Source of the DNA: a bacterium
Lineage (GTDB): Bacteria > Hydrothermota > Tepidihabitantia > Tepidihabitantales > Tepidihabitantaceae
Assembly (NCBI GenBank): GCA_035505375.1
Contig: DATJQV010000073.1
Location: forward strand, 1 to 45,650
Direction: 5' to 3'
DNA length: 45,650 nucleotides
Below the pieces are notes generated by a model, which worked only from the letters and a program-made list of their open reading frames with translations, ran no database searches and was not told the DNA's origin. The position numbers were made by a program, and so were the translations under genes. Below, one piece after another: positions 1-45,650 of this stretch; within the stretch, counting starts at the first letter, position 1; the number at the start of each line of letters is the position of its first letter.

Positions 1-191
1 AGCACCACCTTCTTGCTGAAGCGCTTGTCCTCAGCCGTCATGGTGCAGAAGTAGACGCCGCAGGCACAAGTACGTCCCTTGCTGTCCTGCCGGTTCCAGG
101 CGATGCTGTAGTATCCGGGCTTCTTCTCGCCGCTGGCCAGCACTTTCACCAGCTTGATCGAGATGTCGCAGAGTTTAGGCCGTCGGCCCAT
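1..191 (-). pseudogene. C-terminal remnant of a secreted protein with a sorting/FlgD-like domain
   Basis: Read on the minus strand, this stretch is open to the window edge. It encodes a typical C-terminal segment with the pieces LVKVLASGEKKPGYY, IAWNRQDSKGRT and GVYFCTM, ending in FSKKVVL. This matches the FlgD-like immunoglobulin fold or type IX-like sorting domain found at the ends of secreted proteins in this kind of genome. Nothing upstream on the minus strand continues the protein: homology starts about 10 bases from the left hairpin of the transposase element at 201. The likely reading is that the 5' part was lost or separated when that element arrived. An ATG at 191-189 is in frame but is probably fortuitous. 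The true 3' end lies outside the window. Confidence 0.5.
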
Positions 192-200
192 AAATACATA

Positions 201-220
201 AATAGGGACACTTCCCTATT
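201..220. repeat. Left hairpin of the RAYT element
   Basis: Perfect 8-bp inverted repeat (201-208 with 213-220) around a 4-base loop. It overlaps the transposase stop codon (216-218). Confidence 0.75.
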
Positions 221-893
221 TTCCAGTGACTATGCGAGGTCTACCCCGCTTCTGTGCGCTCAGGACTCGCTCCAGATGCGACTCTAACACCGAAAGGAAC
301 GCAGTCCCGCCCAATGGACGGCCGGTGGCCGTCATACGCCGTATCTCTGCTGTCTTCTCCTCGGAATCGTCCCTCAGGTAGCTACGATACTTCTGACGGC
401 GCAGTTCTGCAAGGAGCCAGTCGGGCTCGTTCAGCAGCGGGTCGGCTTCGCCAGTGACGTGTTGGCGGGCGCTGGACCATTGGTACTCCCATGCCCGGTG
501 CACCGTCTTCGACCGAACCGGGTTGCGGTCAATGTACCTTAGCACCGGCCACAGGTACTCGTCTTTGTCTACCGGGCACGAGAAGAAACGGTTCTGCCAG
601 AGCCGACCGCTGCGCCCCTGTTTGCGGTTGACGTGCTGCGTGTAGATCAGGTTCGTGCCGGCAAAGCAACGGGCGAGCGAGTCCGCCTCGTGCGGCACGG
701 CCAGGGCGTGCACATGGTTATCCATCAGGCAGTAGCCCCAGATATCAACGCCATACTTACGCCGATACTGGGCCAGCGTCCAGAGGTAGAACCGTCGGTC
801 ATCGTCATCAAAGAACACCTGGCCGCGGTTGTTGCCGCGCTGGGTAACGTGGTGCGGCAGATCGACTGCCACGACACGGGCTATTCTCGGCAT
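216..893 (-). CDS. REP-associated tyrosine transposase (Y1/HUH, IS200-like)
   Basis: This 225-residue protein belongs to the Y1_Tnp family in its REP-associated (RAYT) branch. It has the typical N-terminus MPRIARVVAVDLPHHVTQRG, an HUH motif His60-Val61-His62 in the segment MDNHVHAL, the WQNRFFS segment near residue 99, and Tyr120 in RYIDRNPVR as the likely nucleophile. The C-terminal half (WSSARQH and a basic tail) is also typical. Such enzymes nick and join single-stranded DNA at hairpins. No strong ribosome-binding site is visible before the ATG, which suggests weak expression. The gene appears intact. It carries no TnpB/IscB partner. Confidence 0.88.
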   Translation of the reverse strand: MPRIARVVAVDLPHHVTQRGNNRGQVFFDDDDRRFYLWTLAQYRRKYGVDIWGYCLMDNHVHALAVPHEADSLARCFAGTNLIYTQHVNRKQGRSGRLWQNRFFSCPVDKDEYLWPVLRYIDRNPVRSKTVHRAWEYQWSSARQHVTGEADPLLNEPDWLLAELRRQKYRSYLRDDSEEKTAEIRRMTATGRPLGGTAFLSVLESHLERVLSAQKRGRPRIVTGK

Positions 894-930
894 GCACCAA
901 GGATAGCCGAAGACCCCAAGCTGTCAATAA

Positions 931-950
931 AATAGGGAAGTGTCCCTGTT
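931..950. repeat. Right hairpin of the RAYT element
   Basis: 8-bp stem (931-938 with 943-950, one G-T pair) with loop AGTG. It matches the left hairpin apart from the loop and one base. Confidence 0.7.
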
Positions 951-992
951 TTCCCCTGCAATCAGGAGCAGCAATACTGCACCTTTCATGCC

Positions 993-3320
993 TTACCTCC
1001 TATTCGTCTTCACAACTTTCGCCGTGAAGCTCCTCTCTACTGATTCGACTCTGATAACGTATACCCCGGCGGCAAGACCGGCAAGGTCTATGACGCCATT
1101 CGTGGCACCTCCTTTCGTATCGGCCCGCAGGGGCACGTCTCTGAGTCGCTTTCCGGAAACGTCAAACACCTCAACATCGCTGGCACGCGCCGCTGCGCCG
1201 ACCTCAAACCGCACTCTGCCCGGTGCCACACTGGGCCAGACTCGCAGTCCCACTTGTTTTTCTGGTACCTCGGACTGCTCTTGTACTCCAACGCTTGTCG
1301 TCTCGTAGATGGCAACGCCACCCTCCCAGAGAGCTGCATAGAGCAGTCCGCCAGCATAGCTGAGTCGCCTCACCCCGTCAGCTGGGCTTACACTCCCGGC
1401 ATGGTGCGGTTGGGCTGGATTGCTCAGGATGTAGACGTCAATACCGTTTCCCGCGCCAACATAGACCCTGGACTCGCCCAGCACTGCGTCCCACGGCCAG
1501 ACGCTCGCTGGAACCGCAGATAGTAGGCGGAAGTTGCTCGGGTCCGCGACACTGTAGACGAACAGCGTATCGTATGGGTACGGAATGTAAGCGAACGTGT
1601 CTTTGACTGTCACACCAGAGGAAGCACGGCCGCCACTGTCGATGACGCGGGGATTGGCGGGGTCTGCGACGCTGACCACCTCAAGACTGGCGCCGCCCGC
1701 CACGTATGCCAGGGTGTCCTGCACCGCCAGCCCGAAATAGACTCCGTCAGTAGACACGCAGCTCCCTACCAGTACCGGCTGTCTCGGCCGGGCGACGTTG
1801 ACAATCTGGAAGCGGTTCATCTCGGCGCAGTAGACGAAACTGTCGCGAAGGACCATGTCCTCGGGAGGATTGAACATGCCGTCGCAACCTGCCACCCGCA
1901 ACGGGTGATGTGGGTCGGTCACATCCAGCGTTACCATCCTCGGCATGGGCCATGATACGTAGGCGAACGAATCCCTCGCAGTCGCAGAACGGACCGTCCT
2001 GCTTGAATCGTACTGGGCCAGAAGCATTGGACGCGACGGGACACTGACGTCGAGAATCTGAAGCCCGGCGTTGTAGTCAGCCACATAGGCCCTTCCGCCA
2101 TCGACATCGACGTCCACCGCTTGGTCAGCCCCAAGCAGTCCGGTGTCGCGCACCGGCAGAACCGTGTTCCTGGTGTCGAATACCTGCAGCCCCGCCCTGT
2201 GGCAACCGATGAACGCCGCCTGCGCAAGTCCGCTGGCCCAGGCTCCCCAGCCCCAGCCGGGCACGTCCCTCATGCTCAGCGCGTACGGGCGGGTGGAATC
2301 AGCCAAGGAGACAATCGAGAACTCTGGCAGGTCAGCGTCTCCGGAGCAGTAGGCTAACGTGTCTACCAGATACACCCCGTAGCCTCCAACCGAGTCCAAG
2401 GACCCTACTTGATACGGATTGGCCGGCACCGTCACGTCGAGGATATGGAACGTGATCCACGGTGGCTCGCCGTTCTGGTCGAACGTAGTGACATAACAGA
2501 GGTGTCCTCTGGCTTGCACCTGCTCAACCGCGCTGCCCCAAGAACCAACCCGATGAGGGTTGGCTGGATTGGAGACATCGATGACGTACAGGCCCCAGCG
2601 TTGGCCGAGGAAAGCGGTATTGCCCGCTGCCGAAACCACGTCACCCGAATCAACACAGGCTCCACGGAAGACCGGGCTGAACGGATTCGAGACGTTGTAG
2701 ACGCGGAATGAGTCATCGCCGCTGATGGTGTAGACCAGCGAGTCCTGCAGGACAAAGTCGTTGAGCGGTATCGGGGTCCAGGAGAGACGCGCTGGATTCT
2801 GCTCGTCGGCGATGTTGTAGATCTCCAGCCCCTTACGTGAACCGACGTAGAGGAGTGTGTCGACCACCTTCACACGGCACATCAGCCCTTCGGCATTGAT
2901 GTCCGCGAGCAGTTGGATTGAGAGGGAATCTTGCCGGCTGAACCTGAGCAGGCTCACTCCCGAGCCGCGTGCCAGCGCGACCAACGTCTCGCTTGGGGTG
3001 GTTCTCCCATCCACATCATACGACGGTCCGTATGACCAACGGCCGACTTCAACTAGTCCCCGACCGCTATCCGGCCTCCTGACGGCCGTGTAGTACGGAT
3101 CCTCAATCCCGCGCTCACGCAGCCAACTGGCCCGCATCCTTGGATGCACCCGGCTCAGCGACTCCTGCACCGCGCGATGCTCGCCGATTCCGGGCACGCG
3201 GGCTTGCGCCGACGATGCCAGCAGCGTCCCCAACGCAAGGGCAAGCAGCACCACTGCCCCGGCCCGGTTGTGTGTATCGACGGCACGACTGTACGAACCA
3301 CCTGAGCGGACGCTCAACAC
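993..3320 (-). CDS. Secreted LVIVP-repeat beta-propeller protein with C-terminal sorting domain
   Basis: 775 residues. An N-terminal signal peptide (hydrophobic core AGAVVLLALALGTLLASS, cleavage near AQA) is followed by many repeats of about 40-45 residues of the form AYVADYNAGLQILDVS-P-P. These are LVIVP repeats, which form beta-propellers. The last 90 residues (from about VGVQEQSEVPEKQ) form a sorting domain with the segments VRFEVGAAARASDVEVFDVS, GVYVIRVES and FTAKVVK. The protein is probably exported and either surface-attached or released; the ligand is unknown. The start is GTG at 3320 or TTG at 3317, behind GGAGGT at 3325-3330. It resembles the three larger propeller proteins at 21987-31796 in design. 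Confidence 0.85.
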   Translation of the reverse strand: MLSVRSGGSYSRAVDTHNRAGAVVLLALALGTLLASSAQARVPGIGEHRAVQESLSRVHPRMRASWLRERGIEDPYYTAVRRPDSGRGLVEVGRWSYGPSYDVDGRTTPSETLVALARGSGVSLLRFSRQDSLSIQLLADINAEGLMCRVKVVDTLLYVGSRKGLEIYNIADEQNPARLSWTPIPLNDFVLQDSLVYTISGDDSFRVYNVSNPFSPVFRGACVDSGDVVSAAGNTAFLGQRWGLYVIDVSNPANPHRVGSWGSAVEQVQARGHLCYVTTFDQNGEPPWITFHILDVTVPANPYQVGSLDSVGGYGVYLVDTLAYCSGDADLPEFSIVSLADSTRPYALSMRDVPGWGWGAWASGLAQAAFIGCHRAGLQVFDTRNTVLPVRDTGLLGADQAVDVDVDGGRAYVADYNAGLQILDVSVPSRPMLLAQYDSSRTVRSATARDSFAYVSWPMPRMVTLDVTDPHHPLRVAGCDGMFNPPEDMVLRDSFVYCAEMNRFQIVNVARPRQPVLVGSCVSTDGVYFGLAVQDTLAYVAGGASLEVVSVADPANPRVIDSGGRASSGVTVKDTFAYIPYPYDTLFVYSVADPSNFRLLSAVPASVWPWDAVLGESRVYVGAGNGIDVYILSNPAQPHHAGSVSPADGVRRLSYAGGLLYAALWEGGVAIYETTSVGVQEQSEVPEKQVGLRVWPSVAPGRVRFEVGAAARASDVEVFDVSGKRLRDVPLRADTKGGATNGVIDLAGLAAGVYVIRVESVERSFTAKVVKTNRR

Positions 3321-3710
3321 ATTTACCTCCGTTCTGAGCCGAACTCAGACGGATTGGTGTCGAGAAGACTGCGGCAGCGCGGACCTCGCGCTCCGCCAAT
3401 CTCGGCACCCCCGTTGGGCGTATCTTAGCCGTGGCCCCTCTCATGTCAATCAGCACGTTCAAGTCTTGTCAGAGGCGGACGCCTGCCGGTCCCTACTCAT
3501 GCATGCCTGCGGAGGCGCTGTTTTGGGACAAGGTCGAGGCTGAGGTCGAAGTCCGGCCGGATGGAGTGCTTTGTCAGTTCATGCGGGCCAGCTAGCCTTG
3601 CGTCAGTAGGACTCGGCCGCGGAGACGTCTGAGCTCGCCGCGAGTCCTTCAGCCACGGGTGGAGAGCAGCATTTTCATCGCTCAATCCAGATCCTGTTTG
3701 TGTAATATAG
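3321..3710. other. Intergenic region without a recognisable gene
   Basis: Upstream region of the LVIVP gene. Apart from its GGAGGT ribosome-binding site at 3325-3330, nothing specific was identified. Short open frames here lack start signals and homology. Confidence 0.4.
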
Positions 3711-3800
3711 TACACACTCCCCCAACCGCCAATTCCTGTCCTAACTTCCCTATTCCCAATCCCCTAACCCCTGTTCCCTTCCCAACCCCTCCTATGCTCC
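3711..3800. repeat. Pyrimidine-rich word-repeat block
   Basis: The plus strand is strongly C/T-rich, with repeated words such as CCAATTCC, CCCAATCCCC and CCCCTAACCCC. It leads directly into the 12-base-period array. No coding signal. Confidence 0.5.
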
Positions 3801-3828
3801 CCCCGTAGCTCCGCACATAGCTTCCGAG

Positions 3829-4104
3829 GTAACGACCGGAGCAACTTCCCGAGGAACGACGCGGGCTACTTCTACGGTTACTTCCACCGCTACTTCTTCC
3901 GCTACTTCGCGAGCAACGACCAGAGTTCCTTGTCCGGTTCCTTGCCGAGTAACGAGTCGGGTTCAATCCCAGGTTCCTTGCCGATTTACAGTCGAGTTTC
4001 CCGTCCAGCTTCCTTCCCGGGTAACCCTGCAGACAACCTTGAGATCAACGTGTGGAGCTACTTGAAGAGTAACAGGGACGGTTCCGGCGTCCGCTGCAAC
4101 CCGG
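3829..4104 (+). repeat. Degenerate 12-base-period array, about 23 units
   Basis: The sequence divides into 23 successive 12-base units with no phase slip. The loose consensus is G-Y-W-M-C-K-W-S-N-N-S-R. Examples are GTAACGACCGGA (3829), GCTACTTCTACG (3865), GTTCCTTGCCGA (3937, 3973) and GTAACGAGTCGG (3949). Base 5 of the unit is C in 22 of 23 units and base 1 is G in most. Because 12 is a multiple of 3, every frame shows a tetrapeptide period. The plus frame reading GNDR-SNFP-RNDA is open throughout, but there is no convincing start site. A second locus with the same period lies at 15919-16158. Confidence 0.75.
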
Positions 4105-4132
4105 CTCATCGAGATGGGGACAGGACACGCAA

Positions 4133-4180
4133 GGGACACGTCCACGGAGCAATGCGATGGCCGCATCGCGGATGTGTCCC
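4133..4180. repeat. Intergenic hairpin with GGGACAC arms
   Basis: Outer arms GGGACACGTCC and GGATGTGTCCC enclose an inner hairpin GCGATG-gccg-CATCGC, with an asymmetric bulge. It resembles the in-frame hairpin family at 21125, 29084 and 43872 in its outer arms but differs in the inner sequence, so membership is tentative. Confidence 0.4.
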
Positions 4181-4234
4181 CGACGCTTGCGTCAGACACA
4201 AAACGGGGCTATCCCCGGATGTCATCAGTGAGAA

Positions 4235-4258
4235 GCGGGAGTCCCGAAGGACTCCCGC
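4235..4258 (-). terminator. UUCG-loop hairpin after the gdhA 3' remnant
   Basis: Perfect 10-bp stem GCGGGAGTCC/GGACTCCCGC. In minus-strand RNA the loop is UUCG, a very stable tetraloop. No U-run follows, so it may stabilise 3' ends or act with Rho rather than as a classic intrinsic terminator. An identical hairpin lies at 4904-4927 after gdhA. Confidence 0.6.
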
Positions 4259-4283
4259 TGGACAGACAGGTCCGGGCTGGGTC

Positions 4284-4343
4284 TTAGACTAAGCCCGCGT
4301 CGAGCATCGCGTCGGCAACCTTGACGAAGCCGGCGTTCGCGGG
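4284..4343 (-). pseudogene. Duplicated 3' end of gdhA (last 18 codons)
   Basis: The minus-strand reading gives ANAGFVKVADAMLDAGLV and a TAA stop at 4286-4284. The true gdhA ends ANIGGFVKVADAMLDQGVV. The distance from stop codon to the UUCG hairpin is the same in both copies. The fragment abuts the stop codon of the DUF2283 gene, so it has no start of its own. It is either a remnant of a tandem gdhA paralogue or a scar left by insertion of the DUF4258-DUF2283 pair at the gdhA 3' end. Confidence 0.75.
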
Positions 4344-4544
4344 CTAGACCGTTTCGAGTTGCAGGACGCGGAGGCGCTCGGGCGCCACGCGCTTGCTGAG
4401 GTTGAGGATCTCAACACCGACCATGTTGCCGGCGGCGTCGTAGTCCAGGACTATTCCGGGCTGGACCTCCTCGGACTCGACCACCGCGGCCTCGTCGAGT
4501 CGCAGATACAGTGCATCACTAGCTTTGTCTACCTTCAATCTCAT
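4344..4544 (-). CDS. DUF2283 family protein
   Basis: 66 residues matching the small DUF2283 family. It has the typical N-terminal pattern KVDKASDALYLRLDEA, the central segment GIVLDYDAAGNMVGVEIL and the ending NLSKRV. The function of the family is not established. Its ATG overlaps the stop of the upstream DUF4258 gene by four bases (ATGA), so the two are translationally coupled. Genes of this kind are often found beside DUF4258 genes, and a toxin-antitoxin-like role is possible but unproven. The stop codon abuts the duplicated gdhA fragment. Confidence 0.8.
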   Translation of the reverse strand: MRLKVDKASDALYLRLDEAAVVESEEVQPGIVLDYDAAGNMVGVEILNLSKRVAPERLRVLQLETV

Positions 4545-4786
4545 GATTGTCTCCTCAGGCGACGGTCAAAGAAGACCGTGACCACAATCGGCGGACTGGC
4601 TTCCGTGTTCATCACGACGCGCAGGATTCGGCCGCTGCGCTCCGGCACTTCGCTCAGATAGTGAGTCGCGCCGTCATCGTGGTTCTCCGTGCGCAACGGT
4701 GACTCCACTGCCCGGACAACCCACGCGTCCGGTATCGCACGCTCCGTGAGCATGTCCCGGGCGTGAGCGGTGTGCGCAAGCTCCAT
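4541..4786 (-). CDS. DUF4258 family protein
   Basis: 81 residues with the DUF4258 pattern: HTAHARDMLTERAIPDAWV near the N-terminus, then YLSEVPERSGRILRVVMN and the strand-rich end PPIVVTVFFDRR. DUF4258 proteins are small and resemble RelE-like or other toxin folds, but no activity can be assigned here. It is the first gene of a two-gene unit with the overlapping DUF2283 gene, and the pair lies between two copies of the gdhA 3' end. The ribosome-binding site is weak. Confidence 0.78.
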   Translation of the reverse strand: MELAHTAHARDMLTERAIPDAWVVRAVESPLRTENHDDGATHYLSEVPERSGRILRVVMNTEASPPIVVTVFFDRRLRRQS

Positions 4787-4903
4787 CCTGGTAAGTATCT
4801 ATCCCCCGGCGATACAGTCAAGGCGGGGGCACGACTGTTTCCGAATGCCAAGCGCCGGGTGTGACCAGTCGGCGTGAGCGGGTCGAGTGGCCCGTAACGC
4901 TCA

Positions 4904-4927
4904 GCGGGAGTCCCGAAGGACTCCCGC
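4904..4927 (-). terminator. UUCG-loop hairpin after gdhA
   Basis: Identical to the hairpin at 4235-4258: 10-bp stem, UUCG loop in the gdhA transcript, 25 bases past the stop codon. No U-run. Confidence 0.65.
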
Positions 4928-4952
4928 CTTATAGCTGAACTCGAACTCGGGC

Positions 4953-6311
4953 CTAGACTACGCCCTGGTCGAGCATCGCGTCGGCTACCTTAACGAAGCC
5001 GCCGATGTTCGCGCCGTTTACGTAGTTCACGAAGTTGCCTTCCTTGCCATAGTGGACGCACGTGTCATGGATGGCCTTCATGATGCCCTGGAGTCTCTTG
5101 TCGACCTCTTCGCGGGTCCAGGAGAGGCGCAGGCTGTTCTGCGACATCTCGAGACCGGAGGTGGCGACGCCGCCGGCGTTCGCGGCCTTGGCCGGACCGT
5201 AGAGGATCTTGCTGTCGATGTAGACCTTCATCGCATCCGGGGTCGAAGGCATGTTGGCGCCCTCGGAGACCACAAACACGCCGTTCTTGATGAGATTCGC
5301 GGCATCCTTGCCGTTGATCTCGTTCTGGGTAGCGCTCGGGAACGCGCAGTGGGCCTTGTGGTTCCACAGCGGGTTGTAGTCGAGCTTGGGATCAACCGGC
5401 GTGTAGACCGAGCCCTTGAACTTGCCGGCGTACTCGCTGATGCGGCCGCGCTTCACGTTCTTGAGCTCCATGATGAAGGCGAGCTTCTCAGCGTCGATGC
5501 CGGCTTCGTCATAGATGTAGCCGTTCGAGTCGGAAGCGGTGACGCACTTACCGCCGAGCTGGTTGACCTTCTCAACGGTGTACTGGTACACGTTGCCGGA
5601 ACCGGACACGAGGCAGGTCTTGCCCTTCATGGAATCGCCGCGGGTGGCGAGCATTTCCTGCGCGAAGTAGGTCGCGCCGTAGCCGGTGGCCTCGGGACGA
5701 ATCAGGGAGCCGCCCCAGCCGAGGGCCTTGCCGGTGAGCACGCCGGTGAACTCGTTGCGCAGCTTCTTGTACATCCCGAACATGAATCCGATTTCCCGTC
5801 CGCCGACGCCGATGTCGCCGGCCGGCACGTCGGTATTCGGCCCGATGTGGCGGAACAGCTCACTCATGAAGGCCTGGATAAAGGCCATCACTTCGTTGTC
5901 GCTCTTGCCCTTGGGGTCGAAGTCCGAGCCGCCCTTGCCGCCGCCCATGGGGAGAGTGGTGAGGGAGTTCTTGAACACCTGTTCGAAGGCGAGGAACTTG
6001 AGGAGGCCCAGGTACACGGTCGGGTGCAAGCGGAGCCCGCCCTTGTACGGGCCGATGGCCGAGTTCATCTCGATGCGGAAGCCGCGGTTGACCTGGACTT
6101 CGCCCTTGTCGTCGACCCACGGGACCCGGAACATGATGACGCGCTCGGGCTCGCAGATACGCTCGAGGATCTTCGCCTTCTTGTACTTCGGATTCTTGTC
6201 GAGGTACGGCATCAGCGACTCGGCGACCTCGCGCACCGCCTGGTGGAATTCCTTCTCACCGGGGTTCTTCGCGATAATGCCTTCCATAAAGGCATTGACT
6301 GCATCAGACAT
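4953..6311 (-). CDS. gdhA: NADP-type glutamate dehydrogenase
   Basis: 452 residues, close to the E. coli GdhA length (447), covering the whole hexameric family. It interconverts glutamate with 2-oxoglutarate and ammonia in the cytoplasm. Visible motifs are the catalytic-lysine segment LPMGGGKGGSDFDPKGKS (near residues 122-139), DVPAGDIGVGGREIGFM, the nucleotide-binding segment CLVSGSGNV, and GGVATSGLEMSQNS. The ATG at 6311 follows AGGAGG at 6316-6321. It is the only gene in its transcript before the UUCG hairpin. A second copy of its 3' end lies at 4284-4343. Confidence 0.96.
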   Translation of the reverse strand: MSDAVNAFMEGIIAKNPGEKEFHQAVREVAESLMPYLDKNPKYKKAKILERICEPERVIMFRVPWVDDKGEVQVNRGFRIEMNSAIGPYKGGLRLHPTVYLGLLKFLAFEQVFKNSLTTLPMGGGKGGSDFDPKGKSDNEVMAFIQAFMSELFRHIGPNTDVPAGDIGVGGREIGFMFGMYKKLRNEFTGVLTGKALGWGGSLIRPEATGYGATYFAQEMLATRGDSMKGKTCLVSGSGNVYQYTVEKVNQLGGKCVTASDSNGYIYDEAGIDAEKLAFIMELKNVKRGRISEYAGKFKGSVYTPVDPKLDYNPLWNHKAHCAFPSATQNEINGKDAANLIKNGVFVVSEGANMPSTPDAMKVYIDSKILYGPAKAANAGGVATSGLEMSQNSLRLSWTREEVDKRLQGIMKAIHDTCVHYGKEGNFVNYVNGANIGGFVKVADAMLDQGVV

Positions 6312-6466
6312 ACTGTCCTCCTGTTAGACTGTAGCGGACGATAATTGTCGGTCGGAACTGATTTCCGTTCGGAACGCCGGTCCTACCGGCCGGGGAATTA
6401 TAGCAACGGCATCAGGCAGGTCAACCCTACCCGTCGGCTGCCGGTGGTCTGCCGCCATCCCGGCGG

Positions 6467-8212
6467 TCAACGGACCGGCTCCGGCGAAACCGGTTTCTCG
6501 GCCTCCGCAAGCAGGCTGCGCGCAATCGGCACGTAGGCCGAACCCGGGTATTCGAGTATCAACTGCTGGAGTGTCTCCCGATACTTCGCCTCGTCCTTGA
6601 GGTCGTCGCGATACACCCCGGCCTGTTCCAGCCTTGCCTTTGGCGCGAGCGAGCTGCTTCCGAACCGCTGACAGTACCGGTCGAGCGCGGCCAGCGCCTC
6701 TTTCGGCTTGTGCTCCCGCCGCAGGAACCGCGCGAGCAGGAAGCAGGCCTGTTGTGCGACAGCGTCGTCGCCGTCGGCCAGGGTCTGGGCCTTGTCGGCC
6801 TCATCGGCGCCGGTCTCATAGTCGAGCATCAGCCGCGCGAGCTCCTTGGCCCGGTCCCCGCTGCCGGTCAAGACCGCCAGGTCCAGCCCGTCGTTGACCA
6901 GCAGGCTCTGCGGGAACTGCCTGACCAGCTCATTCAAGTATGCGCCGGCCGAGTCGAACTGCCCTTCGTAGAAGAACGTGCGGGCCACGAGCAGCAGTAG
7001 CCGGTCGGACGAGTGGACGAGCTTCATGGCCGCGGCGCGAGCCGGTTCGGTATGCCCGAGACCGAGCAGGGCCGCCGCCTGTCCGAACACCGCCGGCTCG
7101 CTCGCCGGCTGGCGGGCAAGCGCCCGTTGGTAGCTTGCGAGCGCCCGAGCGTAGTCGCCCTGGTCGCGGCACAGGTCGCCCAGCTCAATCTGCGCCCCGA
7201 CGCCGTCGTCCATGGCCAGTTCGGCCAGCGCTTCCGGAACCCGGCCCATCGTCCTCAGCACCCGCGCTGCGTCGACGTGCACTTTCTGCTCCTGGTAGAC
7301 GGCAAGCGCCGCCCTCAGCGCGCCCTGCGCCTCGCAGTCGTGCGCGAATTCGTAAAGCTCCTGCCCGGACAGCACCGGCTTGAGCACGTGTACCGCTTCC
7401 GCCTCGTTCTTCGTAGCAAGATACACGACGGCCTTGGCTAGCGCGCGGGTTGCCGGGTCACTGACCTTCTCCAGTTCGCCGGCGATGCCGGCGCCGGACC
7501 TGACGGCAAGCGCCGAGAGCTTCTGCCGATAGCGGTCGAGTGCTTGCGGTGAGGCGTTGATGACGGACACTATCTCGCGCGTCGCCGCCGCCGGCTGGCC
7601 CGAGGCGTCGTACAGGTCGACCAGCCGGTCGGCAATCGCCATCCGGTCTGCGCCGTGCCGCAGCGCCTGCTCGTAGTAGTCGATGGCCGAAGCGTAGTCC
7701 TGGTGCCCGGCAAACACCTCACCCAGCGTTGCCAGCCGGTCCGGCCACTTGAGGGCTGCCCTGCGCCCTTCGACCCGAGCATCGGCTGTGCGCTTCAGCC
7801 CCAGCAGGCCGCTCACCAGCCCATACGAGTAATCGGCGACGTCCGGGAACTGCTTCTCCAGCCTGAGGCTGACGGCGACCAGAGTGTCGCAGCGCTTGAG
7901 CGTGTCGGCGAGGCGAACCAGACCGTCGTAGGACGGCATGTCCCTTGGTTCCTTGTTGACGCTCAGTCGATACTCCTCAAAGGCCTGGCCGGGCTGCCCG
8001 GCACGCTCGAGCATGAAGCCGCTCATGTAACTCTGGGCGTGGGCAACGCCCGCGCCCAGTGCAAGCAACACCACGAAAGCAGGCGCGGCCGCTCCGATCT
8101 TGGATAAAGTACAAAGTCCAAAGGACAAAGGACTAAGCAATGCGGAAAGGACAAAGTCAGGCTCCCTCAGTACTTTGTCCTTCATCCTTGGACCTTGCTT
8201 TGTCCTTATCAC
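6467..8212 (-). CDS. Exported TPR-repeat protein
   Basis: 581 residues with tetratricopeptide repeats along almost the full length (for example YASAIDYYEQALRHGADRMA and YARALASYQRALARQPA), ending in an outer-membrane-assembly-like TPR (EAKYRETLQQLILEYPGSAY). A signal peptide lies at about residues 40-60 (AAAPAFVVLLALGAGVAHAQ), unusually deep. The preceding 35 or so residues are encoded by the word-repeat block at 8103-8228, so the real start may lie further in, or the repeat may have been captured as coding sequence. The gene follows the DUF4175 gene by 18 bases and is probably cotranscribed with it. It likely acts as a periplasmic scaffold; the partner is unknown. Confidence 0.8.
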   Translation of the reverse strand: MIRTKQGPRMKDKVLREPDFVLSALLSPLSFGLCTLSKIGAAAPAFVVLLALGAGVAHAQSYMSGFMLERAGQPGQAFEEYRLSVNKEPRDMPSYDGLVRLADTLKRCDTLVAVSLRLEKQFPDVADYSYGLVSGLLGLKRTADARVEGRRAALKWPDRLATLGEVFAGHQDYASAIDYYEQALRHGADRMAIADRLVDLYDASGQPAAATREIVSVINASPQALDRYRQKLSALAVRSGAGIAGELEKVSDPATRALAKAVVYLATKNEAEAVHVLKPVLSGQELYEFAHDCEAQGALRAALAVYQEQKVHVDAARVLRTMGRVPEALAELAMDDGVGAQIELGDLCRDQGDYARALASYQRALARQPASEPAVFGQAAALLGLGHTEPARAAAMKLVHSSDRLLLLVARTFFYEGQFDSAGAYLNELVRQFPQSLLVNDGLDLAVLTGSGDRAKELARLMLDYETGADEADKAQTLADGDDAVAQQACFLLARFLRREHKPKEALAALDRYCQRFGSSSLAPKARLEQAGVYRDDLKDEAKYRETLQQLILEYPGSAYVPIARSLLAEAEKPVSPEPVR

Positions 8213-8228
8213 TTTGTTCTTGATCCTT
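8103..8228. repeat. Word-repeat hairpin (ACAAAG/CTTTGT type)
   Basis: The words AAGGACAAAG and ACAAAGTCC in the first half and their complements (CTTTGTCCTT, ACTTTGTTC) in the second half form a large imperfect hairpin. It covers the N-terminal codons of the TPR gene. The same family recurs at 14158-14278. Confidence 0.7.
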
Positions 8229-8230
8229 GG

Positions 8231-11200
8231 CTACTCGCTCAGCAGCCTCTGGAAATAGTCTCTTATCATCTGCTCGTACTCAGCCGGGTAGCCCTGCTTG
8301 AGCGAACGCATCAGTTCTTCGCGCAGCAGCCGGTTCCGCTCGCCTTTGTCCTCGGGCAGGCGGGGCTTCTGCTGCACCTGGAACTCTTTGCCTGACTCGC
8401 TCTCGCGTTCGTCTTTGAATCCCTGCTGCCTGATGCTGCGCTCGGCGTCGAGCAGGTGCGAGAGGATGCTCTGCTGCCGCTGGACCAGCGGTCGGCCCAC
8501 GTTCAGTTCGGACAGGTCCTTCTCCACCGCCTTCAAATCGTCAACCAGGCCCTCCAGGCTGGAAGTGAGTCCCGGCTGAACCCCGCCCGTCTTCTGAAGC
8601 ATCTGTTCGAGCTGCTCCCGCAGCGCCTGCTCCTTACCGAGCATTCTGCCCAGGGCCGACATCTGCTCAGCGGTCATGCCGCCGGGCATCGGTATCGGGA
8701 ATCCCGACATCTCGCCGTTGATGCCCATCTGCTCTCCGATCATCTGCGAGAGCTGCTGCATCATGTCGTCCATCGCGCCCGACATCCCGCCGCCCTTCTG
8801 CGACGCGGCCATCGCCTGCAGCATGGCCTGGGCCGTCCGGTTCAGGCTCTGTCGCGCCTGCTCCATTCCGGAGCGGACGGTTCCGGCCCGATTGTCCGCC
8901 ATTTCCTGCGCCGTCTGCTCCATTGCGTCCATCGCCTTGGCCAGCTCCTGCCCGAGGCTCGGATCGACGCTCATGCTGCGTGAGCTGAGGCTGGCCAGGC
9001 TCTCGGCGACGATTCTGGTTGCCTCGCGCAACCCGATCTCCTGCTGGGCGCGTTCGGACAGGTCCGGCATGCCGGCGGTGGCCTGCTCAAGCTTCTCCTG
9101 CTCGTCCGATACCATCATGACATCCTGCGCGGCGTCCCGCAGTTTCTGGGTCACTTCGGACGAACGCTTTGACTTCAGCTTCTGGCTCAGCGAACCGAGC
9201 GACCGGCTCATCTGCGCCAGGCTCTGCCCGAGCTTGTCGCTGCCGGGCTTGGCCTGGTCGAGCTGGTTCTGCTGCATCTGGCTCGCGAGATCCCGGGCCT
9301 GCTCGGACAGCTTCTGGTCGTTCGCCTGCTGCGCGAGCTTGTTCAGGGAATCGCCGATCTCCCTGTCGGACATCGAATCGGCGAGGCTCTTCATGTCATT
9401 CTGCAGGCTGTCGAGCGCGCCCTTGATGTCCTGTTCCAACTGCGAGGAACGCTGGTTCGGCTCCTTGCCCAGCTTGTCGGTCAGGTCCTGCTGGGCCTTG
9501 GCCATCTCCTCCGCTTTCTTGGCCAGCGCGTCGAGCCGCTGTTCCTCCATCACTTTTTTCAGCAGCTCCAGCGCCCGGTCAATCGCCTCCTTCATCTTCC
9601 CCTGGTCCATCTCGAACTTCTCCAGGGCACGCTTCACGTCCGGCGACTGCTGCTCGAGCTTGTCCTGCAGCTGGGCGAGCGACTGCTGAAGTTCGCGGGG
9701 CAGGACCTGGGACAGGATCTGCTGCAGTTGGCTCATCCGTTCCATGGTCTGCTGGTCGAGGTTCACGCCCTGCGACATCTCTTTCATCATGTCCGAGACT
9801 TCCTGCTTCAGGTCCGCGACCTGCTGCATCAGTCCCTGCTGGCCCCCGAGCACCTTCTCCAACGCCTGCTTTTCGTCCCAGGAAAGCTCGCGGCTCTTCT
9901 TCATTTCGTCCGACAGCCGGCCGACCTCCTGGCCGAGCTGGGCCTGCTGCGATTGCATCGGGCCGAGCTCGGACTCAGTGTGCTCGGTCTGCTGCACGGC
10001 CGCATTGTATATCTCGTTCATGGTCGGAAAGCGGATGGCGTACATTTCCGACCGGCTTACCTTGGGTCCGGAAACCACATCATTGTCGGTCACGGACACA
10101 AAGTAGTGTATCTGTTCGCCCGGCAGCAGCCCCAGGTTGGACAGATCCCAGGCGTACAGCGTCGTGTCCTCGCGCCTGCCCGACACCGACTTGATGTGCA
10201 CGAGATGGTCAATCGAATCCTTGCCGTAGTGCAGATAGAGGTCACCCAACCCGAAGTCATCAATGCTGTTGATGCCGAGCAGCACCTTCATCGAAACCGG
10301 CAGATCAACGTCGCGTCCGGGCAGAAAGAGCTTCACGAAAGGCGGCTCGTCGGCGATGGCCCGTACCTGCATGTCCGTGGCCGGCTGCAGAACCTTGTCC
10401 TCCTTGTCCGCCAGTTCGATCTTGCCTGAGGCATCGTCCTTGATGGCGAACCGGGCCCTGAACAGACCCGAATCCGCCGGGCCGATTTGGATCGGCAACG
10501 TGTCACTGCCAAGAATCACCTGCCCGACAGAAATCAACCGATTGGCCTCGCCTTCGACGTCCACGACCGTCCCCTTCAGTCCGCTGACTTCAGTAGCTGA
10601 GGATCTGACCTGAGGCAGACCGGAGTAGGCCGGCGGGTGAAGCGTGAACACCAGCCGCTCGAGGCCCAGCGGCTCGAGCACGCGCACGCGGTGAAGGTCG
10701 GACGAACGCCTCAGGATTGTGAATCGATACTCAAACCCGTGACCGGCGGCCAGCGCGATCCGACCGGTGTCGCCGTGCAAAGGGACAACCGACGATCCTC
10801 CGTGCCCCCCGACCCCCGACCCCTGACCCCTGACCCCGAGCCGCACCGCCCTGAACACGCCCGCCGGTACGACTCTTGCCCGCAGCAAGACGCTGCCGCC
10901 GGGCATCACCGCGGTGTCGCCGGGCTGAACTTCGAGGGTCACGCCGTCGGCGCGGCCGGTGAAGGCGTTGCTGATTCCGACCCTGGCCCGGGCCGGCGCG
11001 GCGTGGAATTGCACCCCGACACACAGGGCCATCAGTGCCAGGGCTGCGCCCGCCCAGACCACCCGGCGCCGGTTGACGAGCCGCCCCAGCGGCAATGGCG
11101 CAAGCGTCCGCTCGACATCAGCCACGGCCGCGTCAATCATCTCCTCCGAATAGCCTTCCTTTGCCCCTGACCCCTGACCCCCGACCCCCGACCCCCATTT

Positions 11201-11497
11201 CCCCAGCTGCACCGTCGCCACCAGCCTTCCCCTCACCTCAGGGAACCGTTCCTCAACCAGCCGCGCGACGTACCAGAACCGATTCTGCGCCACCAGCCGC
11301 CAGAGCAGGACCCCGACCGGAACGACTAGCGCCGCCAGGACCCAGCCGCTCCAGAACAGATTCACGACGAGCAGGACCAACGCGCAGGCCATAGCCAGGC
11401 TGAACAGGGCCAGCGCGACCGAATCCCAGGCCCAGCGCTGCCTTGCAAGCGCGCGCAGCCTGCTCTCGGTCACTTCACCGCGTCGGGATTCGCTCAT
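8231..11497 (-). CDS. DUF4175-type membrane protein with long coiled coil
   Basis: 1088 residues. Two membrane segments lie near the N-terminus (about residues 25-70: VALALFSLAMACALVLLVV and GWVLAALVVPVGVLLWRLV) and a third near 150 (AALALMALCVGVQF). A strand-rich periplasmic part follows. From about residue 490 there is a long Gln/Met/Lys-rich coiled coil (QQILSQVLPRELQQSLAQLQ, MEQTAQEMADNRAG) and a C-terminal stretch with EYEQMIRDYFQRLL. This architecture matches DUF4175 proteins, whose role is unknown; they are often near TPR proteins, as here. Two G-rich word repeats are inserted in frame (coding GQGSGVGG-like peptides) at 10805-10838 and 11164-11197. Neither is expected in the family. 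Confidence 0.78.
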   Translation of the reverse strand: MSESRRGEVTESRLRALARQRWAWDSVALALFSLAMACALVLLVVNLFWSGWVLAALVVPVGVLLWRLVAQNRFWYVARLVEERFPEVRGRLVATVQLGKWGSGVGGQGSGAKEGYSEEMIDAAVADVERTLAPLPLGRLVNRRRVVWAGAALALMALCVGVQFHAAPARARVGISNAFTGRADGVTLEVQPGDTAVMPGGSVLLRARVVPAGVFRAVRLGVRGQGSGVGGHGGSSVVPLHGDTGRIALAAGHGFEYRFTILRRSSDLHRVRVLEPLGLERLVFTLHPPAYSGLPQVRSSATEVSGLKGTVVDVEGEANRLISVGQVILGSDTLPIQIGPADSGLFRARFAIKDDASGKIELADKEDKVLQPATDMQVRAIADEPPFVKLFLPGRDVDLPVSMKVLLGINSIDDFGLGDLYLHYGKDSIDHLVHIKSVSGRREDTTLYAWDLSNLGLLPGEQIHYFVSVTDNDVVSGPKVSRSEMYAIRFPTMNEIYNAAVQQTEHTESELGPMQSQQAQLGQEVGRLSDEMKKSRELSWDEKQALEKVLGGQQGLMQQVADLKQEVSDMMKEMSQGVNLDQQTMERMSQLQQILSQVLPRELQQSLAQLQDKLEQQSPDVKRALEKFEMDQGKMKEAIDRALELLKKVMEEQRLDALAKKAEEMAKAQQDLTDKLGKEPNQRSSQLEQDIKGALDSLQNDMKSLADSMSDREIGDSLNKLAQQANDQKLSEQARDLASQMQQNQLDQAKPGSDKLGQSLAQMSRSLGSLSQKLKSKRSSEVTQKLRDAAQDVMMVSDEQEKLEQATAGMPDLSERAQQEIGLREATRIVAESLASLSSRSMSVDPSLGQELAKAMDAMEQTAQEMADNRAGTVRSGMEQARQSLNRTAQAMLQAMAASQKGGGMSGAMDDMMQQLSQMIGEQMGINGEMSGFPIPMPGGMTAEQMSALGRMLGKEQALREQLEQMLQKTGGVQPGLTSSLEGLVDDLKAVEKDLSELNVGRPLVQRQQSILSHLLDAERSIRQQGFKDERESESGKEFQVQQKPRLPEDKGERNRLLREELMRSLKQGYPAEYEQMIRDYFQRLLSE
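10805..10838. repeat. In-frame GACCCCT word repeat, G-rich on the coding strand
   Basis: Repeats of GACCCC(C/T) on the plus strand. The coding strand reads repeated GGGGTCA/GGGGGTC, giving runs of G separated by two or three bases. It encodes GVRGQGSGVGG within the DUF4175 protein. Confidence 0.7.
11164..11197. repeat. Second in-frame GACCCCT word repeat
   Basis: Same 7-base word family as 10805-10838, in the same gene. It encodes GSGVGGQGSGAK after LGKW. Confidence 0.7.
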
Positions 11498-11529
11498 CGT
11501 TGGACCGTTCTTCGTTCAACGTTCCCGTT

Positions 11530-11605
11530 GTCCGTCATTCGGGCCTTGGCTTTCTGGATTCTGGTTTCTGATTTCTGCTTTGTCTGATTCCTGTACTATG
11601 ACGAT
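11530..11605. repeat. TTCTGGATTCTGG-type word block
   Basis: Short repeated words (TTCTGGATTCTGG, TTTCTGATTTCTG) between the DUF4175 gene and the lipoprotein gene. The same word type is found inside the DUF2156 gene at 32840-32960. Confidence 0.5.
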
Positions 11606-11690
11606 TATACTGCCCAAACCGTGCTGCCGCCACGATGACCGCTGGCGGTGCGTCGTCCGGCTATTGACCTTCGCACAGGCAATGCAACAC

Positions 11691-11748
11691 TCCGCCCCCT
11701 CCCTTCTATTCCCTCCCCCTTGAGGGGGAGGGAAGGGTGAGGGTGACG
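11691..11748. repeat. CCCTCCCCC palindrome, copy 1
   Basis: Central palindrome CCCTCCCCC-ttga-GGGGGAGGG (11711-11732) followed by AAGGGTGAGGGTGA. Related copies are at 33108-33165 and 43681-43722. The rest of 11498-11850 shows no gene. Confidence 0.65.
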
Positions 11749-11850
11749 CTGGCGGACCATTACTTACGCGAAACTCAGTAACGGCCGGCTATCGGCCTCA
11801 TGGAATCAGCCTGTGAGTCCGGAACGGAGAGCAGGCGGTGTCACTTCCGG

Positions 11851-12222
11851 CTAGCGCCGGCAGATGCTCTCAATCGAGACCGTGTGGTCGGCAGACCAAT
11901 CGGACACGTTACCATGCGCGTCCTCGGCCCGGACACGGACCTTGAATGCGTCTAAGACCGACCACGCGTGGCCCAGGGTGCAGGACTCGGCGCTTGCCAG
12001 CAGACCGGTCCAATTCCCCAGCGCGTCGCCCCAGTCAACCTGGTACCGAACGCTGTCCGATTCCGGGTCGGTCGTCACAACCACGAAGTTAAGGGACTCG
12101 CCGGCCATGCCCACGGCGGGACCGGTCGGCGCTCCCGGAGTCAGCGGCGGCGCGTTCTGCTTGCACCCGGGCCCGACGAATAGACAGGCAGCGACCCAGA
12201 CGGCGGCAACGATTGGCTTCAT
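11851..12222 (-). CDS. Small lipoprotein with PKD-like domain
   Basis: 123 residues. The N-terminus is a lipoprotein signal ending in VGPGC (Cys20). One PKD/fibronectin-like domain follows, with PESDSVRYQVDWGDALGNW, LGHAWSVLDAFKVRVRAED and WSADHTVSI. The same domain, with DPDGDSVQVRIDWGDST, occurs in the two large PQQ-propeller lipoproteins at 16464-20789, so this is a stand-alone relative. It is probably anchored in a membrane facing the periplasm. The function is unknown. The ribosome-binding site is weak. Confidence 0.75.
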   Translation of the reverse strand: MKPIVAAVWVAACLFVGPGCKQNAPPLTPGAPTGPAVGMAGESLNFVVVTTDPESDSVRYQVDWGDALGNWTGLLASAESCTLGHAWSVLDAFKVRVRAEDAHGNVSDWSADHTVSIESICRR

Positions 12223-12537
12223 AGCCCTTACAATCTAGCGCAATTAGGCCGAAGAGGCAAGCCGCCCGCAGGCGTGCTTGACATGGAGGTAAGGGCGTCT
12301 ATACTCTCCGCCGACGGGGTTGATCGAAAGTCCGCCAACCCCGCGTGTCAATCCGTATAGGTACCCCAGTCTGTCAGAATCAGGCCTGCCGGTTCCCAGA
12401 AAAGTCAACTGAGGTCTAATCGGCAGCTGCATGGCCGGGCACGGATTGCCGAACCGGCTACATAAGTCGAATCCGGCGGTTCTCCGTACAGAACTTCAAT
12501 ATTCCGTCCGGAGTATCCGCCTCGACAAGGAGAGACA
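12223..12537 (+). other. Upstream region of rho
   Basis: Divergent spacer between the lipoprotein gene (minus) and rho (plus). The rho ribosome-binding site AAGGAG (12527-12532) precedes a GTG start. No confident promoter hexamers were identified, and the one short frame on the minus strand has no coding features. Confidence 0.4.
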
Positions 12538-13803
<1,266 letters not shown>

Positions 13804-13809
13804 TGTAAC

Positions 13810-14151
13810 ATGAAACCAAAGATTCACCCTAAGTACGTCGAGTCGACCATCACCTGCGCCTGCGGCAACGTGGTCAAGACTCGTTCGACCAAGCCGAAGA
13901 TGAACGTTGACCTCTGCTCCAACTGTCACCCGTTCTTCACCGGCAAACAGCACCTCGTTGACACCGCCGGCCGCGTCGAGAAGTTCCGCCGTAAGTACGG
14001 CGACGTGGTTCCGACCAAGCCGGCGAAGGTTGCCAAACCCGCTGAGGCTCCCAAGCCCCCGAAGCCCCCAAAGGCCCGGAAGCCCAGGGCACCCAAGCCC
14101 GCAACGGAGCCCGCCGCGCCTGCGGCTGAGCCCGAGGTGAAGACCGAGTAA
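13810..14151 (+). CDS. rpmE: 50S ribosomal protein L31 with basic proline-rich tail
   Basis: 113 residues. The first 67 or so are a standard zinc-type L31: [20 protein letters not shown], then Cys-x-x-Cys-His in [20 protein letters not shown] and [11 protein letters not shown]. The Cys pairs would bind Zn. The remaining 45 residues are a Lys/Pro/Ala tail ([20 protein letters not shown]) that ordinary L31 (about 70 residues) lacks. Such tails occur in some bacterial ribosomal proteins and may contact rRNA. It is cotranscribed with rho. Confidence 0.94.
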
Positions 14152-14157
14152 CGGCGG

Positions 14158-14278
14158 AAGTCCCAAGGACAAAGTACTAAGGACAAAGCAATGGGAAAGT
14201 ATCAAGGTCGAACCCGTGCCGGCCTTACCACTTTGTCCTTTCCTGATTGCTTAGTCCTTTGTCCTTGTTACTTCATAC
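14158..14278. repeat. Word-repeat hairpin between rpmE and prfB
   Basis: Forward words (AAGGACAAAGTACTAAGGAC) in the first half and complements (CTTTGTCCTTTCC, TTAGTCCTTTGTCC) in the second. A different block, CTTCGTGTCTTCGTGCCTTT, follows to about 14310. Same family as 8103-8228. Confidence 0.7.
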
Positions 14279-14339
14279 TTGACTTCGTGTCTTCGTGCCT
14301 TTGTGCTGGGTCAGGGCTCCTTGCCGGGAACCACTCCTG

Positions 14340-15516
14340 ATGACCGGGGACTCCCGAGCCGCAGCGCCGGAGCTCGCTCACTTGGGCGAGCGCCTGCACA
14401 AGCTGCAGGAGTTTCTTTGACCTGCCCGGGCGACGGGTCGAACTAGCCGAGCTTACCAAAGCCAGCTCACAACCTGATTTCTGGAGCGTGGCCGAGCGCG
14501 CCCAGACCACGATGCAGCGCATCGCGGTCCTGAACGACATGCTCGGCCGCGTGGACAAGCTCGCTTCCGAAATCAAAGACGCGACCGAGTTGATGGACCT
14601 CTTCGACGAATCGGACGAGGCGGCCCGCAAAGAACTGAGCGCGCAGGTTGAGGCCATGGGCCACGAACTTGAGGCGCTCGAAGAGCGGGCGATGTTCCGC
14701 ACTCAGGAAGATTCCCGCGCGGCCATCCTCTCGATTCACCCCGGCGCGGGCGGCACCGAGTCGTGCGACTGGGCCGAAATGCTCTACCGGATGCTGACCC
14801 GCTACATCGAACTGCAGGGGCTGAAGTATGACGTACTGGACCTCCAGCCCAACGACGTCGCCGGCATCAAAGAAGCAACGATCGAGGTCAGCGGCACATA
14901 CGCCTTTGGCCTGCTCAAATCCGAAATCGGCGTCCACCGCCTGGTCCGGGTGTCGCCGTTCGACGCGGCCAAACGGCGGCACACCAGCTTCGCCGCGGTC
15001 TCCGTCTATCCCGAAGTCGAAGAAATCGAGGTCGAAATCAACCCGAGCGACCTCAAGTTCGACACCTTCCGCGCCGGCGGCCACGGCGGCCAGAACGTCA
15101 ACAAGGTCAGCTCGGCCGTGCGTATCACCCATATCCCGACCAACATCGTGGTCGTCTGCCAGAACGAACGCTCGCAGTTCCAGAACAAGACCAACGCCCT
15201 CAAGATCCTCCGTTCCCGGCTCTACGACCTCCACAAGCGCGAGCAGGACGAGAAGCGCGAGAAGCTCGACGCGGCCAAGACCGAAATCGCCTGGGGGCAC
15301 CAGATTCGCTCCTACGTCTTCTTCCCTTACCAGCAGGTGAAGGACCACCGGACCGACTACACAACCCACGACCTCGTCGGGGTGATGGACGGGCACATAG
15401 AGAGCTTCGTTCACTCCTTCCTCACCCGTCCCGAAGCAGCCGCGACCGGAAACGGGGGACGGACTTCGCCGGCAAGACACAAAGACACGAAACCGGACTC
15501 CGATTCCGATTCCTGA
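14340..15516 (+). CDS. prfB: Peptide chain release factor 2, programmed +1 frameshift
   Basis: RF2 recognises UGA and UAA and releases the nascent chain. The zero frame from ATG 14340 encodes 26 codons ending LHKLQEFL, then an in-frame TGA at 14418-14420. A +1 shift continues as DLPGRRVELAELTKASSQ and then PDFWSVAERAQ, the conserved RF2 N-terminus. The two parts together give about 391 residues. Diagnostic motifs are SPF in RVSPFDAAKRRHTSFA (RF2-type codon recognition) and GGQ in RAGGHGGQNVNKVSSAVR (hydrolysis). Domain order and the ending FVHSFLTR are normal. The last 25 or so residues (from PEAAATG) are an extra Asp/Ser/Lys tail encoded by a word repeat. The zero-frame start has no strong ribosome-binding site, so a different start is possible. 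Confidence 0.93.
14407..14421 (+). promoter_or_regulatory. prfB programmed frameshift signal
   Basis: A Shine-Dalgarno-like AGGAG (14407-14411) lies three bases before the slip sequence CTT TGA C (14415-14421). This is the same layout as the E. coli prfB signal (AGGGGG, three bases, CTTTGAC). Low RF2 slows termination at TGA and favours the +1 shift, which makes more RF2. Confidence 0.93.
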
Positions 15517-15545
15517 CCTCTTTGTGACTTCGTGTCTTTGTGGTT
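15472..15545. repeat. ACACAAAGACACGAA word hairpin at the prfB end
   Basis: ACACAAAGACACGAAACC in the first part and TTTGTGACTTCGTGTCTTTG in the second part form an imperfect hairpin that spans the prfB stop codon. The tail residues RHKDTKPDSDSDS are coded by it. Confidence 0.7.
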
Positions 15546-15573
15546 GATGTCCGAATCCGGCCCAAAACAAGTC

Positions 15574-15601
15574 TTGACAAACCGGTTTCTGCCATTAGAT
15601 T
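15574..15601 (+). promoter_or_regulatory. Probable sigma-70 promoter of the ferredoxin gene
   Basis: TTGACA (15574-15579), 16-base spacer, TAGATT (15596-15601; four of six consensus bases), 65 bases before the ferredoxin ATG. Confidence 0.5.
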
Positions 15602-15666
15602 GAAGCGCTGAATTGGACAATAAGCGCCGGTCGGGCGTTACCAACCGGCCTTGAACGGAGGTCACT

Positions 15667-15855
15667 ATGAAAGCATCTATCGACAAAGAGCTGTGCACCG
15701 GCTGCGAGCTGTGTGTCAGCAGTTGCCCGGATATCTTCGAGATCGAAGGTGAAACGGCCACAATCAAGGTCGACGCTATTCCCGAAGGTGCCGAGGACTG
15801 CGTGCAGCAGGCCGCCGAAGACTGCCCGTCCAGCGCCATCAAAGTCGAGGACTAG
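15667..15855 (+). CDS. Single-cluster 4Fe-4S ferredoxin
   Basis: 62 residues, the size of hyperthermophile-type ferredoxins. Cys10-x-x-Cys13-x-x-Cys16 and Cys53-Pro are the cluster ligands. Cys20 and Cys45 are placed as in the single-cluster ferredoxins of Thermotoga and Pyrococcus, where the equivalent pair can form a disulphide. The surface is acidic (EDC, EDCPS, KVED). It is a cytoplasmic low-potential electron carrier; the partner enzyme is not in the window. A strong ribosome-binding site GGAGGT (15657-15662), its own promoter and a following hairpin indicate a single-gene transcript. Confidence 0.93.
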   Translation: MKASIDKELCTGCELCVSSCPDIFEIEGETATIKVDAIPEGAEDCVQQAAEDCPSSAIKVED

Positions 15856-15870
15856 CTCCAGACCAACATC

Positions 15871-15897
15871 GCCCGCCGGCAAAACCTGTCGGCGGGC
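15871..15897 (+). terminator. Hairpin after the ferredoxin gene
   Basis: Perfect stem GCCCGCCG/CGGCGGGC with an 11-base loop, 15 bases past the stop codon, followed by GTCTGCTTCCT. Weak U-tract. Confidence 0.6.
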
Positions 15898-15918
15898 GTC
15901 TGCTTCCTAGCGGGCAGA

Positions 15919-16158
15919 GCAGCTCGGGAAGCTATTCTCCGGGCAAAACGGAGAGCAACGGTCGGAGCTTACTCGGGAGCAACCCGGACAGGAACCCGCG
16001 GACTTACTCGGGCCGCAACGCTCCAACCAACCCGGAGAGGAACGGGCAGACCAACCGACGGACTAACCCGGAAGGTAACGCGGAGTGCAACCGATGAAGC
16101 AACCCGGCGAATTCCGGTGGAGGTTCATCCGGGAATTGCGGTGGAGGTAACCTCCCTG
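15919..16158 (+). repeat. Degenerate 12-base-period array, about 20 units
   Basis: Twenty 12-base units in one phase, consensus near GCAACCCGGAGA. Examples are GCAACGGTCGGA (15955), GCAACCCGGACA (15979), GGAACGGGCAGA (16039), GTAACGCGGAGT (16075) and GCAACCCGGCGA (16099). The period and the core G-N-W-A-C are the same as at 3829-4104. It lies between convergent genes. The plus frame reads as repeated tetrapeptides (ATRT, GTRG, LTRA), but there is no start signal. Confidence 0.75.
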
Positions 16159-16400
16159 TCTACTGTCTACTGAATCCTGTCTACTATCCGCGGGGCAATC
16201 CCCCGGGCGAGGGAGGGGACTTCCGGAGAGGCGACCTAGCGCTTTATTGTTCAAGTAGTTAGGTGACTTCCTGGCTCCATGGGCTCATATCCAAAGGCTA
16301 AACTTTCCGCCCGCGCGCCCGGCATGAACGCAAGGGCGGGCTCTCGCCCGCCCATACCCTGCCTGCTGTCTACTGCCTGCTGTCTACTGTCCTCTGTCGC
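16145..16400. repeat. CTGTCTACTG word blocks and GC hairpin between convergent genes
   Basis: The words CTGTCTACTGTCTACTG (about 16157-16190) and CTGCTGTCTACTGCCTGCTG (about 16362-16390) flank a perfect hairpin GGGCGGGC-tctc-GCCCGCCC at 16334-16353. The hairpin could serve as a terminator for either strand. No gene is visible in 15898-16463. Confidence 0.55.
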
Positions 16401-16463
16401 TCACCTCGTCACCATGACCTTGCCAACCTGCTGGCCCAAGACTGTGGCCCCGCGACCGACTGG

Positions 16464-18602
16464 TCACGGCCTGACCGATATTGCCGAGCCATCAATGAAG
16501 TAGAAACCGAAATCCTTCCCGGCCACGTTGGTTGTTGTACCCAGACCCAGTGAGTCTACGTGGAAGTCGAGGAATCCGAACTCAACCGCCTGCGCCCGAT
16601 TGGGCGCGATAGTGACGTGAGCGAACCGCATGGTATCGGGGGGTATGGAGCCACGCTGCCCGCTCTGTATCGGGTATCCGTATCCGTGCGCCCCATTGAC
16701 AAGAAGGTCCCGCATGTATGCAGAGGGCGGCGCAATGTTGTACCACAGGTAGTTGAGGGTAAGCGGAGTATTCCCGGTGTTGGCGACTTGTATTGTGAAA
16801 CCCGAGCTGTCAGGAGCGAGAACGGGGTCGCCGACCGTGTCTACGTGAGTCGAGAACCCGCTGGTGGCCTGTCCGGTGTTCTGAAGGTCGTGGTGGAACT
16901 TGGGCCAAGGCGAAGCAGCCAATGGGCTCGTACCGTTGAGCGCGTACAGATAACCGTCGTCGCTGATGAAATAGACAGTACCGTCTGTGCCGATGGTCGG
17001 CGCTGCTTCGACCCGCCCGCCAGTCAGGTAGCGCCACTTGAGGGTCCCGTCCGCGTTCAGCGCGTAGAGACAACTATCGTTCGAGCCGACGTAGATTGTG
17101 CCGTCCGCCGCGACTGCAGGGCCGGAGCTGACGTCGCCGCCGGTCTGATACCGCCACTTCAGGCTGCTGTCCGGATTCAGGGCATAGAGACAGTTGTCCG
17201 TTGACCCAAAGTAGACAGTGCCGTCCGGCGCAATTGCCGGAGCGGAATGTACGTCGACGCCCGCGCTGTAGGCCCACTGAGAAGCCCCGTCATGGTAGAG
17301 AGCCGCAAAATCGGTGAATGACGGACTCTGTTCCGACCCAAAGTAGACTGAAAGGTCGCCTGCGATGGCAAGGTCGGTAGGGCTGACGGCGTGAGTGTGG
17401 ATTTTCCATCTCCGCGTGCAGTTTGTGCTGTACGCGCCCACGGTGCCGTTCTGCTGAGCAATGTAGACCGTGCCATCATCCGAAATCGCTGCGGCCGCGT
17501 CCGTCACGCTGTGTTCGTCGGTTTGAAAGTCCGATACGTACCCGCCGTTATGGGTCAGAGAGCTGAAACGGTCTTCACAACCGCAGAAAACCGCCCCCCC
17601 ACTCGAAATGGAAGGGGACGACACCGGGACGCCCACGGCAAAGGAGTGGCTCCATTTCAGGGCACCACTATCGGGACTGATGGCATACAGGGTGCCGTAG
17701 TTGCCACCCACGTAGACGGTGCCATCGGGCCCGACCGCCGGTGACGACTTCGCGTTCGCGTCGGCCGGGTAGGTCCACTTGAGCGTACCGTCAGGATTGA
17801 CCGCGCACAGCGCGCTGCCCGGTGAACCGACGTAGATGGTGCCGTCTGGAGCTATGGCTGGTGATGCGGCAAGGGACAGGTCGTTGCCGGTAGCCACGCG
17901 AAAGCGCCACTTGCGCAGCAAGTCCAGCGCATGCACTGTGATGCTATGTCGCTCCGACCACGAGGATAACGCGCCGTTCGTGTCCTTTGCCTGCGCCGCC
18001 ACCGCGTAGAAGCCGGTGTCGTGCCACGCGTGGCTCATCCGCACCGACTCCCCCGAGGCCACGAACTTACTCCATGCCGAAGTATCGCCGTTGCTCCACG
18101 CAAACCTCACTGCGACGGGGATACGGTCAGGATGGGAGTCGGTGGTTACGAAGAAGTACATGGAATCCTGTCCGCCGACGGATGGCCCTGACGGCACGGC
18201 CGGCGTGTAGGGCGAGTGGGGTAAATGGAAACTCACCAGCCGCATGGCGAGTCCACCCGACCAGTTCGAACTGGCAAGCTTTTGGTCCCGCGCCTGGGCC
18301 TTGATGTCGCGAGTGCCGACGCCAGACCACGCGTGAGTAAGGGAGATTGTGTCTCCACTCGCGAACCAGCCTCCCCAGTCCGACAGCGTGGAATCGCCCC
18401 AATCGATTCGCACCTGCACGCTATCGCCATCAGGGTCGGTCGCAGTGGTCATGAAAGAGTAAGTCGTGTCAGTGAAGCAGGAGTCGAGGCCGGCCAGCAC
18501 GGCCGGCACATCGGGCGGGTGGTTTCTCTTGCAGGAAGAGGCCACCAGCACTGCTGCGACAGCGAAAAACAGAAGTAGCGGTCGGGCGTCAGTTCGAGCC
18601 AT
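16464..18602 (-). CDS. PQQ-type beta-propeller lipoprotein with two PKD-like domains (copy A)
   Basis: 712 residues. A lipoprotein signal peptide with lipobox VASSC (Cys24) is followed by two PKD-like domains (DPDGDSVQVRIDWGDST, about residues 30-125; AVRFAWSNGDTSAWSKF, about 130-230). A propeller of PQQ-like repeats then runs to about residue 570 (SPAIAPDGTIYVGS, YALNADGTLKWRYLTGG). The last 130 residues form a beta-rich domain beginning after FHHDLQNTGQ. It is an outer-surface or periplasmic lipoprotein and a likely scaffold; no catalytic residues are seen. It is a tandem paralogue of the next gene upstream, with the same length and domain order. AAGGAGG stands before the ATG. Confidence 0.87.
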   Translation of the reverse strand: MARTDARPLLLFFAVAAVLVASSCKRNHPPDVPAVLAGLDSCFTDTTYSFMTTATDPDGDSVQVRIDWGDSTLSDWGGWFASGDTISLTHAWSGVGTRDIKAQARDQKLASSNWSGGLAMRLVSFHLPHSPYTPAVPSGPSVGGQDSMYFFVTTDSHPDRIPVAVRFAWSNGDTSAWSKFVASGESVRMSHAWHDTGFYAVAAQAKDTNGALSSWSERHSITVHALDLLRKWRFRVATGNDLSLAASPAIAPDGTIYVGSPGSALCAVNPDGTLKWTYPADANAKSSPAVGPDGTVYVGGNYGTLYAISPDSGALKWSHSFAVGVPVSSPSISSGGAVFCGCEDRFSSLTHNGGYVSDFQTDEHSVTDAAAAISDDGTVYIAQQNGTVGAYSTNCTRRWKIHTHAVSPTDLAIAGDLSVYFGSEQSPSFTDFAALYHDGASQWAYSAGVDVHSAPAIAPDGTVYFGSTDNCLYALNPDSSLKWRYQTGGDVSSGPAVAADGTIYVGSNDSCLYALNADGTLKWRYLTGGRVEAAPTIGTDGTVYFISDDGYLYALNGTSPLAASPWPKFHHDLQNTGQATSGFSTHVDTVGDPVLAPDSSGFTIQVANTGNTPLTLNYLWYNIAPPSAYMRDLLVNGAHGYGYPIQSGQRGSIPPDTMRFAHVTIAPNRAQAVEFGFLDFHVDSLGLGTTTNVAGKDFGFYFIDGSAISVRP

Positions 18603-18650
18603 TTGGCCTCCTTCGGGCTACCGGAGCCTGGTCCTGCAACATACTCAGTT

Positions 18651-20789
18651 TCATGGCTGGACCTGTATGCTTGAGCCGTCCTCAAACTGGTATCGGAACA
18701 ACTCGCGGACCACCTTCGTGGTTGTGTCTGCCCCCAGCGAGTCGACGTGGAAATCAAGGAACTGAAGATCGACCACTTGGGTCCGGTTCGGCGCGACGGT
18801 AATAGGTGTGAATCGTATGGTGTCGCCGGACCAGGTTCCGCGCCGTCCGCTCGGAATCGGATAGCCGAATCCGTGTACACTATCGGCAAGGAAATCCCGC
18901 ATCCAGGCAAAGCCGGTCGAGTAGTGAGTCTTGAGCGAGCCAATGGTGACGTCCTTGTTCCCGGCGTTTGCGACATGGATAGTGAAGCCAGAGCTGTCGG
19001 GAGCGAGAATAGGGCTGCCAACCGTGTCCATGCGAGTCCAGCGAGCATCTCCGGGAACTCGGCCGGTGTTCTGGAGGTCGTGGTGGAACTTGGGCCAAGG
19101 AGAACTGGCGAGCGGACTGGAACCCTTGAGCGCATACAGATACCCGTCGTCGCTGGTGAAGTAGATTGTCCCGTCCGTACCGATGGTCGACGCTGCCTCT
19201 ATCTTTCCGCCGGTCTCGTAACGCCACTTGAGATTCCCGTCGGCGTTGACGGCATAGAGGTAGTCGTCGTTCGAGCCAACGTAGACCGTGCCGTCCGCCG
19301 CGATTGCGGGGCCGGCGTCAACTTCACCGCCGGTCGCGTACCGCCACTTGGGCGTGCTGTCGGGGTTCACGGCGTAGAGATTGTGGTCCGTCGCCCCGAA
19401 GTAGATGGTGCCGTCAGGGCCGACCGCAGGAGCGGACTTGACGCCGCATCTTGGGGATGCGCCCCATATCCACTGGCCCACGGGTTCCACGGCGTAAAGC
19501 CCATACCAGTAGGCTTGCCCGCATCCGAAGTAGATGGTGCCGTCGCCTCCGACAGCTAGGTCGGTAAGGTCGAGTCCGTGGGTACCAGACCACGCCCACT
19601 TGCTTACGAAATCCGAGTACAGCGCGTGCACGCCGCCGGCCCTGTCCGTGAGGCAGACCATACCGTCAGCCGAAATCGCCGCAGCCGACGCCGTCGTGTT
19701 GGAGTCGAGAGTCGCTACGCGCAGACCGCCGCCGCTGTCAGGGATCACGCCGTAGAGGTCGAACCCACAGGCGCAGTAGACCGTGCCGTCAAGGGCAATG
19801 GAGGGTGACGACACGGCGTCTGCTGTTGCGAACTGGTGGCTCCACTTGAGGGCGCCACTGGGGTTGATGGCATACAGGTGGCCGTCGTTTGAACCGATGT
19901 AGACGGTGCCGTCAGGGGCGATGGCGGGTGATGACCGGTCGTTCACGTCGGCGGGATAGCGCCATTTGAGCGCACCGTCCGGGTTGAGTGCGTACAATGC
20001 TCCATCCGGTGACCCGATGTAGATGGTGCCGTCAGGGGCGATGGCCGGCGACGAGAGCAGGGACATGTCGTATCCAGTAGCCAAACGGAAACGCCACTTG
20101 CTCAGTGTATCGGGCGGTCGGACCACGACGCTACAAGGGTAGGACCATTCAGAAAGCACGCTGCTGGTGTCCTTTGCCTGGGCTCTTATCGCGTAGGTGT
20201 CGGGCACGGCCCAAAGGTGGGGCATCGTGACCGATTCGCCGGACGCCACGAACGCGCTCCAAGCAGAAGTGTCGCCATCGCCCCAGGCAAACCTGACGGC
20301 CACGGGGATTATATACGTATCGGTAACCGCCGTGGTGAAAACGCAGGATGTCTCGCGTCCGACGATGCTGGGGCCGGTCGGCTCGGTCGGCCGGTCGGGC
20401 GCGTGCGACGGACGGTGATGCACTGCACGGATGGTGAGCCCGCTCGACCAATTGGAGGCGAGAAGCTTCTGGTCCCGCGCCTGGGCAGCGACTTTGTGGG
20501 AACCAGTGTCGGTCCACGCGTGCGCCAGGGCGACCGTATCGCCGCTGGGGAACCAGCCCTTCCAGTCTGAGAAGGTGGAATCGCCCCAGTCGAAGCGCAC
20601 CTGCACGCTGTCGCCGTCGATGTCCGTCGTAGTTGCCATGAGGGCGTAAGTAGTATCAGTGAAACATGAGTCGGGGCCGGCCAGCACGGCCGGCACATCG
20701 GGCGGGTGGTTCCTCTTGCAGGAAGACATCACCGCGAGCGCTATGGCAACACACAGCACTAAGAACGTCCGGAATCTAGTACAGGCCAT
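18651..20789 (-). CDS. PQQ-type beta-propeller lipoprotein with two PKD-like domains (copy B)
   Basis: 712 residues, the upstream member of the tandem pair. It has the same lipobox region (AVMSSCKRNHPPDVPAVLAG is nearly shared), two PKD-like domains, PQQ-like propeller repeats (SPAIAPDGTVYIGS, YAVNADGNLKWRYETGG) and C-terminal domain. The ATG follows GAGGAGG. Only 48 bases separate it from copy A, so the two are probably cotranscribed. Divergence is spread along the whole length, so this is an older duplication than the one at 24541/27721. Confidence 0.87.
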   Translation of the reverse strand: MACTRFRTFLVLCVAIALAVMSSCKRNHPPDVPAVLAGPDSCFTDTTYALMATTTDIDGDSVQVRFDWGDSTFSDWKGWFPSGDTVALAHAWTDTGSHKVAAQARDQKLLASNWSSGLTIRAVHHRPSHAPDRPTEPTGPSIVGRETSCVFTTAVTDTYIIPVAVRFAWGDGDTSAWSAFVASGESVTMPHLWAVPDTYAIRAQAKDTSSVLSEWSYPCSVVVRPPDTLSKWRFRLATGYDMSLLSSPAIAPDGTIYIGSPDGALYALNPDGALKWRYPADVNDRSSPAIAPDGTVYIGSNDGHLYAINPSGALKWSHQFATADAVSSPSIALDGTVYCACGFDLYGVIPDSGGGLRVATLDSNTTASAAAISADGMVCLTDRAGGVHALYSDFVSKWAWSGTHGLDLTDLAVGGDGTIYFGCGQAYWYGLYAVEPVGQWIWGASPRCGVKSAPAVGPDGTIYFGATDHNLYAVNPDSTPKWRYATGGEVDAGPAIAADGTVYVGSNDDYLYAVNADGNLKWRYETGGKIEAASTIGTDGTIYFTSDDGYLYALKGSSPLASSPWPKFHHDLQNTGRVPGDARWTRMDTVGSPILAPDSSGFTIHVANAGNKDVTIGSLKTHYSTGFAWMRDFLADSVHGFGYPIPSGRRGTWSGDTIRFTPITVAPNRTQVVDLQFLDFHVDSLGADTTTKVVRELFRYQFEDGSSIQVQP

Positions 20790-20879
20790 CTATCCTCCTC
20801 TGTACATTACCTCTTACGTCGTCGCGACGACCATTCGGACAGCCTGCAGCTTGCGGGTTCTGGCCTCAAGCATCGGACG

Positions 20880-21839
20880 CTACTCTTCGTCTGTCTCTGC
20901 CGCTGCCGGGCCGTGGTAGGAGATGGCGAGGCGGTGGGACGCGCCGAGCTTGCCGTAGGGCGCATAGGCGTAGTCCACGCCGATGCCATGCCAGGAGACG
21001 CCAAGCCCGGCCCGCAGGCCCGAGAACCCGTCATAGTCTGACCCGGTGCGATAGCCGACTCTGATAGCCAGGATTGAGACGGGCCTGCACTCGACTCCGG
21101 CCGCAATGCCCACGGGCGGGGCTTGGGACACGATCCCAATCGAGGACGATTGGGTCATGTCCCCGCCTAGTCCCTCGTACGAGAAGATGAAGTCCTGCAT
21201 GACTCCGATGATGCCCCGGTCGTAGCGCCAACCCAGGCGGCCCTGCAAGGGCAATGAGTAGCTTTCCTGGTACAGCGTCCCCTTGGTCCCAAGGTTCGAC
21301 ACCGAGACACCGACCTGCAGGCCTTCCAGCGGTGTCTCGTACATCGCGCCCGCGTCGAAGGCCACGGCCGAGGTCGAGAGGCTCTCCTGCTGGTCGTGGA
21401 CAAACTCAAGCCCGAGCCCTACTGACAGGTCGGAGAAGCTCCGGGCATAGCCGAGGTTCAGGGACCAGTCTGCGGCTGAAAACACGTAGCCGGGCACGGT
21501 CTCGCCTCGGATGTTGATGCCCTGAATCTCTCCCGAGCCCCAGTAGTCGAGCGCAAGCCCGAACTTACCCAGTCCCTCAAAGCCGCACACACCGGCCACG
21601 TACTCCTGGTTCATGTCCAGGAACCCTTGGTTATGTGCGAACAGGGCGCTGAACGTGGGCACGTTCGCCAGCCCGGCCGGGTTGTAGAACAAGGCCGAGG
21701 CGTCGTCGATGTAGGCCACAGCCGCCTCGCCGGTAGCGCACACCCGCGGCCCGACCGGGATCTTGAGAAACGACGCTCCAGTGTTGGCCAACACCAGCAC
21801 GGGAGCTACCAGACACAGAAGCACAGCCGTATGTTTCAC
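20880..21839 (-). CDS. PorV/PorQ-family outer-membrane protein
   Basis: 319 residues. A signal peptide (TAVLLCLVAPVLVLA) is followed by the family hallmark GASFLKIPVGPRVCATGEA and then DDASALFYNPAGLANV. The rest is amphipathic beta-strands (FGLALDYWGSGEI, LSVGLGLEFVHD, LRAGLGVSWHGIGVDYAYAP) of a FadL-like barrel. PorV is the type IX secretion shuttle protein in Bacteroidetes; here it fits the many sorting-domain proteins nearby. GTG start behind AAGGAG. A 39-bp palindrome is inserted in frame at 21125-21163, coding DMTQSSSIGIVSQ in place of what should be a loop. Confidence 0.85.
   Translation of the reverse strand: MKHTAVLLCLVAPVLVLANTGASFLKIPVGPRVCATGEAAVAYIDDASALFYNPAGLANVPTFSALFAHNQGFLDMNQEYVAGVCGFEGLGKFGLALDYWGSGEIQGINIRGETVPGYVFSAADWSLNLGYARSFSDLSVGLGLEFVHDQQESLSTSAVAFDAGAMYETPLEGLQVGVSVSNLGTKGTLYQESYSLPLQGRLGWRYDRGIIGVMQDFIFSYEGLGGDMTQSSSIGIVSQAPPVGIAAGVECRPVSILAIRVGYRTGSDYDGFSGLRAGLGVSWHGIGVDYAYAPYGKLGASHRLAISYHGPAAAETDEE
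21125..21163 (-). repeat. In-frame hairpin family, copy 1
   Basis: Outer arms GGGACACGATCC and GGTCATGTCCC on the plus strand, with inner arms CAATCG/CGATTG. Length 39 bp. It lies inside the PorV-like gene without breaking the frame. Confidence 0.85.
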
Positions 21840-21865
21840 GTTGTCTCCTTAGCTCCGCGTCTCAA

Positions 21866-21996
21866 ATCACTAATGACTAATTGCCAATTCCTAATCAATT
21901 CCCAATGGGCGAATGACCAACTGGCATTCAGACCTTGGGCATTTCCTGATTGATTGGGCATTAGCAATTGAGAATTGGGAATTCCGTCATCTGATG
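21866..21996. repeat. AATTGCCAATTCC word hairpin
   Basis: ATTGCCAATTCCTAATCAAT and CCAATGGGCGAATGACC in the first half, and TTGATTGGGCATTAGCAATT and GAATTGGGAATTCC in the second. It occupies the spacer upstream of the PorV-like gene and touches the end of the next gene. Same family as 44350-44476. Confidence 0.7.
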
Positions 21997-24542
21997 ACGG
22001 ATAGTTTCCCGACCTTGCTGCTCTTGCCGTCTGCCGAGACGACAAGGTAGACATATATACCGCTGGCGACCTTGGCATCCCACTCCAGATGCCCGTCGCC
22101 GTGTTCCACCGCGCTCCAGACCGACTGACCTGAGTTGTCGTAGATAGTCACCCGCGCCCCTGCGCTCAACCCCTGGAAGTGGATGGCATCCTGCTCCGGA
22201 TGCGTGTGCGGCTTGAACGGTATGGGCGCGACTCGAAGCGAGTCGAGGTTCTGACGCGGCTGCGGACCGCGCGCCTTAAGGAAGAAGCTATCCTGCACTT
22301 GGTAACCTGCCGTGTCCAGGGCGCTGACCACAACCCAGCCCGAGCGGCTGCCGAGCGACTCGCTCGTCGGTATGACTAGCGCGAGGGTACATTTCACCGC
22401 CTGCCCTATTGCCAGAGACTCAGGCAGGTTGAGAACGTAAGTGCTGTCGGCGCTAGAAGAAGAGTGAATAGTGAATTGTGAAGGGTGAATGGCTGCTCCA
22501 CGAGCAGAAGAGTGAAGAGTGAAGCTAGAAGAGTGAAGTCCGGAGTTCGGGTTTCTCTCTTCTCTATTCACCACTCTATCTTCACGATAACCATATCCTG
22601 TTATCGTGAGCGGCGACCGGCTCGGGCCGTCTGACTTATCCGGGTTGTAGGCGCTACTGGTGTTGACCAGCATGAATTCAGCTTTGGCGTAGGGATGATA
22701 GACCGGTCCTGCCGGCTGGGTGTGCATGTCTATCGTGTCATGAGCTACACTCAGTGAGTCACGGTCCACATCCAGGTCGCCGAGCTTTCTCGCAAGCGCA
22801 TAGAACGTCACGCCAATCAGAAACCCCGCCGTGTCCTTGCCCGAGATCGTAATGGCCCCCGCGTAGTCACCGTTGCTCTTCTCCGCCGGAACGAGCACGG
22901 CCAGGGTGCAGACCGCGGTCTGGCCTTGTGCCAGCGACGTGGGCAGATTCGGGATGAGAATGCTGTCGAGCGTCCCGCCCGGCCCGGCAAGCTTGCCGGT
23001 GAAGCGCAGGGAGTCCACCGGCGAATGGCTGGGGCCATCGGAAGTGTCCGGGTTGTAGGATGTGCTCGTATTAGCAAGGAGAAACTCGCCGAGAGCGTAC
23101 TCCGTGTACTTCGGCGGGGGCCCGGCTGAGACCAATTGGGGTCGAACTCGAATAGTATCGGCTATTGCGTTAAGCGAGTCTGGGGCCACGTCGAGGTCGC
23201 CCAGCTTCCTGACGGAGACGTAGCAGCTTTCATAGACTTGCAGGCCTGCCGTGTCCTTGCCGCTAATGAAAAGCTGGCCGGTGTAGTAACCATCCCTGAG
23301 GCCCACCGGTACGTACGCAGCAAGTGTGCAAACTACAGTCCGGCCCTGCGCAAGGTACGATGGTAGACTCGGAATGACGAGGCTGTCGATGGTCCCGCCT
23401 GGCCCGGTGAGCGAACCGGTGCATCTCAGTGAAGCTACCGGAGACACGCTCGGCCCGTCGCTGGTGTCCGGGTTGTAGGCTGCGCTCGTATTGGCGAGGA
23501 TGAACTCGCCGCGAGCCCACGAACCCGCGCCCTTGAGCCGGAGAGTGTCGGCCGATACGTCCAGCGAGTCAGGGTCGATATCAAGATCGCCGAGTTGATA
23601 GAACCGGTACATCTGAAACCCAAGTCCGCAGTAGTAGACATAGTCTCCGTGCCCCACGAGGGAGCACCAACCAAACCCGCCGCCGTAGTACCCGGCGAGG
23701 GTCGGATGGGTCGGCGCTGAAATGGATATGGCCCACAGCCCAGAGGACATGCCGCCGGCAGCAAAGGCATAGCCGCGTCTCAGCACCATCCCCCAGCCGT
23801 TGAAGGGTGTCGAATCGAGGGACCCAATCTCGACCGGATTCGACGGGTCGGCAACGGATACTACCTTGAAGCTTCCTTGGCACCCGACATACGCAAGGCT
23901 ACCGCTCAGCGCAACGCCGTAGACAGGGCCGGGCGTGTATTTCCCCACTTCAACCGGATGCGCCCGGTCCGCGATCGAGATGATGTGCAAGCCGCTCGCG
24001 CGCGACGCGACGTAGGCGTGCTCTTGACCAACTTCTACCTGCTCCCACATCTGTAGACCCGATGTGTCGTTGATGCGCCCGACCTCGGTCGGGTGTGTCG
24101 GGTCCGCCACTGAGACGATACTTAGCCCCATGGAATCAATGACGTAGGCGCATTCCGCGCCGACAGCCAAATCCCAGGCCTCGTGCTTCCAACAGCCGAC
24201 CTGAACTGGGTTCGCCGGGTTGGAAACGGAAAAGATCCGCATCCCTGCCGTGTCATCCGCGTAGTAGACGTACTCCCCGCTTACCGCAAGATTGCGCGAT
24301 ACGGCCATCGTGGAACACCGCCAGACCTCCTCCGGGTGAGAAAGGTCAGCCAGAGAGAGAACGTGCAGTCCATCATACCCGTCGTCCGAAAGTCCCACAA
24401 CGAAGGCATACTCCCCCTTGACTGCCACGCCAACCAGTTGTGAACCGCCCCAATGGCCGACCTGCCGAAAGTAGAGCGAATCTGCCTGCGCGATACCGAC
24501 CAGCAGCAGGACCAGACAGAATGCCACAATTGGTGTTCTCAC
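21987..24542 (-). CDS. Secreted LVIVP propeller protein with three GDLDVDPDSL modules and sorting domain
   Basis: 851 residues. A signal peptide (MRTPIVAFCLVLLLVGIAQA) is followed by LVIVP repeats to about residue 325 (AYVASRASGLHIISIADRAH). Three modules follow, each starting LGDLDVDPDSL-like (near 330, 450, 590) and containing SDGPS-SP and GQ-CTLA segments. The last 80 residues are a sorting domain (FKPH, GLSAGARVTIYDNSGQSVWS, GKLSVIR). The third module contains a word-repeat insertion (22450-22600) coding REDRVVNREERNPNSGLHSS and more. GTG start behind GGAGGT (24547-24552), the same leader as the next paralogue. Probably surface-exported through the PorV/type IX-like route. Confidence 0.85.
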   Translation of the reverse strand: MRTPIVAFCLVLLLVGIAQADSLYFRQVGHWGGSQLVGVAVKGEYAFVVGLSDDGYDGLHVLSLADLSHPEEVWRCSTMAVSRNLAVSGEYVYYADDTAGMRIFSVSNPANPVQVGCWKHEAWDLAVGAECAYVIDSMGLSIVSVADPTHPTEVGRINDTSGLQMWEQVEVGQEHAYVASRASGLHIISIADRAHPVEVGKYTPGPVYGVALSGSLAYVGCQGSFKVVSVADPSNPVEIGSLDSTPFNGWGMVLRRGYAFAAGGMSSGLWAISISAPTHPTLAGYYGGGFGWCSLVGHGDYVYYCGLGFQMYRFYQLGDLDIDPDSLDVSADTLRLKGAGSWARGEFILANTSAAYNPDTSDGPSVSPVASLRCTGSLTGPGGTIDSLVIPSLPSYLAQGRTVVCTLAAYVPVGLRDGYYTGQLFISGKDTAGLQVYESCYVSVRKLGDLDVAPDSLNAIADTIRVRPQLVSAGPPPKYTEYALGEFLLANTSTSYNPDTSDGPSHSPVDSLRFTGKLAGPGGTLDSILIPNLPTSLAQGQTAVCTLAVLVPAEKSNGDYAGAITISGKDTAGFLIGVTFYALARKLGDLDVDRDSLSVAHDTIDMHTQPAGPVYHPYAKAEFMLVNTSSAYNPDKSDGPSRSPLTITGYGYREDRVVNREERNPNSGLHSSSFTLHSSARGAAIHPSQFTIHSSSSADSTYVLNLPESLAIGQAVKCTLALVIPTSESLGSRSGWVVVSALDTAGYQVQDSFFLKARGPQPRQNLDSLRVAPIPFKPHTHPEQDAIHFQGLSAGARVTIYDNSGQSVWSAVEHGDGHLEWDAKVASGIYVYLVVSADGKSSKVGKLSVIR
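22450..22600. repeat. GAAGAGTGAA word hairpin inside the 851-residue gene
   Basis: Repeated GAAGAGTGAAGAGTGAAGC, GAATAGTGAATTGTGAAGGG and complements TCTCTATTCACCACTCTATC. It is in frame within module 3, at the place where the two paralogues carry other repeats. Confidence 0.75.
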
Positions 24543-25150
24543 GGATACCTCCCATCGAAGAACGCAAGCCCAAGCTCTAACGCTGGCAGGCGGAACGCGA
24601 AGATGGTCATCGCTTTCCTCGGGTACATGATAGAACTGACTCCCCGGATGTCAACCTGCCGACCAGCGCCCCGCGTCATCCGTCCTCAGCTAGCGTATCA
24701 CCGACAGCTTGCCGACCTTGCTGCTCTTGCCGTCAGCCGAGACGACCAGATACACATAGATGCCGCTGGCCACCTTCGCGTCCCATTTGAGCTGGCCGTC
24801 ACTTGACGCAGTCGCGCTCCAGACCGATTGTCCTGAGGCATCGTAGACAATGACGCGTGCACCCGCGGGGAGACCCCAGAAGTGAATGGCGTCGTGCGCC
24901 GGGTTCTGATGCGGCTTGAACGGTATCGGCGCTACCCGGAATGAGTCGAGATTCTTCCACGGTTCCGGGCCAGTCACCTTGAGGAAGAAGCTATCCTGAA
25001 CCTGATAGCCTATCGTGTCCATGGCGCTGACCACAACCCAGCCCGAGTGGCTACTGAGCGACTCGCTCGTTGGTATGGCTAGCGCGAGCGTACACGCAAC
25101 CGCCTGTCCAACTGCAAGGGACTCTGGTAGATTGGTAACATAGATACTGT
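24541..25150. repeat. Duplicated segment A (spacer plus 3' coding end)
   Basis: This aligns without gaps to 27721-28330 (offset 3180). The 145-base spacer is as well conserved as the coding part. It indicates a fairly recent duplication or gene conversion between neighbouring paralogues. Confidence 0.85.
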
Positions 25151-27722
25151 CTGCGTCATCCGCGGTTGTCTTCTGAGAGATTCCTCCACTCCGTTTCACT
25201 CCGGTCGGAATGACATCCTTCTTGGCGGTTCCCATCCTTGCCTCAACCTTGGCCTCAACCTTAACCTCTCTGAGGGGCGACCGACTCGGGCCATCCGATT
25301 TGTTCGGGTTGTAGGCGCTGTCCGTGTTGACCAGCATGAACTCGGCCTTGATGGTTGACGAGTAGTTTGGCCCTGCCGGGTTAGTGTGCAGGTTCATGGT
25401 GTCATGCACCACGCCGAGCGAGTCGGGGTCTACATCCAAGTCCCCAAGCGGCCCCAGCGGGTTATTCACCTGCAGGAGTGCGTAGAAGGTGACATCGACC
25501 GGCACGTTGTTGACGTCCCTGCCGGTAATCGTGATTGACCCGGCATAGTCGCCGTTCTGCAGTCCCGACGGCACGTGGACCGAGAGCGTGCAGACAGCAG
25601 TCTGACCTTGATACAGCGATTCAGGCAGATTCGGAACGAGGATGCTGTCCAGCGTCCCGCCCGGACCCGCAAGCGAACCGGTGACGTGAAGTGAGCCTAC
25701 CGAGGACAAGCTCGGTCCGTCCTTTGGGTCCGAGTTGTAGCACGCGGTGGTATTCACCAGGACAAGCGCGCCGCTACGGTTCGCACCGGAGCTTCCCAGT
25801 CGGAGCGTGTCGGCAGACACCTCAAGCGAGTCGGGGTCAACATCTAGGTCGCCGAGCTGCTCCGCGGGATCGCCGTAGAAGCGGAGTACTCTCATCGAAC
25901 GGTTGTCGACGACGTAGACGTAGCCCCCGTCAAGGGCCACATCGTTCGATAAAGACCACGCATTGCCGATGAGTGCATAGAACCCGGCCTCCACCGGATG
26001 CGCCGGGGCGGCAATCGACATCACCCACAAGTTGCCGGATGCCACGACATAAGCATTGTCCCTGGTCATCGCTACGCTCGTTGCTGAACCCAGCGTATCA
26101 CTGAAGCCGACCTCGACCGGGTGAGTTGGGTCATTGATCGAAATCACCCGTAGTCCGGAATCTCCGGCAACGCAAGCAAAGTCTCCCCTCACAGCCACGC
26201 CATAGACTTTTCCCGGCATGCTGTCGTCGTAACCCACCTCAACCGGGTGCGCAGGGTCCGCCACCGAGACAATCCTCAGCCCGCCTCGTCCGCTGGCAAG
26301 AAAAGCCAGGTCACCAGACACGGCTAAGCCGTAGGCCTCTCCCGGCGTACTGTAGTGCCAGTGCCCGACCTCAACCGGATTCGTCGGATCCATTACCGAG
26401 ACAATCCGCAATCCGGCCGTGTCGTCTGCCACGTACGCATAGTCACCGCCGAGGGCGACGGCGTTTGCGTAGTACGTGTTGACGGACGCGACCTCTCTGG
26501 GATGCGACGAGTCAGCAATCGAGACTACCCGCAGCCCGGAGTCGCGATCTGCGACGTAGGCATACTTGCCACCTCCGCACAAAGCCACGCCCAACGGCCA
26601 GACCGGCATCGTACACTTTCCCGCCTCAAAAGGATAGGCCGGAGTGCTCGTCGACATGACGCTCAACCCAAAAGAGTCGCCGACGAGGTAGGCATGGCCT
26701 CGAAAAGCAGCTACACCCGAAGGGCTACTGTATGTGTTAAGCAACCCGACCACCGCGGGGTGCGCCGGGTCAATGACCGACACAACGTAGAGCTCGCGGC
26801 CCTCATCCGGGACATAAGCGTACCCGTCAAGCACGGCTACCTGCCGCCAAGTACTCACTGCGCAGTGTCCGTCCTCAGCCGGATGCGCAGGGTCAGACAC
26901 CGAGATGACCGTCAATCCGCTATCCGCTACGCAGGCGTAGCTTCCATACAAGGCCACACTGACTGGAGCGCCGCGCGTGCGGCACTGACCGACCACGACT
27001 GGATTAGACGAGTCGGCAACGGAGATGACCTCCAGTCTATTGGAGTCGCCGTCCCCAACATAGGCAAAGCCTCCGGCGACCGCCAGTGCGCCAGCGTTGC
27101 CAAGAGTATCGCAAGAGCCGACATCAACCGGGTTTGCCGGGTCCGCGACCGATATCACCCTCAGTCCGGTCCTGCCGGTCGTTTGATAGGCAAGGTCTCC
27201 AACGACGACTAGACAACCTAGACCACTGACGTAGCTCGGTAGCGAGTCCAACCCGACCACAACCGGGTGTGCAGGGTCCGTAATCGAAATGACTCGCAGC
27301 ACGCCACCGACGTCTACGATGTATGCGTATCCACCGCTGGCAGCTACCATAATCGTACGGACCGAGTCGGTGTAGTGGCCGAGCTCCACCGGGTGTGCCG
27401 GGTCGGCGACTGAGAATATGCGTAATCCTGCGCCGTAATCCGCGACAAACAGAAGGTTGTTCTGATAACTAAGGCCCTGAACCTCGTCATTCACCCACGC
27501 TCGTGATAGCTCCACCGGGGAGCCAGGATTGCTCACGTCCACCACTCTTACAGAGCGGTTAGTCCCGAGAAACGCCAGGTTTCTGGCCGAGTCGAGCGCC
27601 ACGTGGTCTGCGGACGTCATGCCGCACTCGTAGCCGCCGACGAACCGCACGTTGAGCGAGTCGGCCTGCGCGACGCCGACCAGCAGCAAGCCCAGACAGA
27701 ATGCTAACACTGGTGTTCTCAT
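24690..27722 (-). CDS. Large secreted LVIVP propeller protein with sorting domain
   Basis: 1010 residues from the ATG at 27722. I prefer this start because GGAGGT (27727-27732) stands just before it and the leader MRTPVLAFCLGLLLVGVAQA matches the neighbour; an ATG at 27734 would place the ribosome-binding site inside the gene. LVIVP repeats fill residues 25-615 (for example LRVISVADPANPVDVGSC, YVADDTAGLRIVSVMDP). Two GDLDVDPDSL modules and the sorting domain (RVIVYDASGQSVWSATAS, GKLSVIR) follow. Module 2 contains a word-repeat insertion at 25150-25275. It is the middle member of three paralogues in one strand-consistent run. Confidence 0.85.
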   Translation of the reverse strand: MRTPVLAFCLGLLLVGVAQADSLNVRFVGGYECGMTSADHVALDSARNLAFLGTNRSVRVVDVSNPGSPVELSRAWVNDEVQGLSYQNNLLFVADYGAGLRIFSVADPAHPVELGHYTDSVRTIMVAASGGYAYIVDVGGVLRVISITDPAHPVVVGLDSLPSYVSGLGCLVVVGDLAYQTTGRTGLRVISVADPANPVDVGSCDTLGNAGALAVAGGFAYVGDGDSNRLEVISVADSSNPVVVGQCRTRGAPVSVALYGSYACVADSGLTVISVSDPAHPAEDGHCAVSTWRQVAVLDGYAYVPDEGRELYVVSVIDPAHPAVVGLLNTYSSPSGVAAFRGHAYLVGDSFGLSVMSTSTPAYPFEAGKCTMPVWPLGVALCGGGKYAYVADRDSGLRVVSIADSSHPREVASVNTYYANAVALGGDYAYVADDTAGLRIVSVMDPTNPVEVGHWHYSTPGEAYGLAVSGDLAFLASGRGGLRIVSVADPAHPVEVGYDDSMPGKVYGVAVRGDFACVAGDSGLRVISINDPTHPVEVGFSDTLGSATSVAMTRDNAYVVASGNLWVMSIAAPAHPVEAGFYALIGNAWSLSNDVALDGGYVYVVDNRSMRVLRFYGDPAEQLGDLDVDPDSLEVSADTLRLGSSGANRSGALVLVNTTACYNSDPKDGPSLSSVGSLHVTGSLAGPGGTLDSILVPNLPESLYQGQTAVCTLSVHVPSGLQNGDYAGSITITGRDVNNVPVDVTFYALLQVNNPLGPLGDLDVDPDSLGVVHDTMNLHTNPAGPNYSSTIKAEFMLVNTDSAYNPNKSDGPSRSPLREVKVEAKVEARMGTAKKDVIPTGVKRSGGISQKTTADDADSIYVTNLPESLAVGQAVACTLALAIPTSESLSSHSGWVVVSAMDTIGYQVQDSFFLKVTGPEPWKNLDSFRVAPIPFKPHQNPAHDAIHFWGLPAGARVIVYDASGQSVWSATASSDGQLKWDAKVASGIYVYLVVSADGKSSKVGKLSVIR
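25150..25275. repeat. Word-repeat insertion in the linker of the 1010-residue gene
   Basis: Contains CCTCCACTCCGTTTCACTCC (coding GVKRSGGIS) and the tandem GCCTCAACCTTG words (coding KVEAKVEA). It interrupts a region otherwise closely matching the next paralogue. Confidence 0.75.
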
Positions 27723-28330
27723 GGACACCTCCAATGGAAGAACGCAAGCCCAACATCAAACGCTGGCAGGCGGAACGCGAAGATGGTCATCGCTTTCCTC
27801 GGGTACATGATAGAACTGACTCCCAGGATGTCAACCTGCCGACCAGCGCCCCGCGTCATCTGTCCTCAGCTAGCGTATCACCGATAGCTTGCCGACCTTG
27901 TTGCTCTTGCCGTCCGCCGAGACGACCAGGTACACATAGATGCCGCTGGCCACTTTGGCGTCCCACTTGAGCTGGCCGTCACTTGACGCAGTCGCGCTCC
28001 AGACCGACTGTCCTGAAGCATCGTAGACGATAGCACGGGCACCGGCGGGTAGACCCCAGAAGTGAATGGCGTCGTGCGCCGGGTTCTGATGCGGCTTGAA
28101 CGGAATCGGCGCTACCCGGAACGAATCGAGGTTCTTCCACGGCTGCGGGCCAGTCACCTTGAGGAAGAAGCTATCCTGCACCTGATAGCCTATCGTGTCC
28201 ATGGCGCTGACTACAACCCAGCCCGAGTGGCTGCCGAGCGACTCGCTCGTCGGAATGACTAGCGCGAGCGTACATTGAACCGCCTGTCCAACCGCCAGCG
28301 AATCGGGTAGGTTGAGCACGTACACGCTGT
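27721..28330. repeat. Duplicated segment B
   Basis: Partner of 24541-25150 at constant offset 3180. It includes the start region of the 1010-residue gene, the spacer and the 3' end of the 1308-residue gene. Confidence 0.85.
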
Positions 28331-31300
28331 CCATTACGGACGAAGAGTGAAGAGTGAAGTCAGAAGAGTGAAACGCGGACCGGGACTTTGTGGTCTTGTT
28401 CTGCGCCTCAACCTTAGCCTCGACCTTAACCTGTCTGAGCTTCGACCGGCTCGGGCCATCCGATTTGTTCGGGTTGTAGGCACTGTCCGTGTTGACCAGC
28501 ATGAACTCAGCCTTGATGGTTGATGAGTAGTTTGGCCCCGCGGGCTGAGCATGCAGATTCATGGTATCATGCTTCACGCTCAGCGAGTCGGGGTCCACGT
28601 CCAAATCTCCGAGTGGTCCTCCTGCGTTATGCTTCTGCAGGAACGCGTAGGCCGTCGCCGCAATCTCGTAGTGGAGAGAATCGATACCGGTGATGGTAAT
28701 CGGGCCTGAGTAGTCGCCGTTGGGCAGGTTGTCCGGCACGTAGACAGCCAAGGTACAGACAACGGCCTGCCCCTGCGCCAGCGACTCCGGCAGGTTGAAG
28801 ATGCGGATGCTGTCGAGAGTCTCGCCGGACCCGGTGAGCGAACCGGTGAAGCGCAGAGAATCCACTGGGGATTGGCTTGGGCCGTCGGACGTGTCCGGGT
28901 TGTACGACGCGCTCGTGTTGACCAGGATGAACCGCCCGAGTTCATACCCGGTCAGGTTCCGGCCGGCCGTCTGGTTGAGTCCGGGTTGCAGGACTTGCAC
29001 CGGGCTGCGTGCCGGACTGAGACCGACATGTGATGGAGCGGACCCGCGCGCCACTGCCGCGGCTGCCGCGTTGGTCCGGACCTGGGACACGATCCGAATT
29101 GAAGACAATTCGGTCATGTCCCGCGTCAGTCCTGACTGCGAGCGGACCCGAATCGTGTCGCCGACCACGTCCAGCGAGTCGGGGTCGATGTCGATGTCAC
29201 CAAGCTGCTTGACGAGCGCGCAGAACCTCGCCTCAACGACCATGCCCGCCGTGTCCCGACCAGCCACTCTGACCCAGCCCGAATAGGTGCCGTTCCGCAT
29301 CGCCGGCGGGATGTAGACCGACAGCGAGCAGACAATGCCTTGGCCCACGACCAGCGAGTCGGACAGATGCGGGATGATGATGCTATCGAGCGTCCCACGC
29401 GGGCCTCTGAGCGAGCAGGAGTAGTTGAAGGAATCTATCGGCGACTGGCTGGGGCCGTCGGAAGGGTCCGGGTTGAACGACGCGCTGGTGTTGACCAGCA
29501 CAAACTCGCCGACCGCATACGAACCCGCGCCTCTGAGTCGGATGGTGTCGGCCACTACTCTGAGCGAGTCAGGGTCAACGTCAAGGTCGCCCAGCGGCGG
29601 GCCCTGGTAGTCTCGCAGCACTGAAACGCTGGAGCCCATTTTGTTGGCAACATAGACTCGGTTCTGGGCCATGTTCCACTCAATAGCATTGGGGTCAGCG
29701 TCGACAGCGATTGAGCGGCGCACCTTGTTGTCCCAGCCGTTGATTACTGTAACGCTGTCGATGACACCGGTCTCGTCTTGCCCGCCGTCATTCACGCGGT
29801 AGACCCGGTCGTTCGTTACGTCGTAGTATAGAAGCGATGAGCCGTATCCGGCGGCGACGGTCGCGATGACCGAGTCCGTCCTGCCGTCAATCACGGTCAC
29901 GAAGCCTCTATGGCTGCTGTCAGTGTACGCGCAGTAGACTCGGTCGTTCTGGATGTTGCAGCAGAGCTGCCCCCCGACCTTGATGACGTTTGTCACCGAG
30001 TCCGTCGCGCAGTCGATTACGTATGTGTTATTGGGGGTTGAGCAGTAGACCTTGTTGGGCGGATAGTTGCTGCAGAGGGCAATCGCGTTGGCCCCTACGG
30101 GTACGTTTGCGATTATTGTGTCCGTTGCGCCATCGGCCACACCTACGGCGTTGTTCGAGCCTATGCAGTAGAGCCGGTCGTTCGCGGAGTTGTAGTAGAG
30201 CGGTCCATTGCTCGGGAACGCGATTCCCTTGACGAGAGCGTCCGTTGCTCCGTCCATCACCACCAACTGCGACCCGATGGCAATGTAGACCTTGTTGTCT
30301 CTCGTGTTGTAGCAGAGGCCCTTGTAGGCGCACTTCTCGTGGACGCTGTCGATGACCTGATTGGTAGCGCCGTCAAGCACCATGAGTTGAGGGGTGAGCC
30401 TGCACCCGCAGTAGACCTTGTTGTTACGCCAGTTGTAGCACAAGGCCCACGAACTGGCCCCGGTCTTGACGCCGGTGATGACGGAGTTGGTCGCACCGTC
30501 CATTACCGTCACGGCCCCGTGGCCGTAGTCCGCGCAATAGACCTTGTCGTCCTGTGCATTGTAGCAGAGCGACATGGTCTGGTCTCCCATATAGATAGTC
30601 GTCACCGGTGGCCTGTCCGTCTTGCAGTCAATCACATCCACGCTGCCGTAACCCCCGACTGTGGCATTGCCGTAGTCGTTCGCGAAGTAGACCTCGTCGT
30701 TCCGCGGGTTGAAGCTGAGAGCACGCGGTCTCGCATTCGGGTCTTCGTACAGAGAAATCTTGGCGACGACGGAGTTGGTTGAGCCGTCAATCGCGGCCAG
30801 CAGATTCGCACTCGCGCAATAGACCCTGTTGTCCAGCGGGTCGTAGCACAGGGCAGCCAACCACGTCGTCGCCACCGTGTCGGTGGCAATGACGGAGTCA
30901 GTCGCCCCGTTTAGCACCGTCACAGTGCCGTCGTTTTCACTCCCGGAATAGACCTTGTCGTCTTGAGGGTTGTAGCACAAGGCCCACGGGTATTTTCCGA
31001 CCGCTATCGTGGCGATAACCGAGTCGCCCGCCCCGTCGATCACGGTCACGTTGTTGCCGTGGTAGTTCGCGCAAAAGACCTTGTTGTCGTGCGCATCGTA
31101 TTGGAGCACGTTGGGCGCGCTCCCCGTTGTCACAGTTGCGACCACGCCGTTGGTCGCGCAGTCAATCACGGTTACAGTGCCCGCGCTGTCGTTGGCGCAG
31201 TAGACCTTGTCGCTTTGAGGGTTGTAACACAAGGCCTGTGGGCATTTTCCGACCGCTATCGTGGCGATAAGCGAGTTGTCCGCACCGTCAATCACGCTTA

Positions 31301-31796
31301 CCGTACCGCTGGCGTTGTCCGCGCTGTAGACTCGGTTGTGCAGCGGGCTGTAGCATAGGGCCACGGGGCCTTGACCGACGGTGACAGTGGCGGCGACTGA
31401 GTTCGTCGCACAATCAATCACGCCTACGTCGTCGGACGCACCGTCGGCGCTGTACGCCTTGTTGTCGTGGGAATTGTAGCAGATGGCGGAGTTCCACGTG
31501 CCGAAAGGAATCCGCGCTATCTTCTGGTCTGTTGCGCCGTCTATGGCAATTACACCCTTTGCGCCGCCGACGTACGTCCTGTTGTCCACTGAGTCGTAGG
31601 CGAAGCACCACACGGACAGCATCCCGCCGCACGAGTCGGGAACGGTCAGAGTGGTCTCCAGCCACTGCGACCGACCGATGCTCACGCTGAGCGCAAGCGC
31701 GCACAGCAGTGGCTTCAGGTTCTTGAGCCTGTAGGAGGAGAAGGAGTAACGGCAATCGCTGCCACGAGCATAGTCTGACATACGCGCCCCCAGCAA
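27870..31796 (-). CDS. Giant secreted YVTN/YncE-type propeller protein with sorting domain
   Basis: 1308 residues. After a signal-like segment (LKPLLCALALSVSIG), residues 45-735 are about 15 repeats of the YVTN type (VTVIDGATNSV-AT-VG--P-ALCYNP--NKVYCAN), forming one or two propellers. Three GDLDVDPDSL modules follow, and then the C-terminal sorting domain (FKPHQNPAHDAIHFWGLPAG, GKLSVIR). It shares the C-terminal half with the two LVIVP neighbours, so the propeller type was swapped while the export tail stayed. Two insertions are visible: about 180 bases around 28935-29140 that include the 39-bp hairpin at 29084-29122, and a word repeat at 28325-28440. Confidence 0.85.
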   Translation of the reverse strand: MLGARMSDYARGSDCRYSFSSYRLKNLKPLLCALALSVSIGRSQWLETTLTVPDSCGGMLSVWCFAYDSVDNRTYVGGAKGVIAIDGATDQKIARIPFGTWNSAICYNSHDNKAYSADGASDDVGVIDCATNSVAATVTVGQGPVALCYSPLHNRVYSADNASGTVSVIDGADNSLIATIAVGKCPQALCYNPQSDKVYCANDSAGTVTVIDCATNGVVATVTTGSAPNVLQYDAHDNKVFCANYHGNNVTVIDGAGDSVIATIAVGKYPWALCYNPQDDKVYSGSENDGTVTVLNGATDSVIATDTVATTWLAALCYDPLDNRVYCASANLLAAIDGSTNSVVAKISLYEDPNARPRALSFNPRNDEVYFANDYGNATVGGYGSVDVIDCKTDRPPVTTIYMGDQTMSLCYNAQDDKVYCADYGHGAVTVMDGATNSVITGVKTGASSWALCYNWRNNKVYCGCRLTPQLMVLDGATNQVIDSVHEKCAYKGLCYNTRDNKVYIAIGSQLVVMDGATDALVKGIAFPSNGPLYYNSANDRLYCIGSNNAVGVADGATDTIIANVPVGANAIALCSNYPPNKVYCSTPNNTYVIDCATDSVTNVIKVGGQLCCNIQNDRVYCAYTDSSHRGFVTVIDGRTDSVIATVAAGYGSSLLYYDVTNDRVYRVNDGGQDETGVIDSVTVINGWDNKVRRSIAVDADPNAIEWNMAQNRVYVANKMGSSVSVLRDYQGPPLGDLDVDPDSLRVVADTIRLRGAGSYAVGEFVLVNTSASFNPDPSDGPSQSPIDSFNYSCSLRGPRGTLDSIIIPHLSDSLVVGQGIVCSLSVYIPPAMRNGTYSGWVRVAGRDTAGMVVEARFCALVKQLGDIDIDPDSLDVVGDTIRVRSQSGLTRDMTELSSIRIVSQVRTNAAAAAVARGSAPSHVGLSPARSPVQVLQPGLNQTAGRNLTGYELGRFILVNTSASYNPDTSDGPSQSPVDSLRFTGSLTGSGETLDSIRIFNLPESLAQGQAVVCTLAVYVPDNLPNGDYSGPITITGIDSLHYEIAATAYAFLQKHNAGGPLGDLDVDPDSLSVKHDTMNLHAQPAGPNYSSTIKAEFMLVNTDSAYNPNKSDGPSRSKLRQVKVEAKVEAQNKTTKSRSAFHSSDFTLHSSSVMDSVYVLNLPDSLAVGQAVQCTLALVIPTSESLGSHSGWVVVSAMDTIGYQVQDSFFLKVTGPQPWKNLDSFRVAPIPFKPHQNPAHDAIHFWGLPAGARAIVYDASGQSVWSATASSDGQLKWDAKVASGIYVYLVVSADGKSNKVGKLSVIR
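28325..28440. repeat. Word-repeat insertion in the linker of the 1308-residue gene
   Basis: GAAGAGTGAAGAGTGAAGTC words (coding FHSSDFTLHSSS) followed by the KVEAKVEA words. It is at the position equivalent to 25150-25275 and 22450-22600. Confidence 0.75.
29084..29122 (-). repeat. In-frame hairpin family, copy 2
   Basis: Same 39-bp length and outer arms (GGGACACGATCC, GGTCATGTCCC) as copy 1, with inner arms GAATT/AATTC. It codes DMTELSSIRIVSQ in the 1308-residue protein. Confidence 0.88.
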
Positions 31797-31977
31797 GGTT
31801 CTGACTTTGCTGCCACTCAGCGCCGCTGTTTGGTTGGCGGCCCGCGCCGCTCCCTGTCAGCGTTTTCGCGTAGATTGTAGGTCTAGTTGTGCCTATGTCA
31901 ACGAGCAGCGAACCCGAGCCGCGACGAGACGCACCAAGTCGCGGCTTGTCATAACCTGCTCACGAACCTGAGCTTAG

Positions 31978-31997
31978 CTCTCTCTCTCTCTCTCTCT
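31978..31997. repeat. (CT)10 dinucleotide tract
   Basis: Ten perfect CT repeats, about 180 bases upstream of the 1308-residue gene. The rest of 31797-32095 shows no gene. Confidence 0.8.
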
Positions 31998-32095
31998 GCG
32001 CGAGAATGCCTTGACGCTTCCATCCGTCCGAAGGCCTCCGGAATCACGCCTTCCCCTGCCTCGCACGCCGCGTTTGAAACCGGGGTGGCCCTGTG

Positions 32096-33082
32096 TCAGG
32101 GACGGACGGTGAACTTGCGCACCATGTGGTGCGGGTGGTAGCTTTCCTTGGCCTTTCTGAGGCCTTCGATGCCAAGGTCCTGTTCCCGGTTGACGTAGGT
32201 GAAACCGGACAACTCATTCTGCGCGAACCAGTGGTTGATGAGCTGGTACATGCCACGCAGCTCGGGATTGGCCTTCTCGAAGTGTACGACCGCCGTGGTC
32301 GGATTCAGTCGCTCCGCGATGGAGAATGCCTGAATCGCGCCGTCGACCCGGACCGCCCCGCCGATCAGTGGGAACTGAGCCCAGTTCCCGAAGCATGCAG
32401 CAATCGCCCTTTGTTCTGCCTCCAGTCCGGGGTCCAGTTCGCAGTGGCGGAGATTGCACCAACTGGTCTCCATGGCCAGGCAGTCCGACACGTTCTCGGC
32501 AGTGATCCGGCGGTATTCGCATCCGTAGCTCGCCAGCGCTTGTTTGACGAAGTTCCTCTTTCCATCGTAGCGCCGCCCCTCGAGCCGGGCCAGGTCGGAC
32601 ACAAGGTAAACGTAGTCCCAGTTTGCCCGGTCCTCTTCCAGCCTGAACCCCGAGCGTGCCAGTTCCTCGGCCATGGCCTCCGGCACACGCTCCATCACCG
32701 GCTCGAACCCGGCAGCCTGAGCGTGCTCAAACATTGCTTGAGCCACGCTCTTGACGTCGCAGGCGCAGACCGGTGGCAGAAAGAAGCGCCGCCCTTGCTC
32801 CTCGCAGAGGAGCACCAGCCCTTCGACCCCGGCAGATTCGCCCACTTGACCCCTCAAATCCTCAACCCCTATCCTGTCCTGTCCGTTGGCCTGTGCCCGA
32901 TTCCATTCCCCCGGTTCTGCATTCTGGTCTCTGGATTCTGAGTTCCGGTTTATCCAAATCCTCCTCTTCGCCTGCCAGCAGAACAGATTGGTGAACGTCA
33001 GCTCGGAGATCTCGGGCGGATTGGTGCCAAGGGCCATGTCCAGGAACGGCTTGTCGGCGAGAGTAAGAAGTCTGAAATCCAT
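32096..33082 (-). CDS. DUF2156 (LPG-synthase C-terminal-like, GNAT-fold) protein
   Basis: 328 residues. N-terminal segment MDFRLLTLADKPFLDMAL then ELTFTNLFCWQ; later DYVYLVSDLARLEGRRYDGK, KRNFVKQALASYGCEY and, near the end, FSIAERLNPTTAVVHFEKAN and QLINHWFAQ with FTYVNREQDLGIEGLRKAK. This is the DUF2156 pattern, related to the aminoacyl-tRNA-dependent lipid transferase domain of MprF. The substrate is unknown. There are no MprF membrane segments, so it is a soluble stand-alone version. Residues of about 45-90 (NRNSESRDQNAEPGEWNR and onward) are coded by a word repeat and look inserted. The ribosome-binding site is AGGAGC. Confidence 0.83.
   Translation of the reverse strand: MDFRLLTLADKPFLDMALGTNPPEISELTFTNLFCWQAKRRIWINRNSESRDQNAEPGEWNRAQANGQDRIGVEDLRGQVGESAGVEGLVLLCEEQGRRFFLPPVCACDVKSVAQAMFEHAQAAGFEPVMERVPEAMAEELARSGFRLEEDRANWDYVYLVSDLARLEGRRYDGKRNFVKQALASYGCEYRRITAENVSDCLAMETSWCNLRHCELDPGLEAEQRAIAACFGNWAQFPLIGGAVRVDGAIQAFSIAERLNPTTAVVHFEKANPELRGMYQLINHWFAQNELSGFTYVNREQDLGIEGLRKAKESYHPHHMVRKFTVRP
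32840..32960. repeat. Word-repeat insertion in the DUF2156 gene
   Basis: Contains TTCTGCATTCTGGTCTCTGG and ATCCTGTCCTGTCC words. It is in frame and of the same type as 11530-11605. Confidence 0.65.
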
Positions 33083-33107
33083 CTGCTCCTACCTCAGGCG
33101 GCCGTCG

Positions 33108-33165
33108 TCTTCACCCTCACCCTCTCCCTCCCCCTTGTAGGGGGAGGGAACAAGAGGGAGGGGGT
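33108..33165. repeat. CCCTCCCCC palindrome, copy 2
   Basis: CCCTCACCCTCT leads into CCCTCCCCC-ttgta-GGGGGAGGG (33126-33148). It lies in the spacer between the DUF2156 gene and the membrane-protein gene. Confidence 0.7.
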
Positions 33166-33194
33166 CGAACCGAGCAGTCCGAAGTCCATCAGTG

Positions 33195-34097
33195 TCAGTT
33201 CAATCTCGGGTCATCACTGTAGACGCTGTACCGGAACTCGGCAGTGTAGGGATGGAGCCAGCCGCAGTCTTGCAGGACCCAGAACAATCCCTCCTCCATG
33301 GCCAACGGCGGTCGGCTGACCAGCGTGACGTAGGCGCTCTCCGCGTATCTGACATCCATGGCGTCGCGCACATCGATCCGCCACCGTTGCCCGCAGCGCT
33401 CGGCCTTCGCGGTCAGCCAGGTCTGGTTGAGGGCCAGCGCGTACCGAGCCTCGGGCCGAGTAAAAGTGTAGTCGGAGTGGGTCCATTGGACCATGGTCGG
33501 TCCGTACTTACGAGATGAGGTGGTGTCGTCCGACCGAAGGCTGGCCAGGAAATCTCTGAGCCGCGACTTCACTCTGCGCGAGCCCAGGCCGAAGTCGGAG
33601 TAGAACACCCGCCGAGCCGTTGGCCCGGGGTCAAATACCATCAGCAACGTTTCTTTCGACGCCTCCGGATAGAACGGGTATCCGACCACGCCCATCACGA
33701 TGTTGAGACCGTAGATGCCGAGCCGGTCCTGAAGGGTGAACGCCCTGATGTCGCGTCTCGGCTTCAGGCTGAGTTCGGCGACCTTCTGGTTTACCTCATG
33801 CATCATCAGCGGCGCAAGCGCCAGTGCGGCCGGGATCAGGACGAACGAAGCGCCGAGTTTGAGCACCCGCACCGCCTTGATGCGGTTGAACAGCGGGAAC
33901 AAGACCCAGGCAGCGGTGAATGCGACCACTGCCAGAGTCGGCGCGCTGAACAGGAGCCCCCAGCCGGCCAGCAAAAGGAACGGCAACGCAAGCACGAAGA
34001 GCACGACGCCGGCAATGGTGCCTGCAAAACGCCTGACCGGGCCTCGTCTCGAACTGGCGCGGCCTTTCTTGCTCTCCTGCGGCTCTTTGCGACTCAT
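33195..34097 (-). CDS. Membrane protein of unknown function
   Basis: 300 residues. A basic N-terminus (KKGRASSRRGPVRR) is followed by three hydrophobic segments (about residues 25-48, 52-70 and 80-97: GVVLFVLALPFLLLAGWGLL, TLAVVAFTAAWVLFP, LGASFVLIPAALALAPLMM). A soluble C-terminal domain of about 200 residues follows, with YGLNIVMGVVGYPFYPEASK, WRIDVRDAMDVRYAESAYVT and ending FRYSVYSDDPRLN. I do not recognise the family. It lies 25 bases after a HEAT-repeat lipoprotein gene and is probably in the same transcript. The soluble part likely faces the periplasm. Confidence 0.65.
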   Translation of the reverse strand: MSRKEPQESKKGRASSRRGPVRRFAGTIAGVVLFVLALPFLLLAGWGLLFSAPTLAVVAFTAAWVLFPLFNRIKAVRVLKLGASFVLIPAALALAPLMMHEVNQKVAELSLKPRRDIRAFTLQDRLGIYGLNIVMGVVGYPFYPEASKETLLMVFDPGPTARRVFYSDFGLGSRRVKSRLRDFLASLRSDDTTSSRKYGPTMVQWTHSDYTFTRPEARYALALNQTWLTAKAERCGQRWRIDVRDAMDVRYAESAYVTLVSRPPLAMEEGLFWVLQDCGWLHPYTAEFRYSVYSDDPRLN

Positions 34098-34122
34098 CTA
34101 CTGCGGGATTGTAACTGAGGAA

Positions 34123-34845
34123 TCACGGATACGGCAGCCGCCGTATCAAACCCTTGGCCTGGTTCAACTGCTCCTGGGCTCCCTGGCCGCTCAAGGCCTG
34201 TTCGGCAGCGCTCTGTACGTCAGGATTGGTGTCCTGTACCATCGAGGCGATTGCTTCCATGCCGCGCGCGTCTCCAATCTGGCGCAGGGCGAAGATCGCA
34301 TCCATCCGGACATCCGGGTCCCGGTCGCGCAGAAGCGACATGAGCGGGTCAACCGCGCTTCTTGTCCCAATCTTGCCGAGCGCCCGTGCCGCGCCCGACC
34401 TCACGACCGGCCGGGCCGAGCTCAGCAGGCCGACAAGCGGTTCGACTGAGAAGCTGCCGAGTCGGATGAGCGCCCGGGCCCCGGCATCCTGGACGTCTTC
34501 TATCTGCTCGTGATCGTAGAACTCAGCCAGCGGCTGACAGGCACGGCGGTCGCCGATAGCACCCAGACTGGTCGCGGCTTGCTTGCGTATGTCCGGCAGG
34601 GTGTCCTTCAGCAGTTCAACTATGGGCGGAACGGAAACCGTGTCCTTGGCCTCGGCCAGTGCCTGCATTGCGGCGATTCGCCTGGCCGGGTCCGGATCGC
34701 TCAGCGCCTGCCTCAACCGGGGCAGCTTCGCACCGCAGGCAAACAGGAGCAGGGCCGGAACGACCACCAAGACACCAAAACACCAGGATAAGGCCGTCCG
34801 AAGCACTCGACCGCCGGAACGCTTTGCCACTGGAACACTACTCAT
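34123..34845 (-). CDS. HEAT-repeat lipoprotein
   Basis: 240 residues. The signal peptide ends in a lipobox, LLLFAC (Cys37). About five HEAT repeats of the PBS-lyase type follow (LRQALSDPDPARRIAAMQAL, PDIRKQAATSLGAIGDRRA, RPVVRSGAARALGKIGTRSA, DPDVRMDAIFALRQIGDARG). Such repeats form a curved protein-binding surface, and no enzyme active site is seen. Part of the signal peptide (LSWCFGVLVVV) is encoded by a word repeat (34766-34790). It is the first gene of a likely two-gene unit with the downstream membrane protein. Confidence 0.8.
   Translation of the reverse strand: MSSVPVAKRSGGRVLRTALSWCFGVLVVVPALLLFACGAKLPRLRQALSDPDPARRIAAMQALAEAKDTVSVPPIVELLKDTLPDIRKQAATSLGAIGDRRACQPLAEFYDHEQIEDVQDAGARALIRLGSFSVEPLVGLLSSARPVVRSGAARALGKIGTRSAVDPLMSLLRDRDPDVRMDAIFALRQIGDARGMEAIASMVQDTNPDVQSAAEQALSGQGAQEQLNQAKGLIRRLPYP
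34766..34790. repeat. CCAAGACACCAAAACACCA word repeat in a signal-peptide coding region
   Basis: ACCAAGACACCAAAACACCA on the plus strand. The coding strand reads TGGTGTTTTGGTGTCTTGG and gives the hydrophobic residues CFGVLVV of the HEAT lipoprotein leader. Confidence 0.65.
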
Positions 34846-34903
34846 TCTGGCGGTAATGATAGCAGTGACGCAGTAGCGGTCAAACCGTGGTGCTTATGGC
34901 TTC

Positions 34904-36094
34904 GTGATTCGTCCTTTGACTTGGCTTTCGCCCGCTCTAGACTGTCGCCACTTGTTCAACGTCATCGTCACCGGCATCGCGAGTCTGCTCACCGACATCT
35001 CGACCGAGATGGTCTATCCGCTCATCCCGCTTTACCTCATGGCGCTCGGCGCTCCGCCGGCGATTCTCGGCGTCATCGAGGGCTTTGCCGAAAGCACGGC
35101 CTCGATTCTCAAAGTCTTCTCCGGCTGGTTCTCGGACAAGCTGCGCCGCCGCAAACCGGTTGCCATCGTTGGATATGCCGGTTCGACCATCGGCAAGGCC
35201 TTGCTCTACATCTCGCAGGGCTGGGGACTGGTCTTCGCCGGCCGCATGGTAGACCGGCTCGGCAAAGGTGTCCGGACCGCCCCGCGTGACGCCCTGATTG
35301 CCGATTCCGTACCCGAGGGCAAACGCGGCAAGGCATTCGGGCTGCACCGCGCCATGGACAGTCTCGGCGCTGCCGCCGGCGTCGCCCTCGCCATCTGGCT
35401 GGTGAACGCAGTGGGCCACAACCTGCTCCCCCACGACTATCAACGCATCTTCCTGATATCACTCATTCCGGCCGTGCTCGGAGTCGCCGCGCTCCTGTTC
35501 ATCCGCGAACATCGGAAGGAAACCGCGGCACGGAAGCTGCCCCGCATCTCATGGAAGGGCCTGCCAACCAAGCTGAAGTGGTTTCTGTTCGTGGTCACGC
35601 TCTTCGCGCTGGGCAACTCCTCCAACCAGTTCCTCATCCTCCGGGCAAAGAACCTTGGCCTTTCGGTGCTGGCAGCTCTTGCCGCCTACCTTTTATACAA
35701 CGTGGTCTACAGCATCCTCTCCTACCCGTTCGGCCACCTGTCCGACCGCATCGGCCGCAAGCGTCTGCTCGTTGCGGGCTACACCTTCTATGGGCTGGTC
35801 TACGTCGGCTTCGCCCTCGCTCGCAAGCCTGGCCTGGTCTGGCTGCTGTTCGGTCTCTACGGCGTATTCAGCGCCCTGAACGAAGGCTTGGAAAAGGCCC
35901 TCGTCGCCGACGTCGCGCCCCCAGAGCAGCGCGGCACCTTTGTCGGCCTTCACTCGACCCTGACCGGAGTCGGGCTCCTGCCCGCGTCGCTGCTTGCCGG
36001 CGGGCTCTGGAGCCTGTTCGGCCCGTCTGCCCCGTTCTGGTTCGGCGGAGTGCTCGGGCTTCTGGCCGCCGTCGGACTCGCCATAGTACTCTAG
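34904..36094 (+). CDS. MFS transporter
   Basis: 396 residues with about 12 membrane segments in two halves. The A-type loop motif of major-facilitator proteins is seen after TM2 (GWFSDKLRRRKP) and again in the second half (GHLSDRIGRKRLL). It also has DRLGKGVRTAPRDALIAD and the ending FWFGGVLGLLAAVGLAIVL. The substrate cannot be told. The family resembles drug/metabolite-efflux-like MFS proteins of about 400 residues. The start is taken as GTG 34904; it could be further in (for instance at LFNVIVTGIASLLTDIS), as no ribosome-binding site is obvious. Divergent from the HEAT lipoprotein. Confidence 0.85.
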   Translation: MIRPLTWLSPALDCRHLFNVIVTGIASLLTDISTEMVYPLIPLYLMALGAPPAILGVIEGFAESTASILKVFSGWFSDKLRRRKPVAIVGYAGSTIGKALLYISQGWGLVFAGRMVDRLGKGVRTAPRDALIADSVPEGKRGKAFGLHRAMDSLGAAAGVALAIWLVNAVGHNLLPHDYQRIFLISLIPAVLGVAALLFIREHRKETAARKLPRISWKGLPTKLKWFLFVVTLFALGNSSNQFLILRAKNLGLSVLAALAAYLLYNVVYSILSYPFGHLSDRIGRKRLLVAGYTFYGLVYVGFALARKPGLVWLLFGLYGVFSALNEGLEKALVADVAPPEQRGTFVGLHSTLTGVGLLPASLLAGGLWSLFGPSAPFWFGGVLGLLAAVGLAIVL

Positions 36095-36101
36095 CATCAA
36101 C

Positions 36102-36129
36102 TTGACAATCGGATGGCCCTGCCGATAAT
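36102..36129 (+). promoter_or_regulatory. Probable sigma-70 promoter before the EIIA-ATPase gene
   Basis: TTGACA (36102-36107), 16-base spacer, GATAAT (36124-36129), pointing to the ATPase gene at 36302. No gene is seen in 36095-36301. Confidence 0.5.
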
Positions 36130-36301
36130 TACCGCCACATTCCATGGCCGCCGGCAAATAGACTCCCAACAACGACATGCGCAGGCTACTACTTAAGTAT
36201 TGTCGCCAATTTGACTTAGCAATCGTCTACTCTCCTCTGGCGCCCCACCTCATGGCGGAAGCCGGCAGGCAGACCAGGCTGTAGATCCCGGCAACAGGAA
36301 C

Positions 36302-39300
36302 ATGAACCTATCCAGCCTGCTCAGCCCTTCTTTGCTCAGCGCCGACATCCGGTCGCAGACTGCACGAGAAGCAATTGCCGAAATCGTCGCCATCGCCTGC
36401 GCCCGCAGGAAGGTCGGAAACGATCAGGTAATCCTCGACGCACTGCTCAAGCGCGAGGCCCAATCATCCACGGCATTAGGCGGCGGCATCGCTTTTCCCC
36501 ACGCGCGAGTTGAGAACCTGGATGAGCCGCTGGTCTTCCTCGGCGTTTCCCGCGATGGCATCGACTTCGGGGCCAGGGACGGCGGCAAGGTCCATGTGGT
36601 TTTCCTCTTTGTCACGCCGCTGGCCGAATCCGAACTCCACCTGAAGCTGCTCTCACGGGCCGCCGGCTTGTTCCAGCACCCGGAGTTCATGGCCAGGCTG
36701 ACCGCGGCCGGCACCCCGGATGAGATGTTCCGAGTCCTCAAGATCGAAGAGGAAGGCAAGGCCCGCAGCTTCCGCCTGCTGACCAAGGACGAGGTCTACG
36801 CGGAAATCGGGACTACGGACTCGGGCCTGGCCGAAGCCGAAGTCCAGACCCGCCTCCACCACTACGGCCCCAACCGCCTGAAGAAGATCCGGCGGACCCC
36901 GCTGATAACCCGCTTCCTGCGGAACTTCACCAACCTGCTCGCCATCCTGATGTGGGTCGGCAGCCTGCTGGCGTTTCTTGTCCAGATGCCCCAGGTCGGC
37001 TGGGCGATCATCGCGGTCATCATCATCAATGCCCTGTTCAGCTTCTGGCAGGAATTCAAGGCCGAGAAGGCCATCGACGCGCTGCGCAACCTCATCCCGT
37101 CGTACGCGCGGGTCATCCGTGACGGCCAGGAGAAACGGGTCTCCTCGTTCGACGTCGTGCCCGGCGACATCGCGGTGCTCGACGAGGGCGACAACATCCC
37201 GGCCGATGGCCGTTTGCTCGAGGCGCACGAACTGCGGGTGGATAACAGCGTCTTCTCCGGAGAATCACGTCCGGCGTACAAAATGTCGGAGCCGCTGCAG
37301 AACGGCGCCGGTTTCCTCTGGACCGAGATGCCCAACCTCGTGTTTGCCGGCACCAGCGTTGTGTCCGGGTCCGGTCGGTTTGTGGTATTTGCCACGGGCA
37401 TGAATACCGAGATCGGCGAGATTGCCAGCCTCACCCAGACCGTCAAAGAAGAACTGAGCCCGCTGCAGCGGGAGATAAACCGCCTGACCCGGGTCATCTC
37501 GATCCTGGCCGTGAGCATGGGTATGGTCTTCTTCCTGTTCGGCAAAGCCTTCACCGGCATGACATTCGCCGGCGCCGCCATCTTCGCCATCGGCATCATC
37601 CTCGGCAACGTGCCCGAGGGACTGCTGCCCACCGTCAGTCTGGCTCTCGCCATGGGCGTCCAGCGCATGGCCAAGCGTCACGCGCTCATCAAGAAGCTCT
37701 CATCGGTTGAGACCCTCGGCTGCACCTCGGTCATCTGCACGGACAAGACTGGCACCCTGACGACCAACCAGATAAGCGTCAGCCGCATCTGGCTCAATGG
37801 CAAGGTCATCGAAGTATGCGGCACCTCCTGCGAACCGGGCGCTGACTTTCGACACGAAGAGGAGTCGACCGACGCCGGCGCGTTTACTGCGGACGGCATG
37901 GACCTCATCCTCCGCACCGGCGTCCTCTGCAGCACGGCCAAGTTTGTCCCGCCGAGCGAGAAACAGAAGTACTGGAGCACCATCGGCGACCCGACCGAGG
38001 GCGCGCTCCTCGCCCTGGCCAACAAAGGCGGCATGGAAATCGACGCCGAACGGACTGCGAACCCCTACGTCAAACGCTTCTCCTTCGACTCGGTCCGCAA
38101 GCGCATGAGCTCGGTCCACCGGCTGGCCGACGGCTCGCTGCGGGCGTTCGTCAAAGGCGCCCCGCACGAACTGCTCGAACTCTGTACCCGAGTCATGCAG
38201 GGACGCACGTCGGCTGAGCTGACTCCCGGCCTGCGCAAGGAAATCGGTAAGCAGGCTGACGCGTTCGCGAGCGACGGGTTACGCGTCCTGGGCCTGGCCT
38301 GGCGCGACACGTCTGCGGCCGAGCTCGAAACTGCTTCGGGCGAGACGATGGAGCAGGGCCTTACCTTCATCGGTCTGACTGCCATGTCCGACCCGCCGCG
38401 GGCCGAGGTGCCGGGCGCGATCCAGTGCTGCCGCCGGGCCGGCATCCGCGTCGTGATGGTCACCGGCGACCACCCGGTCACCGCGCTCTCTATCGCCCGC
38501 CAGGTCGGCATCGTCACCACCAACCAGGCGACGGTCATCACCGGAACCGAACTGGCCGACCTGTCCGACGAAGCCCTGAAGAAACGGCTGCAGGACAAGG
38601 AAGTCGTGTTCGCCCGCGTCAACCCCGAGCACAAGCTCCGGGTCGTGAGCGCGTTCAAAGAACTCGGCCACATCGTCGCGGTGACCGGCGACGGTGTCAA
38701 CGACGCACCGGCGCTCAAACGCGCCGACATCGGCGTGGCCATGGGAGTGCGCGGCACCGACGTGGCGCGCGAGGCGGCCGAGATGATTCTCACCGACGAC
38801 AACTTCGCCAGCATCGTCGCCGCGGTCGAAGAAGGCCGGGCCGTGTTCGAAAACATCAAGAAGTTCATCACCTACATCTTCGCCCACCTCGTGCCCGAGG
38901 CGGTGCCCTTCATCTTCTACGTCCTGATGAAACTGCCCGCGCCGATTACCGCGATGCAGATCCTCGCCATCGACCTCGGCACTGAGACCCTGCCCGCCCT
39001 CGCGCTCGGCATCGAGAAACCCGAAGCCGGTATCATGGACCGCCCGCCGCGGCCGCGCAAGAAGGGCATCATCGACGGCACCGTCCTCTTCCGCGGCTAC
39101 GTATTCCTCGGCCTGCTTAACACCGTCGCGGTCATGGCCGCCTACTTCATCACGCTCATTGCCGGCGGCTGGAGCTTCTCACTCCGGGGCGCGGCCCGCA
39201 TCCTCGAACCGCACGAAACGATCTTTGCCAACCCGCTCCACCTCCAGGCCACGACCATGGTCTTCGCCGGCATCGTCGTCATGCAGCTCGCCAACGTCTT

Positions 39301-39640
39301 CGCCTGCCGCAGCGAACGCTACTCCTCCTTCAAACTCGGCTTCCTCAGCAACAAACTGATACTCCTGGGAATCGCCTTCGAGCTCCTCTTCACGGCGGTC
39401 CTCATCTACGTCCCCTTCTTCCAGCGCATCTTCAACACGACGGCCCTTGGCATCCACCAATGGGGCATGCTCTTCGGCTTCATGCTGGCCATCTTCCTGC
39501 TCGAAGAACTCCGCAAGCGCATCTTCGTGAAGCCGGACCGCCCGGCGCCGGCCCGGCTGCGGCCGGACCAAACGGTTTCTGTGGAACCTCTGGCGACCGT
39601 CACCAGTCCCCGAGCCGCTTCGATAGCACTGTCCCGCTAG
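36302..39640 (+). CDS. P2-type cation ATPase fused to an N-terminal PTS EIIA domain
   Basis: 1112 residues. Residues 1-150 are a PTS EIIA domain of the fructose/nitrogen type, with the phosphate-accepting His67 in TALGGGIAFPHARV. From about residue 155 there is a P2-type ATPase: actuator motif SVFSGES, TM4 ILGNVPEGLLPTVSLALAMG (NVPEGLL as in Na,K-ATPases), phosphorylation site ICTDKTGTLTTNQ (Asp481), nucleotide-binding RKRMSS, and hinge VAVTGDGVNDAPALKRADIG. TM5 keeps PE (HLVPEAVPF) and TM6 has IDLGTETLP, so two Na,K-ATPase ion ligands (Glu, Asp) are kept and one Asp is Glu. The ion is not certain (Na+, K+ or Ca2+). The kdp genes follow 16 bases later. The fusion suggests that phosphotransfer controls the pump. 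Confidence 0.9.
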   Translation: MNLSSLLSPSLLSADIRSQTAREAIAEIVAIACARRKVGNDQVILDALLKREAQSSTALGGGIAFPHARVENLDEPLVFLGVSRDGIDFGARDGGKVHVVFLFVTPLAESELHLKLLSRAAGLFQHPEFMARLTAAGTPDEMFRVLKIEEEGKARSFRLLTKDEVYAEIGTTDSGLAEAEVQTRLHHYGPNRLKKIRRTPLITRFLRNFTNLLAILMWVGSLLAFLVQMPQVGWAIIAVIIINALFSFWQEFKAEKAIDALRNLIPSYARVIRDGQEKRVSSFDVVPGDIAVLDEGDNIPADGRLLEAHELRVDNSVFSGESRPAYKMSEPLQNGAGFLWTEMPNLVFAGTSVVSGSGRFVVFATGMNTEIGEIASLTQTVKEELSPLQREINRLTRVISILAVSMGMVFFLFGKAFTGMTFAGAAIFAIGIILGNVPEGLLPTVSLALAMGVQRMAKRHALIKKLSSVETLGCTSVICTDKTGTLTTNQISVSRIWLNGKVIEVCGTSCEPGADFRHEEESTDAGAFTADGMDLILRTGVLCSTAKFVPPSEKQKYWSTIGDPTEGALLALANKGGMEIDAERTANPYVKRFSFDSVRKRMSSVHRLADGSLRAFVKGAPHELLELCTRVMQGRTSAELTPGLRKEIGKQADAFASDGLRVLGLAWRDTSAAELETASGETMEQGLTFIGLTAMSDPPRAEVPGAIQCCRRAGIRVVMVTGDHPVTALSIARQVGIVTTNQATVITGTELADLSDEALKKRLQDKEVVFARVNPEHKLRVVSAFKELGHIVAVTGDGVNDAPALKRADIGVAMGVRGTDVAREAAEMILTDDNFASIVAAVEEGRAVFENIKKFITYIFAHLVPEAVPFIFYVLMKLPAPITAMQILAIDLGTETLPALALGIEKPEAGIMDRPPRPRKKGIIDGTVLFRGYVFLGLLNTVAVMAAYFITLIAGGWSFSLRGAARILEPHETIFANPLHLQATTMVFAGIVVMQLANVFACRSERYSSFKLGFLSNKLILLGIAFELLFTAVLIYVPFFQRIFNTTALGIHQWGMLFGFMLAIFLLEELRKRIFVKPDRPAPARLRPDQTVSVEPLATVTSPRAASIALSR

Positions 39641-39655
39641 ACGAAACCAGCGACA

Positions 39656-41356
39656 ATGTCACACGCGCTCTATGTCGGCGTCTGGCTTTCAGTCCTGGTT
39701 GGCCTGGCCGTCCCGCTTGGCCGGTACATGGCTCGAGTATTCGCGGGCGAGCGAGTCTTCCTGACCCGGGTCCTAAGGCCGCTTGAACGACTGGTGTATC
39801 GTGTCTGCGGCGTGGACGAGGCCCGCGAGATGACTGCCCGCGAGTACGGTACTTCCGTTGTCGTATTCACGCTAGCCGGCCTCATCGTGCTGTTCCTTCT
39901 GCAGGCGCTGCAGCGAATCCTGCCACTGAATCCCCAGGGCCTTGCCGCAGTCCATTGGCACACGGCCATCAACACCGCTATTTCCTTTGTCACCAATACC
40001 AACTGGCAGTCCTATGGCGGCGAGTACACGATGAGCTACCTGACCCAGATGTTAGGGCTCGGGGTCCAGAACTTCGTTTCCGCCGGTGTCGGCATTGCCG
40101 CCTTCCTTGCCATGTTGCGTGGTTTCACCCGGAAGGAAACGGGGACCATCGGCAACTTCTGGGTGGATACGACCCGCAGCATTGTCTACGTCCTGCTGCC
40201 GCTCTCATTCGTCTTCGCGCTGTTTCTCGCCTCCCAGGGCGTAGTCCAGACTCTCCGGCCATCCGCGACCGTCCGGACTCTCGACGGTGCAGGCCAGACC
40301 ATCGCGGTCGGGCCGGCCGCCTCGCAGATTGCCATCAAGCAGCTCGGCTCGAACGGCGGCGGGTTCTTCAACGCCAACTCCGCGCACCCGTTTGAGAACC
40401 CGAACTGGCTCTCGAACTTCCTCGAACTGCTGGCAATCCTGCTGATACCGGTGGCTCTCGTCTTCACGCTCGGACAGATGCTCGGGAACCCGAAACAGGG
40501 ACGCGCACTCTTCTATGCGATGACGGTCCTTTTCCTGCTCGGGCTCGGCATCGCGCTCGCCTCCGAACTCGCGGGCAACCCGGCCCTGCGGCACCTCGGG
40601 GTCGAGAACGGTCCCAACCTCGCGGGCAAGGAAACCCGGTTCGGTGTAGTCAATTCCGTACTCTGGGGCCAGTCTACTACCTGCACTTCAAACGGCTCGG
40701 TCAACAGCATGCACGACGCCGCTTCGCCGCTGACCGGCCTCGTTTACATGTTCAACATGGGCATCGGCGAGGCCATTTTCGGCGGAGTCGGAGTCGGCCT
40801 GATGACCATGCTCTTCTATGTCATCCTCACCATGTTCATCGCCGGCCTGATGATCGGCCGGACTCCTGAGTTCCTCGGCAAGAAGCTCGGCCCGTTCGAG
40901 ATGGTGATGGCCGTCATCGGCGTGCTCCTGCCGCCGGCGGTCATGCTCCTCGGCGCAGCACTGGCCGTCCTCCTGCCTTCGGCACGGGCCAGTCTTGCCA
41001 ATCCATCGGCCCACGGCCTTTCTGAGATAATCTATGCGTATCTATCCGCTGCCGGGAACAACGGGTCCGCGTTTGCCGGCTTGAACGCCGACACGCCGTT
41101 CTACAACCTGACACTCGGGCTGGCGATGCTGGCCGGTAGGTTTGCGACAATCCTGCCCGGCCTGGCCATTGCCGGGGCTCTTGCCCGCAAGAAGCGCGTG
41201 CCATCAAGCATCGCCACGTTCCCAACGACCGGCGTTCTCTTCGTCGTCATGCTGGTCGCCGTCATTATCATCGTCGGTGCACTGACGTACTTCCCGGTGT
41301 TCACGCTCGGGCCAATCCTCGAACACGTAACGTTGACCGGAGGCGGCGCGTTCTAG
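39656..41356 (+). CDS. kdpA: K+-transporting ATPase subunit KdpA
   Basis: 566 residues (E. coli 557), the channel-like K+-binding subunit. Selectivity-loop motifs are present: VTNTNWQSYGGEYTMSYLTQ, KQLGSNGGGFFNANSAHPFE, CTSNGSVNSMHDAASPLTG and NNGSAFAGLNADTPFYN. About ten membrane segments, including FIAGLMIGRTPEFLGKKLG. Together with KdpB and KdpC it takes up K+ at low external concentration. It follows the EIIA-ATPase gene by 15 bases and precedes kdpB by 9; no kdpF fits between. Weak ribosome-binding site, so translation may be coupled. Confidence 0.96.
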   Translation: MSHALYVGVWLSVLVGLAVPLGRYMARVFAGERVFLTRVLRPLERLVYRVCGVDEAREMTAREYGTSVVVFTLAGLIVLFLLQALQRILPLNPQGLAAVHWHTAINTAISFVTNTNWQSYGGEYTMSYLTQMLGLGVQNFVSAGVGIAAFLAMLRGFTRKETGTIGNFWVDTTRSIVYVLLPLSFVFALFLASQGVVQTLRPSATVRTLDGAGQTIAVGPAASQIAIKQLGSNGGGFFNANSAHPFENPNWLSNFLELLAILLIPVALVFTLGQMLGNPKQGRALFYAMTVLFLLGLGIALASELAGNPALRHLGVENGPNLAGKETRFGVVNSVLWGQSTTCTSNGSVNSMHDAASPLTGLVYMFNMGIGEAIFGGVGVGLMTMLFYVILTMFIAGLMIGRTPEFLGKKLGPFEMVMAVIGVLLPPAVMLLGAALAVLLPSARASLANPSAHGLSEIIYAYLSAAGNNGSAFAGLNADTPFYNLTLGLAMLAGRFATILPGLAIAGALARKKRVPSSIATFPTTGVLFVVMLVAVIIIVGALTYFPVFTLGPILEHVTLTGGGAF

Positions 41357-41365
41357 CCGAGTAAC

Positions 41366-43576
41366 ATGGACCACCGTCCCGCGACGCTCATCGCGCCCCG
41401 GCTCCTGCTGCGCGCCCTGACCCAGTCCCTGCATAAGCTGAACCCGATCTCGCTCTGGCGCAACCCGGTGATGCTCGCGGTTGAACTCGGAGCGCTGGTC
41501 ACCACGGTCTTCATCGGAATCGATGCCGCCCGCGGTAGCGGTGTCGGCTTTGTCCTGCAGGTCAGTATCTGGCTCTGGTTCACCGTCATCTTCGCCAACT
41601 TCGCCGAAGCCCTGGCCGAGGCGCAGGGCACTGCCCGAGCCGAGTCCCTGCGCAAGTCACGACACGACCTCATAGCCCAGGTCATGCGCGATGACGGCAG
41701 TACTGAGCCGGTCCCGGCGACCAAGCTCCGCAAGGACGACGTGATTCTCCTCAAGGACGGCGAGGTGATTTCCGGCGACGGCGAGGTCATCGAAGGCACG
41801 TCACTCGTGGACGAATCGGCCATCACCGGCGAATCGGCCCCGGTCATTCGTGAGGCGGGCGGCGACCGCAGCGGCGTCACCGGCGGCTCCCGAGTCCTTT
41901 CCGGCACCATCAAGGTGAGAATCACCGCCAATCCCGGGGAGACCTTCCTCGACAACATGATAAAGATGGTCGAGAGCGCGCGCCGCCACAAGACCCCGAA
42001 CGAGATTGCCCTCGAAATCATGCTTATCGGGCTCACCGTCCTGTTCATCGTGGTCGTCGTGACCCTGCCTGCCTTTGCCGCTTACATGGGAGTCAGCACC
42101 ACGGTCCCGATACTCATCTCGCTCCTCGTCTGCCTGATGCCCACGACCATCGGCGGGTTGCTGCCTGCCATCGGCATCGCCGGTACGGACCGCCTGCTCC
42201 AGCACAACATCATCGCCCTGAGCGGCCGGGCAATCGAGGCCGCGGGCGACGTGGACGTGGTCCTGCTCGACAAGACCGGGACGATCACGCTCGGAAACCG
42301 CATGGCGACCGAGCTGATTCCCGCGACCGGCGTGACGCGCGAGGAGACAATCGAGGCCGCCCTGCTCTCCTCCCTGTCGGACGAGACCCCGGAAGGCCGC
42401 AGCATCGTGGTCCTGAGCAAGAACGAACTCGGCATCAAAGGCCGCGACATCCGCGCGCCCGAAGGCGCTTCGTTCGTCCCGTTCTCGGCCCAGACCCGGA
42501 TGAGCGGAATCGACATCCCAGAATCGCCAAACGCCAATCGCCAATCGCCGAACTCCGAAGTCCGGAGTTCCCGGTTGGACAGCTCGGCGTTCGGCGTTCG
42601 CAGTTCGCAGTTTCCGCCGCGTCGTATTCGTAAGGGCTCGGTGGACGCGGTGCGCGCCTGGGTCGAAGCCGCCGGCGGCACGTTCTCCGAAGACCTCAAA
42701 CACAAGGTCGACGCGCTCGCCGCACAGGGCGACACGCCACTAGTCATCGCCGAAGTCAGGACTCCAGGATTCAAGGATTCCAGGGGTCCAGTTCCGGACA
42801 CTGGAATCCTCGACCCCTCGACTCCTCGACCCCTTCCTCGTCTTCTAGGCATCATCCGCCTCAAGGACGTGTTGAAGCAAGGCATCAAGGCGCGGCTCTC
42901 CCAACTCCGCCAGCTCGGAATCAAGTCGGTGATGATTACCGGCGACAACCCACTCACGGCCGCCTCCATTGCGGCTGAGGCCGGACTCGACGACTTCGTG
43001 GCCCAGGCAAGACCTGAGGCCAAGCTGGAGCTGATTCGGAAATACCAGTCCGACGGCCACCTGCTGGCGATGATCGGTGACGGTACCAACGACGCTCCTG
43101 CCCTTGCCCAGGCCGACGTCGCGGTCGCAATGAACGCAGGAACCCAGGCCGCGCGCGAAGCGGCCAACATGATTGACCTCGACTCCAACCCGACCAAGCT
43201 CCTCGACATCGTCGAAGTGGGCAAACAGATACTCATCACGCGCGGCGCGCTGACTACGTTCTCTATTGCCAATGACGTATCCAAGTACTTCGCCATCGTC
43301 CCGGCAATCTTTGTCGCAGTCTATCCTCGGCTCGGGTTCCTCAATGTCATGCACCTTACCAACCCGTCGAGCGCGGTCCTCGCCGCGGTCGTATTTAACG
43401 CCATCATCATCCCGATGCTGATACCGATAGCCTTGCGCGGGGTCAGGTTCCGAACGACATCGGCCTCGGCCCTGCTCCGACTCAACCTGCTGGTCTATGG
43501 CGTCGGCGGACTGCTGCTCCCGTTCCTCGGCATCAAACTCCTCGACCTGCTGCTGGTCTGGCTCCATCTCGCATGA
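41366..43576 (+). CDS. kdpB: K+-transporting ATPase subunit KdpB, with two inserted peptides
   Basis: 736 residues against 682 in E. coli. This is the P1A-type ATPase subunit. Actuator [19 protein letters not shown]4 [20 protein letters not shown], phosphorylation site [13 protein letters not shown], nucleotide domain [11 protein letters not shown] and [12 protein letters not shown], hinge [20 protein letters not shown], and C-terminal TMs are all intact. The extra 54 residues are two insertions: one between GIDI and [10 protein letters not shown] (about 35 residues, 42517-42620) and one before [11 protein letters not shown] (about 27 residues, 42756-42846). Both are coded by palindromic word repeats and lie in the nucleotide-binding domain on loops. 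The stop overlaps the kdpC ATG (ATGA). Confidence 0.95.
42517..42620. repeat. CGCCAATCGCC word hairpin inside kdpB
   Basis: CGCCAATCGCCAATCGCCGA and the complement side CTCGGCGTTCGGCGTTCG, around a small palindrome AACTCCGAAGTCCGGAGTT. In frame. Confidence 0.8.
42756..42846. repeat. GGATTCCAG word hairpin inside kdpB
   Basis: A perfect 9-bp inverted repeat GGATTCCAG (42775-42783) / CTGGAATCC (42801-42809), followed by CTCGACCCCTCGACTCC words. In frame. Confidence 0.8.
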
Positions 43577-44349
43577 ACCCCGGTAACCTGCAAAGAGTAT
43601 CCGCAGACTACGCAGATTACACAGATGGGTCCGGACGGAAATCGGCGGAACCCATGAAGTCTGTGGATATTCTCTCCGGTCCTCCCTCGCCCCGCCTGCG
43701 GGGAGAGGGCCAGGGTGAGGGGTGTGCGAACCGCCCCATGCGCAACCTGAGAACGTCGCTCCTGATGCTGGGCATCTTCTCGCTCCTGCTGGGCATCATC
43801 TACCCGCTCGCCGTCACCGGCATTGCCCAAGTCCTCTTTCCCTTCCGCGCCAACGGCAGCCTGGTCAGCGCGGGACATGACCGAAACTCTCCGGGAGTTT
43901 CGGATCGTGTCCCAAGCGGACCCGTCGGCTCCCTCCTCATCGGCCAGCAGTTCTCTTCTCCCCTGTACTTCCACGGCCGTCCGTCCGAATGCGGGTACGA
44001 TGCCGCTCACTCGACCGGGCTGAACCTCGGGCCGTCTAACCCCGCCTTTCTCGCCCAGACCCGCGCCCGTGTCGAAAGCCTCAAGACGGAAGAGAACTTG
44101 CCGCCCGGCGCGACCGTGCCCGCCGACCTTGTGCTCGCATCCGCCAGCGGGCTCGACCCCGACATCTCTCCTCAGTCGGCGCTCTTGCAGGTAGCACGGA
44201 TTGCGAGAGTCCGCAACCTTGAGCCCGCGCTCGTCCGCAGCCTCGTGCTGCGTCACACCGATCGGCCTTTCCTTGGCGTCTTCGGTGAGCCCCGGGTGAA
44301 CGTCTTGAAACTGAACCTCGCGCTCGATAGCATATCCGCTGGGAGATGA
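43573..44349 (+). CDS. kdpC: K+-transporting ATPase subunit KdpC
   Basis: KdpC stabilises the KdpAB complex. The classical protein begins at [19 protein letters not shown] (ATG 43738, about 203 residues). The frame, however, opens at an ATG that overlaps the kdpB stop (ATGA), the usual coupled start, which gives 258 residues with a 55-residue extension coded by two word repeats ([19 protein letters not shown] and [14 protein letters not shown]). I take 43573 because of the overlap but cannot exclude 43738. Conserved parts are [58 protein letters not shown] and [12 protein letters not shown] 42-bp hairpin (43872-43913) is inserted in frame after NGSLVSA. Confidence 0.92.
43595..43678. repeat. 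CGCAGATTACACAGAT word hairpin at the kdpC 5' end
   Basis: ATCCGCAGACTACGCAGATT and ACACAGATGGGT pair imperfectly with ACCCATGAAGTCTGTGGATA. In frame with kdpC. Confidence 0.7.
43681..43722. repeat. CCCTC/GAGGG palindrome, copy 3
   Basis: CCCTCGCCCC-gcct-GCGGGGAGAGGG followed by CCAGGGTGAGGGG. Related to 11691-11748 and 33108-33165. In frame with kdpC. Confidence 0.65.
43872..43913 (+). repeat. In-frame hairpin family, copy 3
   Basis: 42 bp. The minus strand shows the same outer arms GGGACACGATCC and GGTCATGTCCC as copies 1 and 2, with longer inner arms GAAACTC/GAGTTTC. It codes [14 protein letters not shown] in KdpC. Its orientation relative to the coding strand matches the other two copies; its reading frame differs. 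Confidence 0.88.
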
Positions 44350-44476
44350 CTGATAACCAATTCCTGATGACGAACCAACGAGGAAATGACCACATGTTGT
44401 TCAACCCGACTCAGTCCTGTTTGGTCATTTGGGCATTGGGACTTGATTGGGAATTGGCAATTGGGGCTTGGGCATT
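44350..44476. repeat. CCAATTCC/GGAATTGG word hairpin before kdpD
   Basis: ATAACCAATTCCTGATGACG and GAAATGACCAC pair with TTTGGTCATTTGGGCATTGG, GGGAATTGGCAATTGGGGCT. It fills the kdpC-kdpD spacer and ends at the kdpD ATG. Same family as 21866-21996. Confidence 0.7.
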
Positions 44477-45650
44477 ATGAGTGAGACCCGCCCCAGCCCC
44501 GACGCCCTCCTGAAGGAAATCCAGAAGGAAGAGGGCAAGCACGGCCGACTCAAGATATTCCTCGGCTACTCGCCGGGTGTGGGCAAGACCTACTCGATGC
44601 TCGAAGAGGCGCACCTGCTCAAACGCCGCGGCGACGACGTCGTGGTGGGCGTAGTCGAGACGCACAAGCGCGCCGAGACCGCGGAACTGCTGCAGGACCT
44701 CGAAGTCATCCCCTCCAAGTCGGCCGACTACAAGGGCATCAGGCTTGAGGAGTTCGACCTCGACGCGGTGCTCAAGCGCAAGCCCTCGGTCGTGCTCGTA
44801 GACGAACTCGCCCACTCGAACGCACCCTGGAGCCGCCACCCGAAGCGCTATCAGGACGTCGAAGAGCTGCTCGCTGCGGGCATCGACGTCTACACCACGG
44901 TCAACGTCCAGCACTTCGAGAGTCAGAACGACATCATCGCCAAGATAGCCGGCATCCGCATGCAGGAGACCGTGCCCGACGACCTGCTCGACCGGGCCGA
45001 CGAAGTCCAGGTGATTGACATCCCGCTCGAAGAGCTATTCGAACGCCTGCGCGAAGGCAAAGTCTACATCCCCGAACAGGCAAAACAGGCGATGGCCGGC
45101 TTCTTCCAGCGCGGCAACCTTGTCGCCTTGCGCGAAATCACGCTGAGCGTGGCCGCGCGCAAGATGGACAGCGAGCTCTTGAACTACATGCGGGCCAAGG
45201 CAATCTCGAGCACCTGGCCGGCCGCGGGACGGCTGATGGTCTGCATCGGCCCGACCCCGACCGCGAGCCAGCTTGTGCGCAAGGCCTACCGCATCGCCAA
45301 GGACACCAGTGCCGAGTGGTTCGCGGTCTACGTCGCGGCCCCGAGCGCGACCGAGCTTTCACCCCAGCAAAAGACCTGGCTGGCCGACGCCTTCAACCTC
45401 GCCGAGGAGTTCGGCGCGCACGCGACTACCCTGTCCGGCTTCGACGTCGTGCCCGGCCTGCTCCGCTTCGCCCGCGAGAACAACGTCGCGAGTATCCTCA
45501 TCGGCAAACCCCGGCGGTCACTGCTTCAGGCCATGTTCATCCGCTCGCCTATCTACCGGCTCATGCGGGAACAGACCGACTACGACATCTACCTCCTCGC
45601 GCCGACCGTGGAAGAAAAGACCTCCTCGTCCTCCTCCCCCCCCCCCCCGC
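44477..45650 (+). CDS. kdpD: Osmosensitive K+ channel sensor kinase KdpD, N-terminal part
   Basis: 391 codons are seen before the window ends. KdpD senses K+ and controls kdp expression with KdpE. The N-terminal KdpD domain contains Walker A in GYSPGVGKTYSMLEEAHLL (Lys37), VVVGVVETHKRAET, Walker B-like VVLVDELAHSNAPWSRHPKR, and GIDVYTTVNVQHFES. A universal-stress-protein-like domain follows from about residue 250 (RLMVCIGPTPTASQLVRKAY) to YDIYLLAP. The last visible residues are a Ser/Pro run coded by TCC repeats and a 13-base C tract. The transmembrane and histidine-kinase parts are beyond the window. The ATG sits at the end of a word-repeat hairpin with no clear ribosome-binding site. Confidence 0.94.
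   Translation, partial: MSETRPSPDALLKEIQKEEGKHGRLKIFLGYSPGVGKTYSMLEEAHLLKRRGDDVVVGVVETHKRAETAELLQDLEVIPSKSADYKGIRLEEFDLDAVLKRKPSVVLVDELAHSNAPWSRHPKRYQDVEELLAAGIDVYTTVNVQHFESQNDIIAKIAGIRMQETVPDDLLDRADEVQVIDIPLEELFERLREGKVYIPEQAKQAMAGFFQRGNLVALREITLSVAARKMDSELLNYMRAKAISSTWPAAGRLMVCIGPTPTASQLVRKAYRIAKDTSAEWFAVYVAAPSATELSPQQKTWLADAFNLAEEFGAHATTLSGFDVVPGLLRFARENNVASILIGKPRRSLLQAMFIRSPIYRLMREQTDYDIYLLAPTVEEKTSSSSSPPPP
45636..45648 (+). repeat. C13 homopolymer inside kdpD
   Basis: Thirteen C residues after TCCTCCTCC, coding Ser-Pro runs. This close to the window edge it could be a real slippage tract or an assembly-end artefact. Confidence 0.7.

Follow-up and report, generated by a model that had tools for sequence, protein, structure and literature searches.

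Short dispersed repeats lie in frame within protein-coding genes of a bacterium related to candidate division WOR-3

Three propeller genes and the linker of their last module

The window, that is, the whole stretch of DNA that was analysed, is one complete contig (C73) of 45,650 bp from a draft genome of 3.6 Mb in 90 contigs. Its nearest named relatives belong to candidate division WOR-3, as judged by an alignment-based contig scan; a scan with single sequences gave no match. Three propeller genes are located in the window next to a gene of the PorV/PorQ family (Table 1), and with one further copy each on contigs C83, C74 and C44 the genome contains six propeller-type tails. From their sequences, the propeller proteins look secreted. 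By eye, about 100 bp are nearly identical in the spacers upstream of genes 1 and 2 (24543-24689 and 27735-27869), which points to a recent tandem duplication.

Table 1. Positions of the genes, repeats and native strands discussed here, numbered along the window
Feature	Position	Strand	Evidence
PorV/PorQ-family gene adjoining the propeller genes	20880-21839		PorV_fam E=6.4e-43
40-bp-class palindrome, in frame in the PorV/PorQ-family gene	21125..21163	-	Pattern census
Propeller gene 1: LVIVD repeats, three Ig-like GDLDVDxDSL modules, weak T9SS-type tail	21987..24542	-	Translation; Pfam LVIVD E=9.4e-32; NCBIfam Por_Secre_tail 21.3 bits vs cutoff 23
Second, partial GAAGAGT heptamer array in the gene 1 linker	22457..22489	+	Profile R1, 27.1 bits, model 2-34; period-7 scan
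Whole GAAGAGT-armed imperfect palindrome in the gene 1 linker: heptamer arm, CCGG-rich core, reverse-complement arm	22506..22582	+	Profile R1 on both strands, 68.8 and 53.4 bits; DNA fold z -2.93; alignment A2
Propeller gene 2	24690..27734	-	LVIVD E=4.6e-79; Por_Secre_tail 24.7 bits, above cutoff
Different dispersed repeat word in the gene 2 linker, AGATTCCTC...CGGAATGACA type, peptide DVIPTGVKRSGGIS	25177..25215	+	Weaker genome copies on C39 (80%) and C41 (85%)
KVEAKVEA strand of gene 2, ancestral, no insert	25240..25265	-	Position matches KVEAEVEGQ in G001/G003
Propeller gene 3: YVTN/YncE-type propeller, C-terminal modules as in genes 1 and 2	27870..31796	-	TIGR02276 E=2.1e-62
GAAGAGT element, left arm and core, in the gene 3 linker	28341..28408	+	Profile R1, 47.5 bits, model 3-71; 28337-28406 matches C83:18734-18801 at 99% identity
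KVEAKVEA strand of gene 3, ancestral, no insert	28405..28433	-	Comparison with G001/G003 and alignment of relatives
39-bp palindrome GGGACATGACC...GGATCGTGTCCC in the preceding module of gene 3, in frame, peptide RDMTELSSIRIVSQ	29084..29122	-	Pattern census; missing from the aligned G003 module

In the last module of each propeller gene, the initial annotation described a linker filled with low-complexity words, and its positions for these words are correct: GAAGAGT words are present at two places in gene 1, a CCTCCACTCCG word is present in gene 2 (Table 1), and GAAGAGT words span 28342-28373 in gene 3. The length difference of 15 bases that it gave for genes 2 and 3 is also right (matching regions of 762 vs 747 nt). 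DNA identity between these genes is 84% upstream (174/207) and 90% downstream (417/462) but 48% in the linker itself (42/87).

Alignment of the six tails of this genome with five tails from relatives reveals one insertion point, located just after the KVEA strand and before DSIYVLNLP. All six own copies contain an insert, which is absent at that alignment position in G001, G002, G003 (two copies) and G018. The insert-free linkers of G001 and G003, which belong to the same genus, read REFKVEAEVEGQ-NGTLDSIYVLNLP and REIEVEAEVEGQ-NGSIDSVYVLNLP, respectively; the uninserted form of G001 is SPLREFKVEAEVEGQ-NGTLDSIYVLNLPESL, with the same layout in G003. Because these insert-free relatives carry the KVEA strand, it is ancestral, and the KVEA words that had been counted among the inserted ones are in fact a native beta-strand. 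The insert of gene 1 overlaps this strand, and what is left of the flank, SPLTITGY, is similar to SPLMITGF, the other short form; other short linker forms are found in G002, the second G003 copy and G018. Apart from its KVEA part, the suggestion that unrelated repeats arrived in, or replaced each other at, one spot in frame is supported by the absence of the inserts in relatives, by their difference between near-identical paralogues and by the likeness of the gene 3 linker to that of a distant paralogue; NadA and SelA orthologues of other species show this pattern again. Among the relatives examined, old and static repeats are excluded at the level of species.

The other modules had been taken as ordinary throughout, which is not the case: the preceding module of gene 3 contains an in-frame palindrome of 39 bp (Table 1), and there is an extra insert in the middle module of the C83 paralogue (L003). 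The latter is in frame, encodes the peptide SRSFRPSHEVAKGGIS and occupies a different linker, directly before LGEFVLVNTS.

The linker of the last module is best explained as a predicted permissive loop that joins beta-strand KVEAxVEA to beta-strand DSIYVLNLP in a secreted surface module, and this loop would probably be solvent-exposed. The predicted structure of this module is of poor quality (mean pLDDT 47), with strands at residues 61-72 and 98-102 and low-confidence coil between them, so that the loop position of the linker rests on weak predicted secondary structure.

Linker contents and their exchange between paralogues

The GAAGAGT element is a dispersed, imperfect palindrome of ~77 bp with 7-nt-periodic arms. 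It is present as a whole in gene 1 and C74, and as left arm and core only in gene 3 and C83; a predicted peptide of the gene 3 insert is SAFHSSDFTLHSS. Alignment A2 of the element has 12 members. Profile R1 finds about 11 near-full copies in our own 808-kb sample and hits identical places on both strands, as expected of a palindrome. RNAalifold found no consensus pairing in A2, and R1 was therefore kept as a sequence-only profile and the covariation model dropped; folding z-scores of single hairpins range from -4.0 to +0.6. No convincing R1 match was found in other genera, and each of the six genomes from the genus carries the 17-mer GAAGAGTGAAGAGTGAA, as against 0 of 55 others. The word in the linker of gene 2 is a different dispersed repeat, whose C41 copy is in frame within an ORF of 452 aa.

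Comparison of gene 3 (C73c) with C83 reveals an 83-nt linker tract with 2 mismatches, while identity elsewhere is 76%; assuming a uniform rate, the chance expectation of such a tract is ~3e-5. The near identity of the tract against 76% in the flanks indicates that the linker content has moved separately from the sequence around it. Ectopic gene conversion would be the simplest route of this exchange.

Repeats across the genome and in housekeeping enzymes

Nothing in our analysis supports the earlier view that the phenomenon is peculiar to the propeller genes, as the repeats are found genome-wide. Counts were made in an 808-kb sample, which was taken as stretches and covers 22% of the genome. 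It contains 103 period-7 arrays in coding DNA and 69 in noncoding DNA, whereas shuffled controls gave 4.4 and 0, and this distance excludes chance; the corresponding coding and noncoding counts in the same sample are 19 and 4 for period 6, and 13 and 15 for period 8. Per base, array density is about three times greater in noncoding than in coding DNA. Wholly inside predicted genes are 98 of the 172 arrays (59 internal and 22 N-terminal); a misplaced start codon may account for part of the 22. Coding arrays occur in each of the three codon phases (33/40/25), with a preference for the stop-free orientation (20 vs 6). There are dozens of distinct heptamer units, and the units within an array are degenerate. 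A perfect 7-nt array without stops yields an identical heptapeptide whichever frame is used (FTLHSSL from TTCACTC), so that it can be read wherever it lands and only its total length matters.

Local alignment detected an inverted partner near 15 of 74 noncoding and 7 of 98 coding arrays, as compared with 2.8% in the control. Since such a partner is detectable in a minority of arrays, the evidence for palindromic arms covers the GAAGAGT family and a minority of the other arrays but not the heptamer class as a whole, and folding z-scores of the arrays are only modestly below those of random positions. We considered and rejected the idea that all heptamer arrays are hairpin arms: a strict pair test found 3 of 36 neighbouring pairs inverted, and the local-alignment excess is clear only in noncoding DNA. 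By eye, ends such as GGAAA...TTTCC and GGACAA...TTGTCC recur, which might be terminal inverted repeats like those of MITEs. Neither a mobilising gene nor a target-site duplication has so far been tied to the heptamer elements. Period-7 enrichment in other WOR-3 families was also rejected, because runs of N had raised the raw counts; once these are set aside, a strong signal is left in the genus and a weak one in G007, with almost none elsewhere.

More heptamer arrays are present in other genes of the window, at 8106-8137, 10803-10842, 11161-11198 and 42521-42613. The last of these, an array pair within the gene of a P-type ATPase, has the appearance of inverted arms on either side of a GTCCGG core. 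Segments resembling a T9SS tail in L032, L074 and L075 (from G000, G002 and G004) share the heptamer-encoded FTLHSSLFSLSGQKV, as if an array had become part of the tail.

A separate class of repeat is the 40-bp palindrome GGGACACGATCC...GGTCATGTCCC, of which the 808-kb sample contains 17 full copies; 14 lie within predicted genes, in phases 0, 1 and 2 (3, 5 and 6 copies). Three genes of the window contain an in-frame palindrome of this class, two at positions listed in Table 1 (21125 and 29084) and one at 43872-43913. In-frame palindromes are found in unrelated genes, namely those of AlaRS, LysRS, the PorV family and the propellers. At the matching site, the G003 orthologue of the PorV-family gene carries the palindrome in reverse orientation and in a different frame. 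The gene resembling alanyl-tRNA synthetase (AlaRS, named from sequence; within stretch L102, C75:40001-60000) contains three in-frame palindromes, at C75:43105, 43323 and 43968, and its G003 orthologue, which is 85% identical, lacks a counterpart of at least the copy that precedes LGKVF.

In-frame inserts interrupt TruB, NadA, SelA, AlaRS and LysRS, and comparison of orthologues reveals how their sites differ. TruB contains a CAATCGN array before GHAGTLDP in G000, G003 and G004; other species are shorter there by 21-27 nt, and the short forms already hold a partial heptamer. In NadA one loop carries an insert in six of six species, with different word families and with a palindromic insert in G003; against the closest NadA structure (5ktm) the insert appears as a clean gap. 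SelA has two sites, the first of which is filled in G000 and G003 only, whereas the second is occupied in G000, G002 and G003, by three different words, and empty in G001, G004 and G005. Gene copies, like species, can differ in the repeat that they have at one and the same loop. Other array sites compared between G000 and G003 are partly lineage-specific and partly shared, and a few have different words. The first SelA site and the TruB sites are shared unchanged between species, which means that not all array sites are young.

Origin of the inserts and comparison with known systems

A review (PMC10969869) describes Rickettsia palindromic elements (RPE; Ogata et al. 2000, 2002), which are ~150 bp long with a conserved peptide. 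Set beside RPE by description, the repeats reported here are alike in being dispersed palindromes, in frame in unrelated protein genes and apparently tolerated by the fold. However, they measure ~40 and ~77 bp, have 7-nt-periodic arms and use all three frames, and one site has opposite orientations in two species, so there is no single conserved frame or peptide. The heptanucleotide repeats of cyanobacteria, Xanthomonas and Beggiatoaceae consist of one or a few exact heptamers and are mostly intergenic (PMC4692102, PMC4679880). Tandem 7-nt words, many copies and genome-wide enrichment are common to both systems, but the units here are dozens and degenerate, and over half of the arrays are within predicted genes. 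In archaeal Borg elements, tandem repeats within genes likewise make new, probably disordered protein segments, although all ORF units there are divisible by three (PMC9879509) and the unit here is 7. REP elements with RAYT transposases are short palindromes (PMC2817692, PMC3733652). Short palindromes and Y1_Tnp genes are present here too, with five of the latter above cutoff in the genome, one of these in the window. A RAYT-like gene at 216-893 of the window (66.8 bits; NCBIfam cutoff, 80) has inverted copies of the short palindrome AATAGGGACACTTCCCTATT on either side, at 201-220 and, as its inverse, at 931-950. These palindromes are, however, another sequence, by eye do not resemble the GAAGAGT element, and no link between the transposase and the heptamers was found. 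A brief literature search found no paper on such repeats in WOR-3.

With a probability of about 0.8, we consider that frame-tolerant dispersed repeats persist at permissive loops and are reshuffled there by ectopic conversion, resembling RPE in how they behave and the cyanobacterial heptamer repeats in how they look, and fitting neither. The genome in this genus contains many short dispersed repeats, namely separate 40-bp palindromes and 7-nt-periodic arrays, part of which form the arms of imperfect palindromes whose core is CCGG-rich. Copies may have entered both genes and intergenic DNA and been kept where the protein tolerates added residues and the total length preserves the frame. Once paralogues differ at a loop, ectopic gene conversion could shift loop contents between them, and arrays also lengthen or shorten in three-unit steps (21 nt). 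The inserts themselves are probably neutral or nearly so.

It is possible, though clearly less probable, that local slippage alone is responsible, with arrays born independently from short native seeds and nothing inserted or moved. The dozens of distinct units, the partial heptamer in the short forms of TruB and the difference of exactly three units between TruB arrays of different species would agree with this, and slippage tied to a 7-nt polymerase footprint has been proposed (cited in PMC4679880 and PMC4692102). Against slippage alone, GAAGAGT recurs at many places as a ~77-bp palindrome with a common core, the linker of gene 3 and C83 has moved as a block, and the 40-bp palindromes are not tandem repeats at all. 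Selection for loop diversity, by which the words would give surface proteins different binding or antigenic properties, is improbable; loop contents do differ among paralogues of a secreted family and have been exchanged, but like inserts are found in cytosolic enzymes and intergenic DNA, and relatives manage without the insert.

Phase-variable contingency loci, in which 7-nt repeats toggle surface genes by frameshift, are very improbable. A unit length that is not a multiple of three and the secreted look of the propeller proteins would suit such loci, yet the arrays are degenerate and lie inside the housekeeping enzymes TruB, NadA, SelA and LysRS, and the change observed in TruB is of 21 nt and keeps the frame. 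Misassembly, gene-calling errors or pseudogenes could be suspected in a draft of 90 contigs, and misassigned start codons may explain some N-terminal arrays. But like inserts occur in six draft genomes of the genus with well-conserved flanks and open frames, and they adjoin conserved motifs such as GHAGTLDP and WEGFCYVH, by which an artefact is already largely refuted and, in our estimate, extremely improbable.

A wider and more tentative idea is that selfish or slippage-born DNA, whose 7-nt period makes it readable in three frames, might thereby be seeding new protein segments throughout the lineage, with permissive loops of essential enzymes acting as docking sites and the repeat content turning over between species; we regard this as possible but less likely than not. 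Coding insertion of dispersed repeats has so far been known mainly from Rickettsia. Here it is seen far from that group, in a lineage that is uncultured; it is extensive, reaches essential enzymes and involves repeats with a unit length that ignores the codon. The idea that non-triplet repeats open in all frames are a source of new protein sequence reportedly goes back to the work of Ohno. The genus offers a natural test of whether such repeats can supply new protein sequence, for which it provides many paired empty and filled sites.
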